From positions 930,001 to 994,000 of the forward strand of contig NZ_JAGTAS010000058.1 in NCBI RefSeq assembly GCF_025685425.1: a stretch of DNA of 64,000 nt, in the 5' to 3' direction. Below, one piece after another: positions 1-64,000 of the stretch; the stretch's first letter is position 1; every line of letters starts with the position of its first letter. The notes under the pieces were generated by a model that worked only from the letters and a program-made list of their open reading frames with translations, was not told the origin of the DNA and did no database searches. The position numbers were made by a program, and so were the translations under genes. The stretch is from Terriglobus albidus. GTDB taxonomy: Bacteria > Acidobacteriota > Terriglobia > Terriglobales > Acidobacteriaceae.

Positions 1-55
1 ACGACAGGATCAGCAGCGGTAAGACCAGGAAACGAAGCCGGGAACGTATCTTCAT
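1..55 (-). CDS. Exported protein, N-terminus only (cut by window start)
   Basis: The ATG lies at complement 53-55 and is preceded by a good ribosome site (AAGAAGGTG). The 18 visible residues, MKIRSRLRFLVLPLLILS, have the basic start and hydrophobic run of a signal peptide or membrane anchor. The rest of the gene is outside the window, so no function can be given. It is divergent from the next gene. Confidence 0.5.
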   Translation of the reverse strand, partial: MKIRSRLRFLVLPLLILS

Positions 56-165
56 CACCTTCTTATGAACCCGAAGTTGGCGAGTTGGTTACTCATGGGA
101 AGAAAATTTCCCCGGAAACTAAGGCTTTCTGCAAGCCATGCCGATGGTGCGTTATGATGCATGGC

Positions 166-438
166 ATGAAGCCGTTTGGAAAGCGCCGTATTTTTGGCAC
201 AAGGCTCGATAAGATTCCTGCCGTAGTGATCGAATCTCTACCCAGCAGCGAGGCGTCGCGCTCGCGCGTGCTGAAGACTGTCGGCTGGGTCTCCGCCGGT
301 CTGGGCGCGGTCGCCCTCGGCCTCTTCGTCGGCCGCGAACTGCGCCAACGCTACAAGTTCAATCGCCGTACCCCCTACGACATCTACTCGCATGCCGGTG
401 ACGAGATGCAGGATGTCGAGTTTGGCGTGGGAATTTAG
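166..438 (+). CDS. Small single-span membrane protein, unknown function
   Basis: About 90 residues beginning MKPFGKRRIFG. One hydrophobic stretch in the middle (GWVSAGLGAVALGLFVG) predicts a single membrane span, followed by a basic and then acidic soluble tail ending DVEFGVGI. The frame is open further upstream to a TTG at 85 and has ATGs at 154 and 157; 166 was chosen because the upstream residues look non-coding, but no clear ribosome site decides it. I do not recognise the family. The stop codon abuts a heptamer repeat array. Confidence 0.5.
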   Translation: MKPFGKRRIFGTRLDKIPAVVIESLPSSEASRSRVLKTVGWVSAGLGAVALGLFVGRELRQRYKFNRRTPYDIYSHAGDEMQDVEFGVGI

Positions 439-469
439 GGCAGTTGCTGGTTCCTGGTTGCTAGTTGTT
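439..469 (+). repeat. Heptamer array, left arm (family F)
   Basis: Begins at the base after the stop codon of the preceding gene. Consecutive 7-base units GTTGCTG, GTTCCTG, GTTGCTA, GTTG. It is nearly the reverse complement of the array at 536-575, which carries one additional 7-base unit. Confidence 0.75.
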
Positions 470-501
470 CAGTCTCGTATAACGATTGTGGATTCAATAG
501 G

Positions 502-531
502 AAAGCGTGGTCCGTCGGATCACGCTTTTGG
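502..531 (+). terminator. Intrinsic terminator between the small membrane protein and fabD
   Basis: Stem AAAGCGTG (502-509) pairs with CACGCTTT (521-528), followed by a short T-rich tail. It sits in the loop formed by the two inverted heptamer arrays at 439-469 and 536-575. Confidence 0.65.
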
Positions 532-535
532 CTTT

Positions 536-575
536 TAACCAGCAACCAGGAACTAGCAACTAGCAACTGCCCTCC
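536..575 (+). repeat. Heptamer array, right arm (family F)
   Basis: Units read AACCAGC, AACCAGG, AACTAGC, AACTAGC, AACTGCC: the reverse complement of the left array at 439-469 with one extra AGTTGCT unit. It ends about 15 bases before the fabD start. Confidence 0.75.
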
Positions 576-589
576 TTTACCATGCCCCT

Positions 590-1546
590 ATGAGCATGCA
601 AAAACTGGCGTTTCTCTTTCCTGGGCAGGGTTCCCAGGCGGTCGGGATGGGCCGCGATCTCTATGACAGTTTTCCGGTCGCAAAAGCGGTCTTCGACGAA
701 GCCGATGCAGCGCTTGGGTTTCCGCTCTCGAAGCTCTGCTTCGAAGGTCCGGAAGAGGATCTGAAGCTCACAGAGAATACCCAGCCTGCCATCCTGACGG
801 CGTCTGTCGCCGCTCTGCGTGTGCTCGAAGAGAAGGGCATTCGGCCAGCCATCGCCGCCGGACACTCGCTGGGCGAATACTCCGCCCATGTCGCCGCCGG
901 TACTATCAGCTTCGCCGACGCTGTCCGCACCGTGAAAAATCGTGGCAAGTTCATGCAGGAAGCTGTCCCCGCTGGCCAGGGCACCATGGCCGCCATTCTG
1001 GGCCTGCCCGCCGCCACCATCGGAGAGCTCTGCGCCCGCGCCTGGGATGAGACCGATTCGGTCGTCTCCGCCGCCAACCTCAATGCTCCCGAGCAGACCG
1101 TAATCTCCGGCGCCATCAAAGGCGTAGAGCGCGCCGCTGAGCTCTGCAAAGAGGCTGGCGCAAAGCGAGTCGTCATGTTGCCCGTCAGTGCTCCTTTCCA
1201 TTGCTCCATGATGGCTCCCGCCAGGCATCAGCTCGCCACCTATCTGGAGCAGGTCAACTTCCACGACCCGCAGATTCCGGTCGTCTGCAACGTCGACGCC
1301 CGTGTCGAGCACCGCCGCGCTGAATCCCGCGATGCCCTCATCCGCCAGGTCACCGGCGCAGTTCGTTGGGTGGAATGCGTACAAACCCTCGTCGCCCAAG
1401 GCGCAACCCACTTCATCGAGGTTGGCCCGGGACGTGTCCTCACCGGCCTGATGCGCCAGATCGACCGCAATCAGAAGGCCCTCAATGTCGAAGACTCTGC
1501 ATCGCTCGAAAAGACACTCACAGCCCTGGCGGACGTAGCGGAGTAA
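590..1546 (+). CDS. fabD: Malonyl-CoA:ACP transacylase
   Basis: Moves the malonyl group from CoA to acyl carrier protein for type II fatty acid synthesis in the cytoplasm. 318 residues, the usual FabD length. Seen: N-terminal LFPGQGSQ, the nucleophile motif GHSLGEY with Ser93, Arg118 that holds the malonyl carboxylate, His204 in SAPFHCSMM, and the C-terminal [11 protein letters not shown]. The start may be ATG 590 or the second ATG at 596. No other fab gene is nearby; instead it is coupled by a one-base overlap to an ABC ATPase. Confidence 0.96.
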
Positions 1547-2355
1547 TGAGCTCACTGCTCGAAGTCCGCAACCTGCAGGTATCCTTCGGCGGAGACCGCC
1601 CCGCGGTCGATGGCATCGATCTCGACGTCGCCGCCGGTGAGTCGCTCGGGCTTGTGGGTGAGTCGGGCAGTGGTAAATCCGCCACATCGCTGGCCGTGTT
1701 GCGGCTGCTGCCTCCCTCGGCGCAAGTCCGCGGCCAGGTCCGTTTCAACGGGCGTGACCTGCAGGCACTCTCGACAGAGGCCATGCGACAGGTACGTGGC
1801 CGCGAGATCGCGATGATCTTCCAGGAACCGATGACCGCTCTTAATCCGGTCTCCAGCATCGGCACCCAGATCGCCGAGGCGGTCCGTGCACATCACCCCA
1901 ACCTCTCTCGTGCGGAGGTGAAGGAGCGCGTTCTGGAGTCGCTCGTGCAGGTTGCAATGCCCGACCCTGCCCGCCGCTATGATGACTATCCGCACCAGTT
2001 CTCCGGCGGACAACGACAACGCATCCTGATCGCCATGGCGATCGTGAACCAGCCCCGGCTGCTCATCGCCGACGAGCCGACAACGGCGCTCGACGTCACC
2101 GTCCAGGCACAGATTCTGCGTCTGCTGGCGGACCTCCGCGAACGGCACGGGCTCTCCATGCTCTTCATTTCGCACGATCTCGCGGTCGTGGCACAGACAT
2201 CGGACCGCGTCGCCGTCATGCAGCATGGACGAATCGTGGAACATGCGACGGTCCACGAAATCTTCCACCAGCCGCAGCATCCCTATACGAAGCGCCTGCT
2301 GGCCTCAGCCCCGACCATGCAGACTGACCGGTCTAAACCTCTCGCCCAGGTTTAG
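1546..2355 (+). CDS. Peptide/nickel-type ABC transporter ATP-binding protein (DppD/OppD-like)
   Basis: 269 residues. Walker [10 protein letters not shown]-loop in [13 protein letters not shown], signature FSGGQRQR, Walker [13 protein letters not shown] and the H-loop in LFISHD are all present, so ATP hydrolysis is expected. The LNPV and HPYTKRLL segments are typical of the Opp/Dpp class, but the chain stops soon after HPYTKRLL, shorter than usual DppD proteins (about 320-330). The ATG shares one base with the fabD stop (TAATG), implying coupled translation. No permease or binding protein is adjacent, so its partners must be elsewhere. Confidence 0.9.
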
Positions 2356-2532
2356 AGCGTGCCATCAAACTTCAGCGGGTCATCATGAACGAAAGGGAAG
2401 GATCTGCTTCTCTTTGCAGGGATCTTCTTGAGCCCTCTATTTTCAAGTTTTTAACTTTCCACCCAATCTTGTTACATTGGTGTGCAGGCCCAACCCATAA
2501 CCGTTGCGCGCCGAACACTGAATTTATCTGTC

Positions 2533-3285
2533 ATGCGCGCGCTTGTTCTCTCTGATATTCACGGAAGTTTGGAAGGCTTAGAGGCTGTTCTCGAAGCCGC
2601 CGGGGCCGTCGACAGGATATGGGATCTCGGGGATGTCGTTGGTTACGGCGCCAGCCCGAATGACGTCGTTGAAAAGATTCGCGCAGTTGGCTCGCTGCAT
2701 GTCCGCGGTAACCATGACCGTGTCGCCGCCGGCCTGACCTCTTCCCTGAACTTCAATCCCATCGCCCGTGCAGCCGCTCTGTGGACACAGGAGGCTCTCT
2801 CGCCCACCAACATGGATTGGGTACGCGCTATGCCGCAAGGCCCCCTCTACCCCGAGGGCGTTGCCGTAGCTTGCGTGCATGGCTCCCCGCTCGATGAAGA
2901 CGACTACATCCTCAACGTGCGCGATGCGTGGGCTCCCTTGCAACAGATGCAGCAGCCGCTCACCTTCTTCGGTCACACCCATGTGCAGGGAGGCTTCATC
3001 CAGCAAGGCACCGCCTGGCGCGAACTGATTCCCGAGTACCGCTCCCGCGAAGTCGCCGAGACCTGGGTCCTGAAGCTCGACCCAGAGTGCCGCTACCTCA
3101 TCAATCCCGGATCCGCCGGCCAACCCCGCGACGGCGACTGGCGTGTCGCCTGCGCGATCTATGACACCGACGAAGCCACCATCACCTTCCACCGCCTTCC
3201 CTACGACATCATCAAAGCGCAGGGCAAGATTCTGATGGCAGGACTGCCCGATAGGCTGGCTATTAGGTTGAGGGACGGAAAGTAG
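2533..3285 (+). CDS. Calcineurin-like metallophosphoesterase
   Basis: 250 residues beginning MRALVLSDIHGS. The metal-binding motifs appear in order: DIHG, LGDVVGYG, RGNHD, VHGSP and FGHTHVQ, then NPGSAGQPRDGD typical of the YfcE/MPE-type phosphodiesterases. This supports a cytoplasmic dinuclear-metal phosphoesterase; the natural substrate cannot be read from sequence. The start at ATG 2533 puts the SDIHG strand at the very N-terminus as in the family; an upstream in-frame GTG at 2482 would only add an unconserved extension. Confidence 0.88.
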   Translation: MRALVLSDIHGSLEGLEAVLEAAGAVDRIWDLGDVVGYGASPNDVVEKIRAVGSLHVRGNHDRVAAGLTSSLNFNPIARAAALWTQEALSPTNMDWVRAMPQGPLYPEGVAVACVHGSPLDEDDYILNVRDAWAPLQQMQQPLTFFGHTHVQGGFIQQGTAWRELIPEYRSREVAETWVLKLDPECRYLINPGSAGQPRDGDWRVACAIYDTDEATITFHRLPYDIIKAQGKILMAGLPDRLAIRLRDGK

Positions 3286-3288
3286 AGC

Positions 3289-3325
3289 GAGTTAAAAGTT
3301 GCGAGTTAAAAGTTAAAGCGTTAAT
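3289..3325 (+). repeat. Heptamer array, left arm (family F)
   Basis: Units AGTTAAA, AGTTGCG, AGTTAAA, AGTTAAA, GCGTTAA start four bases after the metallophosphoesterase stop codon. The 10-base GCGTTAATGC is mirrored at 3361-3370. The pair lies exactly between two convergent genes and could fold into a long stem. Confidence 0.75.
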
Positions 3326-3360
3326 GCCGTGGCGAGCTTTGGCTGCATCGACCCACCCTT

Positions 3361-3393
3361 GCATTAACGCTTCAACTTTCAACTTTCAACCGC
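3361..3393 (+). repeat. Heptamer array, right arm (family F)
   Basis: Reads GCATTAACGC followed by TTCAACT, TTCAACT, TTCAACC. It is inverted relative to 3289-3325 and ends three bases from the stop of the minus-strand patatin gene, so each arm abuts one stop codon. Confidence 0.75.
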
Positions 3394-3395
3394 TT

Positions 3396-5642
3396 TCAAA
3401 AAGAGCGGCCAATGGTAAAGCTCAGCTTCCTTCTCCCTGCATCGCCGATCGCAGGACCGAAGCTGATCACACCCAATGGAGTCTCTGCCAGCACGCCGAA
3501 CATGACGTCCTGGCGTAGGAAGCTTGAGACTGGCTGCGCATAGTCTGTGCCTGTGACACCGATCGATCGTGGAGCGCGCATCTGGCCTGCCTCATATGCA
3601 ATCGCCAGATAGATGTTCTGTCCCAGAGGATCCGGCAGCTTTGCGATCCTGCGTAGATACGCCTCGCGAAGGTAGAAGTAATCCGTTCCGCGATACTCCT
3701 CGAAGGCCGAGGCGGAGAGCCTCCCAGGCCCACCCAGCGTGAATCGATAAGGCTGCGCCACGTCGCGATTGAACAACGTGCCACCTTCTACGGCAGCGAG
3801 GAAAGTGTTGCCACCGATGGTATGAGCGAACTGAAACTCGCCGACGACGCGCGGAGCCGCTGCCGCCTGCTCGCCTGCCTTCAGATAGCCGGCCCCCAGC
3901 TTGTACTGAAAACCACGCTGCGCCACCTCAGCACGGTCCTGTCCGTCGTGGGCGTAGCGCACATCGAAAAGATGCGCCACCTGCGATGAGTCGCCCTGGC
4001 CATCGTTGCCGGTCTTCGTCACCCAGCGCTGGCTCCAGGCTTGCCAACCCGCGCGAAGCTCGCTGTTATGGCTGAAGGTATATCCAAGATCGACACCGCC
4101 GCCGCCGCGCTGCCACAGCCTCTCCGATAGGCGGTCCTGGTCGTGATAAATGAAATACGGCCGCCGGGTAAACTCTCCATGCGGAGCGAGAAAGAGACCA
4201 CGTGTATTCAGCAGGCGATAGTACTCAAGATCAAATTGCTGTAGCCAGCCCAGCTCCACGGTGCCGCGAAGTTCCGAGCCATACCGTCCGAAGTCCTGGT
4301 GCAAATACGTCAGGTCGAGCGTAAAGCGGGGGGTCTGACCCGACTGCGCCTGCCCATTGATGCCGATAAGAATGAACGGAGGCCCGTTCTCCTTATCAGT
4401 CAGCTTCACCGTGATATCCGCATCGCGCACACCACGGATAGGTCCCGACGGATAGCTGACCTGGTAGGTCGCCTCGTAGCGTTCATCCGCCCGCAACTCA
4501 TCCAGCGGTTTGTCGATGACAGTGGCTTCCGCCGGCTGGCCTACCAGCTTCTGCAACTTATGCTCCACCGCCTCCTTCACCTCGTGATTATGAGTCTCCA
4601 CCTTGATGGAGGCGATGTTGCGCGGCTTGTCCGCCGTCCTTGAAGCCCGGCTCGCAAGATACGCCGCCCACTCCGTGTCGGAGACCGTGTAGGCCATTAG
4701 CTTGTCCTTCTGCGCCTCGGTTGCGTCGTAGCCAAGCTTCACCAGGTCTACAGCTTTGCCGTAGTCCATCACCGTCAGGTCGCCGGTCTGCGGCTCGATG
4801 ACGACATCCGCCAGTCGGCGTGACTGCAGCTCGTTGCCCCAGATCGCCACTGAGAACGACCTCTGCAACGTTCCCAGCAGGCTGCCGCCGCTGTTCGGCG
4901 CCAGCTTGGTCAAAGGCATCGAGACCGCGAGAATCACATCGTCATGCAGATCGGATTTCAACGTCTGTGTCGGCAGGTTCTCAAGTACGCCCCCGTCTAC
5001 ATAGGTGTGTCCGTCTCTCTGCACGGGGGGAAAGATTCCCGGTAGCGCGATGGAGGCGCGGATCGATTCCGGCAGCGATCCGCGCGCGAACACCACCGGC
5101 TTGCCCTCGGTGATATCCGTCGCAGTACAGCGGAACGGAACCGACAACTGGTCGAAGCTGGTCTTGTCGCCATACGACAAGAACTGCGCCGAAAGGAAAG
5201 CATTCAATCCGGCATCGACCAGCAGGCCATTGCGAATGCTGATGCCATGCTTCAGGCCGATGGTCATGTAGTTGGGTGCGCTACGGCGATCTTCGCGCCG
5301 GCGATAGTTCAACGCGCTGAAGTCGTTGGAAAGGCGAAAGACCTTGGTCAGCACCTCATCGGTGGTCAACTGCTGGATCTCATCCGGCGTATGGCCGGTC
5401 GCATAAAGCCCGCCGATCAGCGCTCCCATACTGGCGCCCGCGATACCGTCCACAGGGATGTGGTGTTCCTCCAGCCAGCGCAACACACCGATCTCTGTAA
5501 GGCCAAGCGCACCGCCGCCACCGAGGGCCAGACCAATCTTCTTCCGCTCAGGCTGGGGTGTGGGTACTGCTGTCTGTGAGGACAGCGGCGTGGTGCAGAG
5601 TGCAGCCGTGAGGAGGGCCGCTACGGTCGAACGTTTCCGCAT
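3396..5642 (-). CDS. Patatin-like phospholipase with POTRA and outer-membrane barrel (PlpD/type Vd-like)
   Basis: 748 residues. Signal peptide (residues about 1-24, MRKRSTVAALLTAALC). Patatin domain about 35-330: oxyanion loop GGGGALG (41-47), nucleophile Ser71 in GASMG and catalytic Asp216 in DGG, so the Ser-Asp dyad is intact. A POTRA-like stretch (about 340-440) precedes a C-terminal region of alternating barrel strands ending TIGRSF with the terminal aromatic residue favoured by the BAM machinery. Known relatives (PlpD of Pseudomonas) are type Vd secreted lipases; here cleavage and export of the lipase are inferred. Convergent with the metallophosphoesterase. Confidence 0.9.
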   Translation of the reverse strand: MRKRSTVAALLTAALCTTPLSSQTAVPTPQPERKKIGLALGGGGALGLTEIGVLRWLEEHHIPVDGIAGASMGALIGGLYATGHTPDEIQQLTTDEVLTKVFRLSNDFSALNYRRREDRRSAPNYMTIGLKHGISIRNGLLVDAGLNAFLSAQFLSYGDKTSFDQLSVPFRCTATDITEGKPVVFARGSLPESIRASIALPGIFPPVQRDGHTYVDGGVLENLPTQTLKSDLHDDVILAVSMPLTKLAPNSGGSLLGTLQRSFSVAIWGNELQSRRLADVVIEPQTGDLTVMDYGKAVDLVKLGYDATEAQKDKLMAYTVSDTEWAAYLASRASRTADKPRNIASIKVETHNHEVKEAVEHKLQKLVGQPAEATVIDKPLDELRADERYEATYQVSYPSGPIRGVRDADITVKLTDKENGPPFILIGINGQAQSGQTPRFTLDLTYLHQDFGRYGSELRGTVELGWLQQFDLEYYRLLNTRGLFLAPHGEFTRRPYFIYHDQDRLSERLWQRGGGGVDLGYTFSHNSELRAGWQAWSQRWVTKTGNDGQGDSSQVAHLFDVRYAHDGQDRAEVAQRGFQYKLGAGYLKAGEQAAAAPRVVGEFQFAHTIGGNTFLAAVEGGTLFNRDVAQPYRFTLGGPGRLSASAFEEYRGTDYFYLREAYLRRIAKLPDPLGQNIYLAIAYEAGQMRAPRSIGVTGTDYAQPVSSFLRQDVMFGVLAETPLGVISFGPAIGDAGRRKLSFTIGRSF

Positions 5643-5736
5643 ATCTTATGGGATGCCCTTCTTCCACCTGCGGTCCAGTAAAAACTAACCGAAAGAATTG
5701 GAATAGCTAATGGTGGTATCGGCGAATAAAACCCAT

Positions 5737-5933
5737 ACACTGGGTGCCCCATCCATCGCAACGCGATGGGTGGGATGTTCGAGCATACTCGAACTCGCTT
5801 TCCTCTCTGAATCGAGAGAAGTCAAAAAGATGAGATTTACTGCTATCTGTTCCAGACAGCGCTGTAAGCGAAATGGTTCGAGCTGTGCTCGAATCTCCCA
5901 CTCACGCTTTCGCGTGAATGGGGCACCCAGTGT
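5737..5933. repeat. Intergenic palindromic element, family A
   Basis: The ends are a 16-base perfect inverted repeat: ACACTGGGTGCCCCAT at 5737-5752 and its complement at 5918-5933. Inside are smaller palindromes (ATCGCAACGCGAT; TTCGAGC...GCTCGAA; ACGCTTTCGCGT). Both strands are open for about 75-85 codons across it, but the translations have no protein character. Related copies occur at 11370, 37313, 47461, 49632, 50925 and 60396. Confidence 0.8.
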
Positions 5934-5938
5934 GTAGT

Positions 5939-5972
5939 TCAAAAAAAGAGACCCGGCTTTCGCCGGGCCTCT
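5939..5972 (-). terminator. Intrinsic terminator of rtcB
   Basis: On the minus strand, AGAGGCCCGGC and GCCGGGTCTCT pair with a GAAA-type loop (5947-5972), followed by a run of seven or more T. It lies just after the rtcB stop codon. Confidence 0.88.
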
Positions 5973-5979
5973 TCATTAT

Positions 5980-7161
5980 TCAATCCTTATAGGGATCGAA
6001 CTCGTTTGCTCCCGCCATGGCCACACCCAGCGGAGTCAGGGTATGCAGCACACGCACCGTATCGCCATGCTCGGAGATTACTTCGTGCAAACGCTTGTAG
6101 CAGTGCGGGCTTTCATCCAGCCCGCCGCCACGCAACACCACACCCGATGCCTGTAGCCACTCCTGCATCATCTGCGTCGTCACCTGCCCGGGACGCTTGC
6201 ACACCCCGGTCTTGCGGTCATACACACCTGCAGCCTGCTTACGGCCCATCACGCGGCCCGCGCCGTGCACCGTGGAGTACAGCGCCGTCTTCGAGTCCGC
6301 AGAGTCAACACCCTCCAGAATCACCGACTGCTCTCCCATTGTGCCGCCGACGAAGCCCTTCTGACCCGGAAATGCAGGCGTGGCTCCCTTACGGCAGACC
6401 CACATCTGCTTGCCGCCGTGCTCTTCCAGCCAGGCGAAGTTGTGGTGGTTGTGCACCTCTTCCACCACACTCGCGCCCAGCAGACGAGCCACACGGTCGC
6501 ACACCCAGTCACGGCCGGCGTACGCATACGCTCCACCCAATTGCATGGCGGCAACATACTGTGCTCCCAGGTCGCTGGTCACGTCCAGAAACACAGGATC
6601 AACCATCATGCCGTCCTTCGCTCCCGCGGCCTTGAGGAACCACGTTGCAATACCGTGGCCCAAACCACGCGAGCCGAAGTGCACGCCAACCCATGTGCGG
6701 TCCTGCTCGTCGACAAACAGATCGACGTAGTGGTTGCCGCTGCCGATGGTGCCCAACTGCGCCTGCGCCTTACGCTTCAGCGGCTTCGCGGCGTCCGTGT
6801 CCCAGCCCGGGTGGCCATCCTTCGCGAAGATCGCATGATCCACCTCTTCGTTGTTTTTACGACCAACACCGAAGGAGAGCGTATTCCACACGTCATCCAT
6901 GATGCGTGCGATGTTCTGCCGCACTTCACTGCCCGGAATATCCAGGCGCACGGCTTTGTTTCCGCAGGCGATATCGAAGCCCACAGCCGTAGGGCTGATG
7001 CGGCCCTCGCTTGCGATCACGCCGCCGATCGGCACGCCATAACCAAGATGTCCATCAGCCATCAAGGCCATATAGTCTGCGTGGCGGGCGCAGACCTTTG
7101 CCTGCTCCAGCGTGTTCTCTTCATGCTTTCCCCATACCGGGATCTTGTCTACTAACTGCAT
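5980..7161 (-). CDS. rtcB: RtcB family RNA-splicing/repair ligase
   Basis: 393 residues. GTP- and Mn-dependent ligase joining RNA 3'-phosphate (or cyclic phosphate) to 5'-OH ends. Seen: MADGHLGYGVPIGGV and FDIACGNK (metal Asp and Cys), GSGNHYVD, HFGSRGLGH, EVHNHHNFAW, and STVHGAGR with the histidine that becomes guanylylated. The ATG at 7161 is preceded by AAAGGAGAG. Longer upstream reading is excluded because it runs into the tsf terminator. No rtcA or rtcR is adjacent, so a repair role is inferred from family only. It follows tsf in the same direction but behind a terminator. Confidence 0.93.
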   Translation of the reverse strand: MQLVDKIPVWGKHEENTLEQAKVCARHADYMALMADGHLGYGVPIGGVIASEGRISPTAVGFDIACGNKAVRLDIPGSEVRQNIARIMDDVWNTLSFGVGRKNNEEVDHAIFAKDGHPGWDTDAAKPLKRKAQAQLGTIGSGNHYVDLFVDEQDRTWVGVHFGSRGLGHGIATWFLKAAGAKDGMMVDPVFLDVTSDLGAQYVAAMQLGGAYAYAGRDWVCDRVARLLGASVVEEVHNHHNFAWLEEHGGKQMWVCRKGATPAFPGQKGFVGGTMGEQSVILEGVDSADSKTALYSTVHGAGRVMGRKQAAGVYDRKTGVCKRPGQVTTQMMQEWLQASGVVLRGGGLDESPHCYKRLHEVISEHGDTVRVLHTLTPLGVAMAGANEFDPYKD

Positions 7162-7247
7162 TGCTGCTCTCCTTTCTGTCTGATCTCCGCGCCGAGCAAG
7201 CGCAGGAACCAAGGCTGAGTGCCGCTGCGGCGCGAATCGCGTTGGCG

Positions 7248-7278
7248 GCAAAGTAAAAGGCCCGGCTGTCGCCGGGCC
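7248..7278 (-). terminator. Intrinsic terminator of tsf
   Basis: Perfect GC stem GGCCCGGC / GCCGGGCC (7259-7278) with a short loop, followed on the minus strand by TTTTACTTT. Confidence 0.85.
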
Positions 7279-7306
7279 TCGTCTGGTGCAGAGTTGAAGC
7301 GCAGAC

Positions 7307-7972
7307 TTATGCCTGTGCTTCCTCCGACGAAGCGGCGAGCTTGGTGGTCGCGACGGTCCAGTTGGACTCGCCGATCTTGAAGCGGGCAAAGCGGCGAACC
7401 GAGATATTCTCGCCAAGCTTGCCGATCTTCTGCGCGATAAGCTGCGCGATGGTGACCGACTGCTCCTTGATGAAGGGCTGCTCCAGCAGACAGACCTCCT
7501 CGTAGAACTTGCTCATCTTGCCCTCGAGCATCTTCTCGATGATGTTGGCCGGCTTGCCGCTGGCGGCAGCCTGAGCGCGGAAGATCTCCTTCTCACGCTC
7601 GATGTCCTCAGCCGTAACCTCTTCCTTGCCGACATAGCGAGGATCGGTGGCGGCGATGTGCATCGCGATGTCCTTCAGCAGCTCCTGGAAGTCGTCGGTG
7701 CGGGCAACGAAGTCAGACTCGCAGTTCAGCTCCAGCAGAACGCCGATCTTGCCGCCCGCGTGGATGTAGCTGCCCACCAGGCCCTCGTTGGTCGAGCGCG
7801 AAGCCTTCTTGGCCGCGGAAGCCATGCCGCGCTTACGCAGCACGACGAATGCCTCTTCCATATCCCCCTTGGCCTCCTGCAGCGCCTTCAGGCAGTCTCC
7901 CATGGGAGCGCCGCTCTTCTCGCGGAGTTCCTTTACCAGCTTTGCGTCGATCTTTGCAGTCTCAGTCGCCAT
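7307..7972 (-). CDS. tsf: Elongation factor Ts
   Basis: Nucleotide exchange factor for EF-Tu. 221 residues, the short form (E. coli has 283). Seen: N-terminal UBA-like VKELREKSGAPMGDCLKAL and the dimerisation-core motif LLELNCESDFVAR. Start MATETAKID at 7972 is chosen because the upstream extension crosses the preceding terminator and lacks family similarity. It lies downstream of rpsB, the classical order, but separated by a hairpin terminator, so at least part of its transcription likely starts in the 8.0-8.06 kb gap. Confidence 0.96.
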   Translation of the reverse strand: MATETAKIDAKLVKELREKSGAPMGDCLKALQEAKGDMEEAFVVLRKRGMASAAKKASRSTNEGLVGSYIHAGGKIGVLLELNCESDFVARTDDFQELLKDIAMHIAATDPRYVGKEEVTAEDIEREKEIFRAQAAASGKPANIIEKMLEGKMSKFYEEVCLLEQPFIKEQSVTIAQLIAQKIGKLGENISVRRFARFKIGESNWTVATTKLAASSEEAQA

Positions 7973-8055
7973 GTTCCATTTCCCTTCTTTTCCGTTCAAA
8001 TCTTCGTTGATCTGCCATCCCGCGCACATCAATGTCCGGTTACGCGGGCAGGCAT

Positions 8056-8097
8056 ACAAAAAGAGCGTGGTTGCCAATGAACCGGCAGCCACGCTCC
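8056..8097 (-). terminator. Intrinsic terminator between rpsB and tsf
   Basis: Stem GAGCGTGG...CCACGCTC (8063-8096) with further pairing TTGCC/GGCAG toward the loop, followed by five T on the minus strand. It could attenuate rather than stop read-through into tsf. Confidence 0.8.
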
Positions 8098-8119
8098 CTT
8101 GTGCAAGTTCGTGATCTGC

Positions 8120-9016
8120 TTAGGCGCCGGCTTCGGCGGTAACCTCAGTCTCGCTCTCCGTCTTACGAATGCCGCCACCGAGGGCAGCTTCCAGATCGAC
8201 GGTCTCTTCTTCTTCAACCACGGGCTCCGCAGCAGCCACCACATCACCCTCTTCGCCGTCCTCACCGAGGAAGTGCGACGCGGTCTCAACCGGGGTCACA
8301 TCCTGGTACTCGTCGGCAAACGCCTTGTCGCCAACCATCTGCACGCCCTCGTAGGCGGCATCGGCGATCTTGGTCGTAAACAGACGGATGGCGCGCAGCG
8401 CGTCATCGTTGCCGGGGATAACGTAGTCCACCACGGTGGGATCGCAGTTGGTGTCAACAACGGCAACCACTGGAATGCCAAGCTTGCGGGCTTCCGAGAC
8501 GGCGATGGCTTCGTTGTTCGAGTCGACGATGAAGATCGCATCCGGCAGGCGGCGCATGTTCTTGATACCGCGGAGATTGGCATTCAAATGCTTGCGCTCG
8601 CGCTCCAGGCGGATGACTTCCTTCTTCGTCATCAGCTCATAACGGCCATCGGTCGACATCTCGTCCAGCTCCTGCAGACGCTTGACCGACTTCTGCACCG
8701 TTACCCAGTTCGTCAGCAGACCGCCAAGCCAGCGGTTGTTGATGAACGGCATACCGGCGCGCTCGGCTTCCTCCGCAACGGCGTCCTGTGCCTGGCGCTT
8801 GGTGCCGACGAACAGAACGGTCTTGCCCGAAGACGTCATGTCGGTGACGAACTTCGCAGCTTCCTTGAACATCTTCAAGGTCTTCTGCAGGTCAATGATG
8901 TAAATGCCGTTACGCTCGCCGAAGATGTACTCCTTCATCTTCGGGTTCCACCGCTTGGTCTGGTGCCCGAAGTGTACGCCTGCTTCGAGCAGCTCCTTCA
9001 TCGTAATCGTTGCCAT
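8120..9016 (-). CDS. rpsB: 30S ribosomal protein S2
   Basis: 298 residues starting [19 protein letters not shown]. Characteristic S2 blocks [34 protein letters not shown] and [10 protein letters not shown] are present. The C-terminal 45 residues or so form an acidic, alanine- and glutamate-rich tail ([14 protein letters not shown]) longer than in E. coli S2 (241 residues). Upstream of tsf in the same direction. Confidence 0.98.
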
Positions 9017-9084
9017 AGAGGCTCCTTCATCAGGTCATCGAGCCGGTACAACAGAGTGGCCGATTGATCCCGTTCGTGGGAAAT

Positions 9085-9124
9085 TTAACTACTTGGCCGG
9101 CGGCAGCCGAAGCCGCCGCCGGGT
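9085..9124 (-). terminator. GC-rich hairpin after rpsI
   Basis: CCGGCGGCAGC and GCCGCCGCCGG (9097-9122) flank a CGAA/TTCG tetraloop, giving a very stable stem downstream of rpsI on the minus strand. The following tract is only partly T-rich (AAGTAGTTAAATTT), so it may be a weak terminator or an mRNA-protecting stem. Confidence 0.55.
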
Positions 9125-9153
9125 CGAACCAAACCAAAACCAGAAGCCAGCGA

Positions 9154-9549
9154 TTAGCGCTTGCTGAACTGGAAGCGCTTGCGGGCGCCCTTCTGACCGT
9201 ACTTCTTACGCTCCTTGGCGCGGGCGTCACGGGTCAGCAGGCCATCGGCCTTCAGGGTCTTACGCAGCTCGGGATTCACCTCGAGCAGAGCGCGGGCAAT
9301 GCCCATCTTCACGGCATCGGCCTGAGCGGCAACACCACCGCCGGCAACCGTCGTCACCACGTCGAACTGCCCCTCGAGCTGAGCGGTCTGCAGGGTGCGC
9401 TTCGCCGAAGCGCGCTGCTGCTCCGTCACGAAGTAGACGTCACGGGGCTTGCCGTTAACCGTGAACTCGCCCGATCCCGGGCGCAGAAAAACACGCGCGA
9501 TCGCCGACTTGCGACGACCCGTGCCATAGTACTGAACCAAATCCGCCAT
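9154..9549 (-). CDS. rpsI: 30S ribosomal protein S9
   Basis: 131 residues. N-terminal [19 protein letters not shown], central [19 protein letters not shown] and the basic tail ending [11 protein letters not shown] that reaches the ribosomal P site are all typical. The ATG follows GAGAGGATT. It starts 22 bases after rplM, the conserved rplM-rpsI operon. Confidence 0.98.
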
Positions 9550-9571
9550 AATCCTCTCGAATCCCTTACCG

Positions 9572-10006
9572 TTATGCAGTCAGCTCAACAGCCTCAGGCT
9601 GCTGGGCCAGATGCGGATGCTTGTCTCCGCGGTAAACCTTCAGCTTGCTCGCCATCTGGCGGCCAAGCTTCGACTTCGGCAACATGCCCTTGATCGCCTC
9701 TTCGACGATCGCCTCGGGCTTGCGCGCCAGCAGCTTGTCGAAGGCTTCCTCGCGCAGACCGCCGGGGAACCCGGTGTAGCGGCGATAGATCTTCTGCTGG
9801 CTCTTCAGACCGGTCAGCTTGATCTTCTCCGCGTTGATCACGATGACGTGATCGCCCGTATCGATGTACGGGGTGTACTTGGGGCTGTTCTTGCCGGTAA
9901 GAATGTTCGCCGCGCTGCTGGCAAGACGTCCAAGGGTCTTGTCGGTCGCGTCCACCACGAACCACTTACGATTGATGTCCTTTGCGCCGGGCACAAACGT
10001 CGACAT
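9572..10006 (-). CDS. rplM: 50S ribosomal protein L13
   Basis: 144 residues from [16 protein letters not shown]13 hallmarks [34 protein letters not shown] and [12 protein letters not shown]. The ATG at 10006 follows AGGAG at a good distance. First gene of the rplM-rpsI pair; the promoter must lie in the 419-base gap upstream. Confidence 0.97.
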
Positions 10007-10425
10007 TGCTGCTTCTCCTGAAACCAAAATCCTTCGAAAAACGACTAAATCTCGCTTCCACACGGCCAAAACGGGGCAAGGAAGATGCGCCCGGACCTGC
10101 CAGGTGGACTTGCGCTCAATGCAGTGGGTGCTTTCGGGGTCCTTGTCCGTCAAGCGGACGCTACCAGGAGTCGGGCCTCATCGCCGATCGAACGGCTTTT
10201 TACCCATTCACTCCAGGCTGCCCCAGGTGGATCCACGGCGGAGTTCCCTCGTCAAAAAGACGCAGAACTGCGCGAGCTTTAACAGTAGCTCACTTTCAGG
10301 GAGGAGTCAACGGAGGTACTCCCTCACAGAGCCAACTCCAGTCTAGCCTGAAAAACTGATTCGAACCGCCGCTCTCGCGCTCGCGAGCATTGTTCCGCCC
10401 ATCACTATCCGGTACCCTTGCCCCC
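10007..10425. other. Divergent intergenic region upstream of rplM
   Basis: 419 bases between the starts of rplM (minus) and a TonB-C protein (plus). It must hold both promoters. TTGACG-like -35 boxes exist on the minus strand (near 10157 and 10252) but no convincing -10 at the right spacing; a 10-base palindrome GCTCGCGAGC lies at 10378. No tRNA, repeat copy or credible small ORF was seen. Confidence 0.4.
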
Positions 10426-11310
10426 ATGCGGCGCTTTTTCTCCCTTTCTACTGCCCTGCTTGCCTTGTTCTGCCTGGCGATCTTTGCCCAAGGCCAGTCC
10501 ACCGAGGCCGCCCTCGGAAAGCGCCTCATCGGCCGGCAGTTCCTGCTGCGCGGCTGCTGGCAGGGCGCGAACCTCTGGTTCACCGCTGACGGTCGCCCGC
10601 TGAACGACTATCCGGAGCTGCCTTTCACCCTCGCCGGAGTCAAAATCGACCACATCAAGCTGCTCAAAAACGGTCTCCAGATCGAAGCACATCGTATGGG
10701 ACTGGAGATCGACGCCAAGGCCCGCGGAGCGGTCCGCTGGGTGCCTATCACCCTGGCCGACGGCCCCGTGGATCGCACCGGAGCCGAGCCTCTCCAGTTC
10801 CACATCAGTCCGCCGGTCTCCGGTGACTACACGGCCGCCCTGGACGCTATCTTCGCCGACAGCGTCAATGAGCTGGCTCCCCGCCTGCCTGCCTACTGGC
10901 AGACGGCCGCCACCCAGTTCTTCGGCCAGAACGAGGCCCCGCTACCTGAGGCCTTCCGCCTACACGGCCCTGACCTGAAGCACTATGCCTCCCTGGGTAC
11001 CTTCTCCGGGCAGGACCCGGCGCAGGCCGCCTCCGGCAACACCGCTCAGCCAACCCTGCTCTCCGGCGCCAACCCGGACTTCACGCCCGCCGCCCGGCGA
11101 TTGAGATACGCTGCCGTCGTCATCGTCCGGTTCACCGTCAATGCCGACGGCTCCGTCAGCAAACCGCAGATCGCCCAGCCCGCAGGCCTTGGCCTGGACG
11201 AAGCTGCTGTGGCCGCGGTGCTCCAATACCGCTTTCGGCCCGCTTCTGTTAGTGGCACGCCTCAGCCCGTGGAAATCGGCACTGCAATCCGGTTCGCACT
11301 AGGGAATTGA
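10426..11310 (+). CDS. Exported protein with C-terminal TonB-like domain
   Basis: 294 residues. Signal peptide about 1-22 (MRRFFSLSTALLALFCLAIF), a central region of unknown fold, and a C-terminal TonB-C domain of about 80 residues: VIVRFTVNADGSVSKPQI, then LDEAAVAAVLQYRFRPA. No N-terminal TonB membrane anchor with proline-rich spacer is present, so it is a periplasmic stand-alone TonB-C protein rather than a classical TonB. Its stop codon overlaps an octamer repeat array. Confidence 0.75.
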   Translation: MRRFFSLSTALLALFCLAIFAQGQSTEAALGKRLIGRQFLLRGCWQGANLWFTADGRPLNDYPELPFTLAGVKIDHIKLLKNGLQIEAHRMGLEIDAKARGAVRWVPITLADGPVDRTGAEPLQFHISPPVSGDYTAALDAIFADSVNELAPRLPAYWQTAATQFFGQNEAPLPEAFRLHGPDLKHYASLGTFSGQDPAQAASGNTAQPTLLSGANPDFTPAARRLRYAAVVIVRFTVNADGSVSKPQIAQPAGLGLDEAAVAAVLQYRFRPASVSGTPQPVEIGTAIRFALGN

Positions 11311-11332
11311 AAAATTGAATGATTGAAGAATG
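11305..11332 (+). repeat. Octamer array overlapping a stop codon (family F)
   Basis: ATTGAAAA, ATTGAATG, ATTGAAGA, ATGGAATG in succession. The TGA stop of the preceding gene (11308-11310) is part of the first unit. Confidence 0.65.
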
Positions 11333-11369
11333 GAATGAGTTCTGTCTAGACGGCCGACCGACCTCGGAC

Positions 11370-11515
11370 CTGGGTGCCCTATCCATCGCAACGCGGTGGG
11401 TGGGATGTATGCCTCGAAACAGCTTCTAAAACGCCGAAGACAGGGTTCCTGGCCAACTTGTTTGCTGGAGCGACGAAGCGAAGGACCCGCTTTCTATTAG
11501 CCATTCTGCTTCCCT
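11370..11515. repeat. Intergenic repeat, family A (diverged copy)
   Basis: CTGGGTGCCCTATCCATCGC at 11370 matches the left end of the element at 5740. The second part (CCAACTTGTTTGCTGGAGCG near 11453) resembles the GGCGAACTTGTTCGCTGGGG block at 49653 and 50960. No matching right end is obvious. With the octamer array it fills most of the 326-base gap. Confidence 0.6.
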
Positions 11516-11636
11516 CCTCATCCCACTGCAAACGACAAATGCGGCGTGGCGTGTAATCAATTCCGTTTGCTCCGCAACAAAAACAGGTACAGCGGGTCAC
11601 GCACTCTAAAGCGCGAATCCTGCCAGGACCTGAAGC

Positions 11637-12788
11637 ATGAGCGATTTTGCTGTCCAACTCGATTTGCAACATGCCTCAGGCACTGTTGAACTTGCGGTGA
11701 TTCTGCCGACCTACAACGAGCGCGCCAACATTATCGAAGCGATCCGCCGGACGCAGACAGTCCTGGGAAACCTGCCGCACGAGATCATCGTCGTGGATGA
11801 TGATTCTCCGGACGGCACCGCAGACGTGGTTCGCCGGCTTGCCCGTCAGGATAGCCGCATCCGCCTTATCCATCGCATCGGCCGCCGTGGTCTCTCTTCG
11901 GCCGTGATCGAAGGCATGATGGCCTCCACCGCGCCGATGCTCGCGGTGATGGACGCGGACATGCAACACGATGAGACAGCCCTTCCCCGCATGATCGAGA
12001 AGATGCAGCGTGAGCATCTTGACCTGGTGATCGGAACACGCAATGCCCACGGCGGCAGCATGGGAAACTTTGCACGGATCCGTGTCCGCATCAGCCAGCT
12101 CAGCGCGCAGCTTTCGCGTTCCGTCTGCCAATGCGAAGTCTCCGATCCGATGAGCGGCTTCTTTCTGGTGCGTGACGACTTCTTCCGCTCCGCCGCTCCC
12201 CGTTTGCAGACCGGCGGCTTCAAGATTCTGCTCGATCTGCTGGCATCCAGCGATCGCAAGCCGCGCATCGGCGAAATTGGATATCGCTTCCGTACACGCA
12301 TGCATGGCCAATCCAAACTATCGTTCCATGTCGGCGTCGAGTACCTTTTCCTCATCGTGAACAAGCTCACAGGCGGACATCTCTGCCCCCGCTTCACGCT
12401 CTTCGCGCTCACAGGCGCCAGCGGCCTTTTGGTCCACTTCGCTGTTCTGGCAGCCATGTACCTCGGCCTCCACGCGAGCTTTTTCGATTCGCAAGCCGCC
12501 GCTGCCTTTGCAGCCATGAGCACTAACTTCGCCGTCAATAATGCGCTGCAGCAAAGCCGCCTGCGCGGCCGCCGCGCCTGGACCGGTTATCTCCGCTTCC
12601 TTATGCTCTGCGGTCTTGGAGCTATCTTCTCTGTCTCCTACGCCAATCGCCTTCATCTCACACACACATCATGGGCGTTAGCCGCGCTCGCCGGCATCGC
12701 CATCGGTTCCGTATGGAACTACGCCATGACTCAGATATTTACGTGGGAGACGCCATCAACCCGGCGCGCGGTGAGCCTCTCCAGCTAG
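11637..12788 (+). CDS. Polyprenyl-phosphate glycosyltransferase fused to GtrA-like membrane domain
   Basis: 383 residues. Residues about 17-245 are a GT2 domain of the dolichol-phosphate mannose synthase type: AVILPTYNERANI, VVDDDSPDGT, the metal-binding MDADMQHD, and DPMSGFFLVR. Residues about 255-375 are hydrophobic with four predicted spans, the GtrA arrangement thought to flip polyprenyl-linked sugars. The fusion therefore combines synthesis and translocation of a lipid-linked sugar (inferred). Its stop codon TAG lies inside the end of a family E element. Confidence 0.87.
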   Translation: MSDFAVQLDLQHASGTVELAVILPTYNERANIIEAIRRTQTVLGNLPHEIIVVDDDSPDGTADVVRRLARQDSRIRLIHRIGRRGLSSAVIEGMMASTAPMLAVMDADMQHDETALPRMIEKMQREHLDLVIGTRNAHGGSMGNFARIRVRISQLSAQLSRSVCQCEVSDPMSGFFLVRDDFFRSAAPRLQTGGFKILLDLLASSDRKPRIGEIGYRFRTRMHGQSKLSFHVGVEYLFLIVNKLTGGHLCPRFTLFALTGASGLLVHFAVLAAMYLGLHASFFDSQAAAAFAAMSTNFAVNNALQQSRLRGRRAWTGYLRFLMLCGLGAIFSVSYANRLHLTHTSWALAALAGIAIGSVWNYAMTQIFTWETPSTRRAVSLSS

Positions 12789-12901
12789 GGCATTCTCCTA
12801 AAGGAGTTATGCGGAGTGAGGCTGTTTTGCGCCGTTTTCCGCCGAAGAAAACGGCATTCACAGATTTATCCAAAGTTACAGCATTAGGAGAATTGCCTTA
12901 G
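12785..12901 (-). repeat. MITE-like element, family E copy 1
   Basis: 117 bases. Terminal inverted repeats CTAGGGCATTCTCCTAA and TTAGGAGAATTGCCTTAG. Internal hairpin around GCCGTTTTC/GAAAACGGC. Aligns end to end with the reverse complement of 40182-40299. The leading CTAG includes the stop codon of the upstream gene (12786-12788). It fills the gap to the next gene. Confidence 0.85.
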
Positions 12902-12912
12902 ACTCCGTAAGG

Positions 12913-14331
12913 ATGCAGCGCTCTCATAAGCAGCTTCTCGCAGCAGCTCTGGTTGCCGCTTACACCGCTTTTGTTCCGGTGATGCGCTCCGGTATGCGCC
13001 TTGAAGTCGGCTACAACGAGGGTTGGAATCTCTATAACGCTCACACCGTTCTACTGCACCAGCCGCTCTATACCGAACGCTTCGGATGGCACGCGGTCAA
13101 CTATCCCGCGCTGTCGTTCTATATCTCCGCGTGGCTCTCGCACCTGACCGGCGATCTGCTCTATACCGGCCGTGCGCTGTCTATCGTCGGCCTGCTCTGC
13201 TCCGCGCTGCTTCTGGGAGCGATGGTGAGGCATCTCGCAGGATCGCGTTATGCCGCCACTTTCACCGCACTGCTTGCCGTCAGCGTCGTCTGTGCCTCCG
13301 CCCCCAGCTATATCGGACAATACGATCCTCAGCTCTTTGCCACGCCGTTCTTTCTCGCGGCGCTCTATCTCTATCTGCGTTTCCGCGAACGTCCAGTGGC
13401 GATTGTCTTGATGGCGCTGCTCTTCGTCTTCGCCGGAAATATCAAGCACAATCTCATCGACATCCCTCTGGCGGTAACACTGGATCTTCTGCTCTCACGC
13501 CGCTGGCGAGGGCTAGCTCTCTTTCTCGGTACAGCGATACCGGCCGCTGTGTTTTCGCTGTGGATCAACCAGCATGTCGCCGGCCCTGCATTTCTCACCA
13601 ACCTGCTCGCGGGTCGCGGATATTCCCTGCATCACGCCTTCGATAACGGCATCGGCACGCTTGGGCCGCTGATTCCTCTGCTCGTTCTTGCCGGCATCAC
13701 GGCATGGCGATCGCGGCGATACCCTGCACTCCGCATCACCGGAATCTGGCTTGCATGTGCCTTTGTCCTGAATCTCTTCTTTGCCGGCGGAGTCGGTGTT
13801 GCCACCAACTCCCTCTTCGACACGCTTCTAGCCATGGTGTTGTTGGTTGGCATCTTCCTCGATGAGGTACGCGAGGCAGCGCCGCCATTGACTCATCTGC
13901 CGCTGGTCATTGCCTTATGGCCGATGCTGCCGCTCTTCATCAACAACGAGACCAGCCTTCCGTTTCGAGATCTTCGGCGCCTGCGACAACAGCAACAAAC
14001 GTATCGTGAGTCGCTTGCTATCTTGCAACAGACTTCCGGCCCAGCCATCTGCGAGTCTCTGCTGCTCTGCGCCGAAGCCGGCAAGCCCTATCTCTACGAC
14101 CCGTTCAACGCGACCCGCTTCATTCAGTTGGGCAAACTCGATCCGTCGCCGCTTTACAGACAGCTCGCAAACCAGCAATTCGCTGCCGTGCAATTGAACA
14201 AGTCGATCGATCTCACCAAAGCTGATACCGACGCCAACCGTTTCATGCCAGAGATGCTTGAGATCGTTCGCAAGCACTACACACCTGTCCTGCAACGCGA
14301 CGGCATCCTGATCCTGGTTCCGCTTCGCTAG
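12913..14331 (+). CDS. Multi-span membrane glycosyltransferase-like protein (GT-C type)
   Basis: 472 residues, hydrophobic through about residue 330 with roughly ten predicted spans. After the first span it has a loop with EVGYNEGWNLYNAH, an acidic loop in the position used by GT39/GT-C enzymes (here NEGWN), and a soluble C-terminal part. It follows a polyprenyl-sugar synthase and precedes an SMR protein, which fits transfer of a lipid-linked sugar at the outer membrane face. The acceptor is unknown and the family assignment rests on topology and context. Confidence 0.6.
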   Translation: MQRSHKQLLAAALVAAYTAFVPVMRSGMRLEVGYNEGWNLYNAHTVLLHQPLYTERFGWHAVNYPALSFYISAWLSHLTGDLLYTGRALSIVGLLCSALLLGAMVRHLAGSRYAATFTALLAVSVVCASAPSYIGQYDPQLFATPFFLAALYLYLRFRERPVAIVLMALLFVFAGNIKHNLIDIPLAVTLDLLLSRRWRGLALFLGTAIPAAVFSLWINQHVAGPAFLTNLLAGRGYSLHHAFDNGIGTLGPLIPLLVLAGITAWRSRRYPALRITGIWLACAFVLNLFFAGGVGVATNSLFDTLLAMVLLVGIFLDEVREAAPPLTHLPLVIALWPMLPLFINNETSLPFRDLRRLRQQQQTYRESLAILQQTSGPAICESLLLCAEAGKPYLYDPFNATRFIQLGKLDPSPLYRQLANQQFAAVQLNKSIDLTKADTDANRFMPEMLEIVRKHYTPVLQRDGILILVPLR

Positions 14332-14343
14332 AATCGAAACGCG

Positions 14344-14673
14344 ATGCGATTCTCATGGCTGGCCGGGGCAATCCTGGCTGAAGTCTGCGCCACCTCCGCT
14401 CTCAAGCAGGCCAATGGCTTTACTCGCCTGCTTCCGTCCCTCGTGGTCGTTATAGGCTATGGCGTCGCCTTCTACTGTCTTTCCCAGACGCTCAAGACCA
14501 TTCCCGTCGGTCTCGCCTATGCGATCTGGTCCGGTGTCGGCACAGTTCTCATCGCTCTGGTTGGATGGCTCTTCTACCACCAGAAACTCGACCTCGCCGC
14601 CATTCTCGGCATGGCGCTCATCGTCAGCGGCGTTCTGGTACTGAACCTCTTCTCCAGCACGGTTGGCCACTAA
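14344..14673 (+). CDS. Small multidrug resistance (EmrE-type) transporter
   Basis: 109 residues, four spans. Glu13 in [14 protein letters not shown] corresponds to the proton/substrate-binding Glu14 of Emr[16 protein letters not shown] is the SMR signature in span 3. Overall it resembles EmrE closely rather than ArnE/ArnF flippases. It starts 12 bases after the membrane glycosyltransferase, suggesting one operon, although an efflux role would not need that company. Confidence 0.9.
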
Positions 14674-14701
14674 TTCGTAGCCCCGATCTACGTTATTGGC
14701 G

Positions 14702-14741
14702 ACCTATTCAACCATTCAACGATTCCAACGTTCAACCCTTG
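14702..14741 (+). repeat. Octamer array (family F)
   Basis: ATTCAACC, ATTCAACG, ATTCCAACG, TTCAACC between the SMR gene and hemE; reverse complement of the GTTGAATG-type units at 11305 and 25674. Confidence 0.55.
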
Positions 14742-14770
14742 GCTTCGCTTCCACGTAGAATCGAAACTGC

Positions 14771-15811
14771 ATGTCCAGCCGTTTTGTAAGAGCCTGCCTC
14801 CGACAGTCCGTTGATCGCACACCCGTCTGGTTCCTTCGCCAAGCCGGCCGGTATATGCCGGAGTACATGGCCGTACGCAAGCATCACTCGTTGCTCGAGA
14901 TCTGCCGCACCCCGGAGATCGCTGCCGAGGTCACCATTACCGCCGCCGAGCGTCTGGGCGTCGATGCCGCCATCATCTTCGCCGACCTGCTGCTGCCGCT
15001 CACGCCCATGGGCCTGGACTTCGAGTTCGTCAACGGCGAAGGTCCGGTCGTACACACGCCCATCCGCTCCGCCGATCAGATCGCAGCCCTTCGCACTGAC
15101 CGCGCCGAAGAGCTCCAGTACGTTGCCCGCGCCATCGAGAAGGTCTCTGCTCACTTTGCCGCACCACGTCCAGACGGCGATGAGCTTGGCATCATTGGCT
15201 TCATCGGCGCTCCCTTCACTCTTGCCAGCTACATGATCGAAGGCGGCGGCTCCCGCAATTACATTGAGGCCAAAAAGCTGATGTACGGCGACCGCGCCGC
15301 ATGGAACCTGCTGATGGACAAGCTGGTCACCATCCTGATCCCCTATGCGAAACAGCAGGTAGAAGCCGGCGCCGACGTCATCCAGATCTTCGACTCCTGG
15401 GCAGGAGCACTCTCCGTCTCCGACTACCGCGAGTACGTGCTTCCAGCCACCACCCGTCTGGTACAGGCCGTTCAGGCAATGGGCGTCCCTGTCATCTATT
15501 TCGGTGTCGACTCAGCCTCGCTGCTGCCGCATATGAAGCAGACGGGCGCCGATGTCCTCGGTCTCGATTGGCGCATTCCCGTCGACGAAGCCCGCACCCT
15601 CTTAGGCAGCAACGTTGCTGTGCAGGGAAACCTCGATCCCATCACGCTCTTCGCGCCGCAGGATGTGCTTAAGCAGCGCACTGAGGAGATCCTTCGCAGC
15701 AATGCCGGACAACCCGGCCACATCTTCAACCTCGGACACGGCATCGTTCCCGGCACACCGGTTGAAAACGTCATCGCCGTCGCCGAATGGGTCAAACAGT
15801 TCCAGATCTAA
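14771..15811 (+). CDS. hemE: Uroporphyrinogen decarboxylase
   Basis: 346 residues. Converts uroporphyrinogen III to coproporphyrinogen III in the cytoplasm. Seen: the N-terminal signature VWFLRQAGRYMPEY, ADLLLPLTPMGL with its catalytic Asp region, GFIGAPFTLASYMIEGG, and the C-terminal NLGHGIVPGTPVENV. Start ATG 14771 gives the usual length. Followed 25 bases later by hemH. Confidence 0.97.
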   Translation: MSSRFVRACLRQSVDRTPVWFLRQAGRYMPEYMAVRKHHSLLEICRTPEIAAEVTITAAERLGVDAAIIFADLLLPLTPMGLDFEFVNGEGPVVHTPIRSADQIAALRTDRAEELQYVARAIEKVSAHFAAPRPDGDELGIIGFIGAPFTLASYMIEGGGSRNYIEAKKLMYGDRAAWNLLMDKLVTILIPYAKQQVEAGADVIQIFDSWAGALSVSDYREYVLPATTRLVQAVQAMGVPVIYFGVDSASLLPHMKQTGADVLGLDWRIPVDEARTLLGSNVAVQGNLDPITLFAPQDVLKQRTEEILRSNAGQPGHIFNLGHGIVPGTPVENVIAVAEWVKQFQI

Positions 15812-15836
15812 ATCATGACCCACTAAAATAGAAGCG

Positions 15837-16772
15837 ATGCACGCGATTCTTCTGCTCGCTCACGGCACGCCGGATACTCTCGGCGAGATGAAAGCCTACC
15901 TCGACCTCGTAACCTCCGGCCGCGGTGTTCCCGATCACGTCGTCGAAGAGCTGCAGCATCGCTACGCAGAGATCGGCCTTCGGGAGAAGCCCGGCCCTGA
16001 GCCGCCGCATCTCACCCGCTGGACCATGAAGCAGGCAGATCTGCTCCGCGCAAAGATCAGTGAACCTGTCTACGTGGCGATGCGCAACTGGAAGCCGCTG
16101 ATTGCTCCCGTCATCGAGCAGATGAAGGTTGACGGCGTCACTTCGGCACGTGTTCTCTGCCTGGCCCCGCAGAACTCACGCACCTCGATCGGTCTATATA
16201 AACGCGATCTAGTGAAAGCCCTGGGCGAGAATCCCGCCATCCAGATTGATTTTGTCGAAGGCTGGCACAGTCACCCGAAACTGATAGAGGCTTTCGCCGA
16301 CCGTCTGTTGCATACACGCGTTCCTCACGTGCCCATCGACACGAACGGGAAGCGGGCGGTCCTGTTTACCGCACACTCCGTTCCCTCTCGCACAGTGCAG
16401 GGCGATAACCCGGATCCGTATGCCGATGAGGCAAAAGACACAGCCGCTCTGGTCGCACAGAAAGCCGGAATCGGCGACTGGTACTTCGCTTTTCAATCAC
16501 AGGGCGTCAGCGGAGGCCCATGGCTTGGGCCCACGGTGGAAGACTCGCTGCGCTCGCTGAAAGATCGCGGTTATGAGGAGGTTGTGCTGCACCCCATCGG
16601 CTTCGTCTGCGACCATGTCGAGGTCCTGTACGACATTGACATCAATTTCCAGCAGTTCGCCAAAGAGATCGGCATTACACTGTCGCGCCCTGAGTCGTTG
16701 AACGACCATCCGCTGCTGATCGAAGCGCTCGCCGAGCTAGCTGGTTCCCGCCGCCAGGCGCCTTGCAGTTAG
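15837..16772 (+). CDS. hemH: Ferrochelatase
   Basis: 311 residues. Inserts iron into the porphyrin ring at the end of heme synthesis. Begins MHAILLLAHGTPDTLGEM; typical blocks are the FTAHSVPSRTVQG segment with the active-site histidine, WYFAFQSQGVSGGPWLGP, and HPIGFVCDHVEVLYDIDI. Directly downstream of hemE, forming a two-gene heme operon; the oxidase step gene (34978-36348) lies 18 kb away. Confidence 0.94.
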   Translation: MHAILLLAHGTPDTLGEMKAYLDLVTSGRGVPDHVVEELQHRYAEIGLREKPGPEPPHLTRWTMKQADLLRAKISEPVYVAMRNWKPLIAPVIEQMKVDGVTSARVLCLAPQNSRTSIGLYKRDLVKALGENPAIQIDFVEGWHSHPKLIEAFADRLLHTRVPHVPIDTNGKRAVLFTAHSVPSRTVQGDNPDPYADEAKDTAALVAQKAGIGDWYFAFQSQGVSGGPWLGPTVEDSLRSLKDRGYEEVVLHPIGFVCDHVEVLYDIDINFQQFAKEIGITLSRPESLNDHPLLIEALAELAGSRRQAPCS

Positions 16773-16809
16773 GGGACGGCCTGAGCCGTCCCGTACTACA
16801 ATCCTCTGC

Positions 16810-17124
16810 ATGGCGAAGTCGAAGGTTGAACAGGGGTTTGAAGTGTTGTGTCCGGACTGTGGTGCGATCCTGAAGATCGATCCCGTCACGCAGCAGATCA
16901 TCAGCCACACCTCGGCGCCAAAGAAACGCACCTTTGAGAGCCTTTCCCAAGCCTCGGCCGCGCTGAAAGAGCAGGACGACCGCCGGGATTCGCTCTTCCG
17001 CCAGTCAGTGGAAGCAGAGAAGAACAAGGAAGATCTTCTCGCCAAAAAGTTCGCTGAGGCGGTGAAGAAGGCCAAAGAGACTCCACTGACGGAGAAACCT
17101 CTGCGGGACTTCGACCTGGACTAA
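16810..17124 (+). CDS. Small hypothetical protein with a CxxC pair
   Basis: 104 residues. The N-terminus carries one CPDCG knuckle (VLCPDCGAILKID), followed by a charged, probably helical region rich in Lys and Glu ending RDFDLD. A single CxxC could bind zinc only as a dimer. Follows hemH by 37 bases. Family not recognised. Confidence 0.6.
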   Translation: MAKSKVEQGFEVLCPDCGAILKIDPVTQQIISHTSAPKKRTFESLSQASAALKEQDDRRDSLFRQSVEAEKNKEDLLAKKFAEAVKKAKETPLTEKPLRDFDLD

Positions 17125-17138
17125 TTTCGCTGACCGCC

Positions 17139-17411
17139 TTACTGCGGCAGCTCTTCAACAACTTCATCCACAAAGCACCATGCCCAGCTCTCGCCGGGTT
17201 CGACCGAGCGCATGATGGGATGCTTGGTGTCATGAAAGTGCTTGGTGGCGTGCTTGTTCGGCGAGGAATCACAGCAGCCTACATGTCCGCAGACCAGGCA
17301 CATTCTCAGGTGCACCCAGGAGCTGCCCATCTTCAGGCACTCTTCACAGCCCTTGGCAGAAGGCGTTACCGGATGCAGGTGCGCGAAGTGTTTGCAGGCA
17401 TGCTGAGCCAC
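17139..17411 (-). CDS. UBP-type zinc finger protein
   Basis: 90 residues. Cys/His pattern of the ZnF-UBP fold: ACKH, GCEECLKMG, RMCLVCGHVGCCDSS, then HATKHFHDTKHP and a conserved aromatic WAWCFVDE. The ZnF-UBP fold in eukaryotes binds the ubiquitin C-terminus; bacterial stand-alone versions have no established role. A GAGACTCC... (GGAGA on the minus strand) site precedes the start. Convergent with the CxxC protein, 14 bases apart. Confidence 0.85.
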   Translation of the reverse strand: MAQHACKHFAHLHPVTPSAKGCEECLKMGSSWVHLRMCLVCGHVGCCDSSPNKHATKHFHDTKHPIMRSVEPGESWAWCFVDEVVEELPQ

Positions 17412-17549
17412 AGGGAGTCTCCTTTAGGGACATGGCAGGTGCGAAGAAAAGCTCTCAGACCTGCTTGCCTGTGGGTATTCTTTCACGTGAGAAGTGGGCC
17501 GGTGAACACTTTTAGAGTCAATCTTTTGGCATGACGAATCTGTACCATG

Positions 17550-17661
17550 GAGCATTTCCCTGCAGGTGTAGAGTAGGGTTTACGCATCTATGGGCGTTTT
17601 CCGCAATGAAAACGCCGCTGCGCTCCTTTTTTGGGATACCCAGCAACAGGGAAGATGCTCT
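17550..17661 (-). repeat. MITE-like element, family D copy 1
   Basis: 112 bases. On the minus strand it begins AGAGCATCTTCCCTGTTGC and ends ACACCTGCAGGGAAATGCTC, with the core hairpin GGCGTTTTC/GAAAACGCC. Matches 47183-47295 in inverse orientation over its length. It sits 37 bases upstream of the TolC-like gene start and so may lie in that gene's leader. Confidence 0.85.
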
Positions 17662-17698
17662 AAGTGATAAGTATCGAGGATTCCAAAAGAGTTTCCGC

Positions 17699-19006
17699 AT
17701 GAAAGCCGTACGTTTTCTTCTTCGCCTCCTGCCTCTGCTATACGGATGCATGCTGCTTGCATCGGCGAGGCTTGAAGCCCAGCTCTCGTTCGCCTCTGCG
17801 ATTGACCTGGCGCTTCGCAATAGCCCACGGGTAAAGATGGCCGAAGCGGATGCGGCGAAGGCAACCGCCGTTCTTTCGGAATCACGGGTTGTGTTCATCC
17901 CGGTATTGAATGCCGGCTCAGGACTGGGTTACTCCTACGGCTTTCCTGTCGGTCAACCGACCCTCTACAACTTCAACCTGCAATCCCTGATATTTGATCT
18001 CTCTCAGAAAAGCTACATCAACGCGGCGCGAATGGGGCTGGAGGCCGCCAACCTTGCCTTGGCGGATGCCCGTCAAGTCGTAGCAGAAGATACTGCCCGC
18101 ACATGCGTTGTGCTGGACCATGACTTACAGCGACTTGAAGCCTTGAAACAGGAACAGGAATTTGCGACGCATCTCGTAGAGATTATGCATTTGCGTCTGG
18201 ATGCGGGTCAGGACAGCCGGATCGAACTCATCAAATCACGCCTAACTCTGGCACAAATCACGCTTATCAAATTACATACGGAAGCAGACATCGCATTCCA
18301 GCGCACTCATCTCGCGAATCTGACGGGATTGCCTGCCGATGGGCTTTTCATTTTTCCCGGCAGCATCCCCTCGTTGCCGGCTCCAAAAACAACGAGCGAT
18401 GGTGAGTATGCGCCGGCAATTCGGGCGTCGTACGTCAGCGCGCAGTCCAAATTCCAGGCCGCATTTGGCGATGCAAGAAAGCTATATCGCCCGCATGTCG
18501 CTTTTAACTTTCAGTATGACCGGTATGCGACTTTCAATAATTACCAGGATTACTACAAGCCCGGCTCTTTTCGGACGGATAACTTCACGGTAGGGACGGT
18601 GGTAGACCTCCCCGTCTTTCAGCCTCAGTTACGTGCCAAAGCCAGGGAATCGCTTGCCGACGCATCTCACGCGCAGTCTGACGCGGATCGAGTGAAGCTT
18701 GATTTCCTGGAAGGCCGCGCGAAGACAATCAACTCGCTCGCGGAGTTGAACGAAAAAAGCGAGATTGCCACGCTGGAGCGTGAGATTGCCGAACAACAGC
18801 TTGAGGCACTACGGATTCAGTTGAATGAGGGATCCGGCAATAGCAACGTTCCCCCCTCTCCAAAAGATGAGCAAAATGCACTTATTCAGGAACGCCAGAA
18901 GTATCTCGATCTTCTCGATGCCGACCGGCAGCTCCGTGAAGCGCAGATCATCGCGCTACGCCTGACGGGGCACCTGGAAGAGTGGCTGAAGAACGCCGAC
19001 CGGTAG
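17699..19006 (+). CDS. TolC-like outer-membrane efflux protein
   Basis: 435 residues. Signal peptide about 1-28 (MKAVRFLLRLLPLLYGCMLL), then two repeated helical halves with coiled-coil character and short barrel segments: LSFASAIDLALRNSPRVKMAEAD at the start of the first OEP repeat is diagnostic. Acts as trimeric outer-membrane exit duct for efflux or type I secretion. No inner-membrane pump or adaptor gene is adjacent. Start at ATG 17699 places the signal peptide at the N-terminus. Confidence 0.82.
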   Translation: MKAVRFLLRLLPLLYGCMLLASARLEAQLSFASAIDLALRNSPRVKMAEADAAKATAVLSESRVVFIPVLNAGSGLGYSYGFPVGQPTLYNFNLQSLIFDLSQKSYINAARMGLEAANLALADARQVVAEDTARTCVVLDHDLQRLEALKQEQEFATHLVEIMHLRLDAGQDSRIELIKSRLTLAQITLIKLHTEADIAFQRTHLANLTGLPADGLFIFPGSIPSLPAPKTTSDGEYAPAIRASYVSAQSKFQAAFGDARKLYRPHVAFNFQYDRYATFNNYQDYYKPGSFRTDNFTVGTVVDLPVFQPQLRAKARESLADASHAQSDADRVKLDFLEGRAKTINSLAELNEKSEIATLEREIAEQQLEALRIQLNEGSGNSNVPPSPKDEQNALIQERQKYLDLLDADRQLREAQIIALRLTGHLEEWLKNADR

Positions 19007-19055
19007 TCTGGTGTGGTGAGTCTGAAGTTCATAGCAATGTGTCATCCTGAACGTC

Positions 19056-19143
19056 CGGGTCCCAGGCGAATTTGTTCGCTGGGGTGATTAGTGAGAACCT
19101 GCTTTCTCAACGCTTCGAATCGCAAAAGCACTTCAATGATTTA
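19056..19143. repeat. Intergenic repeat, family A/B mosaic
   Basis: CCAGGCGAATTTGTTCGCTG (19062-19081) matches blocks at 49650 and 50958; the following part (19095-19143) matches 23586-23632 (GAACCTGCTTTCTCAACGC versus GAACTTGCTTCTTCAACGC). Confidence 0.65.
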
Positions 19144-19253
19144 TGGCAATGAATTAATGACTCACCACACTAGCCCGGTTCACTGCTATGCATTTGCAAG
19201 CAATCCTGGACCTCTCGTGGGCATCTTGTGATAGTCATAGACCTCTAGTTACG

Positions 19254-19282
19254 CTGCAGGCCGCCTTTGGGGCGGCCTGCAG
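19254..19282 (-). terminator. Hairpin downstream of the giant secreted protein gene
   Basis: Perfect 12-base arms CTGCAGGCCGCC (19254-19265) and GGCGGCCTGCAG (19271-19282). No T-run follows on the minus strand, so it may be an mRNA end-protecting stem or a factor-dependent stop. Confidence 0.6.
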
Positions 19283-19303
19283 TCCATTACGAGCGGTTAG
19301 GGT

Positions 19304-22300
19304 CTACAGGCAGGAATATGCCCACGTATACGTTGTAGAAGCAGCAAGAGCTGAGGCGACACCAATCGTCCATGTGGTGGTACTTGGTGCCGTAGTGTAG
19401 ATCGAAGATGCCATTGGAGCTGTCGTCGCATCCCGTGCCTGCAAATGGCAGCCGTTTGGAGTAAGGGTCAACGTCCCGCTGAACGTTATTGTTGCAAGAG
19501 TTCCGGTTGTCGTCCCCGCGCCAGTCGTGCAGGTAATGACGCCAGCCGTGTTTCCACCGGTGATCGTGGTGCAAGCAGGCGATGTTCCCGCAGCGGCGCC
19601 GGCAACCATCGTCGGTACTGCGCCGCCTGTGGTTAGCAGATTCGAGCCAAGGCCTTGAACTCCTGTAATCGGATTCGATGTATTGTTGAAGAATTCGATC
19701 GATGCCTGTTTGACGCCAAAGACAGCCGTGTTAGCTCCCCGCAGCAGAGCAAGATAGCCTCCATAACCAGAATCCGAATTGATATGGATCAAAGCTCCAC
19801 CGCTGGGAGCTGCATTCACTGCGCTCGAACGAAACTCGAAGGCTCCGATTGTTCCTGTGTAGTTTGATGAAGAGCTCTGGATACGAATGGTGGAATTTGT
19901 AAATGAGAATGGTTGCAAGTTTACAGGCTGAAGAAAACTAAACTGTGCATTTGCAAAAGTTCCGGCGCATCCAGCTTGAAATCCCCAGCTCGTACTGGCT
20001 CCGATGTTAAGTGTGCAGTAATTAGCAATACTTCCATTGTCGAGAATTTTCCATTGCACACCATGACTGGTTCCAAAAATTGATCCCCGTTCGAGATATG
20101 CATCAGAATAGGTCCCAGTTCCTCCATCGAACACTCTGGCAGCGAATACCTGAAGAGGATCAAGAAGGCCCGTTGGCCCATTAACACGAATATTGCCGGT
20201 AGGAATCCAGGCTGCCGCTGAGTAGCCGGTGCCACTTTGACCAATGTCGTACATACATGTCGGCGTTGTGGCGTTTGAAAATGACTGCGTTTGCTGCACC
20301 ACCGACGCTCCGGTATATCCAGACTTTCGAATCAGCGCCATCGAAGTGGCTCCGGGGATGGTGTTCGGCAAGCACACCTGGATATAGTTCGAACTGCTAA
20401 GAGTTGTCGGTCCGTTTGTGACAGTAAAATCAGGACTGCAGCCAAAGGGGTTCAGATTGAAATTATTGCCGGCACAGATCGCGTAGGTGGCCGAGGTTGA
20501 TCCCGGATTTGGAACGTAAGAGGTCAGAGCGCCGATCGTCGTCGCGCGACTGAACAACACCCCATCTACACCAAAGGTCCCGGCACTCACCAAAAAACGA
20601 TTGGCTGACGCGGAGTCTACATACAAGCCATGTCCCCCGCTTCTGAGGAAACCTAGTCCTGGCCGAGTCGCTGCCCCTTGACCTACATGGATTGTAGTTT
20701 GAGCCCGGCTCTCAAAAAGGTCCTGTGATGGGATGCCTCGATTTGCTTGAAAAAGACCGTTGAGATAGGCCTGTCCTGCTCCGTCTACATGAACTGAGTC
20801 GGTAGAGGTAAAGGCCCGGCGGTTAGCGAATTCCTGACCTGAAGAATTTGGGTAATTTATATCCACGTAGTAGGCATTTCCGCCACCACGATTGATTTGC
20901 TCGATCGCATTCATTGCATCACGGTCCACGTCTCTACCAGCCGATGGATCAGTAATGAATCCATTCGTGTAACTACTGATCCATTCAATGTCAGGTGTGT
21001 AGGCATTGCAGACGGACGAAGTTGTATTCCACCAATTGCCTGCGGCTTCACATGCACTCTGAGTGCTGATTGAGGACACCTTGTTAGACTGCAGGTTTAT
21101 ACCGCGCGTATTCCACTGCTGCACCCAATAGTTGATGGGGTGCCCGGCCATCTGCGGGTTGTCGAGGTATTCAATCAGAACCGTGTCCGGGGCAGGGATA
21201 GCTTGATAAAAACCGTTAAGATAACTACTGGGTGCGGCAAAATCATCATTGAGTCCGCTGCCACCAAACCCCAGGTCCTCATAGACAACTCCGGCGGTAT
21301 TCGGATCGTACTCCTCCCAAGCAAAGACTTTCACGCTGCTGCCGGATTGATTGGTAATCCGTATGCGACCGAGACCGTCATGTTGCAACGTCACGGCCTG
21401 AATGGACATGTTCGATGTAAGGATGTTGCTGAAGGTCGGATTGACCGAACAAGTTCCTCCGCCAGTGCGGGCGATCGTGGTCGTGTAGGGATCGTAACTG
21501 CTGCCACCGGAGGTAACTTCAACCCACGAGACTCCACCAGAGGAATTGATGTGCCCAATGCCGGAGAATCCTGATCCCCCACCACCCGAGGCTCCAAGGG
21601 TAATGTCCGCCGTGCAAGTACCGCTGCCAGTTCCAGCAACTCCGATGGCTACAATCGAGCCAGTTGTCGCGCAAGAAGATGGCTGCGTCCAGGTCACAGG
21701 CTCTGAGAAGTAATTCTGGTTGTCGGGCGAGTAGCTGATATTGAAAGCTCCATGGCCGTCGCACAGGTAAAAGAGTTTGAACTGCGGCATCGGGCGGTAC
21801 GTAGTATCCGATCCCAAAGTGGTCGCGACCATATAGACATCGAGTTGTCCGGTGGCTGAGGAACTTCCGATGGTGAGGGATGATCCATTGGGACTGGTTG
21901 GATCGGGGGTTCCATTTGGACTTATTACTGTCGTGCCAGAACGTACAGAGTTCAGTCCAAAAGCATCTTGGGTTAGGCCATAATACTGGTTATTATTCTG
22001 CGTCCCAGCATGGGCCGCCGTCGTCACCACCCCCGATACACCAACACCCAGACTCCTTTGCAGGATGGTCATCTGGTTTGCAAACTGGTTGACTGAATCC
22101 CCTGCAGACATAACGATCCATTGCGGCACGGCGGGGATTCCCATGTTAGCGAGATTCGCTCCGTTGCGCGCGAGCTCAATCATCTTAAGCTTCATCTCGG
22201 CTTCTTTGGGATGGTATTCAATACGCTCATAGCGGGGTTGAAAGAGAACATTGGCGCGAGCTGATCCAAAAGTTGCTCCCGAGCGTCCATCTGTTAATTG

Positions 22301-22912
22301 AGAAGTGCAGGTTGAGATCAGATAATTGACCGAGGTCGAGAGGGTGTCAGTCACCGTAGAATTTGCCGGAACATACACGTCCAGGTTAGGAGATGCAGCG
22401 CAGGCTGCTGTATAGGCTGCCTGGATTGTCGTGTAGGTAGCACCATCGGCAACGACCAAACCGAGGGAACTCGTGCCACTGCTGCCGCCTCCGGAGATCA
22501 GGTTGTAGTTTGCTCCATCGGAGACTGCAATCCCCGTCTGGCCGCTCGCGATGCAGGCAGCCGACCCTGTGGATCCCTTGACGCAAATTTGCTGTGCTCC
22601 GGAAGATGTGTTCTTCACGAAGACAGCACGGCCGGGAGACAGTGGAACAATAATGTTTCGCGTAGCCGTCAATGGCACAGAGCTCGTGACGATGAAGGTG
22701 CCACGATATGGCCCGTCACCGGATGGAACCGTACACGCGCCTGCAGGCGTCATGACATCGCAGTCCGCGTCGGTCATCACAAGCGATGACATGCCGTGGT
22801 CTGAGTCTGTAGTTGATGTAACTGTAGTGTGGGCGTTCAGGGAAACCTGAGCCCATGACGATATGGAGCAAAGCCCTATAGCTGTTATCAGGGCAAGGAT
22901 AGATTTACGCAT
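19304..22912 (-). CDS. Very large secreted protein with SGNH-hydrolase-like motifs
   Basis: 1202 residues. Signal peptide about 1-21 (MRKSILALITAIGLCSISSW). GDS at 271-273 (IVMSAGDSVNQ) and a DSVH dyad (Asp705, His708, in STDSVHVDGAGQ) look like blocks I and V of SGNH/GDSL esterases, with a long insertion between them. The remaining two thirds are Ser/Thr/Gly/Asn-rich beta-type sequence, very poor in Lys and Arg, ending TYTWAYSCL. No membrane anchor or cell-wall signal is visible. RBS AAGGAGAAAT. Base composition is visibly more AT-rich than neighbours, suggesting recent acquisition. Catalytic activity is inferred only. Confidence 0.65.
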   Translation of the reverse strand: MRKSILALITAIGLCSISSWAQVSLNAHTTVTSTTDSDHGMSSLVMTDADCDVMTPAGACTVPSGDGPYRGTFIVTSSVPLTATRNIIVPLSPGRAVFVKNTSSGAQQICVKGSTGSAACIASGQTGIAVSDGANYNLISGGGSSGTSSLGLVVADGATYTTIQAAYTAACAASPNLDVYVPANSTVTDTLSTSVNYLISTCTSQLTDGRSGATFGSARANVLFQPRYERIEYHPKEAEMKLKMIELARNGANLANMGIPAVPQWIVMSAGDSVNQFANQMTILQRSLGVGVSGVVTTAAHAGTQNNNQYYGLTQDAFGLNSVRSGTTVISPNGTPDPTSPNGSSLTIGSSSATGQLDVYMVATTLGSDTTYRPMPQFKLFYLCDGHGAFNISYSPDNQNYFSEPVTWTQPSSCATTGSIVAIGVAGTGSGTCTADITLGASGGGGSGFSGIGHINSSGGVSWVEVTSGGSSYDPYTTTIARTGGGTCSVNPTFSNILTSNMSIQAVTLQHDGLGRIRITNQSGSSVKVFAWEEYDPNTAGVVYEDLGFGGSGLNDDFAAPSSYLNGFYQAIPAPDTVLIEYLDNPQMAGHPINYWVQQWNTRGINLQSNKVSSISTQSACEAAGNWWNTTSSVCNAYTPDIEWISSYTNGFITDPSAGRDVDRDAMNAIEQINRGGGNAYYVDINYPNSSGQEFANRRAFTSTDSVHVDGAGQAYLNGLFQANRGIPSQDLFESRAQTTIHVGQGAATRPGLGFLRSGGHGLYVDSASANRFLVSAGTFGVDGVLFSRATTIGALTSYVPNPGSTSATYAICAGNNFNLNPFGCSPDFTVTNGPTTLSSSNYIQVCLPNTIPGATSMALIRKSGYTGASVVQQTQSFSNATTPTCMYDIGQSGTGYSAAAWIPTGNIRVNGPTGLLDPLQVFAARVFDGGTGTYSDAYLERGSIFGTSHGVQWKILDNGSIANYCTLNIGASTSWGFQAGCAGTFANAQFSFLQPVNLQPFSFTNSTIRIQSSSSNYTGTIGAFEFRSSAVNAAPSGGALIHINSDSGYGGYLALLRGANTAVFGVKQASIEFFNNTSNPITGVQGLGSNLLTTGGAVPTMVAGAAAGTSPACTTITGGNTAGVITCTTGAGTTTGTLATITFSGTLTLTPNGCHLQARDATTAPMASSIYTTAPSTTTWTIGVASALAASTTYTWAYSCL

Positions 22913-23585
22913 ATTTCTCCTTGGTGCGTTGTGTCGTGAGGGTTGACTGCAACGTGTTCGCGCAGCAGTGCGGCAACCTCTGCAAACAGGGGCCGGCCGT
23001 TGATCTGCCTGCATGGGCGGATCAGGCACACGACGGCCTTCTAGCTGGCAATCGTGACCAACTTAGGAATCTGAGACGTTATGGGGTGATGGAATCGGGA
23101 ATCTGAGCGCGCCCTCTTAGCACGCTCAAGCGGACCTCAATCATAAGGTCCGTGTTCACCAAGGCAGGGTGTACATCAAAGCTCGTTACAAACGCCTGCA
23201 GGAGGCGCTGTGAGGGGCAAAGGGCTTTCTCTTTCATTTGCTGTGTTGTACCCGTTTTTCGTGCTCTATTTCGGATTACAAAGACAAAGAAATGTGGCGA
23301 TGGAGAGATCTCCACTGCCCATTTGTATTTTTGCGATGTCGGAAGTTTCCAGGCCAGCAGCCAAATGGTCAAGAGAAAGTTTCATAAGTCTTCGCGGGCC
23401 GAAAGCGAACACGAAGGTATTCACAAGAGTACGGGTCGTCAAGCCGAATACTGGCGGCGACTTCCAGGAGGCCCCGACGTCCACAAACGCCGTAAGCCAT
23501 TCTCAACATAGGATGGTATTCGCCATACTGCAACGGCTTTATCGTTTTCTACTACTGCTACTAGTAGGCGTTGAACGTAGTGAAG

Positions 23586-23632
23586 AACTTGCTTCTTCAA
23601 CGCTTCGGGTGGCAAAGCTCTTCACGATTTAT
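23586..23632. repeat. Repeat block, family B
   Basis: GAACTTGCTTCTTCAACGC followed by TTCGGGTGGCAAAGCTCTTC; diverged copy of 19095-19143. Confidence 0.6.
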
Positions 23633-24021
23633 TCACGAACTTTAGACTCAGGACACTAGATGCGGTCGCCAAAGCTACAAGAATGCGCAAAATTTTCATG
23701 CCGACCATCAGTAACTAGCACACTGGTGCCGCAGCTTTAGAGCGGCCCAGAATGAGGTAACCGTTGCGGCGATGAAGATAAGGCCTTCAAGGAGAAGGTA
23801 TGAAAAGAAACTCCGCGAAGTGTTCCACGCTTATAAGCGGTGTAGGTGAGGGCGAGCGTCATTGCGGATTCCAGAAAACAAAAGACCGACACAACAAAAG
23901 CTATTATCGAGAGGGAAATCCCTCATGCCAATATCCCCATTCTTTTCGGATCGAAATACGAGACGATGGCCGGCTTCGACTTAGCATCCTCTGCGTCAGG
24001 CCACGTTTCACGCCTGTTAGG

Positions 24022-24183
24022 TCAATGTCTGCGCAGCGCCTTAACCAGTCCGGCGATGCCGAACGCCAAAGGCAATGCTCCGACGCCAAGGACAGGTAAA
24101 TCCACTGCTTGTCGGCGCGCTAAAAAAAGCCCGCCATATGAAGCCACCAAACAGTAGGCAGAACGTCTAGATGAGGATGAAAC
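24022..24183 (-). pseudogene. Possible remnant of a small membrane protein
   Basis: A 53-codon open stretch without an ATG (a GTG is available) encodes two hydrophobic runs (CLVASYGGLFLA and VLGVGALPLAFGIAGLV) and ends KALRRH. This looks like the C-terminal end of a membrane protein whose beginning is lost. Family not recognised. Confidence 0.3.
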
Positions 24184-24473
24184 CTAATCGCTGGATTGGG
24201 CTTTGGCTAGTTGGGCCAAACCAAGCATTCGAGAGAGCTTTCTGTTCGGATAGCACTTTCTTGATGGGATCGCGAGATGGCTTCTTCCGGTCGTGGTCTG
24301 AATGCATGATTAGGCTGAATGATGGAACGTAGCAAAGCCACCCAACGATAACGGATCTGTGCGAAGCCGGCCCCGCGTAACGCCCAACATCGTCGTGGCA
24401 GCAGGTGGCACAGGTAATCTCATACGGCGGCTTTGGTTTTCCGGAGGTCAGCGGAGGAGGGCGGAAGACTTTG

Positions 24474-24550
24474 TGGTAGGCGAGGCAGGGATCGAACCTG
24501 CAACCCCGAGCTTAGAAGGCTCGTGCTCTATCCAATTGAGCTACTCGCCC
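24474..24550 (-). tRNA. tRNA-Arg (anticodon UCU)
   Basis: Cloverleaf on the minus strand: acceptor GGGCGAG/CTCGCCT (first pair G-U), D arm GCTC...GAGC, anticodon stem CGAGC/GCTCG with loop CTTCTAA, T arm GCAGG TTCGATC CCTGC, discriminator A and an encoded CCA. It stands at the border of a gene-poor AT-rich stretch. Confidence 0.95.
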
Positions 24551-24602
24551 GCCTGCTTTGATTGTATGCGAGCAGGGTGTGCTTCCATACATGGGAATAC
24601 AG

Positions 24603-24650
24603 AGAAACCCATCCATGCAGAGCGCAGGGGCGATGCATGGATGGGTTTCT
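24603..24650 (-). terminator. Long palindrome after the isomerase gene
   Basis: AGAAACCCATCCATGC (24603-24618) and its exact complement at 24635-24650 with a 16-base loop, three bases from the stop codon of the isomerase gene and just ahead of tRNA-Arg in the direction of transcription. There is no T-run, so termination is likely but not proven. Confidence 0.65.
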
Positions 24651-24653
24651 GCG

Positions 24654-25532
24654 TTACGACTTCAGGGCAGCGATGGCTTCTTCCCGGGCGGTCTTCAGGG
24701 TTTTGACCCAGTCGCCGGTGGCACGGAACTCCATGCAGATGACGCGGTTGTACTTCAGCTCGGCCAGCTTACGGTAGACGTTGGTGTAGTTCACTTCGCC
24801 GGTGCCGGGCTCGTGGCGTCCTGGGACGTCGGCGATGTGCACCAGACCGACCAGGTCGATATTGCCGTCGAGCTTTTCGATCAGGTTACCGGCCTGCCGC
24901 TGCTCATGGTAGAAGTCGTACAACACCTTGATGCGCGGGCTGTTGACCTCGCGGCAGATGGCGAAGGCTTCGCTGACGCTGACCACAGCTTCTTCCTTGT
25001 GCTCCAGCAGGTCGATCGGCTCGAGCACGATCTCGATCTGATCCTTCTCAAGGAGGTCGGCAGCGTACTTCAGCGTATCGACGATAGCGGCGTGCTGCTG
25101 CTCCGGTGTCTGGCCGGGAACGCGCTTGAAGGCGGTATAGATGAACTGTTTGCAGCCCAGCTCTTTCGCGCCGGGGATGGCTTTGACCAGGTCATCGTGC
25201 AAAAAGGTGCGCTTGGTATGGTCAGCCAGAGAATTGCGGCCGGGCACGGCGGAGTCGACGCCGAGCTTGTACTTCTTCAGAGCGGCAAGATTGGTCTTCC
25301 ACTCTTCCGGGGTCCACTTTTCGTACTCATTGCCGACTTCGACGGAGCTATAGCCGGCAGCAGCCACCATTTCGAGCTTCTGTTCGAAACTCAGCTTGTT
25401 GTCCAGCGTCCACAGCATGACGGAGAAGGTGTTGGAGGGGGCCGGGGCGGCGACGGCAGCTTCAAGGCCGCCGAGGAACGGCATTGCGGCCGCACTCAGG
25501 GAAAGCTTGTGGAAGTGACGACGATTCATCAT
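24654..25532 (-). CDS. Exported sugar phosphate isomerase/epimerase (xylose isomerase-like TIM barrel)
   Basis: 292 residues. N-terminus MMNRRHFHKLSLSAAAMPFL is a Tat-type signal (RRxF followed by a moderate hydrophobic run), so it is probably exported folded. The barrel shows the metal/acid residues expected of the AP endonuclease 2 fold: SVEVGNEYEKW, IVLEPIDLLEHKEEA, KVLYDFYHEQRQAGN, VGLVHIADVPGRHEPGTGE and VICMEFRATGD, closest in style to hydroxypyruvate isomerase. Substrate is not determinable. RBS GGAGA upstream. Confidence 0.85.
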   Translation of the reverse strand: MMNRRHFHKLSLSAAAMPFLGGLEAAVAAPAPSNTFSVMLWTLDNKLSFEQKLEMVAAAGYSSVEVGNEYEKWTPEEWKTNLAALKKYKLGVDSAVPGRNSLADHTKRTFLHDDLVKAIPGAKELGCKQFIYTAFKRVPGQTPEQQHAAIVDTLKYAADLLEKDQIEIVLEPIDLLEHKEEAVVSVSEAFAICREVNSPRIKVLYDFYHEQRQAGNLIEKLDGNIDLVGLVHIADVPGRHEPGTGEVNYTNVYRKLAELKYNRVICMEFRATGDWVKTLKTAREEAIAALKS

Positions 25533-25673
25533 GAGTCTGTGGTCTCCAGAGGTTTCAGCGCAGCGAAAAGCGTGGCTGGGTTTGCTAGAGAAGTATATCG
25601 GGGGAGTGCTGAAGGAATGTAGTGAAGATATCTCGCGAGGTGAGATTCAGTGATGCGCCCGCGGTGCCGCGTT

Positions 25674-25702
25674 TTGTTGAATAGTTGAATGGTTGAATGG
25701 GT
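25674..25702 (+). repeat. Octamer array (family F)
   Basis: TTGAATAG, TTGAATGG, TTGAATGG in tandem, 145 bases from the nearest stop codon. Confidence 0.55.
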
Positions 25703-25758
25703 TTGTCATCCCGCAGGGATCTGCTTTTTGGGCTCAGAATCACCTGACGCCCTGGGTA

Positions 25759-25800
25759 GAGAAGCAGATTTCTCCGCTGCGCTGCGAAATGAAAAATCGA
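25759..25800. repeat. Intergenic repeat block shared with 60332
   Basis: AAGCAGATTTCTCCGCTGCG is followed by CTGCGAAATGAAAAATCG; a near-identical block occurs at 60332-60370 and, inverted, at 47407-47447. Confidence 0.6.
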
Positions 25801-25847
25801 AATTCGAGCGTACTTCGATATCCACGCGAGGAAATTGCGTGAGCGAC

Positions 25848-26438
25848 TTACGGAATCGCGTCTTTGCTGCGCATCAGGACCACAACATCGCTCAACGCGT
25901 CTGCCCAGTGCAGATAGGCATCGTTCGCATCCTGTCCAACCGCCTTTACATAGAGAGAAACGGCATAGCCCTCCTGCACCATTCCGAAGTCGGTGACGGC
26001 GGGGCGCAGGATGAACTCCAGCTTGGCTGTGGGGTGCTCCAGCTTGCCGGCAAGCCGTGTCAGCCGGTCGAGCAGCGGTGTCAGTTTGTGCGGCGAGAGG
26101 AAGGCGTTACGTTCACGCCAGACCAGATCGATGTAGCTGGCGAAGCCCTCGGGCGCCTCCTCGGGTGATTCAATCAGCAACTCCATGCGCAAAGCATCGA
26201 GCTCGGCTTCGTCCATCTCCCAGGCATCGCACTTGGCCGTGTAGACAGGTGAACGGGAGACGTTCAGCGAACGCAGCGCGTGCAGCAGGGCAGCGTGCTC
26301 ATCGGCCTCAGGAATCGAGTCCAGCGCATCGGGGTCTTCCCGCAGATCGACAAAGGCATGAGCCGAACCTTCGGCCTGCCAGGGAAGGACGAGTACCGGA
26401 TCGTGCTGCCCGGTCTCGGTCGACCACTCAGCGAGCAT
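25848..26438 (-). CDS. Conserved hypothetical protein downstream of YheT-like hydrolase
   Basis: 196 residues from MLAEWSTETGQHDPVLVLPWQ. Acidic, soluble, no signal peptide, with no motif I recognise. The ATG at 26438 overlaps the end of the upstream hydrolase gene by 11 bases, so the two are probably translated together; longer upstream reading is just the other frame of that gene. Confidence 0.7.
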   Translation of the reverse strand: MLAEWSTETGQHDPVLVLPWQAEGSAHAFVDLREDPDALDSIPEADEHAALLHALRSLNVSRSPVYTAKCDAWEMDEAELDALRMELLIESPEEAPEGFASYIDLVWRERNAFLSPHKLTPLLDRLTRLAGKLEHPTAKLEFILRPAVTDFGMVQEGYAVSLYVKAVGQDANDAYLHWADALSDVVVLMRSKDAIP

Positions 26439-27429
26439 GCGCCTCCTGTGGGATATGCACGTGCTGTTGCAGGAAGGCAAGTGCGGTGTGCTCGGCCCAG
26501 TAGCCATCGTAGTTCTCAACCGCATCGGCAAGGAAGGCGCAGTGGCCGCCGTGCGCCGTCTCGATAAAAGTGATCTTCGGATTTGCAGCCATGGCGGCGC
26601 GAGTCTCCGGTGTAATGCGGATGAAGGGGTCGTCGGCAGCGTGAAGAACCAGCGCCGGCAGGGCAATGCGATGAAGAACACGAGCTGCCGCGGCGCGATG
26701 GTAGTAGTCGTCTGCGCCGGTAAAGCCGCAGTAGGGCGTCATGACGCGCTCATCGAAGTCACGGATGGAGCGAACATTATTTACTCGTGAAGGATCGTAG
26801 ATCTGTGGGAAGAGCTCACATTTCCGCTGATAGCGCGCCAGCAGGCCGCGGAGAAACTTCCACTCATAGACGCGGTTTCGGCCCTGGTGCAGGCGATCCG
26901 CAGAGGGACCGAGATCGACGGCGGGCGAGACGCCGACGGCCGATTGCAGCTCTGGCATGGAGCTGCCGAGCTCTCCGGCCAGCTTAAGTACGATGTTGCC
27001 ACCCATCGAGTAACCAATCAGGCTGATGCGCTGCGCGCCATGGGTACGGATCGCCCAGCGCATGACCTCCAAGAGATCGATGGAGAGGCCGGAATGATAA
27101 AGCGTAGGTGTCAGGTGCTCCGTACCTCCGCAGTTGCGCATGTTCATGCGAATGACCGACCAGCCCGTGGCCCACAGCTTGGAGGCGTTGCCACGCATGT
27201 ACTGCGAGTCGGAGGAGCCTTCCAGGCCATGCAGCAGGATGGCCAGCGGAGCATCGGGAGATGGCTGCCAGTTGCAGTGGCACAGGATCTGCGTCTCGGG
27301 CTCCGTCTGGATATAGATAGCCTCGGACGGAGGCAGGTGCGGATCGCGCTTCAGGAAGTTGCCGACCAGCGTCTGCAGATCGCCATGCCGCACCCAGCGA
27401 CGCGGCTTGAAGTGCCTGCTGTGGCTCAC
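26428..27429 (-). CDS. Alpha/beta hydrolase, YheT family
   Basis: 333 residues. Catalytic elements: oxyanion region LLHGLEGSSDSQYMRG, nucleophile elbow GYSMGGN (Ser), acid Asp in VLHAADDPFI and His in ETAHGGHCAF. The IRMNMRNCGGTEHL segment is typical of the YheT/embryogenesis-associated EMB8 esterases. Cytoplasmic, substrate unknown. Overlaps the DUF72 gene stop by four bases and the next gene by 11, giving a three-gene minus-strand operon. Confidence 0.92.
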   Translation of the reverse strand: MSHSRHFKPRRWVRHGDLQTLVGNFLKRDPHLPPSEAIYIQTEPETQILCHCNWQPSPDAPLAILLHGLEGSSDSQYMRGNASKLWATGWSVIRMNMRNCGGTEHLTPTLYHSGLSIDLLEVMRWAIRTHGAQRISLIGYSMGGNIVLKLAGELGSSMPELQSAVGVSPAVDLGPSADRLHQGRNRVYEWKFLRGLLARYQRKCELFPQIYDPSRVNNVRSIRDFDERVMTPYCGFTGADDYYHRAAAARVLHRIALPALVLHAADDPFIRITPETRAAMAANPKITFIETAHGGHCAFLADAVENYDGYWAEHTALAFLQQHVHIPQEAHAR

Positions 27430-28178
27430 TGGGACGCCGCCTGTTCCAGCAGTGAGGCGGCTGCCAACACTCCTGCGGGTTCATCTTCGTGCTTGAAATA
27501 GGCAAAGACATCGCGCGTCTGCGTCAGTTCGGCGAAGTGGGCCTTATAGCGCGGCAGATCATCCGTGGTGAAGTGTGCCGGGTTGCGCAGGCGGAAGAAG
27601 GTGAAATCCGACGCGGTATGCACCTCGGGTGTGACCAGATCTTCGCTCTCGGCGACGCAGAGCGCGGCATTATGGTTGCGCAGCGCTTCATAGGTCGCAT
27701 CGGCAAACCAGCTCTCATGCCGGAACTCAAAGGCAACGCGATAGTCGCGCAAAGTGGGGAGATCGAGAAAAGCGTTGAGGCGATCGAGATCGGCCTTGAA
27801 GTTCGGAGGGAGCTGAAAGAGCAGCACGCCGAGCTTTTTTGCGGCATACGCATGTGCCAGCGAGCCGGTGAAGGCGTGGACCTGTGGACCACAGTCACGA
27901 AGACGCTTGATATGGGTGATGGTCTGCGGAGCTTTGAAGCTGAACCGGAAGTTCTCTGGCACAGCCGCAACCCACCCGGCGACCATGGCGTTGGTGGGTA
28001 ACGCGCGGAAGGTATAGTTCACTTCCACGGAGTTGCAGCGGGTCGCATAGTACGGGAGGAACTGTTTTGCGGGCGTCTTGGCGGGATAGAAGCCTGGTTT
28101 CCAGGTGGGATAGGCCCAGCCCGAGCTACCTGTGTAAAGCGTATGCGGAAGAGTGGGCGATTCGCTCAAGACGCGCAA
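27426..28178 (-). CDS. DUF72 family protein
   Basis: About 250 residues. YTGSSGWAYPTWKPGFYPA at the start, NSVEVNYTFRALP, FSFKAPQTITHIKRL, LLFQLPPNF and VAFEFRHESWF are hallmarks of this TIM-barrel family of unknown function. There is no ATG near the conserved start; TTG at 28178 or 28169 must serve, without a clear ribosome site. The start lies only 15-24 bases from the encoded CCA end of tRNA-His, so the mRNA is probably released by tRNA processing. Confidence 0.85.
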   Translation of the reverse strand: MRVLSESPTLPHTLYTGSSGWAYPTWKPGFYPAKTPAKQFLPYYATRCNSVEVNYTFRALPTNAMVAGWVAAVPENFRFSFKAPQTITHIKRLRDCGPQVHAFTGSLAHAYAAKKLGVLLFQLPPNFKADLDRLNAFLDLPTLRDYRVAFEFRHESWFADATYEALRNHNAALCVAESEDLVTPEVHTASDFTFFRLRNPAHFTTDDLPRYKAHFAELTQTRDVFAYFKHEDEPAGVLAAASLLEQAASQ

Positions 28179-28192
28179 CGAAAAGGTGTGTT

Positions 28193-28269
28193 TGGGGCGG
28201 CTAGAGGGATTTGAACCCTCGACATCGGGTGCCACAGACCCGCGTTCTAACCCCTGAACTATAGCCGCC
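28193..28269 (-). tRNA. tRNA-His (anticodon GUG)
   Basis: Cloverleaf on the minus strand with the histidine-specific extra G(-1) opposite C73: acceptor GCGGCTA/TAGCCGC, anticodon stem CGGGT/ACCCG with loop CTGTGGC, T arm GAGGG TTCAAAT CCCTC, CCA encoded. Confidence 0.95.
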
Positions 28270-28312
28270 GTACCTCTGCAATTGTAGCAAAGGTTCGAGC
28301 GAAGCTCGAATC

Positions 28313-28474
28313 GGTGGGAGCCGTGGGCTTCCAGCCCACGGTCTATCGGCTCAATATAGAAATGGGCTTCAGCCCTGGGCTTTTTCCTCACGGGCAGAGG
28401 AGGCCCAGGGCTATAAAAGCCCATCTACTTTTAAGGCCTTTATCAGCGGGCTATAAAGCCCCGCTGCTCCCACC
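28313..28474. repeat. Palindromic intergenic element, family C copy 1
   Basis: 162 bases bounded by GGTGGGAG and CTCCCACC. Nested palindromes: CCGTGGGCTTCCAGCCCACGG, then AGCCCTGGGC...GCCCAGGGCT, and AGCGGGCTATAAAGCCCCGCT. Same plan and much of the same sequence as 42740-42896. Confidence 0.85.
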
Positions 28475-28520
28475 AGTTTCAGTCACGCTGTGTCAGATCA
28501 ACTGAATTTGTCGATACGCC

Positions 28521-29138
28521 CTAGTAATAGAGATACTTGCGCCAGTTGGCATCACTGGAACCGATCATTCGCATGATGTGGCGACTGGTGTGCAGACTGA
28601 AGGGGCGAGGCTCTCGTGCCAGCTTCATATCGGTGAGCTCGTGCAACAGCGAGTTTCCTTTTTTGCGGTTGCAGGTGTGGCAGCAGGCGACCAGGTTCTC
28701 CCAGGTGGAGGCTCCGCCGCGAGAACGTGGAACCACGTGATCGAGCGTGAGCTCGCCCGCAGTGAGCACGATGCCGCAGTACTGGCAGGTATTGCGGTCG
28801 CGCAGAAGGATGTTCTTGCGCGAGAGCGCGCGCGTCTGGTGCGGGATGCGGCGGTACTCCAGAAGGCGGATCACCGAGGGCATCTCCACCTTCACACGAG
28901 CGGAGTGCAGCTCAGTTCCCTGCGCCTCTTCGGTGCGGGCGACTCCCTTGAGCACCAGCACCAGGGCCCGGCGAGCGCCGCAGATGTTAATCGGCTCATA
29001 CGAAGCATTGAGCACCAGCACAGGGGTCTGCAGCGGCGACGATCCCCGCGTGCGTTCCGGGGCATGTGCCGGTCCCAGACCGTGCTGCATGGTGTGACAC
29101 TTCGCCAGTGACTTCTGCTTGCGCGCCTTGCCGTGCAT
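28521..29138 (-). CDS. HNH endonuclease
   Basis: 205 residues. HNH module at about 118-170: two CxxC zinc knuckles (CQYCG and CHTCN) around [13 protein letters not shown] with the catalytic His and WENLVACC. N-terminal half [19 protein letters not shown] is typical of the widespread bacterial HNH proteins found next to housekeeping genes. Strong RBS GGAGGAG. Whether it restricts or repairs DNA cannot be judged here. Confidence 0.9.
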
Positions 29139-29180
29139 TCGTGTTTCTCCTCCGCTGCGTTAGATCAAACCCGTACTTAA

Positions 29181-30092
29181 TCAAACTTGATCCTGTTGCA
29201 AACTCGCTGTCCCCGCGATCGGTTGCGTGGGTCTTATGAATCCTGTCCATGGCACCGCCACATCGCGCTGTGTACGCGCCACGGTGGCCACGCGGACAGT
29301 GGCTGCACCTTCCCGCAGCAGGATGCGTGCGCACTCCCGCGCTGTGGCGCCGGTGGTGTAGATGTCGTCGATCAGAAGGATGTCTTTGTCCGCGATAGCA
29401 GCTTTGTCCTTGACCGCAAAGGCGCCGCGAAGATTCAGGCGGCGCTGGCGGGGCGTCAGCAGGTACTGGTTCTCAGTCGACTTCACGCGGTGCAGTGCGT
29501 CAGCAATGCGCAGGCGGAAGTTGTAGCGGCGATTCAGTACGCGGACGACCTGCTCCGCGAGCAGCAACGACTGGTTGAAACCGCGCTCACGCATGCGGCT
29601 GCTAAAGAGCGGCACCGGAACCACGATGGCATGACGGGAGAGGCCAGGCATCTGCCGAACTTCCTCAGCGAGCTTTTCACCAAGCAGGCGCGACAGCACC
29701 GCCACGCGTTCGAACTTGAACAGACCCACCATCTCGCGCAGCGCGCCTGTGTATTCACCGAAGGCTACTGCCTGGACAAAGGGAGGCGGAGAGAAGCGGC
29801 ACACACGGCACAACGGAGCGTCTTCGAGCCGAATGGACTCAAAGCCAAGGGCTTCTCCGCACAGGGCGCACATGGAAATTGTCTGGGGAATCAAGAGGCC
29901 GCGGCAGGCATCGCAGACCGGCACGCGGGAGGCGCGCAGCAGGGGTTCGCGGCACACGCGGCAATCAGAGGGGAAGAGAACGGTGGAAAGGCTGTCGGCC
30001 AGGTTTCGACCGGGCGGCGCATCACTTCGCCCAAGCACGTGACTTCGCAGGTAGCGGACGCGTGCGCGCCAGCGCTCCACACCGAGTTTCAT
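29181..30092 (-). CDS. ComF-like phosphoribosyltransferase
   Basis: 303 residues. Two zinc-knuckle pairs near the N-terminus (CRVCREPLL, CDACRG, CALCGEALG, CRVCRF) and a C-terminal PRTase fold with the PRPP loop ILLIDDIYTTGATARECA. ComF proteins take part in DNA uptake by competence machinery and replication restart; no other com genes are in the window. N-terminus is about 40 residues longer than most ComF proteins. Confidence 0.9.
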   Translation of the reverse strand: MKLGVERWRARVRYLRSHVLGRSDAPPGRNLADSLSTVLFPSDCRVCREPLLRASRVPVCDACRGLLIPQTISMCALCGEALGFESIRLEDAPLCRVCRFSPPPFVQAVAFGEYTGALREMVGLFKFERVAVLSRLLGEKLAEEVRQMPGLSRHAIVVPVPLFSSRMRERGFNQSLLLAEQVVRVLNRRYNFRLRIADALHRVKSTENQYLLTPRQRRLNLRGAFAVKDKAAIADKDILLIDDIYTTGATARECARILLREGAATVRVATVARTQRDVAVPWTGFIRPTQPIAGTASLQQDQV

Positions 30093-30265
30093 GTCCGCAG
30101 CCTGACTGAAGACGCACCTCGATTGGCCGGCGCAGGTTGAAAGTAAGGTTACATCTTGCGCCAGTTGGTCGCAGTATACCCACAGGTTGTGCCGTAACGC
30201 CAGTCAATATCTTGAGAATTACCGGAACCACCGCGGATGCAGGCACTTAGAATGGGGCCACGCTC

Positions 30266-30874
30266 ATGACCCGCTCTCAGTTCCTGTGGTGTCTCAAGTT
30301 GTTGGGATATTGGCTGCTTGCCTACATTGCGATCCAAGTCGCAGCGCCGGTCCGCTATGTATTGTGGTGGATGTTGCGGAGCGGCGGCCGGATCCACGAG
30401 CCTCTTGGGCTCTTCAATACCCGTACCTATCTTCCCTTTCAAATTGCCTGGGGTTGCTTTCTAGGCCTCTTCCCTCTCCCTCGAGTCGTGGATGCTTTCC
30501 GGGTTATGTTTGGGCGGTTCCGCCGAACGCTTGCACCTGAAGTTGATGAACGGCACCGGCGCAGACCCATCCTTTGGGCATGGGCTCCGCCAACGGCTAT
30601 TTTTCTGCTGCGCTTTCTCTCCTTTCACGTGCAAAACGAATCAGTATTCGGCGGCAACGTGGGAGTAACTCGATGGCAGTACTTCTTCTCGAACTACATG
30701 CTGGAATGGCTGAATCTAACGGACCCGCTGACACTCCGCTGGATGATTGACCGTCTGGCAATAGCCGGGCCGATGTTACTGACAATTGCCTATGCGGTTA
30801 CGGTCCATCTCCGTCTTCGCATGCAGGAGAGATGGCCGCTGCAAAAGACGGCGAGCGAGCCGCCGGCCATTTAA
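30266..30874 (+). CDS. Hypothetical membrane protein
   Basis: 202 residues with four probable spans (about 9-33, 57-75, 100-118, 163-182) and a basic loop FRRTLAPEVDERHRRRP. Tryptophan-rich. No recognised family. Divergent from comF and upstream of the OPT transporter by 139 bases. Confidence 0.6.
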   Translation: MTRSQFLWCLKLLGYWLLAYIAIQVAAPVRYVLWWMLRSGGRIHEPLGLFNTRTYLPFQIAWGCFLGLFPLPRVVDAFRVMFGRFRRTLAPEVDERHRRRPILWAWAPPTAIFLLRFLSFHVQNESVFGGNVGVTRWQYFFSNYMLEWLNLTDPLTLRWMIDRLAIAGPMLLTIAYAVTVHLRLRMQERWPLQKTASEPPAI

Positions 30875-31013
30875 TCAACCCGTTCGAAGCCTGTTTGGCT
30901 CGACTCGCGATCTGGCAGACCGGTTTTGTGACGCCTATCTTTCCATCGGACAAACCGAATTGATCCATCGACTTCACTGATACACTCCTGCTCAACGTAA
31001 GGATTGATCTTCG

Positions 31014-33251
31014 ATGGCTCTAGACAACTTCCGCCCCTTTGTTCCTGCAAACGAAACCCGTCCTGAACTCACCCTGCGCGCCCTGTTGATCGGCGCGCTT
31101 TTTGGTGTGCTCTTCGGCGCGGTCACGGTCTACGTCGGCCTGAAGGCCGGGCTCACGGTGGCGGCTTCCATCCCCATCTCGGTGCTGTCGATCTCGATCC
31201 TGCGCGCGTTCGGACGGTCGTCGATCCTCGAGAACAATATCGTGCAGGCGACGGGAAACGCGGGCCAATCGATCGCTTCGGGTGTGATCTTTACCTTGCC
31301 GGCGCTGATCTTTCTCGGCTTCGACCTGGAGGCGGCGCGCATCTTTGCCCTGGCGCTCTTTGGCGGATGGATCGGCGTGTTGTTCATGATTCCGCTGCGG
31401 CGGCAGTTAATTGTGGAAGAGCATGGCACGCTGACTTATCCCGAAGGAACGGCGTGTGCCGATGTCTTGATCGCAGGTGAGAAAGGCGGAAGTTTCGCCT
31501 CGCGCATCTTCCTCGGGCTGGGCCTCGGCGGCATCTACACGCTCTTCCAGAATGAGAACCTTTTCGGACTGTTTCCGGGAACACCGAACTATCAACCCGA
31601 TTACGGACCGCAGCATCTGTTGCGAGGCTCGGCGATTCGCGCCGATGTGACACCGGAATACCTGGGAGTTGGCTACATCATCGGAATCCGCGTGGCAGCT
31701 ATCATGCTGGCCGGCGGTGTCTTTTCCTGGCTGGTGCTAATGCCGGCGATTGTCTTCTTCGGCGGACATCTGCAGGGGCCGCTCTATCCCGGCACAGTAC
31801 CAATCATGCAGATGTCGCCTTCGGATCTGTGGCGAACCTATGTTCGTCCGATGGGCGCCGGAGCGGTGGCATGCAGCGGTCTGATCACACTGCTGCGAAC
31901 AGCGCCGACAATTGTCAACGCATTGACCGCAGGCTTTCGGAAGAAAGGAAGCTCCGTGGCGGTCTCGGCTGAGGAAAAGACAAGCCGCGTCGAACACGAC
32001 ATTCCGATGAAGTGGGTCGGACTGGGATCAGTCGCGCTGGTAGTGCTGATGGTGTTGTTCCTGCAGTTGAAGCCGGTGCCGGGAGCGCAGGTAGGGCTGC
32101 TGGCGAATATCGCAGCCGCGGTGCTGGTCGTCATCTTCGGATTTCTGTTTGTGACGGTGAGCTCGCGCATCGTGGGCATCGTCGGTTCGTCGGCGAGCCC
32201 GGTGAGCGGCATGACCATTGCGACGCTGATGGCGACGGCAGCCATCTTTCTGGTGAAGGGATGGACAGCGCCCGCCTTCGGAGCGCTGGCGATTACGGTT
32301 GGCGGCATTGTCTGCATCGCGGCATCGAATGCTGGCGATACCTCGCAGGACCTGAAGACCGGCTTCCTGATCGGAGCGACTCCGTGGAAGCAACAGGTGG
32401 CGATCATGGTCGGCGTTATCGTCTCCGTCTTCTCCATTGGAGCGACGCTGAATGCGATGAACACCGGTCTGGAGACCTTTCAGAAGATGCCGGCGCCACG
32501 CGTACTGGATCTCGGCGCACTGCCGCAGGGAGTTTCCAGCAATGGCAACTTCACCCGCACGCATATCGAGGTAATGAGTCACGATGCCGCGGGACACCAA
32601 TCAAAGCAGTCACTGGAAGGAACCAGCAGCTACATTCTGCTGAACGCCATCGGATCGTCGGTGCTGGAGGATGGCAAGTACCTCTATAACCCCGCAACAG
32701 GGCAGGCGGAGATCCAGTGGGTACAGGGTATCGGCAGTGAGAAGGCCGCGGCGCCCCAGGGACGTCTGATGGCGACGGTCATCAACGGCATTCTGTCGCG
32801 CAAATTGGCGTGGGGACTCGTGATGTTAGGCGTGGCGCTGGTGGTTGTGGTGGAGCTGCTCGGTGTCCGCTCGCTGACATTTGCCGTGGGTGCGTATCTC
32901 TCGATCGGAACAACGCTGGCAATCTTTGTCGGCGGTCTAGTGCGGTGGATGGTGGAGCGCGCGCTGGAAAAGCACCGTGCGGCCAATCCGATTCCTGGCG
33001 ATGAGCTGGCTTCCGAAGAGATTTCTTCAGGCTCGCTGTACGCTTCGGGGTTGATTGCAGCAGGCGGCATCGTCGGTTTGCTGGGCGTGTGCGTCAAACT
33101 ATACGAGAATCTGAAAGAGACCACGATCTGGCGCTTCCAGGAGACGAATCCGCTTCACAAGGACTGGATTTCGGTGATTGGATTTGCACTGTTGGCCTTC
33201 TCTCTCTACTACTTTGCCCGTAAACCGCTGGAACAGAAAAAGGAGCAGTAA
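31014..33251 (+). CDS. OPT family oligopeptide transporter
   Basis: 745 residues, about 14-16 spans. Proton-coupled uptake of peptides or peptide-like chelates at the inner membrane. Typical OPT segments: GALFGVLFGAVTVYVGLKAG near the N-terminus, SILENNIVQATGNAGQSIASG, LTYPEGTACADVL, and IVGSSASPVSGMT. RBS AAGGA. Followed four bases later by the DUF2059 gene. Confidence 0.93.
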   Translation: MALDNFRPFVPANETRPELTLRALLIGALFGVLFGAVTVYVGLKAGLTVAASIPISVLSISILRAFGRSSILENNIVQATGNAGQSIASGVIFTLPALIFLGFDLEAARIFALALFGGWIGVLFMIPLRRQLIVEEHGTLTYPEGTACADVLIAGEKGGSFASRIFLGLGLGGIYTLFQNENLFGLFPGTPNYQPDYGPQHLLRGSAIRADVTPEYLGVGYIIGIRVAAIMLAGGVFSWLVLMPAIVFFGGHLQGPLYPGTVPIMQMSPSDLWRTYVRPMGAGAVACSGLITLLRTAPTIVNALTAGFRKKGSSVAVSAEEKTSRVEHDIPMKWVGLGSVALVVLMVLFLQLKPVPGAQVGLLANIAAAVLVVIFGFLFVTVSSRIVGIVGSSASPVSGMTIATLMATAAIFLVKGWTAPAFGALAITVGGIVCIAASNAGDTSQDLKTGFLIGATPWKQQVAIMVGVIVSVFSIGATLNAMNTGLETFQKMPAPRVLDLGALPQGVSSNGNFTRTHIEVMSHDAAGHQSKQSLEGTSSYILLNAIGSSVLEDGKYLYNPATGQAEIQWVQGIGSEKAAAPQGRLMATVINGILSRKLAWGLVMLGVALVVVVELLGVRSLTFAVGAYLSIGTTLAIFVGGLVRWMVERALEKHRAANPIPGDELASEEISSGSLYASGLIAAGGIVGLLGVCVKLYENLKETTIWRFQETNPLHKDWISVIGFALLAFSLYYFARKPLEQKKEQ

Positions 33252-33255
33252 ACCC

Positions 33256-33780
33256 ATGCGCAAGATTCTTATCGCCGCCACAGCCGTACTGCTCTCACTT
33301 CCGCTTTCCGCCCGAGCCGATGAAGCCAGTAAGCGCGCCAAGATCGAAGAGATGCTGACCGTGCTGAAGATGGAAGACAATTTCACTCTCCTGATGAAGC
33401 AGGTGGAGCAGCAGGGCCGGCAAATGGGGATGTCAATGACCAACCCGTCGCAGTTAACCGATGCCGACAAGAAGATTCTGGACAACTTTATGACCAAGCT
33501 GATGGCCGCAATGCAGGAGACGATGGGATGGCAGAAGCTGAAGTCAGAGTTCATTGATCTTTATGCCAAGGCCTACACCGAGGAGGAGGTCGATGGCATT
33601 CTGACCTTCTATAAATCTCCTGTGGGGCAGTCTATGCTCACCAAAACGCCACAGTTGGTGCAGCAGTCGATGGCTATCAGCCAAACGCACATGAAAGAGA
33701 TCCAGCCGAAGCTGGAGCAACTCACCGACGATCTGAAGAAGGATCTGGATGCCGCGCATGCGGCGAAGCCGAAGCCCTAA
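33256..33780 (+). CDS. Exported DUF2059 protein
   Basis: 174 residues. Signal peptide about 1-22 (MRKILIAATAVLLSLPLSARA). The helical domain contains DLYAKAYTEEEVDGILTFYKS and VGQSMLTKTPQLVQQSM, diagnostic for DUF2059. Periplasmic, function unknown. Cotranscribed with the OPT transporter (four-base gap) and ended by a clear terminator. Confidence 0.88.
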   Translation: MRKILIAATAVLLSLPLSARADEASKRAKIEEMLTVLKMEDNFTLLMKQVEQQGRQMGMSMTNPSQLTDADKKILDNFMTKLMAAMQETMGWQKLKSEFIDLYAKAYTEEEVDGILTFYKSPVGQSMLTKTPQLVQQSMAISQTHMKEIQPKLEQLTDDLKKDLDAAHAAKPKP

Positions 33781-33815
33781 GAGGCAGTTACTGGTTGCTA
33801 GTTCCTGGTTGCTGG
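33781..33815 (+). repeat. Heptamer array (family F)
   Basis: Starts at the base after the stop codon: GCAGTTACTG, GTTGCTA, GTTCCTG, GTTGCTG. It directly precedes the terminator stem; no inverted partner is present on the far side. Confidence 0.7.
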
Positions 33816-33820
33816 ATGAA

Positions 33821-33850
33821 GGCCTCGCGTGAGCGAGGCCTTTATCTTTC
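33821..33850 (+). terminator. Intrinsic terminator of the OPT-DUF2059 operon
   Basis: GGCCTCGC (33821-33828) and GCGAGGCC (33833-33840) with a GTGA loop, then TTTATCTTT. The 260 bases from here to the next gene hold only the promoter at 34045 and nothing else that I could recognise. Confidence 0.88.
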
Positions 33851-34044
33851 CCCCTAGAAGATCGCCTTCTGACCTACGGCTCGTTGGAGCTTGCGGGCAT
33901 GGGTGTGGTCCGACCTTCTGTTGCGAGATCGCTCATGCGTAGAAATTTCTTTGTAGATCTGGCTTTCAAGCCCGTCCAGAGCGCACGGTAAGTTATTGAT
34001 TTTTCGTCGAATTGAAGCGTCTCAAATTATTTTCAAGAAATTAG

Positions 34045-34074
34045 TTGACAATCATGGTCTATATATTTCATAGT
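34045..34074 (+). promoter_or_regulatory. Sigma-70-type promoter for the tandem mini TonB-C genes
   Basis: Consensus -35 TTGACA (34045-34050), 18-base spacer, -10-like CATAGT (34069-34074), in an AT-rich stretch; about 35 bases upstream of a consensus ribosome site AGGAG. Confidence 0.55.
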
Positions 34075-34112
34075 GGTTTTGGCAACTAACAATCTTTTGC
34101 CAGGAGATAGCC

Positions 34113-34517
34113 ATGAAGAAGCTTGTCGCAGCCAGCATCGCCCTCGTATCCGTAGCCGCCAACGCCCAGTTGATGCCGATCACGGACGGCTTCCTGGCCC
34201 GCGCTGTCGCTCCTGCAGCGATCGCTAGTGCGACAGGTGTGGCCAAGCCGGTCAATGCCGCCATCGCTCTGGTTCCTCCGGTTCGTCAGAGCCAGCTTGA
34301 TGCTTCCAAGATCGCAGCAGGCGCTGCCGGTCTGGTGACGGCGCACTTCACGGTCGACACCAACGGTGTTCCGCAAGACATCACGCTGGATCGCTCAATC
34401 AGCCCCTCGGTCGACGCACGCATCATCAAGGCAGTCTCTGCTCTGCGCTACACCCCGGGCTCGCTGCACGGCGAAAAGATTGCTTACCCCGTTGCTCTCT
34501 CGCTGAACCTCAAGTAA
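34113..34517 (+). CDS. Small exported TonB-C-like protein 1
   Basis: 134 residues. Signal peptide (MKKLVAASIALVSVAANAQ), an alanine-rich linker, and a minimal TonB-C-type domain: AAGLVTAHFTVDTNGVPQDI followed by IIKAVSALRYTPGSLHGEKI and a terminal beta strand. It has no membrane anchor. Paralogous with the next gene; both have ideal ribosome sites, suggesting strong expression. Confidence 0.75.
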   Translation: MKKLVAASIALVSVAANAQLMPITDGFLARAVAPAAIASATGVAKPVNAAIALVPPVRQSQLDASKIAAGAAGLVTAHFTVDTNGVPQDITLDRSISPSVDARIIKAVSALRYTPGSLHGEKIAYPVALSLNLK

Positions 34518-34576
34518 CACGAGTCCCTGCCACCTACTCACTCTCTGAACTCATAAACCTGTCAAAGGAGACAAAA

Positions 34577-34963
34577 ATGCGCAAACTGATCGCAGCAAGC
34601 CTGTTCGTTCTTCCCACCCTGATGCACGCCCAGCAGAGCCCGGTTCGTGCCGAGGCGCCGAAGATGATGGCCGCTGCCGCGGCTGTGGCTCCGAAGGTTC
34701 CGGCCTTCACCGGAATCATTGCTCCCAAGCGCATCACCGACATCGACCGCGCGGTCTTCGTTGGCCTGACCTCCTCCCAGCCTGTGGTTGCTAAGTTCAC
34801 CGTCGATGCTCAGGGCGTGCCGCAGAACATCGTTGTCGAGGGCACGAATGAGATCGCTGCGGCGAAGATCTCTGACGCCGTCTCCAAGCTGCGCTACCAG
34901 GCCGGTAAGCTGAACGGCCAGAGCTACGAGTTTCCGATGGTTCTGAAGTTCGACCTCCGCTAA
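34577..34963 (+). CDS. Small exported TonB-C-like protein 2
   Basis: 128 residues. Signal peptide MRKLIAASLFVLPTLMHAQQ; domain VVAKFTVDAQGVPQNIVVEG and ISDAVSKLRYQAGKLNGQSY align with protein 1, so the pair arose by duplication. RBS AAAGGAG. Convergent with hemG; only 14 bases separate the two stops. Confidence 0.75.
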   Translation: MRKLIAASLFVLPTLMHAQQSPVRAEAPKMMAAAAAVAPKVPAFTGIIAPKRITDIDRAVFVGLTSSQPVVAKFTVDAQGVPQNIVVEGTNEIAAAKISDAVSKLRYQAGKLNGQSYEFPMVLKFDLR

Positions 34964-34977
34964 TCGGAGTCCTGTCC

Positions 34978-36348
34978 CTACAACGAGGCTGCCCGCTGGG
35001 CAGCCTCGTTTGCTTGGCGCACCAGATCAGGTAGGCCAACGCCGTGATACGCATTCCCCAGCAGCCGTAATCCACTCAGCGAAGCGACCTGCTCTTCCAG
35101 GGCAGAGACGCGTTCGCGATGTCCGACCTCATATTGCGGCAGCGATGCCGGCCAGCGCCGAACCAGGCTGATAGCCGGCTCCGGCAACGTCTGGCCGAGG
35201 ATGCTGGAAAGCTCATTCATCCCCAGGCGGATCAGAACAGAGTCGGGTAGATCCATCAGATCTTCGTCCGCGAAGAAGGCTCGCAGCACACGTCCGCCTT
35301 CGGGAGCACGATGGGCAAACTTCTGATCGACGAAGGTGGCTGCGAGCAGGCGGCTCTCACTCGAACCCTCCGGCACCAGAAAGCCAAAGCCCGGAGGCAG
35401 TGGGAAGTGTTCGCGGAAAGCGAGGGCGATGATGATGGCCGAGCTCGCGTCACGGGGAAGAAGCTCGGCAGCGCCGGGCAAAAGGGGAGCCAATAGAGCA
35501 GACGTCTGCTGGGGCGGAGTCGCGAGCAGCACAGTATCAAAAAATCCCCGGCCCTGCGCCGTCTCAACCTTCCACTCACTGTCCATGCGCGTCAGGGTGA
35601 CAACGCCTTCACGTAAGCGAAGAGACGAGGGAGGGAGAGCCTCAGCCATACGCTCTATCAGTCCACCAAGTCCGCTGCGCAGCGATGCGAAGAGCGAGGC
35701 GCCGGTGCGTTGGCGTGACGCCAGACCGGCGATCAAAGAACCGTGCTCTCGTTCGAGGGCAACGAAAGGCGCCATGACGGCATGGACGGAGAGCTTATGA
35801 ATGCTGCCGCCGAAGACTCCCGAGAGCAGAGGCGCGGCAAGCTTTTCGGCAACCTCCTGGCCGAAGTGGCGAGCCACGAAAGCGGCAATAGACTCGTCTT
35901 CCCCCGCGTGCGCCGCGGCATAGTCCTTCAGCTCCCTGGCTCGTGAGGGCTCCTGCAGATAGGCACGTTTGGCCTCTTCGGAAAAGAGAGAAGAAGCCAG
36001 CAGCGAGTCCATGCCTGCCTGTCCCTGCGGTACCATCATGCGCATGTGTGCGGGCATGGGGACGAGTGCTCCCTGCTGCAAAACGTAGGTGAGCCGGTTG
36101 TGGTCGTTGGAGGGAATAATCTCGCCGCCTAAACCGAGCTCAATAGCGAGCTCGCGCGCCCAGGGTTTCTCAGCCACCCAGGAGTCAGGGCCGCATTCGA
36201 TGACAAAGCCATTTTCACGATGGGTCTCGACGATACCGCCGAGGCGCGGTCCAGCCTCGAAGAGAGTACAGGCCATGCCGAGACGATGCAGGCGGTAGGC
36301 AGCGGTGAGACCGGAGATGCCTCCGCCGATGATGGCAATCTTCTTCAC
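34978..36348 (-). CDS. hemY: Protoporphyrinogen oxidase (HemY type)
   Basis: 456 residues. FAD-dependent oxidation of the porphyrinogen ring, the step before or after ferrochelatase depending on pathway. Seen: dinucleotide motif IAIIGGGISGLTAAYRL, FEAGPRLGGIVETHREN, VIECGPDSWVAEKP, and the C-terminal LLGNAYHGVGLPDLVRQANE. The last ten codons form half of a strong hairpin (34982-35010). Separated from hemE-hemH by 18 kb. Confidence 0.93.
   Translation of the reverse strand: MKKIAIIGGGISGLTAAYRLHRLGMACTLFEAGPRLGGIVETHRENGFVIECGPDSWVAEKPWARELAIELGLGGEIIPSNDHNRLTYVLQQGALVPMPAHMRMMVPQGQAGMDSLLASSLFSEEAKRAYLQEPSRARELKDYAAAHAGEDESIAAFVARHFGQEVAEKLAAPLLSGVFGGSIHKLSVHAVMAPFVALEREHGSLIAGLASRQRTGASLFASLRSGLGGLIERMAEALPPSSLRLREGVVTLTRMDSEWKVETAQGRGFFDTVLLATPPQQTSALLAPLLPGAAELLPRDASSAIIIALAFREHFPLPPGFGFLVPEGSSESRLLAATFVDQKFAHRAPEGGRVLRAFFADEDLMDLPDSVLIRLGMNELSSILGQTLPEPAISLVRRWPASLPQYEVGHRERVSALEEQVASLSGLRLLGNAYHGVGLPDLVRQANEAAQRAASL
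34982..35010 (+). terminator. Terminator hairpin embedded in the hemY 3' end
   Basis: AACGAGGCTGCCC and GGGCAGCCTCGTT (13-base perfect arms, loop GCT), followed on the plus strand by TGCTT after two T. It serves the plus-strand mini TonB-C genes while its bases also encode the last residues of HemY. Confidence 0.7.
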
Positions 36349-36488
36349 TCAGGCTGATTGTAGAGGGGACGAGGGTCCGTGTGGTGTGCCGGAGATCACA
36401 TGCAATCTTCACAAGACGATCCGCAGGTTATTCTGTCGCAGGCGATCGGCACGGTAGAAAGCCAGATGGCCCTTGCCTGGGGAGTGAC

Positions 36489-37283
36489 ATGTTGCGAGCA
36501 ACTGGTTGTCTGGTTCTTACTCTGGTTTTAGCTGTACCTGTCTTTGCACAGTCCACACCTTCTTCCCAAGGCGTGGAGAACGCACGGCTGGTGGAGACTT
36601 TGCCCCTTGAGGGAACGCTCTTCCATGTTCAGGGTGTCGATCTCGATGCGCAGCATATCTGGGTGACCTCGGTCGACATCGAGCAGAAGAAGGGATATCT
36701 GCATCAGTTCAACCGAGCGACCGGGCACTTTGAACGGCAGGTAGAGGTGACTGACGGTCCCCGCTTTCATCCGGGAGGATTTTCCATCGCAGGCGACTCC
36801 ATCTGGGTTCCAGTTGCAGAGTACAAGCCGCACAGCACGGCGACACTGGTGGAGCTGGACAAGCGAACGCTCACGACAAAGCGAAGGATCTCAGTCGCCG
36901 ATCACATCGGTTGCCTCGCCGTAACCGGCGACAGCCTGATCGCGGGCAACTGGGGAAGCCGTCAGTTGTATGTTCTGGCGATGGACGGACAGCAGCAGCG
37001 CGTGATCGATGTTGCCTCAAATAACCAATACCAGGACATCAAGTTTGTGGATGGCAAGCTGGTCGGTGGTGGAAATCTAACGAAGACGACCGGAGCCGTA
37101 GATTGGTACGCGTGGCCTTCGATGCAACTACTGCGCAGTGTAGCAACGGGCACAACAGACCGGGGCAGACCGTACTCCGGCGAGGGTATGGCGCTGAAGG
37201 GGAACGATCTGTATTTCGTGCCTGAAGACGGACCGAGCCGAATCTTCCATTTCGTGCTGACGGCAATGCCTGCTAAGCATTAA
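36489..37283 (+). CDS. Exported beta-propeller-like protein of unknown function (DUF6454-like)
   Basis: 264 residues. Signal peptide MLRATGCLVLTLVLAVPVFA, then repeated strands typical of a propeller: VQGVDLDAQHIWVTSVD, HPGGFSIAGDSIWVPVAEY, HIGCLAVTGDSLIAGNWGSR, and SGEGMALKGNDLYFVPEDGP. Periplasmic, role unknown. The start at 36489 puts the signal peptide first. Confidence 0.7.
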   Translation: MLRATGCLVLTLVLAVPVFAQSTPSSQGVENARLVETLPLEGTLFHVQGVDLDAQHIWVTSVDIEQKKGYLHQFNRATGHFERQVEVTDGPRFHPGGFSIAGDSIWVPVAEYKPHSTATLVELDKRTLTTKRRISVADHIGCLAVTGDSLIAGNWGSRQLYVLAMDGQQQRVIDVASNNQYQDIKFVDGKLVGGGNLTKTTGAVDWYAWPSMQLLRSVATGTTDRGRPYSGEGMALKGNDLYFVPEDGPSRIFHFVLTAMPAKH

Positions 37284-37312
37284 CGAAGGTGAGAACAAAC
37301 TCGAACCATACT

Positions 37313-37350
37313 CTGGGTGCCCCATACATTGCAACCCAATAGGTGGGTGT
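37313..37350. repeat. Intergenic repeat fragment, family A
   Basis: CTGGGTGCCCCATACATTGC followed by AACCCAATAGGTGGGTG: left end of a family A element without a matching right end. Confidence 0.55.
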
Positions 37351-37464
37351 TCACGATCCCCGGCAAACAATCAGACCTGAGGCGTTGCCCCAGGTGGTAT
37401 AGAGCGCGCCTTCAGCGCTTACCCTGCCGGGTGAGTTGTGTCGCGAACTTCAGGGACAACGACA

Positions 37465-39063
37465 CTAAAGAAAGATCGCCTTGTGGCCGCTACACTCTTG
37501 CCCGGCGTGGCTGACGATCTCTGCGGGGAAGTCGTCGCCGGTGCGGGCGAGGAACCAGGTACCAGCGACAGCGCGCTCCTGCACGTGACCTTGCGGGAAG
37601 AGGTTCAGTGTGACCGCATCCGCATGCTTACGCAGCGAAGCATTCTTCTCCTGCTCAAAACGCGCAGCCATGCGGCGCAGACGATTCATCTGGTAGCGCA
37701 TCTTCGAGGCCGACACCTTGCCAGACTTTGCCAGTTCACCATCAACCGACTGCATCCATCCCAGCAGCGCATCCAGCTCACGATCGAGCGCATTGCCTGC
37801 GGCCTGAAGCCTCTTCTTGCCTTCGATCGGCATGGCTCGTGCCCCCAGCCGAAGCGCCAGATCATCTGCTGACGAGAAGGCTTCCTTCAATCCGAGCTCG
37901 TGCTGATCCATGACCTTGGCAATCGCCGGCTCCACCAACGTGGCCGACATACGCGGCAGGACCGTCGTACGGCGCCCCAGGATGGTGTCATACAGCACGC
38001 CGGATTGCGCAAAGTAAGCGATCTCTGCCGGTCCGCCGATATACGCTGACGTAGGAAGAATCTGGTCCTGAAAGACAGGGCGCAGCAGGGCATTGGGACT
38101 GAACCGCTCTGGAGCTGCCGTCAGCAACGTCTTCAACTCTTCAGTCGTGTACGTGACATGACCGGCCTTCCATGCGCCGTCTTTATGACGAAGCGCATGG
38201 CGTTCGCCGGTCTGTTCGTCAAAGAGGAAGAGCAGGCTGCCATGCTCCGGCAGCAGGACCTGTGCATGGTAACCGGCATCGACCAAGGCCTGGGAGCGTG
38301 CGCGAACTGCAGCCTCCAGCTCCTCGGCCTGTTCGATCGCGGCCAGAAGCACCGGAGAGCCCAACTCGTGATAGCCGCGTTCGGCGGCATCGATTGTCAG
38401 TAGCCCCTCAGCCGCAAAGATGTCGCGCAGTAGCCCGGTGAACGCCTTAGCCAATGTCTTGCCGGGAGCGTAGTGGCGCTTCAATGTCTCTGTAATCGGA
38501 GCCCACGCGAGCAACTCCGTCGCCTGCTCTACCAGTGCCGTAATCTCTTCCGGCAGCACTACGCCGCCCACAGCGTTATTGCGGTGGACCAGGCTCTTGA
38601 GCCGCAGAGTCTCCGCTGAATTCTTCGTTAGCAGCAGGACCTGATTGACTTCGTCGAGGTCATGATCTTCGGTCGCCGGCCAGAAGATCGGCACATGCGG
38701 AATGCCCGCTTCGGTCGCCTCCTGTGCCCTCCGAATCGCAGTCGCCGCCTTGAAGAGGGTATACAGCGGTCCACCGAGGATGCCGACCTGCTGGCCACTC
38801 ACTACGACACCAGCGCCGTCACGCAACATCTCCAGATGCCTGCGGGCTGCAGGCGAAGGATCGGGGTTCTGGGCCTCCAGCAGTGAGACCAGACGGGCGC
38901 GATGCTCCGGTGTCAGCTCGGGCGATTTTTCGCGCCATACCGTATCGGCCGGGTGGCCGCCGAAGCTCTCAGCAAGAATGGGATTGTCCCAATGGGCAAG
39001 ATACTCGCGAAACAGACGCGAGACGCCGGGCAGCACCGTGATGGGGTAGCACTCAGACCGCAT
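37465..39063 (-). CDS. bshC: Bacillithiol biosynthesis cysteine-adding enzyme
   Basis: 532 residues (family about 540). Catalyses the last step of bacillithiol synthesis, adding cysteine to glucosaminyl-malate. Seen: YPITVLPGVSRLFREYL at the N-terminus, VVSGQQVGILGGPLYTLFKA, and PIFWPATEDHDLDEVNQ. bshA and bshB are not in this window. Start ATG 39063; upstream extension to 39111 adds unconserved residues. Confidence 0.93.
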   Translation of the reverse strand: MRSECYPITVLPGVSRLFREYLAHWDNPILAESFGGHPADTVWREKSPELTPEHRARLVSLLEAQNPDPSPAARRHLEMLRDGAGVVVSGQQVGILGGPLYTLFKAATAIRRAQEATEAGIPHVPIFWPATEDHDLDEVNQVLLLTKNSAETLRLKSLVHRNNAVGGVVLPEEITALVEQATELLAWAPITETLKRHYAPGKTLAKAFTGLLRDIFAAEGLLTIDAAERGYHELGSPVLLAAIEQAEELEAAVRARSQALVDAGYHAQVLLPEHGSLLFLFDEQTGERHALRHKDGAWKAGHVTYTTEELKTLLTAAPERFSPNALLRPVFQDQILPTSAYIGGPAEIAYFAQSGVLYDTILGRRTTVLPRMSATLVEPAIAKVMDQHELGLKEAFSSADDLALRLGARAMPIEGKKRLQAAGNALDRELDALLGWMQSVDGELAKSGKVSASKMRYQMNRLRRMAARFEQEKNASLRKHADAVTLNLFPQGHVQERAVAGTWFLARTGDDFPAEIVSHAGQECSGHKAIFL

Positions 39064-39250
39064 GGAGATTACTCGTGCAGAGGCACACAGATGAGTCTCG
39101 CACAGAGACACGATCCGTTTTCCAAACTTTCACAGTAAGGAAGAGACGTTCGCCGTACGAGTTTTGTCAGCCGGTGCGTCATATAAATTCGCGTTGCACG
39201 GTTAGATTCATCAGCCCGCCCCGGCGATGCAGAGTGTTAGGTTTAGTTTT

Positions 39251-39865
39251 ATGGCGACCAAAACATCCGTGAAACGAACATCCGCGAAAAAGGCTCCGGC
39301 ACGACGTTCCGGCAAAGCGAAACTCCTCGAACAGAAGCTGGCGTACGATGGCCCGCTCTTCAAGGTATGGTCTGAGACCGTGAAGGAACCAGGCGGCATC
39401 GTCTCCAAACGCGACATCATCCGCCACAACGGATCGGTCGTTGTCCTCGCCGTCGACGACCGCCAGTCAAAGCGTGATCCCTACATCATCATGGAGAGGC
39501 AGTATCGCCAGGCAGCACAGCAGTTCCTTCTGGAGCTCCCTGCCGGCAGGCGTGAAGCTGACGAGAAACCCTTGGCTGCCGCGAAACGCGAGATGATCGA
39601 GGAGACCGGCTACCGTGCCCGCACCTGGAAGAAGCTGGTCCGCTACTACGCCAGCCCCGGTTTCCTGGGTGAGTGGATGGAAGTCTACCTCGCCACCGAT
39701 CTGACGGAAGGAGATGCTCAGCCTGAAGACGATGAGAAGATCGAAATCCTTCGCATCCGCCTATCTGAATTGTTGAAGATGCGTAATGAAGGTAAGATCC
39801 ACGACGGAAAGACCATCATCGGCATCTCAATCTACGAAGCACTGCGGCGTACTGGCAAAGCCTAG
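39251..39865 (+). CDS. Nudix hydrolase (ADP-ribose pyrophosphatase-like)
   Basis: 204 residues. The Nudix box is complete: G-RREAD-E, then [13 protein letters not shown] (GX5EX7REUXEEXGU). The flanking [14 protein letters not shown] and [17 protein letters not shown] match the NudF/ADP-ribose group. The basic N-terminus ([17 protein letters not shown]) is an unusual extension. Divergent from bshC. Confidence 0.9.
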
Positions 39866-39966
39866 CGCGTGTCAGAAAACCTTCCTGCCCCTCATCCGCG
39901 TCATACCGATCACGCGCGGGTTCATTCGTTCCCGAGCAGACTTCCCTCCCGCGAGGTTCGACGAAC

Positions 39967-40185
39967 GTGGCACATTACAAGGGCAAAGTGAAGTGGTTCA
40001 ATAACGCGAAGGGCTACGGGTTCCTGGGCCGGGACGATGGACCGGACGTGTTTGTCCACTACAGCTCGATTCAGCTTGAAGGTTACAAGAGCCTCAAAGA
40101 AGGCGACGAGGTCGAGTTCGACATTATTGAAGGCCAGAAGGGCCCTCAGGCCGACCAGGTCACACGGCTAAAAGAGGCGTCCTAG
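39967..40185 (+). CDS. Cold-shock domain protein
   Basis: 72 residues with GTG start. Single-strand RNA/DNA-binding beta-barrel: RNP1 [11 protein letters not shown]2 [21 protein letters not shown] is the classical N-terminus. A 100-base leader separates it from the Nudix gene. Its stop codon TAG is part of the terminal CTAG of a family E element. Confidence 0.95.
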
Positions 40186-40299
40186 AGCAATTCTCCTAAT
40201 CCTGTAGCTCTGGATAAATCTGCGAATGCCGTTTTCTTTGCAGGAAAATGGCGTAAACAGCCGAGACTCCGCTCTATGCCTTTAGGAGACCTGCTCTAG
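40182..40299 (+). repeat. MITE-like element, family E copy 2
   Basis: 118 bases. Terminal inverted repeats CTAGAGCAATTCTCCTAA and TTTAGGAGACCTGCTCTAG; core hairpin GCCGTTTTC...GAAAATGGC. Matches 12785-12901 in reverse orientation. The first CTAG supplies the stop codon of the cold-shock gene. Confidence 0.87.
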
Positions 40300-40384
40300 C
40301 CGAAGCGCAGAATTTTCTCATAGCTGTACCGCACGGTGCATACTAGCGGACAGGGCTTTGTCCAAGCTCTGTCCGCTTTGATTC

Positions 40385-42127
40385 ATGGAAAACGTCACAA
40401 TCGCCCGCCTGCTGGATGAGACCGCCGATCTTCTGGAGATCGATGCCGCCGACCCATTCCGCATTCGCAGCTATCGCCGCGCCGCCGAGGCCGTCGAGCA
40501 GCAGACTACGCAACTCGCAACGCTCATCGAAGAACCGAAACAACTGCTTGCCATCGCCGGCATCGGCAAAAGTATGGCATCGAACATTGTCGACCTGGTC
40601 AGGTCCGGCACCATGCCGTTGCGAGAAGACTTGCTGACCAAGTACCGCCCGACCATGCTCGACCTGCTGAAGCTCCCAGGCATGGGGCCAAAGACAGTTG
40701 CCCTCATCTGGAGCGCTCTCGGCGTCGCTGACATCGACAGCCTGGAGACGGCCGCAAAGGAAGGCAAGCTCAACGAGCTGCCACGCTTCGGACAGAAGCA
40801 GATCGACAAGATCCTCAAAGGCATCGAAGACTTCCGCAAGAATACCGGCCGTTACCGGATTGACGACGCGACCGCCATCGCCGAACGCATCGCCGCACTC
40901 ATCCGCGAATTTCCCGGTATCGACACCGTCACTCCGGCTGGTTCGCTGCGCCGCGGCCGCGAAACCGTGGGAGACCTCGATCTCCTTGTCACAGGATCGG
41001 CCTGTGAACCCGACTGCGTCGCCGCCGTCGTCGATCACGTCGCCGGTCTTCCCCTGATCGCCAATCTCATTGCGAAGGGTCAGAACAAAGTGAGCTTCAA
41101 CATGCGCAACGGCCTGCAGGTCGATGTGCGCATGCTTCCAAAAAGCAGCTATGGCGCGGCGCTGCAGTACTTCACGGGCTCCAAGATGCACAACGTTGCG
41201 CTTCGCCAGCGAGCTATCAAGATGGGCTACACCCTCAGCGAATACGTCCTGGCCCGCATGGATGATAGCTCCATCGTTGCTTCGGCGGCAGAGCAGGAGA
41301 TCTACAACGCCCTGGGCCTCGATTACATTCCCCCGGAGCTGCGCGAAAACAACGGTGAGATCGAGGCCGCCCAGGCTCACACTCTTCCACGTCTGATCGA
41401 ACTCTCTGACATTCGCGGCGACGTACACTCCCACACGGTTGCCAGTGATGGCCGGCAGACTATCCGCGAGATGGCCGAAGGCGCCATCGCCAAAGGTTAC
41501 AAGTTCCTCGCCATCACCGATCACACCAAAAACCTCGCCATGACCAATGGCCTTGACGATGCACGGGCGCTGGAGCACATCGCTGCCATCCGCGAGGTCG
41601 ACCGTGAGATGGAGGGCCGTATCCGTGTCTTCGCCGGCATTGAAGTCGATATTCTGGGCGACGGCGCGCTCGATCTTGAAGACAGCACGTTGGCACAGAT
41701 GGACGTCGTCATCGGCTCCGTTCATACCCTTTTCAATCAGCCTTACGAAGAGATGACCGCCCGCATCCTGCGCGCCGTAGAGAACCCCTATCTGCGGATT
41801 CTCGGACACCCGACCGGGCGCAAGGTGATGGCGCGCGAGGCCTATACCTTTGATCTGGAGCGGGTACTGCGGCGCTGCGCCGAACTCGGCGTCGCGGTGG
41901 AGCACAACGCCGGCATGCCTCGCCTCGACCTCAGCGACCGCAATCTACGCCTGGCCAAGGAACTTGGCTGCCGCATCTCCGTCAATACAGATGCGCACGC
42001 TGTCTCTGATTTCGAACAGATGCCCTTCGGCATCACCCAACTGCGCCGCGCCTGGCTTACACCGGCCGACGTAATCAACACATACTCGCCGGAGGACTTT
42101 CTTGCGGCGTTACGACCCAGGCCGTGA
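40385..42127 (+). CDS. polX: Family X DNA polymerase with PHP exonuclease domain
   Basis: 580 residues. N-terminal helix-hairpin-helix region (DPFRIRSYRRAAEAV, then LKLPGMGPKTVALIW), polymerase active site GSLRRGRETVGDLDLLV with the two metal Asp residues, and a C-terminal PHP domain from about 340: DVHSHTVASDG, AITDHTKN, GIEVDIL, GSVHTLF and LGHPTGR, giving 3'-5' exonuclease and AP-endonuclease activity in base excision repair. Full-length and intact. Confidence 0.95.
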   Translation: MENVTIARLLDETADLLEIDAADPFRIRSYRRAAEAVEQQTTQLATLIEEPKQLLAIAGIGKSMASNIVDLVRSGTMPLREDLLTKYRPTMLDLLKLPGMGPKTVALIWSALGVADIDSLETAAKEGKLNELPRFGQKQIDKILKGIEDFRKNTGRYRIDDATAIAERIAALIREFPGIDTVTPAGSLRRGRETVGDLDLLVTGSACEPDCVAAVVDHVAGLPLIANLIAKGQNKVSFNMRNGLQVDVRMLPKSSYGAALQYFTGSKMHNVALRQRAIKMGYTLSEYVLARMDDSSIVASAAEQEIYNALGLDYIPPELRENNGEIEAAQAHTLPRLIELSDIRGDVHSHTVASDGRQTIREMAEGAIAKGYKFLAITDHTKNLAMTNGLDDARALEHIAAIREVDREMEGRIRVFAGIEVDILGDGALDLEDSTLAQMDVVIGSVHTLFNQPYEEMTARILRAVENPYLRILGHPTGRKVMAREAYTFDLERVLRRCAELGVAVEHNAGMPRLDLSDRNLRLAKELGCRISVNTDAHAVSDFEQMPFGITQLRRAWLTPADVINTYSPEDFLAALRPRP

Positions 42128-42132
42128 GGAAC

Positions 42133-42714
42133 ATGCACGAGATCAAGTTTCATCAGACCCACCGACCCCTTCGCCACTTTCTGTGGCCCATCGCCATTGC
42201 CTCGGTAGTTCTTGCCGCGGTCGGCATCGGGATCTATGTCCGCAGCCCGCATGCACCGGCAAACGTGAGCGTGACGCACGTTGCCGCAGTGCCCACGACC
42301 GTTACCTACTCCAATGACGTGGGGACACTGAAGCTGCTCGGCAAAACCGATGCGAACGAAAATACCCTCTATGTCCTGGCGACGGTGAAGGTACACAACA
42401 ACCTGAAGACACCGGTCTTTCTGAAGGACCTGACCGGAGCACTCACCATGCCCGACGGATCGGAGCTGCTGACCAGCGCCGTCGAAAAGAACGACGTTCC
42501 GGCCACCTTCACGGCCTTCCCAAAGGTCAAAGAGGCCGCTGCCGGTAAGCCTTTGCTGTTGCGCGAGACCGAAGTCCCCGGCATGAGCGATATGGAAGGC
42601 CTGGTTCTCCTCGGATTCCGCGATGCCACCCAGCAGACCTGGGACCAGAGCAAACACGCCGCCGTCAAGATCGCGCCCTACCACTACGACCCTATTGTGG
42701 CCGAGCTGAAGTAG
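42133..42714 (+). CDS. Membrane-anchored hypothetical protein
   Basis: 193 residues. One N-terminal anchor (HFLWPIAIASVVLAAVGIGI) and an extracytoplasmic beta-rich domain with VLATVKVHNNLKTPVFLKDL, reminiscent of DUF4352-like immunoglobulin folds. A GTG at 42124 overlapping the polX stop (GTGA) is an alternative start. Coupled to polX. Confidence 0.65.
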   Translation: MHEIKFHQTHRPLRHFLWPIAIASVVLAAVGIGIYVRSPHAPANVSVTHVAAVPTTVTYSNDVGTLKLLGKTDANENTLYVLATVKVHNNLKTPVFLKDLTGALTMPDGSELLTSAVEKNDVPATFTAFPKVKEAAAGKPLLLRETEVPGMSDMEGLVLLGFRDATQQTWDQSKHAAVKIAPYHYDPIVAELK

Positions 42715-42739
42715 CGACCTCCGAGCCAAGGCAGAATTG

Positions 42740-42896
42740 GGTGGGAGCCGTGGGCTTCGGCCCACGGTACAACGACCTATAAAGAAAGTGGGCTTTTAGG
42801 CCTGGGCTTTTGTTCTGCCAGGCAGAAGGGCCCAGGGCTAAAAGCCCTTTCTTTACTTGTATCCATGTCAGCGGGCTGAAGCCCACTGCCTCACCC
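42740..42896. repeat. Palindromic intergenic element, family C copy 2
   Basis: 157 bases. GGTGGGAGCCGTGGGCTTCG at the left, inner AGGCCTGGGC...GCCCAGGGCT and AGCGGGCTGAAGCCCACTGC at the right. Same arrangement as 28313-28474; between convergent genes. Confidence 0.85.
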
Positions 42897-42914
42897 ATAC
42901 GAACTACGACTACC

Positions 42915-43715
42915 CTAGCTCTTCGGCGTCGACAGATATCCGCTGATCTGGTTCTTCGCCACACTGTTCACCACAATCTCGAAGAGCGCCGGCGTCTTGC
43001 CGGAGTAAAACTGCACCGGCTCCATGATTGTCTTGTCCTTCTTCTCGATATTGCGATCATCGGACGAGATCACCATCGTGTATTTGCCCTTCTTCTGATC
43101 AACCTTCTTCAACTGCACCTTGATGGTCGAAAGCAATGTCGGCTGTCCGCCCTTCTGCAGCGTGAATTCGAAGTAGTTGCGGTCGCCCTTGTGCTTCAGA
43201 ATCTCCAACTCGTCGTGATTCTTCGCAATCAGGCCGCTCATTACGCCGGCATCGCCGACCACCCGTTGAAGCTGGGTCTTGGTGGTATCAAGATCCGCCT
43301 TGGTGCTGGCGACATCTGTCTTCACGCCACCCACATCCGTCTTCACACTGCTTACTTCACTCGATACCGCGCTTACCTGCTTGTTCGTCGCCTCCTGCGC
43401 GGCGATCAGCTTCTCGTCGGCGGCCCTCTGCGCAGCCAGAATGCTCTGCGCGCGCTGCTCAAGCTGTTTCTGCGTCAAGCCGACACTGGCTCCCAGAGTC
43501 TCCGTGGCGGCCTTCAGGCGCGCATTCGTCGCCGTAAGCTTCTCGTTCAGATCGGCGTTCGCGGCTTTGGCCGCAGTCAGATTCTTCTCCGCTTCGCTAA
43601 GGTGGTTCTGTAACCCATAGCACCAGATCAGCGAGGCGATCCCCAGCGCCAAGGCGATGAACACCACCGCAATAAAAGCTCCGGACATCTGTCTCTGTTC
43701 AATTTCTTCACTCAT
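42915..43715 (-). CDS. Membrane-anchored coiled-coil protein
   Basis: 266 residues. One span (GAFIAVVFIALALGIASLIW, about 12-32), then a long alanine-rich coiled coil (about 38-165, with the repeated VKTDVGGVKTDVASTKADL pattern), and a C-terminal soluble domain (FEFTLQKGGQPTLLSTIKV). Function unknown; inner membrane with periplasmic or cytoplasmic coiled coil. Confidence 0.65.
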   Translation of the reverse strand: MSEEIEQRQMSGAFIAVVFIALALGIASLIWCYGLQNHLSEAEKNLTAAKAANADLNEKLTATNARLKAATETLGASVGLTQKQLEQRAQSILAAQRAADEKLIAAQEATNKQVSAVSSEVSSVKTDVGGVKTDVASTKADLDTTKTQLQRVVGDAGVMSGLIAKNHDELEILKHKGDRNYFEFTLQKGGQPTLLSTIKVQLKKVDQKKGKYTMVISSDDRNIEKKDKTIMEPVQFYSGKTPALFEIVVNSVAKNQISGYLSTPKS

Positions 43716-43798
43716 ATTCGTCCCACGTTCTCCTTGCCTTGGGGCAAAGTATAGCCTTGCCCCGCCCGCTGAGATAGACGAGTTTCTACAATGGCCGT

Positions 43799-44836
43799 AT
43801 GCAGCAAATGGATGTAGCCGTCGTAGGAGCGGGCGTCATTGGGCTGGCGGTTGCGCTGGAGCTCCGCAGCCGCGGGCTTTCGGTGGCTGTCGCCGATAAA
43901 AACGATCCAGTCAGGGAGGCGAGTTGGGCCGCCGGCGGCATGCTCGCCGTCGACGACCCCGAAAACCCCGCTCCCCTGTGGCCGCTCTCCGCCTGGTCGC
44001 GCGAACTCTATCCCGAGTTTCTCGCACGCATCGAACAGCAAAGCGGTTTGCGTGTTCCCATCCGTACCCATCGTGCCCTGCAGGGCGCCCATGAAGGCAG
44101 CTCTTCGCCCGAGACCCTCCGCGTCCTGAAAGAGATCGGTCTATCTCCGGAGGGATATGCCTGGGCACTCCAGCAGGAAGGCTCACTCGATCCGCGCGAC
44201 CTCGGCGCGGCTCTCCACGCTGCATGCGCCAATACAGACGTCTCAATACGATCCCGCTGCGCTGTCGACACGCTCACACGCGAAGGCGCCGGCTGGCGGC
44301 TGCACACCGCCCATGGCGACATCCTCGCCAGCCGCGTCGTCCTCTGCACCGGAAGCTGGACCGGCCCCCGCAACCTTCCCGTCTTCCCTCGCAAAGGCCA
44401 GATGATGGCCGTCGAGATGGATGCGCCGCTCGACACCGTCGTGCGCACGCCGGAGATCTACCTGATTCCACGCGGCGGCGGACGCGTCGTCATCGGCGCC
44501 ACCATCGAAGATGCCGGCTATGACAAAACCGTACACAGCGCCGACATCGCCGCCCTGAAAGCGCGCGCCGTGAAACTGTTTCCACCGGCAGCGCAGGCGA
44601 CCATCGTCGAAACATGGGCCGGTCTTCGGCCAGCGACCCACGACGGCCTGCCGCTTATTGGCGCTGTTGAAGAAGGCCTCTACGCCGCCACAGGCCACTA
44701 TCGCAATGGGATCCAGCTTGCTGCCGCGACCGCTCGCGCCATCGGTCTGGAACTAGCCGGCGAGCCCCTTCCGATCGATATGCAAGCCTACGCCGTAAAT
44801 CGCACATTTAGGTCGATATTCGCACAACCGTCATGA
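43799..44836 (+). CDS. thiO: Glycine oxidase-like FAD-dependent oxidoreductase
   Basis: 345 residues. N-terminal FAD motif VAVVGAGVIGLAVALEL, SWAAGGMLAV, RKGQMMAVE and the C-terminal VETWAGLRPATHDGLPLIGA plus ATGHYRNGIQLAAATA place it with ThiO. ThiO makes the glycine imine for thiazole synthesis; no thiS or thiG and no TPP riboswitch is adjacent, so a different amine substrate remains possible. Confidence 0.85.
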   Translation: MQQMDVAVVGAGVIGLAVALELRSRGLSVAVADKNDPVREASWAAGGMLAVDDPENPAPLWPLSAWSRELYPEFLARIEQQSGLRVPIRTHRALQGAHEGSSSPETLRVLKEIGLSPEGYAWALQQEGSLDPRDLGAALHAACANTDVSIRSRCAVDTLTREGAGWRLHTAHGDILASRVVLCTGSWTGPRNLPVFPRKGQMMAVEMDAPLDTVVRTPEIYLIPRGGGRVVIGATIEDAGYDKTVHSADIAALKARAVKLFPPAAQATIVETWAGLRPATHDGLPLIGAVEEGLYAATGHYRNGIQLAAATARAIGLELAGEPLPIDMQAYAVNRTFRSIFAQPS

Positions 44837-44905
44837 CAATCCTCGCGGCGCTGCGCTATAACCGTTAGTACTAAATTTTCGTTTTCTCACGGAGTAGAGC
44901 TCAGC

Positions 44906-46051
44906 ATGACCACGATGACCGCCGCACCCAAAGGCCTGGAAGGCATTATCGCCGCGAACTCTGGTATCTGCTGGATCGACGGTGAAGCGGGCGTGCTTTC
45001 CTATCGGGGAATCGATATTCATGAGCTGGCTCCGAAATCGACCTTCGAAGAGGTCACCTATCTTCTCTGGTTTGGCAAGCTGCCTTCGAAGAGCGAGCTG
45101 GCTGAGTTTACGAAGCATCTCGCCGAGGCACGCAGCCTGCCTCCGGCTGTCGTCGAGTTTCTGAAGACCGTTCCGAAGGATGGAACTCCTATGGCGGTGC
45201 TGCGCACCGCCGTCAGCCTACTCTCCATGTATCCCGAGGGCAATGACCCCGACGAGAAGAGCGTGACCCACGACGCTAACGTCACCAAGGCCTTCCGTCT
45301 TACTGCGCAGATCCCGATGATCGTTGCCGCCTTCGATCGCATTCGAAAAGGAAAACCTGTGGTCGAGGCCGATAAATCGCTCTCGCATGCCGCGAACTTC
45401 CTGTGGATGCTGACTGGCGAGAAACCGACCGAGACCGCAACCCGCACCTTCGACGTAGCCCTCATCCTGCACGCCGACCACGAGCTTAACGCCTCCACCT
45501 TCGCCGCCCGCGTCATCGCCGCTACCCTCGCCGACATGCACTCTGCCATCACCGGCGCCATCGGCGCCCTGAAGGGTCCCCTGCACGGCGGCGCCAATGA
45601 GGCCACCATGCGCCTGCTTTATGCCATCGACAAGGCCGGCGCTGATCCCGTTCAGTACGTCAAAGACATGCTCGCGCGCAAGGAGAAGATCTCCGGCTTC
45701 GGCCACCGCGTCTACAAGACCGAAGATCCTCGCGCCACCCACCTGCGCAAGATGAGCGAGGAGCTCTCCAAGGCCACCGGCAGCAAGTGGTACGGCATGT
45801 CCCGTGAGATCGAACTCTTTATCAAGAACGAGAAGAAGCTCAACGCCAATGTCGACTTCTACTCCGCTTCCACTTATACGATGCTGGGCATCGACATTGA
45901 CCTGTTCACGCCGATCTTTGCGGTGTCACGTATCTCCGGATGGGCAGCGCATGTTATTGAGCAGCATGACGACAACCGTCTGATCCGGCCGCGCGCTGAC
46001 TACATCGGGCCCGAATATCCCGCGCCGTACATCCCGATCGAACAGCGGTAA
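44906..46051 (+). CDS. gltA: Citrate synthase
   Basis: 381 residues, the shorter dimeric type. Condenses acetyl-CoA and oxaloacetate. Catalytic residues are visible: His in PLHGGANE, His in GFGHRVYK and Asp in NVDFYSA. N-terminus ANSGICWIDGEAGVLSYRG is typical. Start ATG 44906. Confidence 0.96.
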   Translation: MTTMTAAPKGLEGIIAANSGICWIDGEAGVLSYRGIDIHELAPKSTFEEVTYLLWFGKLPSKSELAEFTKHLAEARSLPPAVVEFLKTVPKDGTPMAVLRTAVSLLSMYPEGNDPDEKSVTHDANVTKAFRLTAQIPMIVAAFDRIRKGKPVVEADKSLSHAANFLWMLTGEKPTETATRTFDVALILHADHELNASTFAARVIAATLADMHSAITGAIGALKGPLHGGANEATMRLLYAIDKAGADPVQYVKDMLARKEKISGFGHRVYKTEDPRATHLRKMSEELSKATGSKWYGMSREIELFIKNEKKLNANVDFYSASTYTMLGIDIDLFTPIFAVSRISGWAAHVIEQHDDNRLIRPRADYIGPEYPAPYIPIEQR

Positions 46052-46123
46052 CCGCCCCGATTTTCATTGCCATTCGTTGCGGCGCCGGGGTAGCCTTCCT
46101 CTAGTTCCCCCCGGAGTGTCACT

Positions 46124-47125
46124 TTGCACGTCGTTCGAACGATTGCGGGGCTTTGTCTGCTGCCCGTATGCCTTGTCTCTGTTGCACGCGCGCAGAGCTT
46201 AGCGGCGCAGGTCCCCGCCACGGCTGTCAGCTCCTCCGTCACTGATTCCAGTCTGCCGGCAGACGATGCTCTTGATGACGCAGTCGCTGCTGAACTCGCA
46301 ATGGCTGTAGCCCGCGAAGGGTATGATCCGGAGCAATTTCAACTCCCGGATCGCAACGTTCTGACCTTCAGCCTTATCTCCTCCTCCATCCACAACTCTG
46401 TCCTCGGATGGACACAGATGACGACGCCGGTTGTGGCATATCGCTTCAATCGTCATTGGTCCGTGGACCTTTCGGTTCCGGCATTCTTCAGCCTCCACAG
46501 TTACGTCGCCAGCTCCACTACGACCTACAAACTGGAGACGCTGCGTCATCTTGTTGGAGACACTGCCATTGCAACGCGCTACACCACCGACTTCGGCCGT
46601 GCGTTCACCTATACGGGTTCGGCAACCATGTCACTTCCTACGGGAGCTGACAGCTACGGCCTTGGTAACGGTCAGGTCACATACAACTTCAATCATCGGG
46701 TGGACTACAGTACCCATTGGGCCGCCGCCCCCTTTATCGAGACCGGCATCGGCGACACTTCGAGCCTGATTGACCGCGAGATTCAGCGGACCTACACGAC
46801 CATCGGCCACATTGCGCATTTCCAGGCCGGCTCGCAGTTCCTTCTTCCGCTCCGGAGCGCCTTTACCGTTTCGGCCTATGAAAACCTACCGATCGGCGAT
46901 CAGAAGATCTATCGTCCGGTGCGAGTCAATCATGCCTGGGTGGAACGTGCAGTCGGTGTCAGCCTCGCAGAAGACAATGGCATCGACACCATCGTCGAGG
47001 TCCCGGTCAATCGCAATGTGATCGTCTCAGGCTTCTACAGCCGCAGCCTGCGGCTGAAGTACGACACCACCGGCGTCTCTGTGACATTCTCCCTGCGCAA
47101 TCCGTTTAAGCGCGGTTCCTATTAG
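46124..47125 (+). CDS. Outer-membrane beta-barrel protein, unknown function
   Basis: 333 residues with TTG start behind GGAG. Signal peptide about 1-24 (MHVVRTIAGLCLLPVCLVSV). The mature part alternates amphipathic strands (SVDLSVPAFFSLHSY, YTGSATMSLPTGADSYGLG, VTYNFNHRVDYSTHW) as expected for a barrel or transporter of the MtrB/Phenol_MetA_deg style. Family not certain. No C-terminal Phe, ends RNPFKRGSY. Confidence 0.6.
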   Translation: MHVVRTIAGLCLLPVCLVSVARAQSLAAQVPATAVSSSVTDSSLPADDALDDAVAAELAMAVAREGYDPEQFQLPDRNVLTFSLISSSIHNSVLGWTQMTTPVVAYRFNRHWSVDLSVPAFFSLHSYVASSTTTYKLETLRHLVGDTAIATRYTTDFGRAFTYTGSATMSLPTGADSYGLGNGQVTYNFNHRVDYSTHWAAAPFIETGIGDTSSLIDREIQRTYTTIGHIAHFQAGSQFLLPLRSAFTVSAYENLPIGDQKIYRPVRVNHAWVERAVGVSLAEDNGIDTIVEVPVNRNVIVSGFYSRSLRLKYDTTGVSVTFSLRNPFKRGSY

Positions 47126-47182
47126 GCACGTCGATAAATTCGGTTCTTCTTTTGTTGAGATTTGCGGCTTCCCGCCCACCCC

Positions 47183-47295
47183 AGAGCATCTTCCCTGTTG
47201 CTGGGTATTCCGAAACGGGCGTGAAGCGGCGTTTTCATGCGGAAAACGCCCATAGATGCGGAGGCCCAACTATACACCTACAGGGAAAATGCTCT
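47183..47295 (+). repeat. MITE-like element, family D copy 2
   Basis: 113 bases with terminal inverted repeats AGAGCATCTTCCCTGT and ACAGGGAAAATGCTCT and core hairpin GGCGTTTTC/GAAAACGCC. Matches 17550-17661 in opposite orientation. Confidence 0.87.
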
Positions 47296-47406
47296 AACTC
47301 CGTGAGAGTAGGGCACCCGGTCAACATAAGCACCAAACCGTTTGCTCTATAGCTGCCAGTAAAAATATCAACCTTTTTGTGCGCCCTATTATCCGATTGG
47401 CTCCCG

Positions 47407-47545
47407 GATTTTTCATTTCGGGGCGTAGCGGAGCAATCTGCTTTTCATTTATTTTCTCCACCCGGGTGCCCCACTCTCGGGGTCCCCAACGAACGCTGTT
47501 CGTTGGGGTGAACGCTCGCAACGCCGGGGTGGGCCGAGCACCAAA
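47407..47545. repeat. Intergenic repeat mosaic, family A
   Basis: Contains the inverted form of the CAGATT...CTCCGC block (47407-47447), then CCCGGGTGCCCC, GGTCCCCAACGAACG and its hairpin partner CGTTCGTTGGGG, and AACGCTCGCAACGC. Together with the family D element and a terminator it fills the 512-base gap. Confidence 0.6.
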
Positions 47546-47591
47546 GAATCTCAGTCAAACAAAGAGAGCATCCGTATACGGTCACAACACG

Positions 47592-47620
47592 AAACGGGCA
47601 CGGCCATCGCGTGCCCGTTT
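47592..47620 (-). terminator. Terminator hairpin after the DinB-like gene
   Basis: AAACGGGCACG and CGTGCCCGTTT (11-base perfect arms, 7-base loop). T-rich tails exist on both sides, so it could act in both directions. Confidence 0.7.
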
Positions 47621-47637
47621 CATATCTTTCTCGACAT

Positions 47638-48243
47638 CTACTTATTCGTTGGATTCGCCGGAGGGCGCCCGCTGCTTGCCGGTGGCGCTACGCCGACCAT
47701 ACGTCCCCATACGACCATCTGACCATACTCGTCGCGAATGTGACTCACACCGCCTGCAAGGCTGATCAACTTCGTTGAGGCCGCACCTCGGCCTGCTCCT
47801 TCAAAGGCATTTGCCGCCGTAATCGAAGCAGCGGCCTTATGGCCGTACTCCATCGACTCCTTCGCAGCCTTCACGATTGCATCTTTGTCGGTCAGCTTAC
47901 CGATGGCGCCGATCTTCTCCTGATCGAGCTTCTCGCCCAACACCGGAGACCAGTAGAAGTAGTTCGCCTGGATGGTATGCGTCACCAACTGCGCAAAGGT
48001 CCGTACACCTTTGAAATCAACGGACTCGGGCGCCTTGAAGAGGCTGGCTGACGGTGCAAAGCTGTACTTGTCCGCAGGCATGGCTTCGATGAGGCTAATG
48101 AAATCCTTCTCAGCTCCGGAGACCATGAAATCCGCCGCCTTTGCCGGTTCTACGGGGCCTTGAGGTGCGGGCGGTGGCGCCTGCCCGAACATGGTTGTGG
48201 AACACAACGCTGCCATCGCGATCGCAAGGATCTGTATCTTCAT
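47638..48243 (-). CDS. Exported DinB-superfamily protein
   Basis: 201 residues. Signal peptide MKIQILAIAMAALCSTTMFG; four-helix DinB/YfiT fold with AMPADKYSFAP, and the metal histidine in FAQLVTHTIQANYFYW, plus GVSHIRDEYGQMVVW with the distal histidine. DinB proteins bind a divalent metal; some are thiol transferases (bacillithiol-dependent), but a secreted one is unlikely to use a cytoplasmic thiol. Confidence 0.85.
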   Translation of the reverse strand: MKIQILAIAMAALCSTTMFGQAPPPAPQGPVEPAKAADFMVSGAEKDFISLIEAMPADKYSFAPSASLFKAPESVDFKGVRTFAQLVTHTIQANYFYWSPVLGEKLDQEKIGAIGKLTDKDAIVKAAKESMEYGHKAAASITAANAFEGAGRGAASTKLISLAGGVSHIRDEYGQMVVWGRMVGVAPPASSGRPPANPTNK

Positions 48244-48319
48244 TGCCTCTCCTTTTTGGGTGCTGCGCGCAATCAGGCTAGCACCCGCATTGCAGGGCGT
48301 CATCTCATAGAATGGAACG

Positions 48320-49501
48320 ATGCGCCGGATTTATCTGGATGCCAACGCGACTACGCAGGTGCTGCCGGAAGTGCTGGAGGCAATGCTCCCCTTCTACACA
48401 CAGCGCTTTGGCAACGCATCGTCGATCCATCAGCCGGGACAGCAGGCCCGGGCCGCGGTAGAACATGCGCGCGCGTCCGTGGCGGCACTGCTGCATTGCC
48501 GTCCGGCGGAAGTCGTCTTCACCAGCGGGGGAACGGAAAGCGATAATCTTGCCCTCTTCGGCGCCCTGCAGCCCGCCAGTGAGATCGCGCGCGGCGATCA
48601 TCTGATTTCCAGCGCCGTCGAACACCATGCCATCCTGAACGCCGCCGAAGAGCTGGAACGGCGCGGCGTCGAGCTCACCGTCCTTCGCCCCGACCGCGCC
48701 GGCATTATCTCCCCTGAAAGCCTGCGCTCGGCCATGCGGCAGAATACGCGCCTGGTCTCAATCATGCTGGCAAACAATGAGACTGGTGTTATCCAACCGA
48801 TCAAAGAGCTCGCCGCCATCGCTCATGAAGGCGGAGCCCTCTTCCATACCGATGCTGTCCAGGCGGCCGGCAAGCTTGAGATCAACGCTAAAGATCTTGG
48901 CGTCGACCTGCTCTCCATCTCCGGGCACAAGATGTACGCTCCCCAGGGAACAGGCGCTCTGTATGTGCGCCGAGGTCTCCATCTACGTCCGTTGCTTTAC
49001 GGCGGAAGCCATGAACGGCAGCGTCGCGCCGGCACCGAAAACCTGCCAGGTATCGTTGGTCTGGGACGAGCCGCTGAACTCGCACAGGAATATCTCCAGA
49101 CAGGCCGCCCTCGGAAGCTGGCCCAGCTGCGCGACCGTCTTGAAACCGGCATTCTGGCAGGAGTTCCGCAGACTGAGATCAACGGCGAAGGCGCCGATCG
49201 TGTCGCCAATACGACGAATCTCCACTTCGCTCATCTTGAGGCGGAAGCCCTGGTCATCGCTCTCGATCTGAAGGGCATCGCCGTAAGTGGTGGCTCAGCC
49301 TGCCAGTCCGGAGCCACCGACCCCTCGCATGTCCTTCTGGCGATGGGACTTTCCCCTGAGCGCTCGCGCGCCAGCATTCGCTTCTCGCTCTCGCGAACGA
49401 CCACGGACGACGAAATCGACGCCGTTCTGACGACCATCCCAGAGGTCGTCTCCCGCCTTCGCACGCTCTCTCCCGCGTGGAAGTCGGCTGTGGCGGTTTA
49501 A
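48320..49501 (+). CDS. Cysteine desulfurase
   Basis: 393 residues, IscS/NifS type. PLP-dependent removal of sulfur from cysteine. PLP lysine Lys204 in SISGHKMYAPQG, His103 stacking on the cofactor (VEHHAIL), TDAVQAAGK, and the active Cys328 in SGGSACQSG. The mnmA gene follows 276 bases later, so a role in supplying sulfur for tRNA 2-thiouridine is likely. Confidence 0.94.
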   Translation: MRRIYLDANATTQVLPEVLEAMLPFYTQRFGNASSIHQPGQQARAAVEHARASVAALLHCRPAEVVFTSGGTESDNLALFGALQPASEIARGDHLISSAVEHHAILNAAEELERRGVELTVLRPDRAGIISPESLRSAMRQNTRLVSIMLANNETGVIQPIKELAAIAHEGGALFHTDAVQAAGKLEINAKDLGVDLLSISGHKMYAPQGTGALYVRRGLHLRPLLYGGSHERQRRAGTENLPGIVGLGRAAELAQEYLQTGRPRKLAQLRDRLETGILAGVPQTEINGEGADRVANTTNLHFAHLEAEALVIALDLKGIAVSGGSACQSGATDPSHVLLAMGLSPERSRASIRFSLSRTTTDDEIDAVLTTIPEVVSRLRTLSPAWKSAVAV

Positions 49502-49544
49502 GCATATCGACCCATTCGCCATCAGGAATTTAAGGTATTCCTAA

Positions 49545-49703
49545 CCCACCCTCACTCCGTGAGGGTGGGCACCCGGCACGATAAGGATCATCAGCCTTGG
49601 CAGCGCCCCAACGATCCTACATTCTCCCAACCTGGGTGCCCCGTTCGGGGTCCCCGGCGAACTTGTTCGCTGGGGTGAGTACTCGCAACGCTAGGGCGGG
49701 GTC
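49545..49703. repeat. Intergenic repeats, family A
   Basis: A perfect 11-base hairpin CCCACCCTCAC/GTGAGGGTGGG (49545-49569) followed by GCACCCGG, and a second block CTGGGTGCCCCGTTCGGGG (49632) with GGCGAACTTGTTCGCTGGGG and ACTCGCAACGCTAGGGCGGG. The hairpin may also terminate the desulfurase transcript. Confidence 0.65.
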
Positions 49704-49777
49704 GATGGCTATCCACCGAATTCACCGCGAATCCCACTTTCCACAAATTTCCCAGAAATCGGCGAAAATAGAGATGT

Positions 49778-50902
49778 ATGAGTCAGCAGGAGGCCATCGC
49801 CGTCGCCATGTCTGGAGGAGTTGATTCCTCCACTGTCGCGGCGATGCTGCGCGCCGAAGGACACACCGTTATCGGCCTTACCCTGCAGTTATGGAACCAG
49901 CGCCGCCTCTCCGGGCATGAGGGCATGCCGGAGGCTGTTCAAGGCCGCTGTTGTTCGATCGATGACGTCTATGACGCACGCCGTGTGGCCGAGCAGATCG
50001 GTATCCCGTACTACGTCGTCAATCAGGAGGCGCGCTTCGAGCGCGATGTGGTACAGCCCTTTGTCCGCGAGTATCTGCATGGACGCACCCCGATTCCCTG
50101 CACCCTGTGTAACAACCACCTGAAGTTCGATCAGTTGCTCCTTACCGCACGCTCCATCGGCGCCGAGCGCATTGCCACCGGTCACTATGCCCGGAACGAG
50201 TACGATCCGGCGCGTGACCGCTGGATTCTCAAGCGGCCTGCGGACAAGGCCAAGGACCAGACCTACTTCCTCTTCGGCCTTACCCAGGAACAGCTCTCGC
50301 GCACGCTCTTCCCCCTCGGACACATGACTAAGCCCGAAGTCCGCGAACTTGCCGAGGGATATTCTCTTGCTCTGGCAAAAAAGCCGGACTCGCAGGAGAT
50401 TTGCTTTATCCCCGGCGGCGACTACAAGCTCTTCATGGAAGCCTATCTGGAAGAGCAGGAGGAGCCCCTACCTAATACGTCGGGGGAGCTGGTCACCAGC
50501 TCCGGAGAGGTTGTCGGTGCACACGAGGGCGTACATCACTTCACTGTCGGCCAGCGCAAGGGCATACAACAGCGACTTAAGGGACATCAACCGAATCCGT
50601 TCTATGTACTGCAGATTGATCCGGACTCGCACCGCGTTACCGTTGGCACAGAAGATGAGCTGCTAACGCAGGCCATGCGCGTAGGCGAGCTGAACTGGAT
50701 CTCCATCGCCTCGCCCGGCGAACCGATGCGCGTGCAGGCAAAGATCCGCCACCGTCACGAACCCGCATGGGCGACTCTACAGAGGGTTAGCGAGGATGAA
50801 GTGGAAGTCACCTTCGATGAATCGCAACGCGCCGTCACGCCCGGCCAGGCCGCAGTCTTTTACCAGGACGACGAAGTTGTAGGAGGCGGCTGGATCCGCT
50901 AA
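49778..50902 (+). CDS. mnmA: tRNA-specific 2-thiouridylase
   Basis: 374 residues. Thiolates U34 of Lys, Glu and Gln tRNAs. PP-loop AMSGGVDSSTVAAML at the start, catalytic cysteines Cys111 (PCTLCNNHLKFD) and Cys209 (DSQEICFIPGGDY), GHYAR, KDQTYFLFGL, and a C-terminal beta-barrel with FTVGQRKGI. Intact. Confidence 0.96.
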   Translation: MSQQEAIAVAMSGGVDSSTVAAMLRAEGHTVIGLTLQLWNQRRLSGHEGMPEAVQGRCCSIDDVYDARRVAEQIGIPYYVVNQEARFERDVVQPFVREYLHGRTPIPCTLCNNHLKFDQLLLTARSIGAERIATGHYARNEYDPARDRWILKRPADKAKDQTYFLFGLTQEQLSRTLFPLGHMTKPEVRELAEGYSLALAKKPDSQEICFIPGGDYKLFMEAYLEEQEEPLPNTSGELVTSSGEVVGAHEGVHHFTVGQRKGIQQRLKGHQPNPFYVLQIDPDSHRVTVGTEDELLTQAMRVGELNWISIASPGEPMRVQAKIRHRHEPAWATLQRVSEDEVEVTFDESQRAVTPGQAAVFYQDDEVVGGGWIR

Positions 50903-50924
50903 CAGGAACGACTCGGCCACAAAA

Positions 50925-51072
50925 CTGGGTGCCCCATCCATTGCGTCTCGGGGTCCCCGGCGAACTTGTTCGCTGGGGTGATTAGAATGGGTGGGAAATC
51001 TATGGGCTCCCCAAACGGATTCGCGCAACGCGCGAATCTCCCACGCACCCTTCGCGTGCATGGAGCACCCAG
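50925..51072. repeat. Palindromic intergenic element, family A
   Basis: Outer inverted repeat CTGGGTGCCCCAT / ATGGAGCACCCAG. Internal GGTCCCCGGCGAACTTGTTC, then GATTCGCGCAACGCGCGAATC and CACGCACCCTTCGCGTG palindromes. Between convergent genes mnmA and the DUF948-like gene. Confidence 0.75.
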
Positions 51073-51097
51073 AGTATGGGATAGAAACGATACAGCC

Positions 51098-51658
51098 CTA
51101 CTCTTCCGTATCTCCTACTCCCGTTGCGACGGAAGCGGCAGTACTCTTCCAGGCTTTAGCGCGTCCGACCAGCGTCTCTAATCCCGCCTTGATCCCATGC
51201 ATCACACCCGAGATATGACGCACCGGCACCATGATGGCGTGATGCACCTCAGCGGTTACGCGGCCGACGGTATTGAGGCTATCGGTCATCGCAGTATCAA
51301 CGCGAACCACCTGGGCGCGTGCGCGTGTGGCAGCCTCGGAGACCACAATGTCAAGCTCGTGCGCCTTGTCGCGCAGAATGTTTGTCGTCTCCACAAGGTT
51401 GTCGGTAATCCGGTCCACCTTCGGAGCCGTCTTCTCCACGGCGCTCGTGACGCTATCCATGATCGGGATGGCCTTTGCCTGCAGCTCCTGCGCGATACCA
51501 AGCAGCTGTTTTTGCGCCTTAGAGACGCCTATCGCCATAGCGATCAGCACGCCGGCCTGCACCACTACGGCCGCGGCAACCACGGCGATAAAAGTAATGA
51601 GCAGGTTGGAATGGTCCTGTGCCAGTTGGCTCTGCCAAAGGATAGCTGCTGTAAGCAT
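51098..51658 (-). CDS. DUF948-like membrane protein
   Basis: 186 residues. One span near the N-terminus (LLITFIAVVAAAVVVQAGVL) then a long amphipathic helix rich in Val, Thr and Ala (MDSVTSAVEKTAPKVDRITD). General-stress-type DUF948 proteins have this form. Same strand as and 76 bases downstream of the YtxH-like gene. Confidence 0.7.
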   Translation of the reverse strand: MLTAAILWQSQLAQDHSNLLITFIAVVAAAVVVQAGVLIAMAIGVSKAQKQLLGIAQELQAKAIPIMDSVTSAVEKTAPKVDRITDNLVETTNILRDKAHELDIVVSEAATRARAQVVRVDTAMTDSLNTVGRVTAEVHHAIMVPVRHISGVMHGIKAGLETLVGRAKAWKSTAASVATGVGDTEE

Positions 51659-51734
51659 GGATAGGCCGCGCTTTCTTTCCGGAAATAGTAACAGGGCTCC
51701 GCGTCAAGACGGCGGAGCCCCATGCAAGCTGAGT

Positions 51735-52106
51735 TTACGCCGAGTGCTCGTTGGAAGGTTCTTCGACGGTCTTCCTGCTATAAGCCTGCTTCCCCGCATC
51801 TACAGCCGCAGCTACCTTGTCCTGCTGCTCGTGCAGAAAATCCTTCCCCTTCTCCACATATTCGGTCCACTGGCTGCGGCCGCGTTCGTAGTACTGACGG
51901 CTGCGGTCAATGTACTCATCCAGCTGTTCTTTACCGCGCTCCACATATTGATTGGCTTTGTCGCGGGCTTCCTTGGCGGAGAGCACCAGCTCTTCACGCG
52001 TCTCTTTCCCCGACTTGGGAGCGTACAGCACACCGATCAGCGCGCCGATGCCAAGTCCTGCAAGAAACCAGCCAATTCCGTTCGAGCCATTGTCATTCTC
52101 TGCCAT
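51735..52106 (-). CDS. YtxH-domain protein
   Basis: 123 residues. N-terminal GWFLAGLGIGALIGVLYAPK followed by SGKETREEL is the YtxH signature (one span with the YAPKSG turn); the rest is a charged helix with repeated YVERGKEQ/YVEKGKDF units. Stress-associated in other bacteria, role unknown. RBS GAGGG. A GC hairpin at 51693-51719 separates it from the next gene. Confidence 0.82.
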   Translation of the reverse strand: MAENDNGSNGIGWFLAGLGIGALIGVLYAPKSGKETREELVLSAKEARDKANQYVERGKEQLDEYIDRSRQYYERGRSQWTEYVEKGKDFLHEQQDKVAAAVDAGKQAYSRKTVEEPSNEHSA

Positions 52107-52410
52107 TTGTTTCCCTCTTTCCTAAGCGAGATTCGTGTATGGAACCTTCGAGTTGCGGAGAATCGGATGGTAGCAAATCCACCCCCGGGCGGCAAACCTC
52201 GCCTGTCATCGCGCACAAAGCTCCCGCTTAATGAGGATGCTACTCGCATCAGGCAGGTTTACCCACAACATTCCCTTTCTTATGACAGAAACATCAGGGA
52301 TACACTTGGCGTCTAAGATGAGTGACGACACACTCCCCGGAGCTAATCCCCAGAGCTTGCGGGAAATCGCAAATAAGGGGCGCACATCCCGCGTAAGGAG
52401 AGGGATTTCC
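52107..52410. other. Divergent intergenic region
   Basis: 304 bases between the YtxH-like gene (minus) and the BON lipoprotein gene (plus). It must hold both promoters and shows AAGGAGAGGG just before the lipoprotein ATG. No repeat family member, RNA gene or small ORF with support was seen. Confidence 0.4.
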
Positions 52411-53478
52411 ATGAATCTTGAAGGTATGCACAACACTCTTCGCACCACCGGCCTGGCGCTTGTTCTCACCCTTGCCGTAACTGGATGCAAGAAGGCCGAT
52501 ACTCCTGCTCCGGATGACAACAGTCTGGCCTCCTCCATTCAGAGCAGGATCACCTCCGACTCCGCCCTGAGCGCGGAGCAGATTCAGGTAGGCGTGTCGG
52601 GCGGTGTCGCCACGCTGAGCGGTAATGTAAGCAATGCGGCAGCCAAAACGCTGGCCTCCAATGACGCGGCAGCCATTCCCGGCGTCAAGACGGTCATCAA
52701 CAACCTGAACGTCCAGGCTCCTGCCGCAGCCCCGGCCCCGGTTGCTGCTGCACCTGAACCCGTTCCGGCTCGGCCCGAACGCGAGAAGAAGCCCAAGCCC
52801 GTCGTCGTTGAGCGTCAGCCGGCTCCCGCCCCAGCTCCAGCACCGGCTCCCGTAAAGCAAGCTGCTGCTCCTGTGGTTCAGGCGCCTCCGCCACCGCCGC
52901 CGGCGCCCACTACAAAAACTGTGACGGTCGCTGCCGGAACCTTCCTTCCGGTCCGCATCACGCAGGGCCTGGACTCCGCTACCACACAGACAGGTGACTC
53001 CTTCACGGGCGTCATCTCCAACGACATCATCGTTGATGGATGGGTTGCCCTGCGGCAAGGAACCCCGGTCAGCGGGCGCGTGGTGGAAGCGAAAGATGCG
53101 GCTCACTTCAAAGGAAGCTCGCTGCTCTCCATTGAGCTGACCAGCATCTCCCGTCGTGGCGAGCGCATCGCGGTCTCAACGGAACCCTTCAGCAAAGAAG
53201 GCGCCGGACGCGGTAAGAACACCGCGACCAAGGCTGGTGTCGGCGCAGCCGCTGGAGCCATTCTCGGCGGCATCTTCGGCGGCGGTAAAGGTGCTGCCAT
53301 TGGTGCAGCCGCAGGCGGTGCAAGCGGCGCGGGCATCAATGCCGTTACCAGAGGTGAGCAGGTACAGATTCCCACCGAGTCGCTCATCCGCTTCCGCCTG
53401 ACCAACGCGTTCACCATTCAGGCAACACAGGCAGGGGCATCGAGCAACGACGACTCAACGCGTCACCCGATGCAATAA
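52411..53478 (+). CDS. BON-domain lipoprotein with glycine-zipper segment
   Basis: 355 residues. Lipobox LAVTGC (Cys26) makes it a lipoprotein. BON domain about 38-95 (IQSRITSDSALSAEQIQV...VATLSGNV), a Pro/Ala-rich spacer about 96-170, a beta domain with FLPVRITQGLDSATTQTGD, and a glycine-zipper run (AGAILGGIFGGGKGAAIGAA) that can insert in membranes. Likely an outer-membrane-associated envelope stabiliser. Acts alone, ended by a terminator at 53505. Confidence 0.85.
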   Translation: MNLEGMHNTLRTTGLALVLTLAVTGCKKADTPAPDDNSLASSIQSRITSDSALSAEQIQVGVSGGVATLSGNVSNAAAKTLASNDAAAIPGVKTVINNLNVQAPAAAPAPVAAAPEPVPARPEREKKPKPVVVERQPAPAPAPAPAPVKQAAAPVVQAPPPPPPAPTTKTVTVAAGTFLPVRITQGLDSATTQTGDSFTGVISNDIIVDGWVALRQGTPVSGRVVEAKDAAHFKGSSLLSIELTSISRRGERIAVSTEPFSKEGAGRGKNTATKAGVGAAAGAILGGIFGGGKGAAIGAAAGGASGAGINAVTRGEQVQIPTESLIRFRLTNAFTIQATQAGASSNDDSTRHPMQ

Positions 53479-53504
53479 CGCGTCCTAAGACGTTTCAGCT
53501 TAAG

Positions 53505-53542
53505 GAGCTCCGGATTCCCTTCGTGGATCTGGAGCTCTTTTT
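53505..53542 (+). terminator. Intrinsic terminator of the BON lipoprotein gene
   Basis: GAGCTCCGGAT (53505-53515) pairs with ATCTGGAGCTC (one G-U pair), followed by five T. Confidence 0.88.
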
Positions 53543-53732
53543 CATACCGGGTGGCTCTGTCGGCAACAGCACTTGCTACAACGCTGTTCCATCAATTTGC
53601 GTCTATCCAAACAGCCAAACGAGGTGAGATTTTCCTGTAGTAGACTCGGAGCAACGCAGCCCGGGGGAAGCTTCTTCCTTCCAGAAATACAACGAACCAC
53701 CTGCAACCAAGACTTGTACGAGGTCTACCGCC

Positions 53733-55469
53733 TTGGCATCGCCGAAGAAGCCTGCAGGATTTCTGACATTTACGTTGCATTCTCACCTGCCTTACGTGGT
53801 CAACCACGGCACGTGGCCACATGGTATGGAGTGGTTACATGAGGCAGCGGCCGAAACGTACCTTCCGCTGCTACGCGTCCTTGGACGTCTTGAAAAAGAC
53901 GGGCTGGCACTCAAGGCGAATATCAACCTCTCTCCAATCCTGCTGGAGCAGCTCTCCCATCCTATCTTCCGGGCTGAGTTCCCGAAGTATCTCGAACGCA
54001 AGATTACCGCCGCTACGGAAGACGAAGCCTTCTTCATTCAGGGAGGCGAGACGCACTTCGCGGAAAATGCCCGCTTCTGGCGAGCGTTCTTCCAGGAAGC
54101 GCTCGATGACTTCAACGCTCTCGGCGGCGACATCATCAAGAGCTTCCGCCACTTCAACGACAAAGGCCTCATTGAGATCATCACCTGTGGCGCGACCCAC
54201 GGGTATATGCCTCTGCTGGGAACTGACGAGAGTGTGCGTGCGCAGATCCGCACGGCGGTCGCCACCCATAAGCGGCACATCGGCAAACATCCGCGTGGTA
54301 TCTGGGCGCCCGAGTGCGGCTATCGTCCAGCCGGCTTCTGGAACTACCCCGTACCCGACGCCGATGGAACCACACATCCCGGCTACGATCGTATCGGGGT
54401 TGAACAGGCTCTCAGCGAATCGCAGATCGAGTACTTCTACGTCGATACTCATCTGGTCGAAGAGTCGGAACGCATTCCTTCGCCCTACGAATTGCTCAAC
54501 GGACACGTCCCGCGGGACGAAGCCACCATCCAGATGACCTTCAATAACCATCGCGGGCTCTATCAGCCGTACTACGTCGATGGTCCTTACGACAAGCGTT
54601 ACGCCGCGACGATCTTCCCGCGCGATCCACGCACCGGCCTGCAGGTCTGGTCCGGCGAAAGCGGCTATCCGGGCGACTCCAACTATCTCGACTTCCATAA
54701 GAAGCGCTGGCCCGGTGGCCATCGCTACTGGCAGGTGACCGGCCCTAAGCTGGATATGGCCTTCAAGATGCCATACTGGCCGCAGGAAGCCGCCGAAAAG
54801 GTCAAGGAACACGCCAGCCACTTCGTGCACCTGGTCTATGAAGCGCTGAAAGATAGCTTCAACGACCCCATCCCGCCGATTCTCTGTGCACCCTTTGACG
54901 CCGAGCTCTTCGGCCACTGGTGGTTCGAGGGTCCCCTCTGGCTCGAAGCCATCGCTCGCACGCTGGCCGAATACCCCATCGGAATTGAGCTCATCACCTG
55001 CTCCGAGTATCTCGACAAGTACCCGCGCGCGGGCTTCATCTCGATGCACGAAGGTTCATGGGGCGTCGAAGGCACCAACCATGTGTGGATGAACCCGGAG
55101 ACCTCCTGGACCTACAACCACATTTATTCCGCTGAACTGTACACCCGCGACGTCGCAACCGCCGGCAAGTGGAAAGATGGTGGTCTCGGCGAACGCATCA
55201 TGAAACAGCTCTGCCGCGAGTTGCTGCTGCTTGAGTCTTCCGACTGGCAGTTCCTCATCACCACCGGAGCCGCACGCGACTACGCCGAAAAGCGATTCAA
55301 CGTGCATAACGAGCAATTCCTGGAGATAAAAGGCATCTGGCAGGCCTTCGAACAGAACGGCTCTCTCAACGAAGCCCAGGACCGCCGCCTCTCCGAACTC
55401 GAAATCAGAGACTCCGTCTTCCCTGATATCGACCCCAGCTTCTGGGCCGCAGGCGCTAAAGCCAGTTAA
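53733..55469 (+). CDS. GH57 1,4-alpha-glucan branching enzyme-like protein
   Basis: 578 residues, TTG start behind an AGG. GH57 barrel: LTFTLHSHLPYV (motif 1), GATHGYMPLL (motif 2), GIWAPECGYRP with nucleophile Glu194 (motif 3), and APFDAELFGHWWFEGP with acid Asp389 (motif 4), plus the C-terminal helical region DWQFLITTGAARDYA diagnostic of the branching enzymes. Makes alpha-1,6 branches in glycogen. No other glycogen genes are adjacent. Confidence 0.9.
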   Translation: MASPKKPAGFLTFTLHSHLPYVVNHGTWPHGMEWLHEAAAETYLPLLRVLGRLEKDGLALKANINLSPILLEQLSHPIFRAEFPKYLERKITAATEDEAFFIQGGETHFAENARFWRAFFQEALDDFNALGGDIIKSFRHFNDKGLIEIITCGATHGYMPLLGTDESVRAQIRTAVATHKRHIGKHPRGIWAPECGYRPAGFWNYPVPDADGTTHPGYDRIGVEQALSESQIEYFYVDTHLVEESERIPSPYELLNGHVPRDEATIQMTFNNHRGLYQPYYVDGPYDKRYAATIFPRDPRTGLQVWSGESGYPGDSNYLDFHKKRWPGGHRYWQVTGPKLDMAFKMPYWPQEAAEKVKEHASHFVHLVYEALKDSFNDPIPPILCAPFDAELFGHWWFEGPLWLEAIARTLAEYPIGIELITCSEYLDKYPRAGFISMHEGSWGVEGTNHVWMNPETSWTYNHIYSAELYTRDVATAGKWKDGGLGERIMKQLCRELLLLESSDWQFLITTGAARDYAEKRFNVHNEQFLEIKGIWQAFEQNGSLNEAQDRRLSELEIRDSVFPDIDPSFWAAGAKAS

Positions 55470-55505
55470 GAGTTAAAAGTTGCAAGTAAAGTTAAAAGTT
55501 AAAGA
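55463..55505 (+). repeat. Heptamer array overlapping the GH57 stop codon (family F)
   Basis: AGTTAAG, AGTTAAA, AGTTGCA, AGTAAAG, TTAAAAG, TTAAAG. The TAA stop (55467-55469) is part of the first unit. Confidence 0.75.
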
Positions 55506-55533
55506 GGGACGGCATCGGTTGCTGTCCCTTTTT
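55505..55533 (+). terminator. Intrinsic terminator of the GH57 gene
   Basis: AGGGACGGC (55505-55513) pairs with GCTGTCCCT (55521-55529), followed by TTTTT. It follows the heptamer array immediately. Confidence 0.8.
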
Positions 55534-55541
55534 GCTTTGCC

Positions 55542-55815
55542 CTAAAGGGAGGAAGCAAGCCGCTCAAATTCGATGCCCGGTCTGCCCAAAGGCCTCCATC
55601 GTCAGAGAAGCACCGCTTTAACTTTTAGCTTTCAACTTTTAACCAGGCCAGAGACCCTGTCCGATCCAGACACATTCAATGGCAGCAGCCATCACCCATT
55701 TGCTTTACCCTTAAAAGATGGAGCAAATCGCTCCATTCGATCATCGGTGTGCCTCAACAGCTCCCATCACCACAGAGGCACCGCTTCAACTTTTAACTTT
55801 CAACTTTTAACTCTT
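55542..55815 (+). repeat. Two diverged direct repeats ending in heptamer arrays
   Basis: Two copies (about 55542-55647 and 55707-55815) share CCCTAAA/CCTTAAA, CAAGCCGCTC/CAAATCGCTC, ATTCGAT, AGAAGCACCGCTT/AGAGGCACCGCTT and end in arrays TTAACTTTTAGCTTTC / TCAACTTTTAACTTTC. The second array ends four bases before the next gene's ATG. This fills the 349-base gap. Confidence 0.65.
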
Positions 55816-55818
55816 CCA

Positions 55819-56619
55819 ATGGCTGTCGCGTTTCCTACACTCCCGACGCACCGTTACAGCGTCTTTCACCGTTGGCATCTGCTCTCGCTCGATGCTCCGA
55901 CGGTGGCTGTCGTGTGGACTCTCGCGGCGGCGCGCATCACGCACCATGCGCTCTCCTGGTATGTGCCTGGAGCCATGTTCGTCGCAGTGTGGCTGGTCTA
56001 TGTCGCCGATCGTCTGCTCGATTACAAGCAGGGCGAAGAGCTAGAAGCCCGGCACCGCTTCCACGGCCGCTTTCGCCGCCGCTTCGTAATCGCCGCGATG
56101 ATTGCCCTGCCTGCGCTTCTGGCTCTGATGTGGAAGATGCCTGCACGCGCCTTGCTCGCCTATATTCTGCTGTGCGTTCCGCTCATCCTCTACTTTGCCG
56201 CCATCCACAAAACACGCCTTCGCTATAAGGCTCCGAAGGAGGCCGTCGTCGGCATTTTCTTCGCCGCTGCGGTCTTTCTACCGGAGTTCTTCACACCGCG
56301 CGTGGCCATTGCCACTACCTTCTTTGCGCTGCTTTGCTGGTTGAACTGTGTCGCGATCCATCGCTGGGAGAATCCGAAATCTTCCGACTGGAGCGCACGC
56401 AACTTCCGCCCGCTCATCGTTACCCTGGCCGCCGTCTGCGCTCTTACGCCCTTCTCTCCCGCACCGCATCCCTTCGCCATCCTTAACCTGTGCACAGCCA
56501 GCTCCGCACTCCTGCTGCTGGCGCTGGACTGCACGCGCCGGCCTATCTCTTCGGTCACACTACGCGCCGCAGCCGACGCCGCACTGCTCACCCCGCTTAT
56601 CCTCTTCTTTCTGCGGTGA
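55819..56619 (+). CDS. Multi-span membrane protein, possibly UbiA-like
   Basis: 266 residues, about seven spans. The cytoplasmic loop VYVADRLLDYKQGEE is reminiscent of, but weaker than, the Asp-rich prenyl-binding loop of UbiA enzymes. No second Asp-rich loop is clear, so an enzymatic role is uncertain. The stop overlaps the next gene start (GTGA), so the two are coupled. Confidence 0.6.
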   Translation: MAVAFPTLPTHRYSVFHRWHLLSLDAPTVAVVWTLAAARITHHALSWYVPGAMFVAVWLVYVADRLLDYKQGEELEARHRFHGRFRRRFVIAAMIALPALLALMWKMPARALLAYILLCVPLILYFAAIHKTRLRYKAPKEAVVGIFFAAAVFLPEFFTPRVAIATTFFALLCWLNCVAIHRWENPKSSDWSARNFRPLIVTLAAVCALTPFSPAPHPFAILNLCTASSALLLLALDCTRRPISSVTLRAAADAALLTPLILFFLR

Positions 56620-57254
56620 ACGCCACTCCCAACTTCGATCGCATCGCCAGGCTCTACCGCTGGATGGAGTGGCTCAGTTTCGGCCCGCTGCTGCATCGCA
56701 CGCGCACCGCATGGTTACGTGAACTTTTCGAAGTCCGCAGGGCTCTTATTCTCGGTGATGGCGATGGCCGTTTCACCCGGGATCTGCTCCGCACCAACCG
56801 CCAAGTCCACGTTCACGCCGTAGACCTCAGCGCAGTCATGCTGCAGGAGCTGCGCCGCCGTTGTAGACCCTATACAGATCGCCTTGTCATCACCCAGGAC
56901 AACGCACTGAATTTCGTTCCCGATGCGTCCTACGACCTTGTTGCCACGCATTTCTTCCTCGACTGCCTCTCCGAGGCAGAGGTAGAGCAGCTCGTACAGA
57001 CCCTGCTGCCTTCCCTGACAGACAATGCCAGATGGCTGGTCAGCGACTTTCATATCCCGCAACAAGGCGCCATGCGCCCTATCGCAGCGCTGCTGACCCG
57101 CATTCTCTATGCGGCCTTCCGCCTGCTGACCGGCCTCCGCGCCAACCACCTCCCCGACCATACCTCCGTGCTGCAGCGTGCGGGTATGGTCTGCATCCGA
57201 AGATGTGTGTTCCTTGGCGGCATCCTGATCTCGGAGCTATGGCAAAGGCCCTGA
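56616..57254 (+). CDS. Class I SAM-dependent methyltransferase
   Basis: 212 residues from GTG 56616. Motif I ALILGDGDGRFT, acidic VDLSAVMLQ (motif II), DNALNFVPDASYDLVATHF (motif III/IV) and a post-barrel region resembling UbiE/small-molecule methyltransferases. Coupled by four-base overlap to the upstream membrane protein, which suggests a shared lipid-like substrate (inferred). Confidence 0.85.
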   Translation: MNATPNFDRIARLYRWMEWLSFGPLLHRTRTAWLRELFEVRRALILGDGDGRFTRDLLRTNRQVHVHAVDLSAVMLQELRRRCRPYTDRLVITQDNALNFVPDASYDLVATHFFLDCLSEAEVEQLVQTLLPSLTDNARWLVSDFHIPQQGAMRPIAALLTRILYAAFRLLTGLRANHLPDHTSVLQRAGMVCIRRCVFLGGILISELWQRP

Positions 57255-57273
57255 AGCGCATAGAATTCTGGGC

Positions 57274-59307
57274 ATGAGAAAGACCGTCTCCGTTGCTCTG
57301 CTTTCTCTTGCCACTGCGCTCGCCGCCCAGACATCCATCGCGACCAACCCGCCCACGCCTTTGTCCGAACGCGTGGTGCAGTACGCGATCGATGCACAGA
57401 TCGATCCGGTAAAGCATACGGTCGACGCCACGGAAACCCTCGCCTATCGCAACCTGACCGGCCAGCGGCTGACGAGCTTCCCCTTCCATCTCTACCTCAA
57501 TGCATTTCAGCCGCAGTCCACCTTCGCGCGAGAGACGGCGGAAGGCGGCGGCATCCGCGAGGTAGAGCGTGAGTATCCTGAACATCGCCGCGGCGAAATC
57601 CGTATCGCTTCCATCACTGCCGATGGCTTCGGAGACCTGACATCGGCACAGCGCTTCACCGCGCCCGACGACGGCAACACCTCCGATCACACAGTGATGG
57701 AGATTCCGCTGCCGCATCCCCTCGAACCCGGCGAGACCATCACCTTTCACATCGCGTTTCACGACAAATTTCCGGAGTCCATCGCGCGCAATGGGTACAA
57801 GCGCGACTTCATGATGGGCGGCCAGTGGTTTCCTAAAGTCGGTGTCTTCTGGCACGGCGCATGGAACTGTCATCAGTACCACGCGACCACCGAGTTCTTC
57901 TCCGACTTCGGCATCTATAACGTCAAGCTCACCGTGCCGGAAAACTACACCATCGGCGCCACAGGCGCCTCGACTGGCATGACCCACAACGCCAACAGGA
58001 AGACGATGTCGTTCTACGCAGAAGACGTCCACGACTTCGCATGGGCCGCCTCCCCGCACTTTACTGAGACCACAGAGACGTACCTCTCGAGCATGGGCCC
58101 GGTCCGCATCCGTGTTCTCGCCCTTAAATCTCATCCGCAGGCCGGGCCTCGATATGCCGCCATCCTCCGGCAGACGATGGCGAAGTTCGAGCAATGGTAC
58201 GGTCCTTATCCCTACAAACAGATTACGGTGATCGATCCTGAACCCGGCTCCGCCATGGAAGGTATGGAATATCCGACGCTCATTACCGGCGGAACCTCCT
58301 GGTGGGAGCCTTCATGGCTTCACATCCTTGAGGTTACTGCCGAACACGAGTTCGGCCATCAGTACTGGTATGGTATGGTCGCGACCAACGAGTTTGAAGA
58401 GGCCTGGCTCGATGAAGGTATCAACTCCTACACGGAAGTGAAGGTCATCGAGTCCCTCTTCGGGAAGGACAAAGGCATTCTCGGCGGAACCTACGCCAGT
58501 GCCGGCGACCGCGATCTGCAGCGCTACGAGTACACCCTTGCGCCGGACTATGATCCGTTGACGCGCTTCGCCTACCAGTTTCGCAACGAGCGGTCCTATG
58601 GCGGCATCACCTACGGCAAAACGGCTACAGCGCTGCTCACGCTTGAGGGCATGATTGGCGAAGACACCATGCGCGAAGCGGTGCACCAATACTTCATGAA
58701 GTATCGTTTTACGCATCCCACAGCCGACGATTTTCTACGCGAGATCGAAAAAGCGGCGATTGCAAAAAACCGTGTGTACCACTCTTTTGCGCACGTTGTT
58801 ACCAGCGGCGATCCGTTCACCAGCAGTGGGGCCAATGACTCCCTCGTCCCTGTCGATTTCGCTCCAGCTTTACGTTTCTATTTCCATCAAGCCATCTACG
58901 GCACGGCGGTTCTCGACTATGCTGTCGATTCGGTAACGACACAACCCATGCAATGGTGGAAACCCGAACCGGAAGACTCAAAAAACATCGATTATCGCAA
59001 TACGGTCATCGTGCATCGCAAGGGCGACTTCATCCTTCCAGTAACGGTCGAGGTCGCCTTCGATGACGGCACCCGCACCCGCGTCTGGTGGAACGGCGCA
59101 GACCGCTGGCAGCGCTTCACTTTTCAGAAACACGGCGTCAAAGTCATCTCCGCCGAAGTCGACCCGGACCATATCGTTCTGCTCGACAAAGACCGGTTCA
59201 ATAACAGCTATCGCGTCACACCGCATAGTACGGCAGCACGCAAGCTGACAGCCATCATTCTCTTCCTCGAACAGTGCCTCAGCCAGGTGACGACGTGGAT
59301 CGTGTGA
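57274..59307 (+). CDS. Exported M1 family metallopeptidase
   Basis: 677 residues. Signal peptide about 1-19 (MRKTVSVALLSLATALAAQ). Gluzincin site HEFGH at 358-362 with third zinc ligand Glu381, 18 residues beyond, and the exopeptidase-type GSAMEGMEYP (327-334) in place of GAMEN. Likely a periplasmic aminopeptidase. Starts 20 bases after the methyltransferase gene. Confidence 0.9.
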   Translation: MRKTVSVALLSLATALAAQTSIATNPPTPLSERVVQYAIDAQIDPVKHTVDATETLAYRNLTGQRLTSFPFHLYLNAFQPQSTFARETAEGGGIREVEREYPEHRRGEIRIASITADGFGDLTSAQRFTAPDDGNTSDHTVMEIPLPHPLEPGETITFHIAFHDKFPESIARNGYKRDFMMGGQWFPKVGVFWHGAWNCHQYHATTEFFSDFGIYNVKLTVPENYTIGATGASTGMTHNANRKTMSFYAEDVHDFAWAASPHFTETTETYLSSMGPVRIRVLALKSHPQAGPRYAAILRQTMAKFEQWYGPYPYKQITVIDPEPGSAMEGMEYPTLITGGTSWWEPSWLHILEVTAEHEFGHQYWYGMVATNEFEEAWLDEGINSYTEVKVIESLFGKDKGILGGTYASAGDRDLQRYEYTLAPDYDPLTRFAYQFRNERSYGGITYGKTATALLTLEGMIGEDTMREAVHQYFMKYRFTHPTADDFLREIEKAAIAKNRVYHSFAHVVTSGDPFTSSGANDSLVPVDFAPALRFYFHQAIYGTAVLDYAVDSVTTQPMQWWKPEPEDSKNIDYRNTVIVHRKGDFILPVTVEVAFDDGTRTRVWWNGADRWQRFTFQKHGVKVISAEVDPDHIVLLDKDRFNNSYRVTPHSTAARKLTAIILFLEQCLSQVTTWIV

Positions 59308-59309
59308 GT

Positions 59310-60296
59310 ATGGAAACCAACCGCCCGCTGCTTCTACCCGGCCTCCAGATGGCGCTGCGCCACTGGCGGGCCATTGCCTGGACCTACGCGCTGCAACTGT
59401 TGCTCACCATTCTTTTCACTTTCGGAGTTCATCACCAGATCGCTGCTCTTCTTTCGCAGTCGCTCGTGTCGGCGCGGCTCACTTCGGGCTTCGACGTCGC
59501 ACTTCTCGCCGACGTCTCACGAGGCATCAGGCAGCCTCCTTATGCAGGCCAGCAACAGTGGTATCTCTCCAGCATTGTCTTTGCCGTCATCAACTTCATC
59601 CTCACTCCAGGTGTGCTCTACGCCTATGTAACTGGAGAACGCGCCTGCTTGCATCGCCTGCAGTACCAGGGCTTCCGCTACTTTTGGCGGTTCGTGCGCA
59701 TCGCTCTCGTCGCCGTCGTCATCTTCGCTGCGGTGCTCGGCCCACTTGGAGCTCTGCGCTCCTTTCTCAGCGATCGTCTTGATACGGCCGGAGTTCTGGG
59801 CAAACCCCACTTTCTGGCTGTGCTGCCGATGACACTGCTCCTGCTGCTCTTCGCCTGTCTGCTGCGCCTCTACTTCGACCTGGTGGAGGTCTATACCATT
59901 CGGCTTGGTCTTAATAATGAGCACCGTGTGTACAAAGCCTATGCTCCGGCGTGGAACGCTCTGCGTTCCCGCTTCACCGCGCCGTATCTTGCATTTTCCC
60001 TTCTGACCTTCACAGGCGTCGCCTGTATCGCGGCAGCAGCATGGCTTGCCATCCACCGTCTCGCTGCTCCCGGCTCACTCGGCATCTTTCTTCTGCTGCA
60101 GAGCGGCATCCTGCTCGATCTTGTTACCCGCTTCTGGCAGCGAGCCCTCGAAGTCCGCCTGGCGGAAGATGCACCTGAAAATGACCTGGGACTCAACCAG
60201 GATCCGCTGACTCCGGTTCCTATCTCTCCGTGGCCCAGACCGTATCCTTTCCCCTCAACACAGACACATCCGGAGCCGGAGACCTCGGAGAGCTAG
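59310..60296 (+). CDS. Hypothetical membrane protein
   Basis: 328 residues with six or so spans and a proline-rich cytoplasmic tail (LTPVPISPWPRPYPFP). ATG at 59310; a GTG at 59304 overlapping the peptidase stop (GTGA) is equally possible. Last gene of the four-gene run from 55819. Family not recognised. Confidence 0.65.
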   Translation: METNRPLLLPGLQMALRHWRAIAWTYALQLLLTILFTFGVHHQIAALLSQSLVSARLTSGFDVALLADVSRGIRQPPYAGQQQWYLSSIVFAVINFILTPGVLYAYVTGERACLHRLQYQGFRYFWRFVRIALVAVVIFAAVLGPLGALRSFLSDRLDTAGVLGKPHFLAVLPMTLLLLLFACLLRLYFDLVEVYTIRLGLNNEHRVYKAYAPAWNALRSRFTAPYLAFSLLTFTGVACIAAAAWLAIHRLAAPGSLGIFLLLQSGILLDLVTRFWQRALEVRLAEDAPENDLGLNQDPLTPVPISPWPRPYPFPSTQTHPEPETSES

Positions 60297-60330
60297 TCTA
60301 GAGTGTGTCGAGGAGAACTGCTTTTGCGAT

Positions 60331-60432
60331 AGAAAAGCAGATTTCTCCGCTTTCGCTGCGAAACGACAAAAAAAGATTATCGAGCTTCGCTCGACATCCC
60401 ACCCATCGCTTTGCGATGGATGGGGCACCCAG
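60331..60432. repeat. Intergenic repeat mosaic, family A
   Basis: GAAAAGCAGATTTCTCCGCT (60332) matches 25759; then ATCGAGCTTCGCTCGA palindrome, and the right family A end CCCACCCATCGC...GATGGATGGGGCACCCAG. Confidence 0.7.
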
Positions 60433-60572
60433 TTCCGAGGTAAATCTGTCGATACATCCTGGCAGACAGTGAGAACTTCCCAAGGTCAGAAAACCCCACA
60501 TTTTCTGATGCCGACGCCGGAGCGACAATCCCATACCATCAACACCCCGCTCTCTGGCATCTTTAATGGGAG

Positions 60573-61100
60573 ATGAATCTTTACGTCCTGCGTCACGCCA
60601 GTGCCGGCACCCGCCGCGCTAACCCGCTGCTCGATACCCGCCGCCCCCTCGACAAGGAGGGCAAGAAGCAGTGTCTGCAACTCGGTCATGTACTCAACGG
60701 CATGCGGCTGCACTTTGACCTCATTGTCTCCAGCCCGCTGAAGCGCAGCCTGCAGACTGCCTCGCTCGTTGGCATGGAGACCGGTTATGAGGCCTCTATC
60801 CTGCTCTCGAACGCTTTGGCTCCGGGCGCCGGTTTTGCCGATTTCCAGAAGCTGCTAAGCGAGTGTGCGGAGGCCGAGAACCTGCTGGTCGTGGGGCACA
60901 ATCCCAACATCACGACCTTTCTTGGCTCGCTTATCGCGCTGCCCAAGCCGGCACGTATCAGACTGCGCAAGGGCTCGATTGCCCGTGTGAGCTACGACCG
61001 GGGCGCCGGCATCCTGCAGTGGCTGCTCGATCCGCGCACCGTACGCACTCTCTACACGGCCTCGACCACCAGCTCGCGCCGGAAGACCTCGAGGAAGTAG
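60573..61100 (+). CDS. SixA-type phosphohistidine phosphatase
   Basis: 175 residues. Histidine phosphatase fold: LYVLRHASAG (RHG-type motif with the phosphorylated His), RPLDKEGKKQ, IVSSPLKRSLQTA and VVGHNPN. SixA removes phosphate from the phosphotransfer His of sensor kinases or PTS proteins. The last 49 bases overlap the 3' end of the convergent ppx gene. Confidence 0.87.
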   Translation: MNLYVLRHASAGTRRANPLLDTRRPLDKEGKKQCLQLGHVLNGMRLHFDLIVSSPLKRSLQTASLVGMETGYEASILLSNALAPGAGFADFQKLLSECAEAENLLVVGHNPNITTFLGSLIALPKPARIRLRKGSIARVSYDRGAGILQWLLDPRTVRTLYTASTTSSRRKTSRK

Positions 61101-62590
61101 TCCGCTTCTTTACGCAGCGACCATACCTCCAGCTCAGCGCTTCCGCGCGCCGCCGACAGGTCCAGCACGACACGCTTGGGATAGACCTTGATACGTAGCT
61201 TCACGGCGGCCGAAGCGCGGTCCTGATTCAGGCCAACCGCAAGCCGTAGCAGGCTTACCGCACGCGCCACCGCCGTGTGTTCCTCCACAGGGACCGCACG
61301 TAATACACGGTCCATGGCGTCCGGGCGGCTCTTCCCCAGATAACGCGCAATGGCGCTGACAATCGCTCTCTGCTCCGGAGAGAAACCGTAGATTTCAGAA
61401 TTCGCCAGGATATATTGCGTGTGCCGGTGATGTCCCTGGTGGTTCATGTACTTGCCCACGTCCTGCATCATGGCCGCAGCCTCCAGCCATAATCGGTACT
61501 CCGGCGGAAGCTCATGCACCGCATGCAGCGCGTCGAAGAGCTGCGCCACATGCGCCCGGACGGGCTCATTTCTCCTCGGATCGACGCCATAACGGCGGCA
61601 AAGCTCGCGGATACCGTTCCAGCGCTCGACCTCCATCTGCTGGTGCACATCGGCGCGGATATCTGTCTCTGCCAGCATCTGAGCCAGGACGCCATCACGA
61701 AGGCCCAGTGGCGAGTAACGGAAGCCCTTTAGCTCCATCCGTTCCAGCAACTGAGCATACACATAGGCTCCGCCGACGATGATCTCACTGCGCTTCGGTC
61801 CGATGCCGGGCACCTGCACCCGTTCCGCATTGGTCATCTTCGCCAGCATATGCGCCACCTTACGGACGCTGGCTGTATCGGCTTCCAGAGCCTTTGTCTT
61901 GGCCCGTGAAGCCCGCTTCTTGAACAGTGCCGCAGAAGCCTCCGCCAGTGCCGCTGCAGTGCCGCTGGTCGCAATGACGAGCGGCACACGCACCGGGCCA
62001 AGTTTCTTTTCCGCGCGAAGCAGCTCACGATGGATAAAACGTTCCAGTTGCGCCAGATCTTCCTTGCTGGTCGGATCGCTGTGCAGAAACTCCTGCTGCA
62101 ACCGCACCGCTCCCAGCGGGGTGCTCACCATCGACTTGATGCGGCCGTGCTCGCTGTGAGTAATCTCGCAGCTTCCGCCGCCAAGATCGATCATCAGGCA
62201 CCTGCCCCGCGCTCCCGGCTCCAGCGTAGCCACACCAAGATGGATCAGACGGCCCTCTTCCAGGCCTGAAATCACCTCCAGGTGCCATCCTGTGGCCGAT
62301 TTGACCCAGGCCGCAAAGGCGGCTGCATTGCGGGCATCGCGTGTGGCCGAGGTAGCCACGACCCGCACTTTATCCACAACGTGGGCCTGGACCGCCTTAT
62401 GAAAACGCTTCAGAGCCCGGATGGTAGTGGCCATCGCCTCCGGCGAGATCACTCCCGTCTCGAAGACGCTTTCACCAAGACGTGTCACCTCGCGGGCCTC
62501 ATACAACGTCTTGAGCTTATGCATCTGTACGGCGGCGATCTTGAGCCGGCAGGAGTTGGACCCGATATCGATAGCTGCAAATGTCGGCAT
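61052..62590 (-). CDS. Ppx/GppA exopolyphosphatase with HD domain
   Basis: 512 residues. N-terminal ASKHA fold: AAIDIGSNSCRLKIA (phosphate loop), VVATSATRDARNAA, LMIDLGGGSCEI and GIGPKRSEIIVGG. C-terminal HD-type helical domain about 310-430 (EAAAMMQDVGKYMNHQGHHRH). Hydrolyses polyphosphate or pppGpp. ATG 62590 follows GAGGAAAG. Pairing with SixA is common and may reflect shared phosphate metabolism. Confidence 0.92.
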   Translation of the reverse strand: MPTFAAIDIGSNSCRLKIAAVQMHKLKTLYEAREVTRLGESVFETGVISPEAMATTIRALKRFHKAVQAHVVDKVRVVATSATRDARNAAAFAAWVKSATGWHLEVISGLEEGRLIHLGVATLEPGARGRCLMIDLGGGSCEITHSEHGRIKSMVSTPLGAVRLQQEFLHSDPTSKEDLAQLERFIHRELLRAEKKLGPVRVPLVIATSGTAAALAEASAALFKKRASRAKTKALEADTASVRKVAHMLAKMTNAERVQVPGIGPKRSEIIVGGAYVYAQLLERMELKGFRYSPLGLRDGVLAQMLAETDIRADVHQQMEVERWNGIRELCRRYGVDPRRNEPVRAHVAQLFDALHAVHELPPEYRLWLEAAAMMQDVGKYMNHQGHHRHTQYILANSEIYGFSPEQRAIVSAIARYLGKSRPDAMDRVLRAVPVEEHTAVARAVSLLRLAVGLNQDRASAAVKLRIKVYPKRVVLDLSAARGSAELEVWSLRKEADYFLEVFRRELVVEAV

Positions 62591-62696
62591 CTTTCCTCGC
62601 GTCAGGATACACGCTTCGCGCATCGAATCTTATGGGTGTTTTTCGTGTCTAACGGAAGGAACACACATCTTTATCGATAAGTAGAGTTGTAGCCGG

Positions 62697-64000
62697 ATGG
62701 TAACTACGTACGCTCCGAAGCCTGTCGCGGCACCTTCGCGCCTGACCAGCACCCGCAAGCGCCGGATCTGGATACTGTCGCTCGTCTGGGTGGCAGTCTA
62801 TTTTGCAAGCCTGTTCTCTCCTCCGTTGCTCGACGACGCGGACGCCACCCATGCCCAGGCTGCCGCCGCGATGGCCCGCACCGGCGACTTCGTCACTCTT
62901 TACGTCAATGGCATCCGCTACCTGGAAAAGGCCGCTCTGCCCTACTGGCTGGTCGCGGTCGATTACCGCATCTTCGGCTTCAACGCCTTTGCCACACATC
63001 TGCCCCTCGCTCTTGGCGTAGCTATGCTGGCTGCTCTTGCTTATCGCTGGGGCAAGCACGCCATTTCCCGGACAGCGGGCTTCTACGCCTCTCTGGCAAC
63101 GCTTACTACGGCAGGGGTCTTTCTCTTCACGCGTATCTTCATTCCAGAGGTGCTGCTTTCGTTCTTTCTTTGCGCCTCACTCTACTGCCTGCTGCGTGGG
63201 CTTGAGAAGGCGCGCGTGGGCTACTTCTATGGCATGTGGATCGGTCTCGCACTCGCCGTTATGACCAAGGGGCTCATCGGACTGGTCTTCCCTATGGGCG
63301 CAACGGCGATTTATCTGGCCATCACCGGCGAGTGGCGCCGCTGGCGCGAACTCCGTCTTGTTACAGGAGGCCTTCTCTTTCTCGCCATCGCCGCTCCCTG
63401 GCACATCCTTGCCGGTCTGCGGAACACCGGCGGCGTGAACGGACACGGCTTTTTCTGGTTCTACTTCATCAATGAACACGTGCTCCGTTTCCTCGGCGAG
63501 CGCTATCCGAAGGACTACAACAAGCTGCCCGGCTATCTCTTCTGGCTGCTGCACCTGGTCTGGCTCTTCCCCTGGTCGCTCTTCCTTCCCGTCGCCCTGC
63601 GTGACCTGTGGACCAACCGCTCCAGATATCTGCGTCCGTACAGCTTCCATCAGCGCTCTGTCCTTCTGCTCGGCATCTACGCCGCCATCGTCCTGGTCTT
63701 CTTTTCCATCTCCACCAACCAGGAGTACTACACCTTCCCGGCCTATCTGCCGATCCTTCTTCTCATCGCCTTCTCTCTTGCCCGTCGCGAAGACAAGGTC
63801 CTGCGTGGAAATCTGGTTACCGCAGCACACGTCATCTTTGCCATGCTTGGCTTTCTAATCGCCGGAGCACTCTTCTACGGCCTGTGGAGCTCACGCAATC
63901 TTCCTTTCGAGCCTAGCATCGGAGACCTCTTGGCCCATCGCGCCGTAGGAGACTACACGCTCTCGATGTCGCACTTCTTCGACCTGACCGCAGCTTCCTT
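62697..64000 (+). CDS. ArnT-like membrane glycosyltransferase (GT39/GT83), 3' end cut by window
   Basis: At least 434 residues from MVTTYAPKPVAAPSRLT; continues beyond the window. Ten or so spans. The first periplasmic loop carries LLDDADATHAQAAAAM with the acidic pair expected of PMT/ArnT catalysis and the EKAALPYWLVA stretch; GVFLFTRIFIPEVLLSFF and VMTKGLIGLVFP are typical of the ArnT group. It transfers a sugar from an undecaprenyl-phosphate carrier to lipid A or protein (inferred). Confidence 0.87.
   Translation, partial: MVTTYAPKPVAAPSRLTSTRKRRIWILSLVWVAVYFASLFSPPLLDDADATHAQAAAAMARTGDFVTLYVNGIRYLEKAALPYWLVAVDYRIFGFNAFATHLPLALGVAMLAALAYRWGKHAISRTAGFYASLATLTTAGVFLFTRIFIPEVLLSFFLCASLYCLLRGLEKARVGYFYGMWIGLALAVMTKGLIGLVFPMGATAIYLAITGEWRRWRELRLVTGGLLFLAIAAPWHILAGLRNTGGVNGHGFFWFYFINEHVLRFLGERYPKDYNKLPGYLFWLLHLVWLFPWSLFLPVALRDLWTNRSRYLRPYSFHQRSVLLLGIYAAIVLVFFSISTNQEYYTFPAYLPILLLIAFSLARREDKVLRGNLVTAAHVIFAMLGFLIAGALFYGLWSSRNLPFEPSIGDLLAHRAVGDYTLSMSHFFDLTAAS

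Follow-up and report, generated by a model that had tools for sequence, protein, structure and literature searches.

Elements of the REP/BIME type, with their RAYT transposases, are inverted repeats at the 3′ ends of genes and are not known to contain heptamer arrays. The original description of the STRR repeats is reportedly that of Mazel in 1990. According to the available part of one account (PMC2670836), the STRR of filamentous cyanobacteria are usually 7-bp tandem repeats, intergenic and capable of forming hairpins, and there is no mention in that part of stop anchoring or of an exchange of words, i.e. of unit sequences. The window analysed here, a stretch of 64 kb (C28:930001-994000) from a genome (G000) of 6.10 Mb in 58 contigs, contains arrays with the unit length of the STRR, but the host group differs, the named relatives closest to one window protein being Acidobacteriaceae and other acidobacteria.

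TAACTGA direct repeats occur in Beggiatoaceae, Cyanobacteria and Bacteroidetes (MacGregor 2015, PMC4679880). As far as the available text of that paper goes, they resemble the arrays in G000 in being degenerate heptamers, mostly intergenic and within nucleotides of a codon boundary; their complement, TCAGTTA, also has a GTT core, as have the G000 arrays. By contrast, in the main genome of that study the repeats lie mostly just upstream of start codons, with single cases directly after a stop and one reported inverted repeat. Such placement before starts in AAC orientation is not a feature of G000, where, among 100 arrays, one lies within 6 nt of a divergent start (AAC orientation) and one has its end no more than 6 nt before the next start on its own strand. 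The same text describes differences between two Cyanothece strains that are mostly 7-nt indels, and a range of coexisting heptamers in Microcystis, so that several words side by side are in themselves nothing new; it describes no replacement of one word by another at orthologous sites.

The closest precedent is provided by the G-rich GGGAATC and GGGGA(C/T)T heptamers of Xanthomonas and Nostoc, which are discussed as G-quadruplexes (Rehm et al. 2015, PMC4692102, available in part). The 7-nt unit is common to both systems, G000 having period 7 in 45 arrays and period 8 in 27, as are proximity to the coding-strand stop and convergent inverted pairs. The preference for four units is shared by two G000 word families (7a and 7b, see below), but not by three others (7c, 8a and 8b). 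Unlike the heptamers of Rehm et al., the G000 units are without G-tracts able to form a G-quadruplex, several words and octamers are present together, and the word differs at orthologous stops; the available text of that paper does not report word-for-word exchange. No paper on word exchange, or on such array architecture in acidobacteria, was recognised in the open-access literature.

Array sites in the window, in the genome and in other genomes

The array sites of the window are collected in Table 1. A sequence-only reading had proposed heptamer units that begin one base after a stop codon, run into a terminator and return inverted. At site A (439-575) the array and its inverted return exist, and the arm pair folds at z -10.2, but the GTT units start 4 nt, not one base, past the stop (TAG 436-438). 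Between the arms lies a 12-pair hairpin, a similar hairpin being found, along with the array, in the congener G015. A terminator between arms is not general; a consensus terminator scanner listed nothing across 439-575, and terminator-like matches around sites A and B are at chance level (3 found versus 2.2 expected). The arrangement from stop to stop between convergent genes, proposed for site B, was confirmed, and in two congeners (G002 and G012) octamers stand at this site instead of heptamers.

An inverted pair had also been read at 33781-33850; the site has one arm only, followed by a terminator-like hairpin, and no inverted partner was found within 300 nt. The array proposed at 55463-55533 exists, but its inverted arms lie outside that stretch; this array was found by TRF and missed by the stricter period scan because it contains indels. 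The stop codons said to lie within arrays, TAA at 55467 and TGA at 11308, do so, though in the second case the array is one of octamers. Two tRNAs were the only Rfam matches in the whole window. Between 19300 and 24100 two gene callers disagree, with many short ORFs versus one 3.5-kb minus-strand gene (19304-22777).

Table 1. Arrays and hairpins located in the 64-kb window (window coordinates)
Feature	Position	Strand	Sequence	Context
Site A, left array	439-471	+	GTTGCTG GTTCCTG GTTGCTA	heptamers; units 443-467; sense strand
Site A, hairpin between arms	502-528	+	AAAGCGTGGTCC-GTC-GGATCACGCTTT	12 pairs; read by eye
Site A, right array	534-575	-	word as in left arm, inverted	
Site B, left array	3290-3317	+	AGTTAAA/AGTTGCG	heptamers; 4-nt spacer from stop 3283-3285
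Site B, right array	3362-3392	-		near stop of convergent gene 3396-5642
Octamer array	11303-11336	+	ATTGAATG type	includes own gene's stop TGA 11308-11310
Octamer array	14704-14735	-	GTTGAATG on - strand	tandem gap; antisense, 30 nt past stop 14671-14673
Octamer array	25669-25707	+	GTTGAATA/GTTGAATG	antisense; gap separating two - strand genes
Single heptamer array	33786-33822	+	GTTACTG GTTGCTA GTTCCTG GTTGCTG	5-nt spacer from stop 33778-33780
Terminator-like hairpin	33820-33841	+	AGGCCTCGC-GTGA-GCGAGGCCT	directly 3′ of array 33786-33822; by eye
Imperfect array	55464-55504	+	AGTTAAA	includes stop TAA 55467-55469
Inverted array	55615-55645	-	AGTTAAA word	partner of the 55464 array
Second inverted array	55782-55818	-	AGTTAAA word	immediately before next called gene (55819)

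Periods of 4-30 were scanned in 864 kb of G000, comprising 464 kb of contiguous, unselected sequence (the window and the 400 kb before it) and 400 kb in 20 stretches picked for containing hits, with third-order Markov shuffles as the control. The shuffles contained no array of period 7 or period 8, compared with the 45 and 27 in G000; period 14 was found in 14 arrays versus 1, and period 16 in 19 versus 0, the other raised periods being mostly multiples of three and codon-like. A skeleton pattern, i.e. GTT at four positions with a spacing of seven, had 158 hits in the whole genome, overlaps counted, versus 10 for its reversed control. One 50-kb stretch of E. coli K-12 contained no arrays, versus 2.8 per 50 kb on the window's own contig. 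The observation is real and genome-wide. The array finder requires about four units, so claims about unit number rest on a separate run count; strict unit patterns miss imperfect octamers.

The skeleton is present in 46 of the 61 genomes searched as relatives and in 79 of 149 genomes of the phylum, G000 being included in both sets. In many genomes the reversed control is equally frequent, which suggests that other words are used there. In four other genomes (G059, G036, G055 and G051), for which stretches were chosen for hits, other words occur, e.g. GGCTGTR, GTGACRA, TCAGGTG and GTTTCRA. The arrays of G059 and G036, the latter from another family than that of G000, are often at stops and paired, whereas G055 fits less well; arrays inside called genes number 16 of 42 in G036, 3 of 29 in G059, 0 of 13 in G055 and 0 of 6 in G051. 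Skeleton hits far above those of G000 occur in genomes from other families of the phylum (2975 in G104, 1058 in G115 and 978 in G189). The reversed control is as high as the skeleton in G115 and G189, and among the hits listed for G104 and G115 most are of the GTTCGGG/GTTCAGG type.

Position, unit number and pairing of the arrays

Gene ends were taken from our own hexamer-based caller, 'inside a gene' being defined as >30 nt from both gene ends and the sense strand of an array as its GTT/TTGA strand. The arrays of G000 are neither at random distances from stops nor within genes, in keeping with the sequence-only reading: none of 100 lies inside a called gene, 42 start between -6 and +6 nt from a sense stop (3.4% expected), and 61 are within -20 to +30 of one (the null, for -6 to +30, being 8.6%). 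In the unselected 464 kb a sense stop is no further than 6 nt away for 15 of 26 arrays (binomial p 5e-16 against the null of 3.4%). This anchoring, although strongly supported, is not universal; the other 58 of the 100 arrays are more than 6 nt from any sense stop, and for 31 the upstream neighbour is a start rather than a stop, many of these being second arms of pairs. A single array of the 100 approaches a convergent stop from the wrong side to within 6 nt.

Within 37 tandem gaps the first array is in sense orientation and within 6 nt of the stop in 16, whereas 20,000 draws from a null based on the free length of each gap average 2.6 and reach 11 at most. Short empty gaps, considered as the full cause of anchoring, fail to explain it in long tandem gaps. 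They may account for some convergent gaps, e.g. the 8-nt gap of genes 268/269 in G017. For eight of nine control families of intergenic k-mer repeats, at most one copy is found 10 nt or less from a stop; the ninth is a palindromic repeat considered below.

The offset of the first unit was recorded for 66 runs from G000 and G002 stretches, 20 of which overlap and supply the stop codon, with 28 starting at 1-8 nt, 7 at 11-15 and 11 at 18-34. In 10 of these last 11 runs a hairpin, identified by eye, lies between stop and array, and the array begins at the hairpin foot or within a few bases of it; two of the ten cases are orthologues and one hairpin is imperfect. A small hairpin of the form GAGCGCC..GGCGCTC recurs, by eye, immediately 5′ of GTTGAAA/GTTAAAA arrays at C25:100358, C18:142703 and C18:108885 of G000, so some hairpins are part of a dispersed module.

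G000 holds at least five word families, i.e. the heptamers 7a, GTT[GC]CT[AG], 7b, GTT(GA/AA/GC)A, and 7c, GTT(GC/AA)C, and the octamers 8a, GTTGAATN, and 8b, ATTGAATN, the units of which differ by one base. Units such as GTTAAAA, GTTGCTA and GTTGAATG contain no GGG. A provision of stops in all three frames was rejected as the purpose of the arrays, since several words (GTTCCAG, CAGTTCT) contain no stop. The intergenic runs of 7a peak at four units (10 runs of two units, 4 of three, 21 of four, 3 of five and 1 of eight), as do those of 7b (27 of two, 13 of three, 31 of four and 1 of five). There is no such peak in 7c, 8a or 8b, octamer runs decaying with unit number and 7c being sparse with two long runs; coding DNA contains almost exclusively single units.

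Of 34 inward-facing pairs, 29 have one word on both arms (a mean of 6.8 being expected by chance), the other five comprising one true mixture and four pairs with an unlabelled arm. In 7a (p 0.84), 8a (p 0.92) and 8b (p 0.63) the two arms of a locus resemble each other no more than arms from separate loci do, with 7b at p 0.02, on 5 to 9 pairs in each of the four families. The lack of raised within-locus similarity in three of the four speaks against recent arm-to-arm copying, and arm-to-arm correction was rejected on this ground. Strong folding is the rule among close pairs: in 18 of 19 the z value is below -3.4 and the arms form 18 to 35 base pairs with each other, while the remaining pair, itself doubtful, has z -0.4. 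The proposal of an expanded 3′-end signal is in part consistent with these results, in that pairs are predicted to form strong hairpins. However, no partner within 300 nt was detected for 33 of 61 stop-anchored arrays, a few of which have one further off, so the hairpin cannot be the whole function.

Word differences at orthologous gene ends

A feature invisible to the sequence-only reading is that the word changes between species at fixed positions. The congeners of G000 are G002 (one contig, 6.4 Mb), G015, G012 and G017; in the first 3.6 kb of the window the nearest relatives share ~85% identity, too little for clean empty sites. At 379 orthologous gene ends of G000 and G002 an array is present in 39 and 29, respectively, and in both at 24, versus 3.0 expected. 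On the unselected contig (235 gene ends) the respective values are 12 and 11, with 10 in both versus 0.56 expected. The second G002 sequence set was chosen for hits. Part of the co-occupancy could come from permissive sites, although restriction of the 379-end comparison to tandem gaps of at least 60 nt leaves 12 versus 1.6. No above-threshold array is present in G002 at 15 of the 39 array-bearing ends of G000, some of which have weaker arrays there.

The word labels, assigned by a simple rule, agree at 9 of the 24 doubly occupied ends and differ at 15. Two of these differences (C28 190 and 222) were labelling errors on inspection and were corrected by eye, so that 13 of 24 ends, in 11 gaps, carry different words, three of the 13 (268, 269 and C18 51) being differences of 8a versus 8b only. 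At C18 gene 4 the place of a lone heptamer array in G000 is taken in G002 by one of octamers, with equal gap length, homology in both flanks and 136 aligned bases in either species, and at gene 365 both arms differ between the two species around a similar hairpin. Site 316/317 has four words in four species, i.e. GTTGCTA in G000, ATTGAATN octamers in G002, GTTAAAA/GTTGAAA in G015 and GTTGTCA/GTTAACA in G017. Orthologous stops in congeners often keep an array while the word differs, even heptamer versus octamer.

By gene identity G015 and G012 are sisters (92-96% over four genes); the next relative is G002, followed by G000, and G017 lies outside these four. The sisters disagree in word at all three sites with data for the four ingroup species; G000 and G015 are divided from G002 and G012 at 321/322 and at C18-103, and G000 and G012 from G002 and G015 at C18-100. 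Where words match, centres or downstream sequence look homologous by eye at 321/322 and C18-103, and, in the case of the 7b pair, at C18-100. Over the last 60 coding bases the sisters are 95% (321), 91% (322), 96% (C18-103) and 87% (C18-100) identical. At C18-100 these bases track the word (G012-G000 97%, G015-G002 90%, G015-G012 87%), and in gene 322 G015 is closer to G002 (95%) than to G012 (91%), so interspecies transfer may explain part of the word exchange; at 321 and C18-103 neither a sign of transfer nor a long recombination tract is evident in the last 60 coding bases. The words at these sites have the appearance of long-standing alternatives, distributed without regard to the species tree through repeated exchange, through transfer or through lineage sorting.

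Long perfect AGTTGCC runs occur in G002 (17 units at C1:607051 and 19 at C1:614267) and G015 (12 units at L174:3926). Those of 17 and 12 units are at the C18 gene 100 site, which has another word in G000 and G012.

Origin and possible role of the arrays

The explanation that we favour, if tentatively and at slightly less than an even chance, is that the arrays are dispersed four-unit modules, which form word-indifferent 3′-end stems when paired and which spread by short-tract copying. Each array would be a copy of a module built from about four degenerate units of 7 or 8 bases, many copies lying directly after a stop codon, or after a hairpin that follows the stop, with the G/T-rich strand as the sense strand. 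Two facing copies of one word would make the stem of a 3′-end hairpin, the loop of which would be private to the locus. Any word pairs with its own inverted copy, so the stem would work regardless of the word, and related species could retain an array at a gene end even as one word gives way to another. Paired arrays would then act on mRNA as 3′-end stems in termination or protection, in both directions between convergent genes, and selection would keep arrays at gene ends. The words would move by short-tract copying from other arrays, by template switching or gene conversion via the shared GTT core, without a dedicated transposase. The earlier suggestion of a spreading repeat holds as to the spread, since identical unit words recur at dozens of loci; no candidate for a targeting enzyme was found among the two families tested (Y1 and RVT_1).

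A broader proposal, which we think unlikely, is that of a rewritable gene-end module, i.e. a stop-anchored four-unit array in which copying machinery that would recognise reading-frame ends or hairpin feet substitutes the word in situ, simultaneously in the two arms and even between periods of 7 and 8 nt. The Xanthomonas, Nostoc and Beggiatoa repeats would then be instances of one widespread, G-quadruplex-independent system of word-indifferent gene-boundary arrays.

The strongest rival to the dispersed, word-indifferent modules, possible but in our view doubtful, is that non-autonomous mobile elements (MITE- or REP-like), with the arrays as their ends, insert at stops or terminator hairpins, the word changes being repeated insertions by different element families at hot spots. 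Consistent with this rival, 7b arrays frequently share an extension, GACGTACGGCATGGGTG or GCGTTAATGCATGGGTG, mirrored on the opposite arm (by eye), and 7b centres are similar in 3 of 21 comparisons between loci; the hairpins that separate stop and array in 10 of 11 runs at offsets 18-34 may be read in the same way. Furthermore, another palindromic repeat of G000 (k-mer GCATTTTCCCTG) has 12 of its 47 copies no more than 10 nt away from a stop, ten at a distance of 1-2 nt, which suggests that insertion at stop codons takes place in this genome. By contrast with MITE copies, which share an interior, the centres of the other families are unrelated in nearly all comparisons, some of them of orthologous G000/G002 pairs (similar in 0 of 15 for 7a, 0 of 3 for 7c, 1 of 45 for 8a and 0 of 55 for 8b, or 1 of 118 pooled). 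In some cases, too, one array simply stands in place of another between species, in gaps of the same length. In REP/RAYT systems the repeats lie on either side of a Y1-type transposase gene, whereas none of the ten Y1 transposase loci of G000 (3.2-3.4 kb each) holds an array, and G017 carries arrays but has no Y1 match.

An origin from RAYT/REP elements was rejected on the basis of these ten Y1_Tnp loci and of Y1 counts, which do not clearly track how abundant arrays are across the genus. A reverse-transcriptase origin is likewise not supported as far as the RVT_1 family goes, there being no RVT_1 match in four array-rich genomes (G000, G002, G012 and G015). A resemblance to integron attC sites was discarded as the orientation is opposite. 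The palindromic repeat itself, AGAGCATTTTCCCTGT...ACAGGGAAAATGCTCT, is found at C19:118629-118929 of G000 (L060) and, in G002, at the orthologue of C18 gene 18; it resembles a MITE that targets TA and restores TAG.

That the arrays are ordinary microsatellites, generated by polymerase slippage in tolerant intergenic DNA, is decidedly improbable. The long perfect AGTTGCC runs of G002 and G015 point towards slippage, and a proposal that heptamers reflect it is cited in the available part of Rehm et al. (PMC4692102), but there is a four-unit peak rather than a decay in two families, a few identical words recur at dozens of loci with inward pairs sharing a word, and arrays are anchored to stops within tandem gaps.

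It is very improbable that the arrays serve to bind a regulator, of DNA- or RNA-binding type, that recognises repeats with GTT. In Streptomyces, direct heptamer repeats are important to the DNA binding of SARP regulators (PMC5930380), and Beggiatoa TAACTGA repeats have been proposed to bind a post-transcriptional regulator (PMC4679880), as stated in the available portions of both papers. In the present case, however, the word and even the period differ at one gene between congeners, and the arrays lie behind the stop rather than before the start. Chance or ordinary terminators, over-read from the sequence, have next to no probability; hairpins do lie between some arms, and the terminator-like matches at sites A and B are at chance level, but the absence of arrays from the shuffles and the 50 kb of E. 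coli, and the p value for anchoring, already refute this rival, as the sequence-only reading had maintained.

The four-unit, stop-adjacent heptamer architecture is thus separable from the G-quadruplex, although the closest paper ties the two together, and its presence where G-tracts are missing points to another cause. A change of word at a kept position falls outside the explanation published for similar repeats. It also becomes testable why heptamer repeats persist in the intergenic DNA of bacteria. The word differences at fixed gene ends between congeners constitute a natural experiment, in which any function that outlasts a complete change of word must lie in pairing or position, not in sequence.
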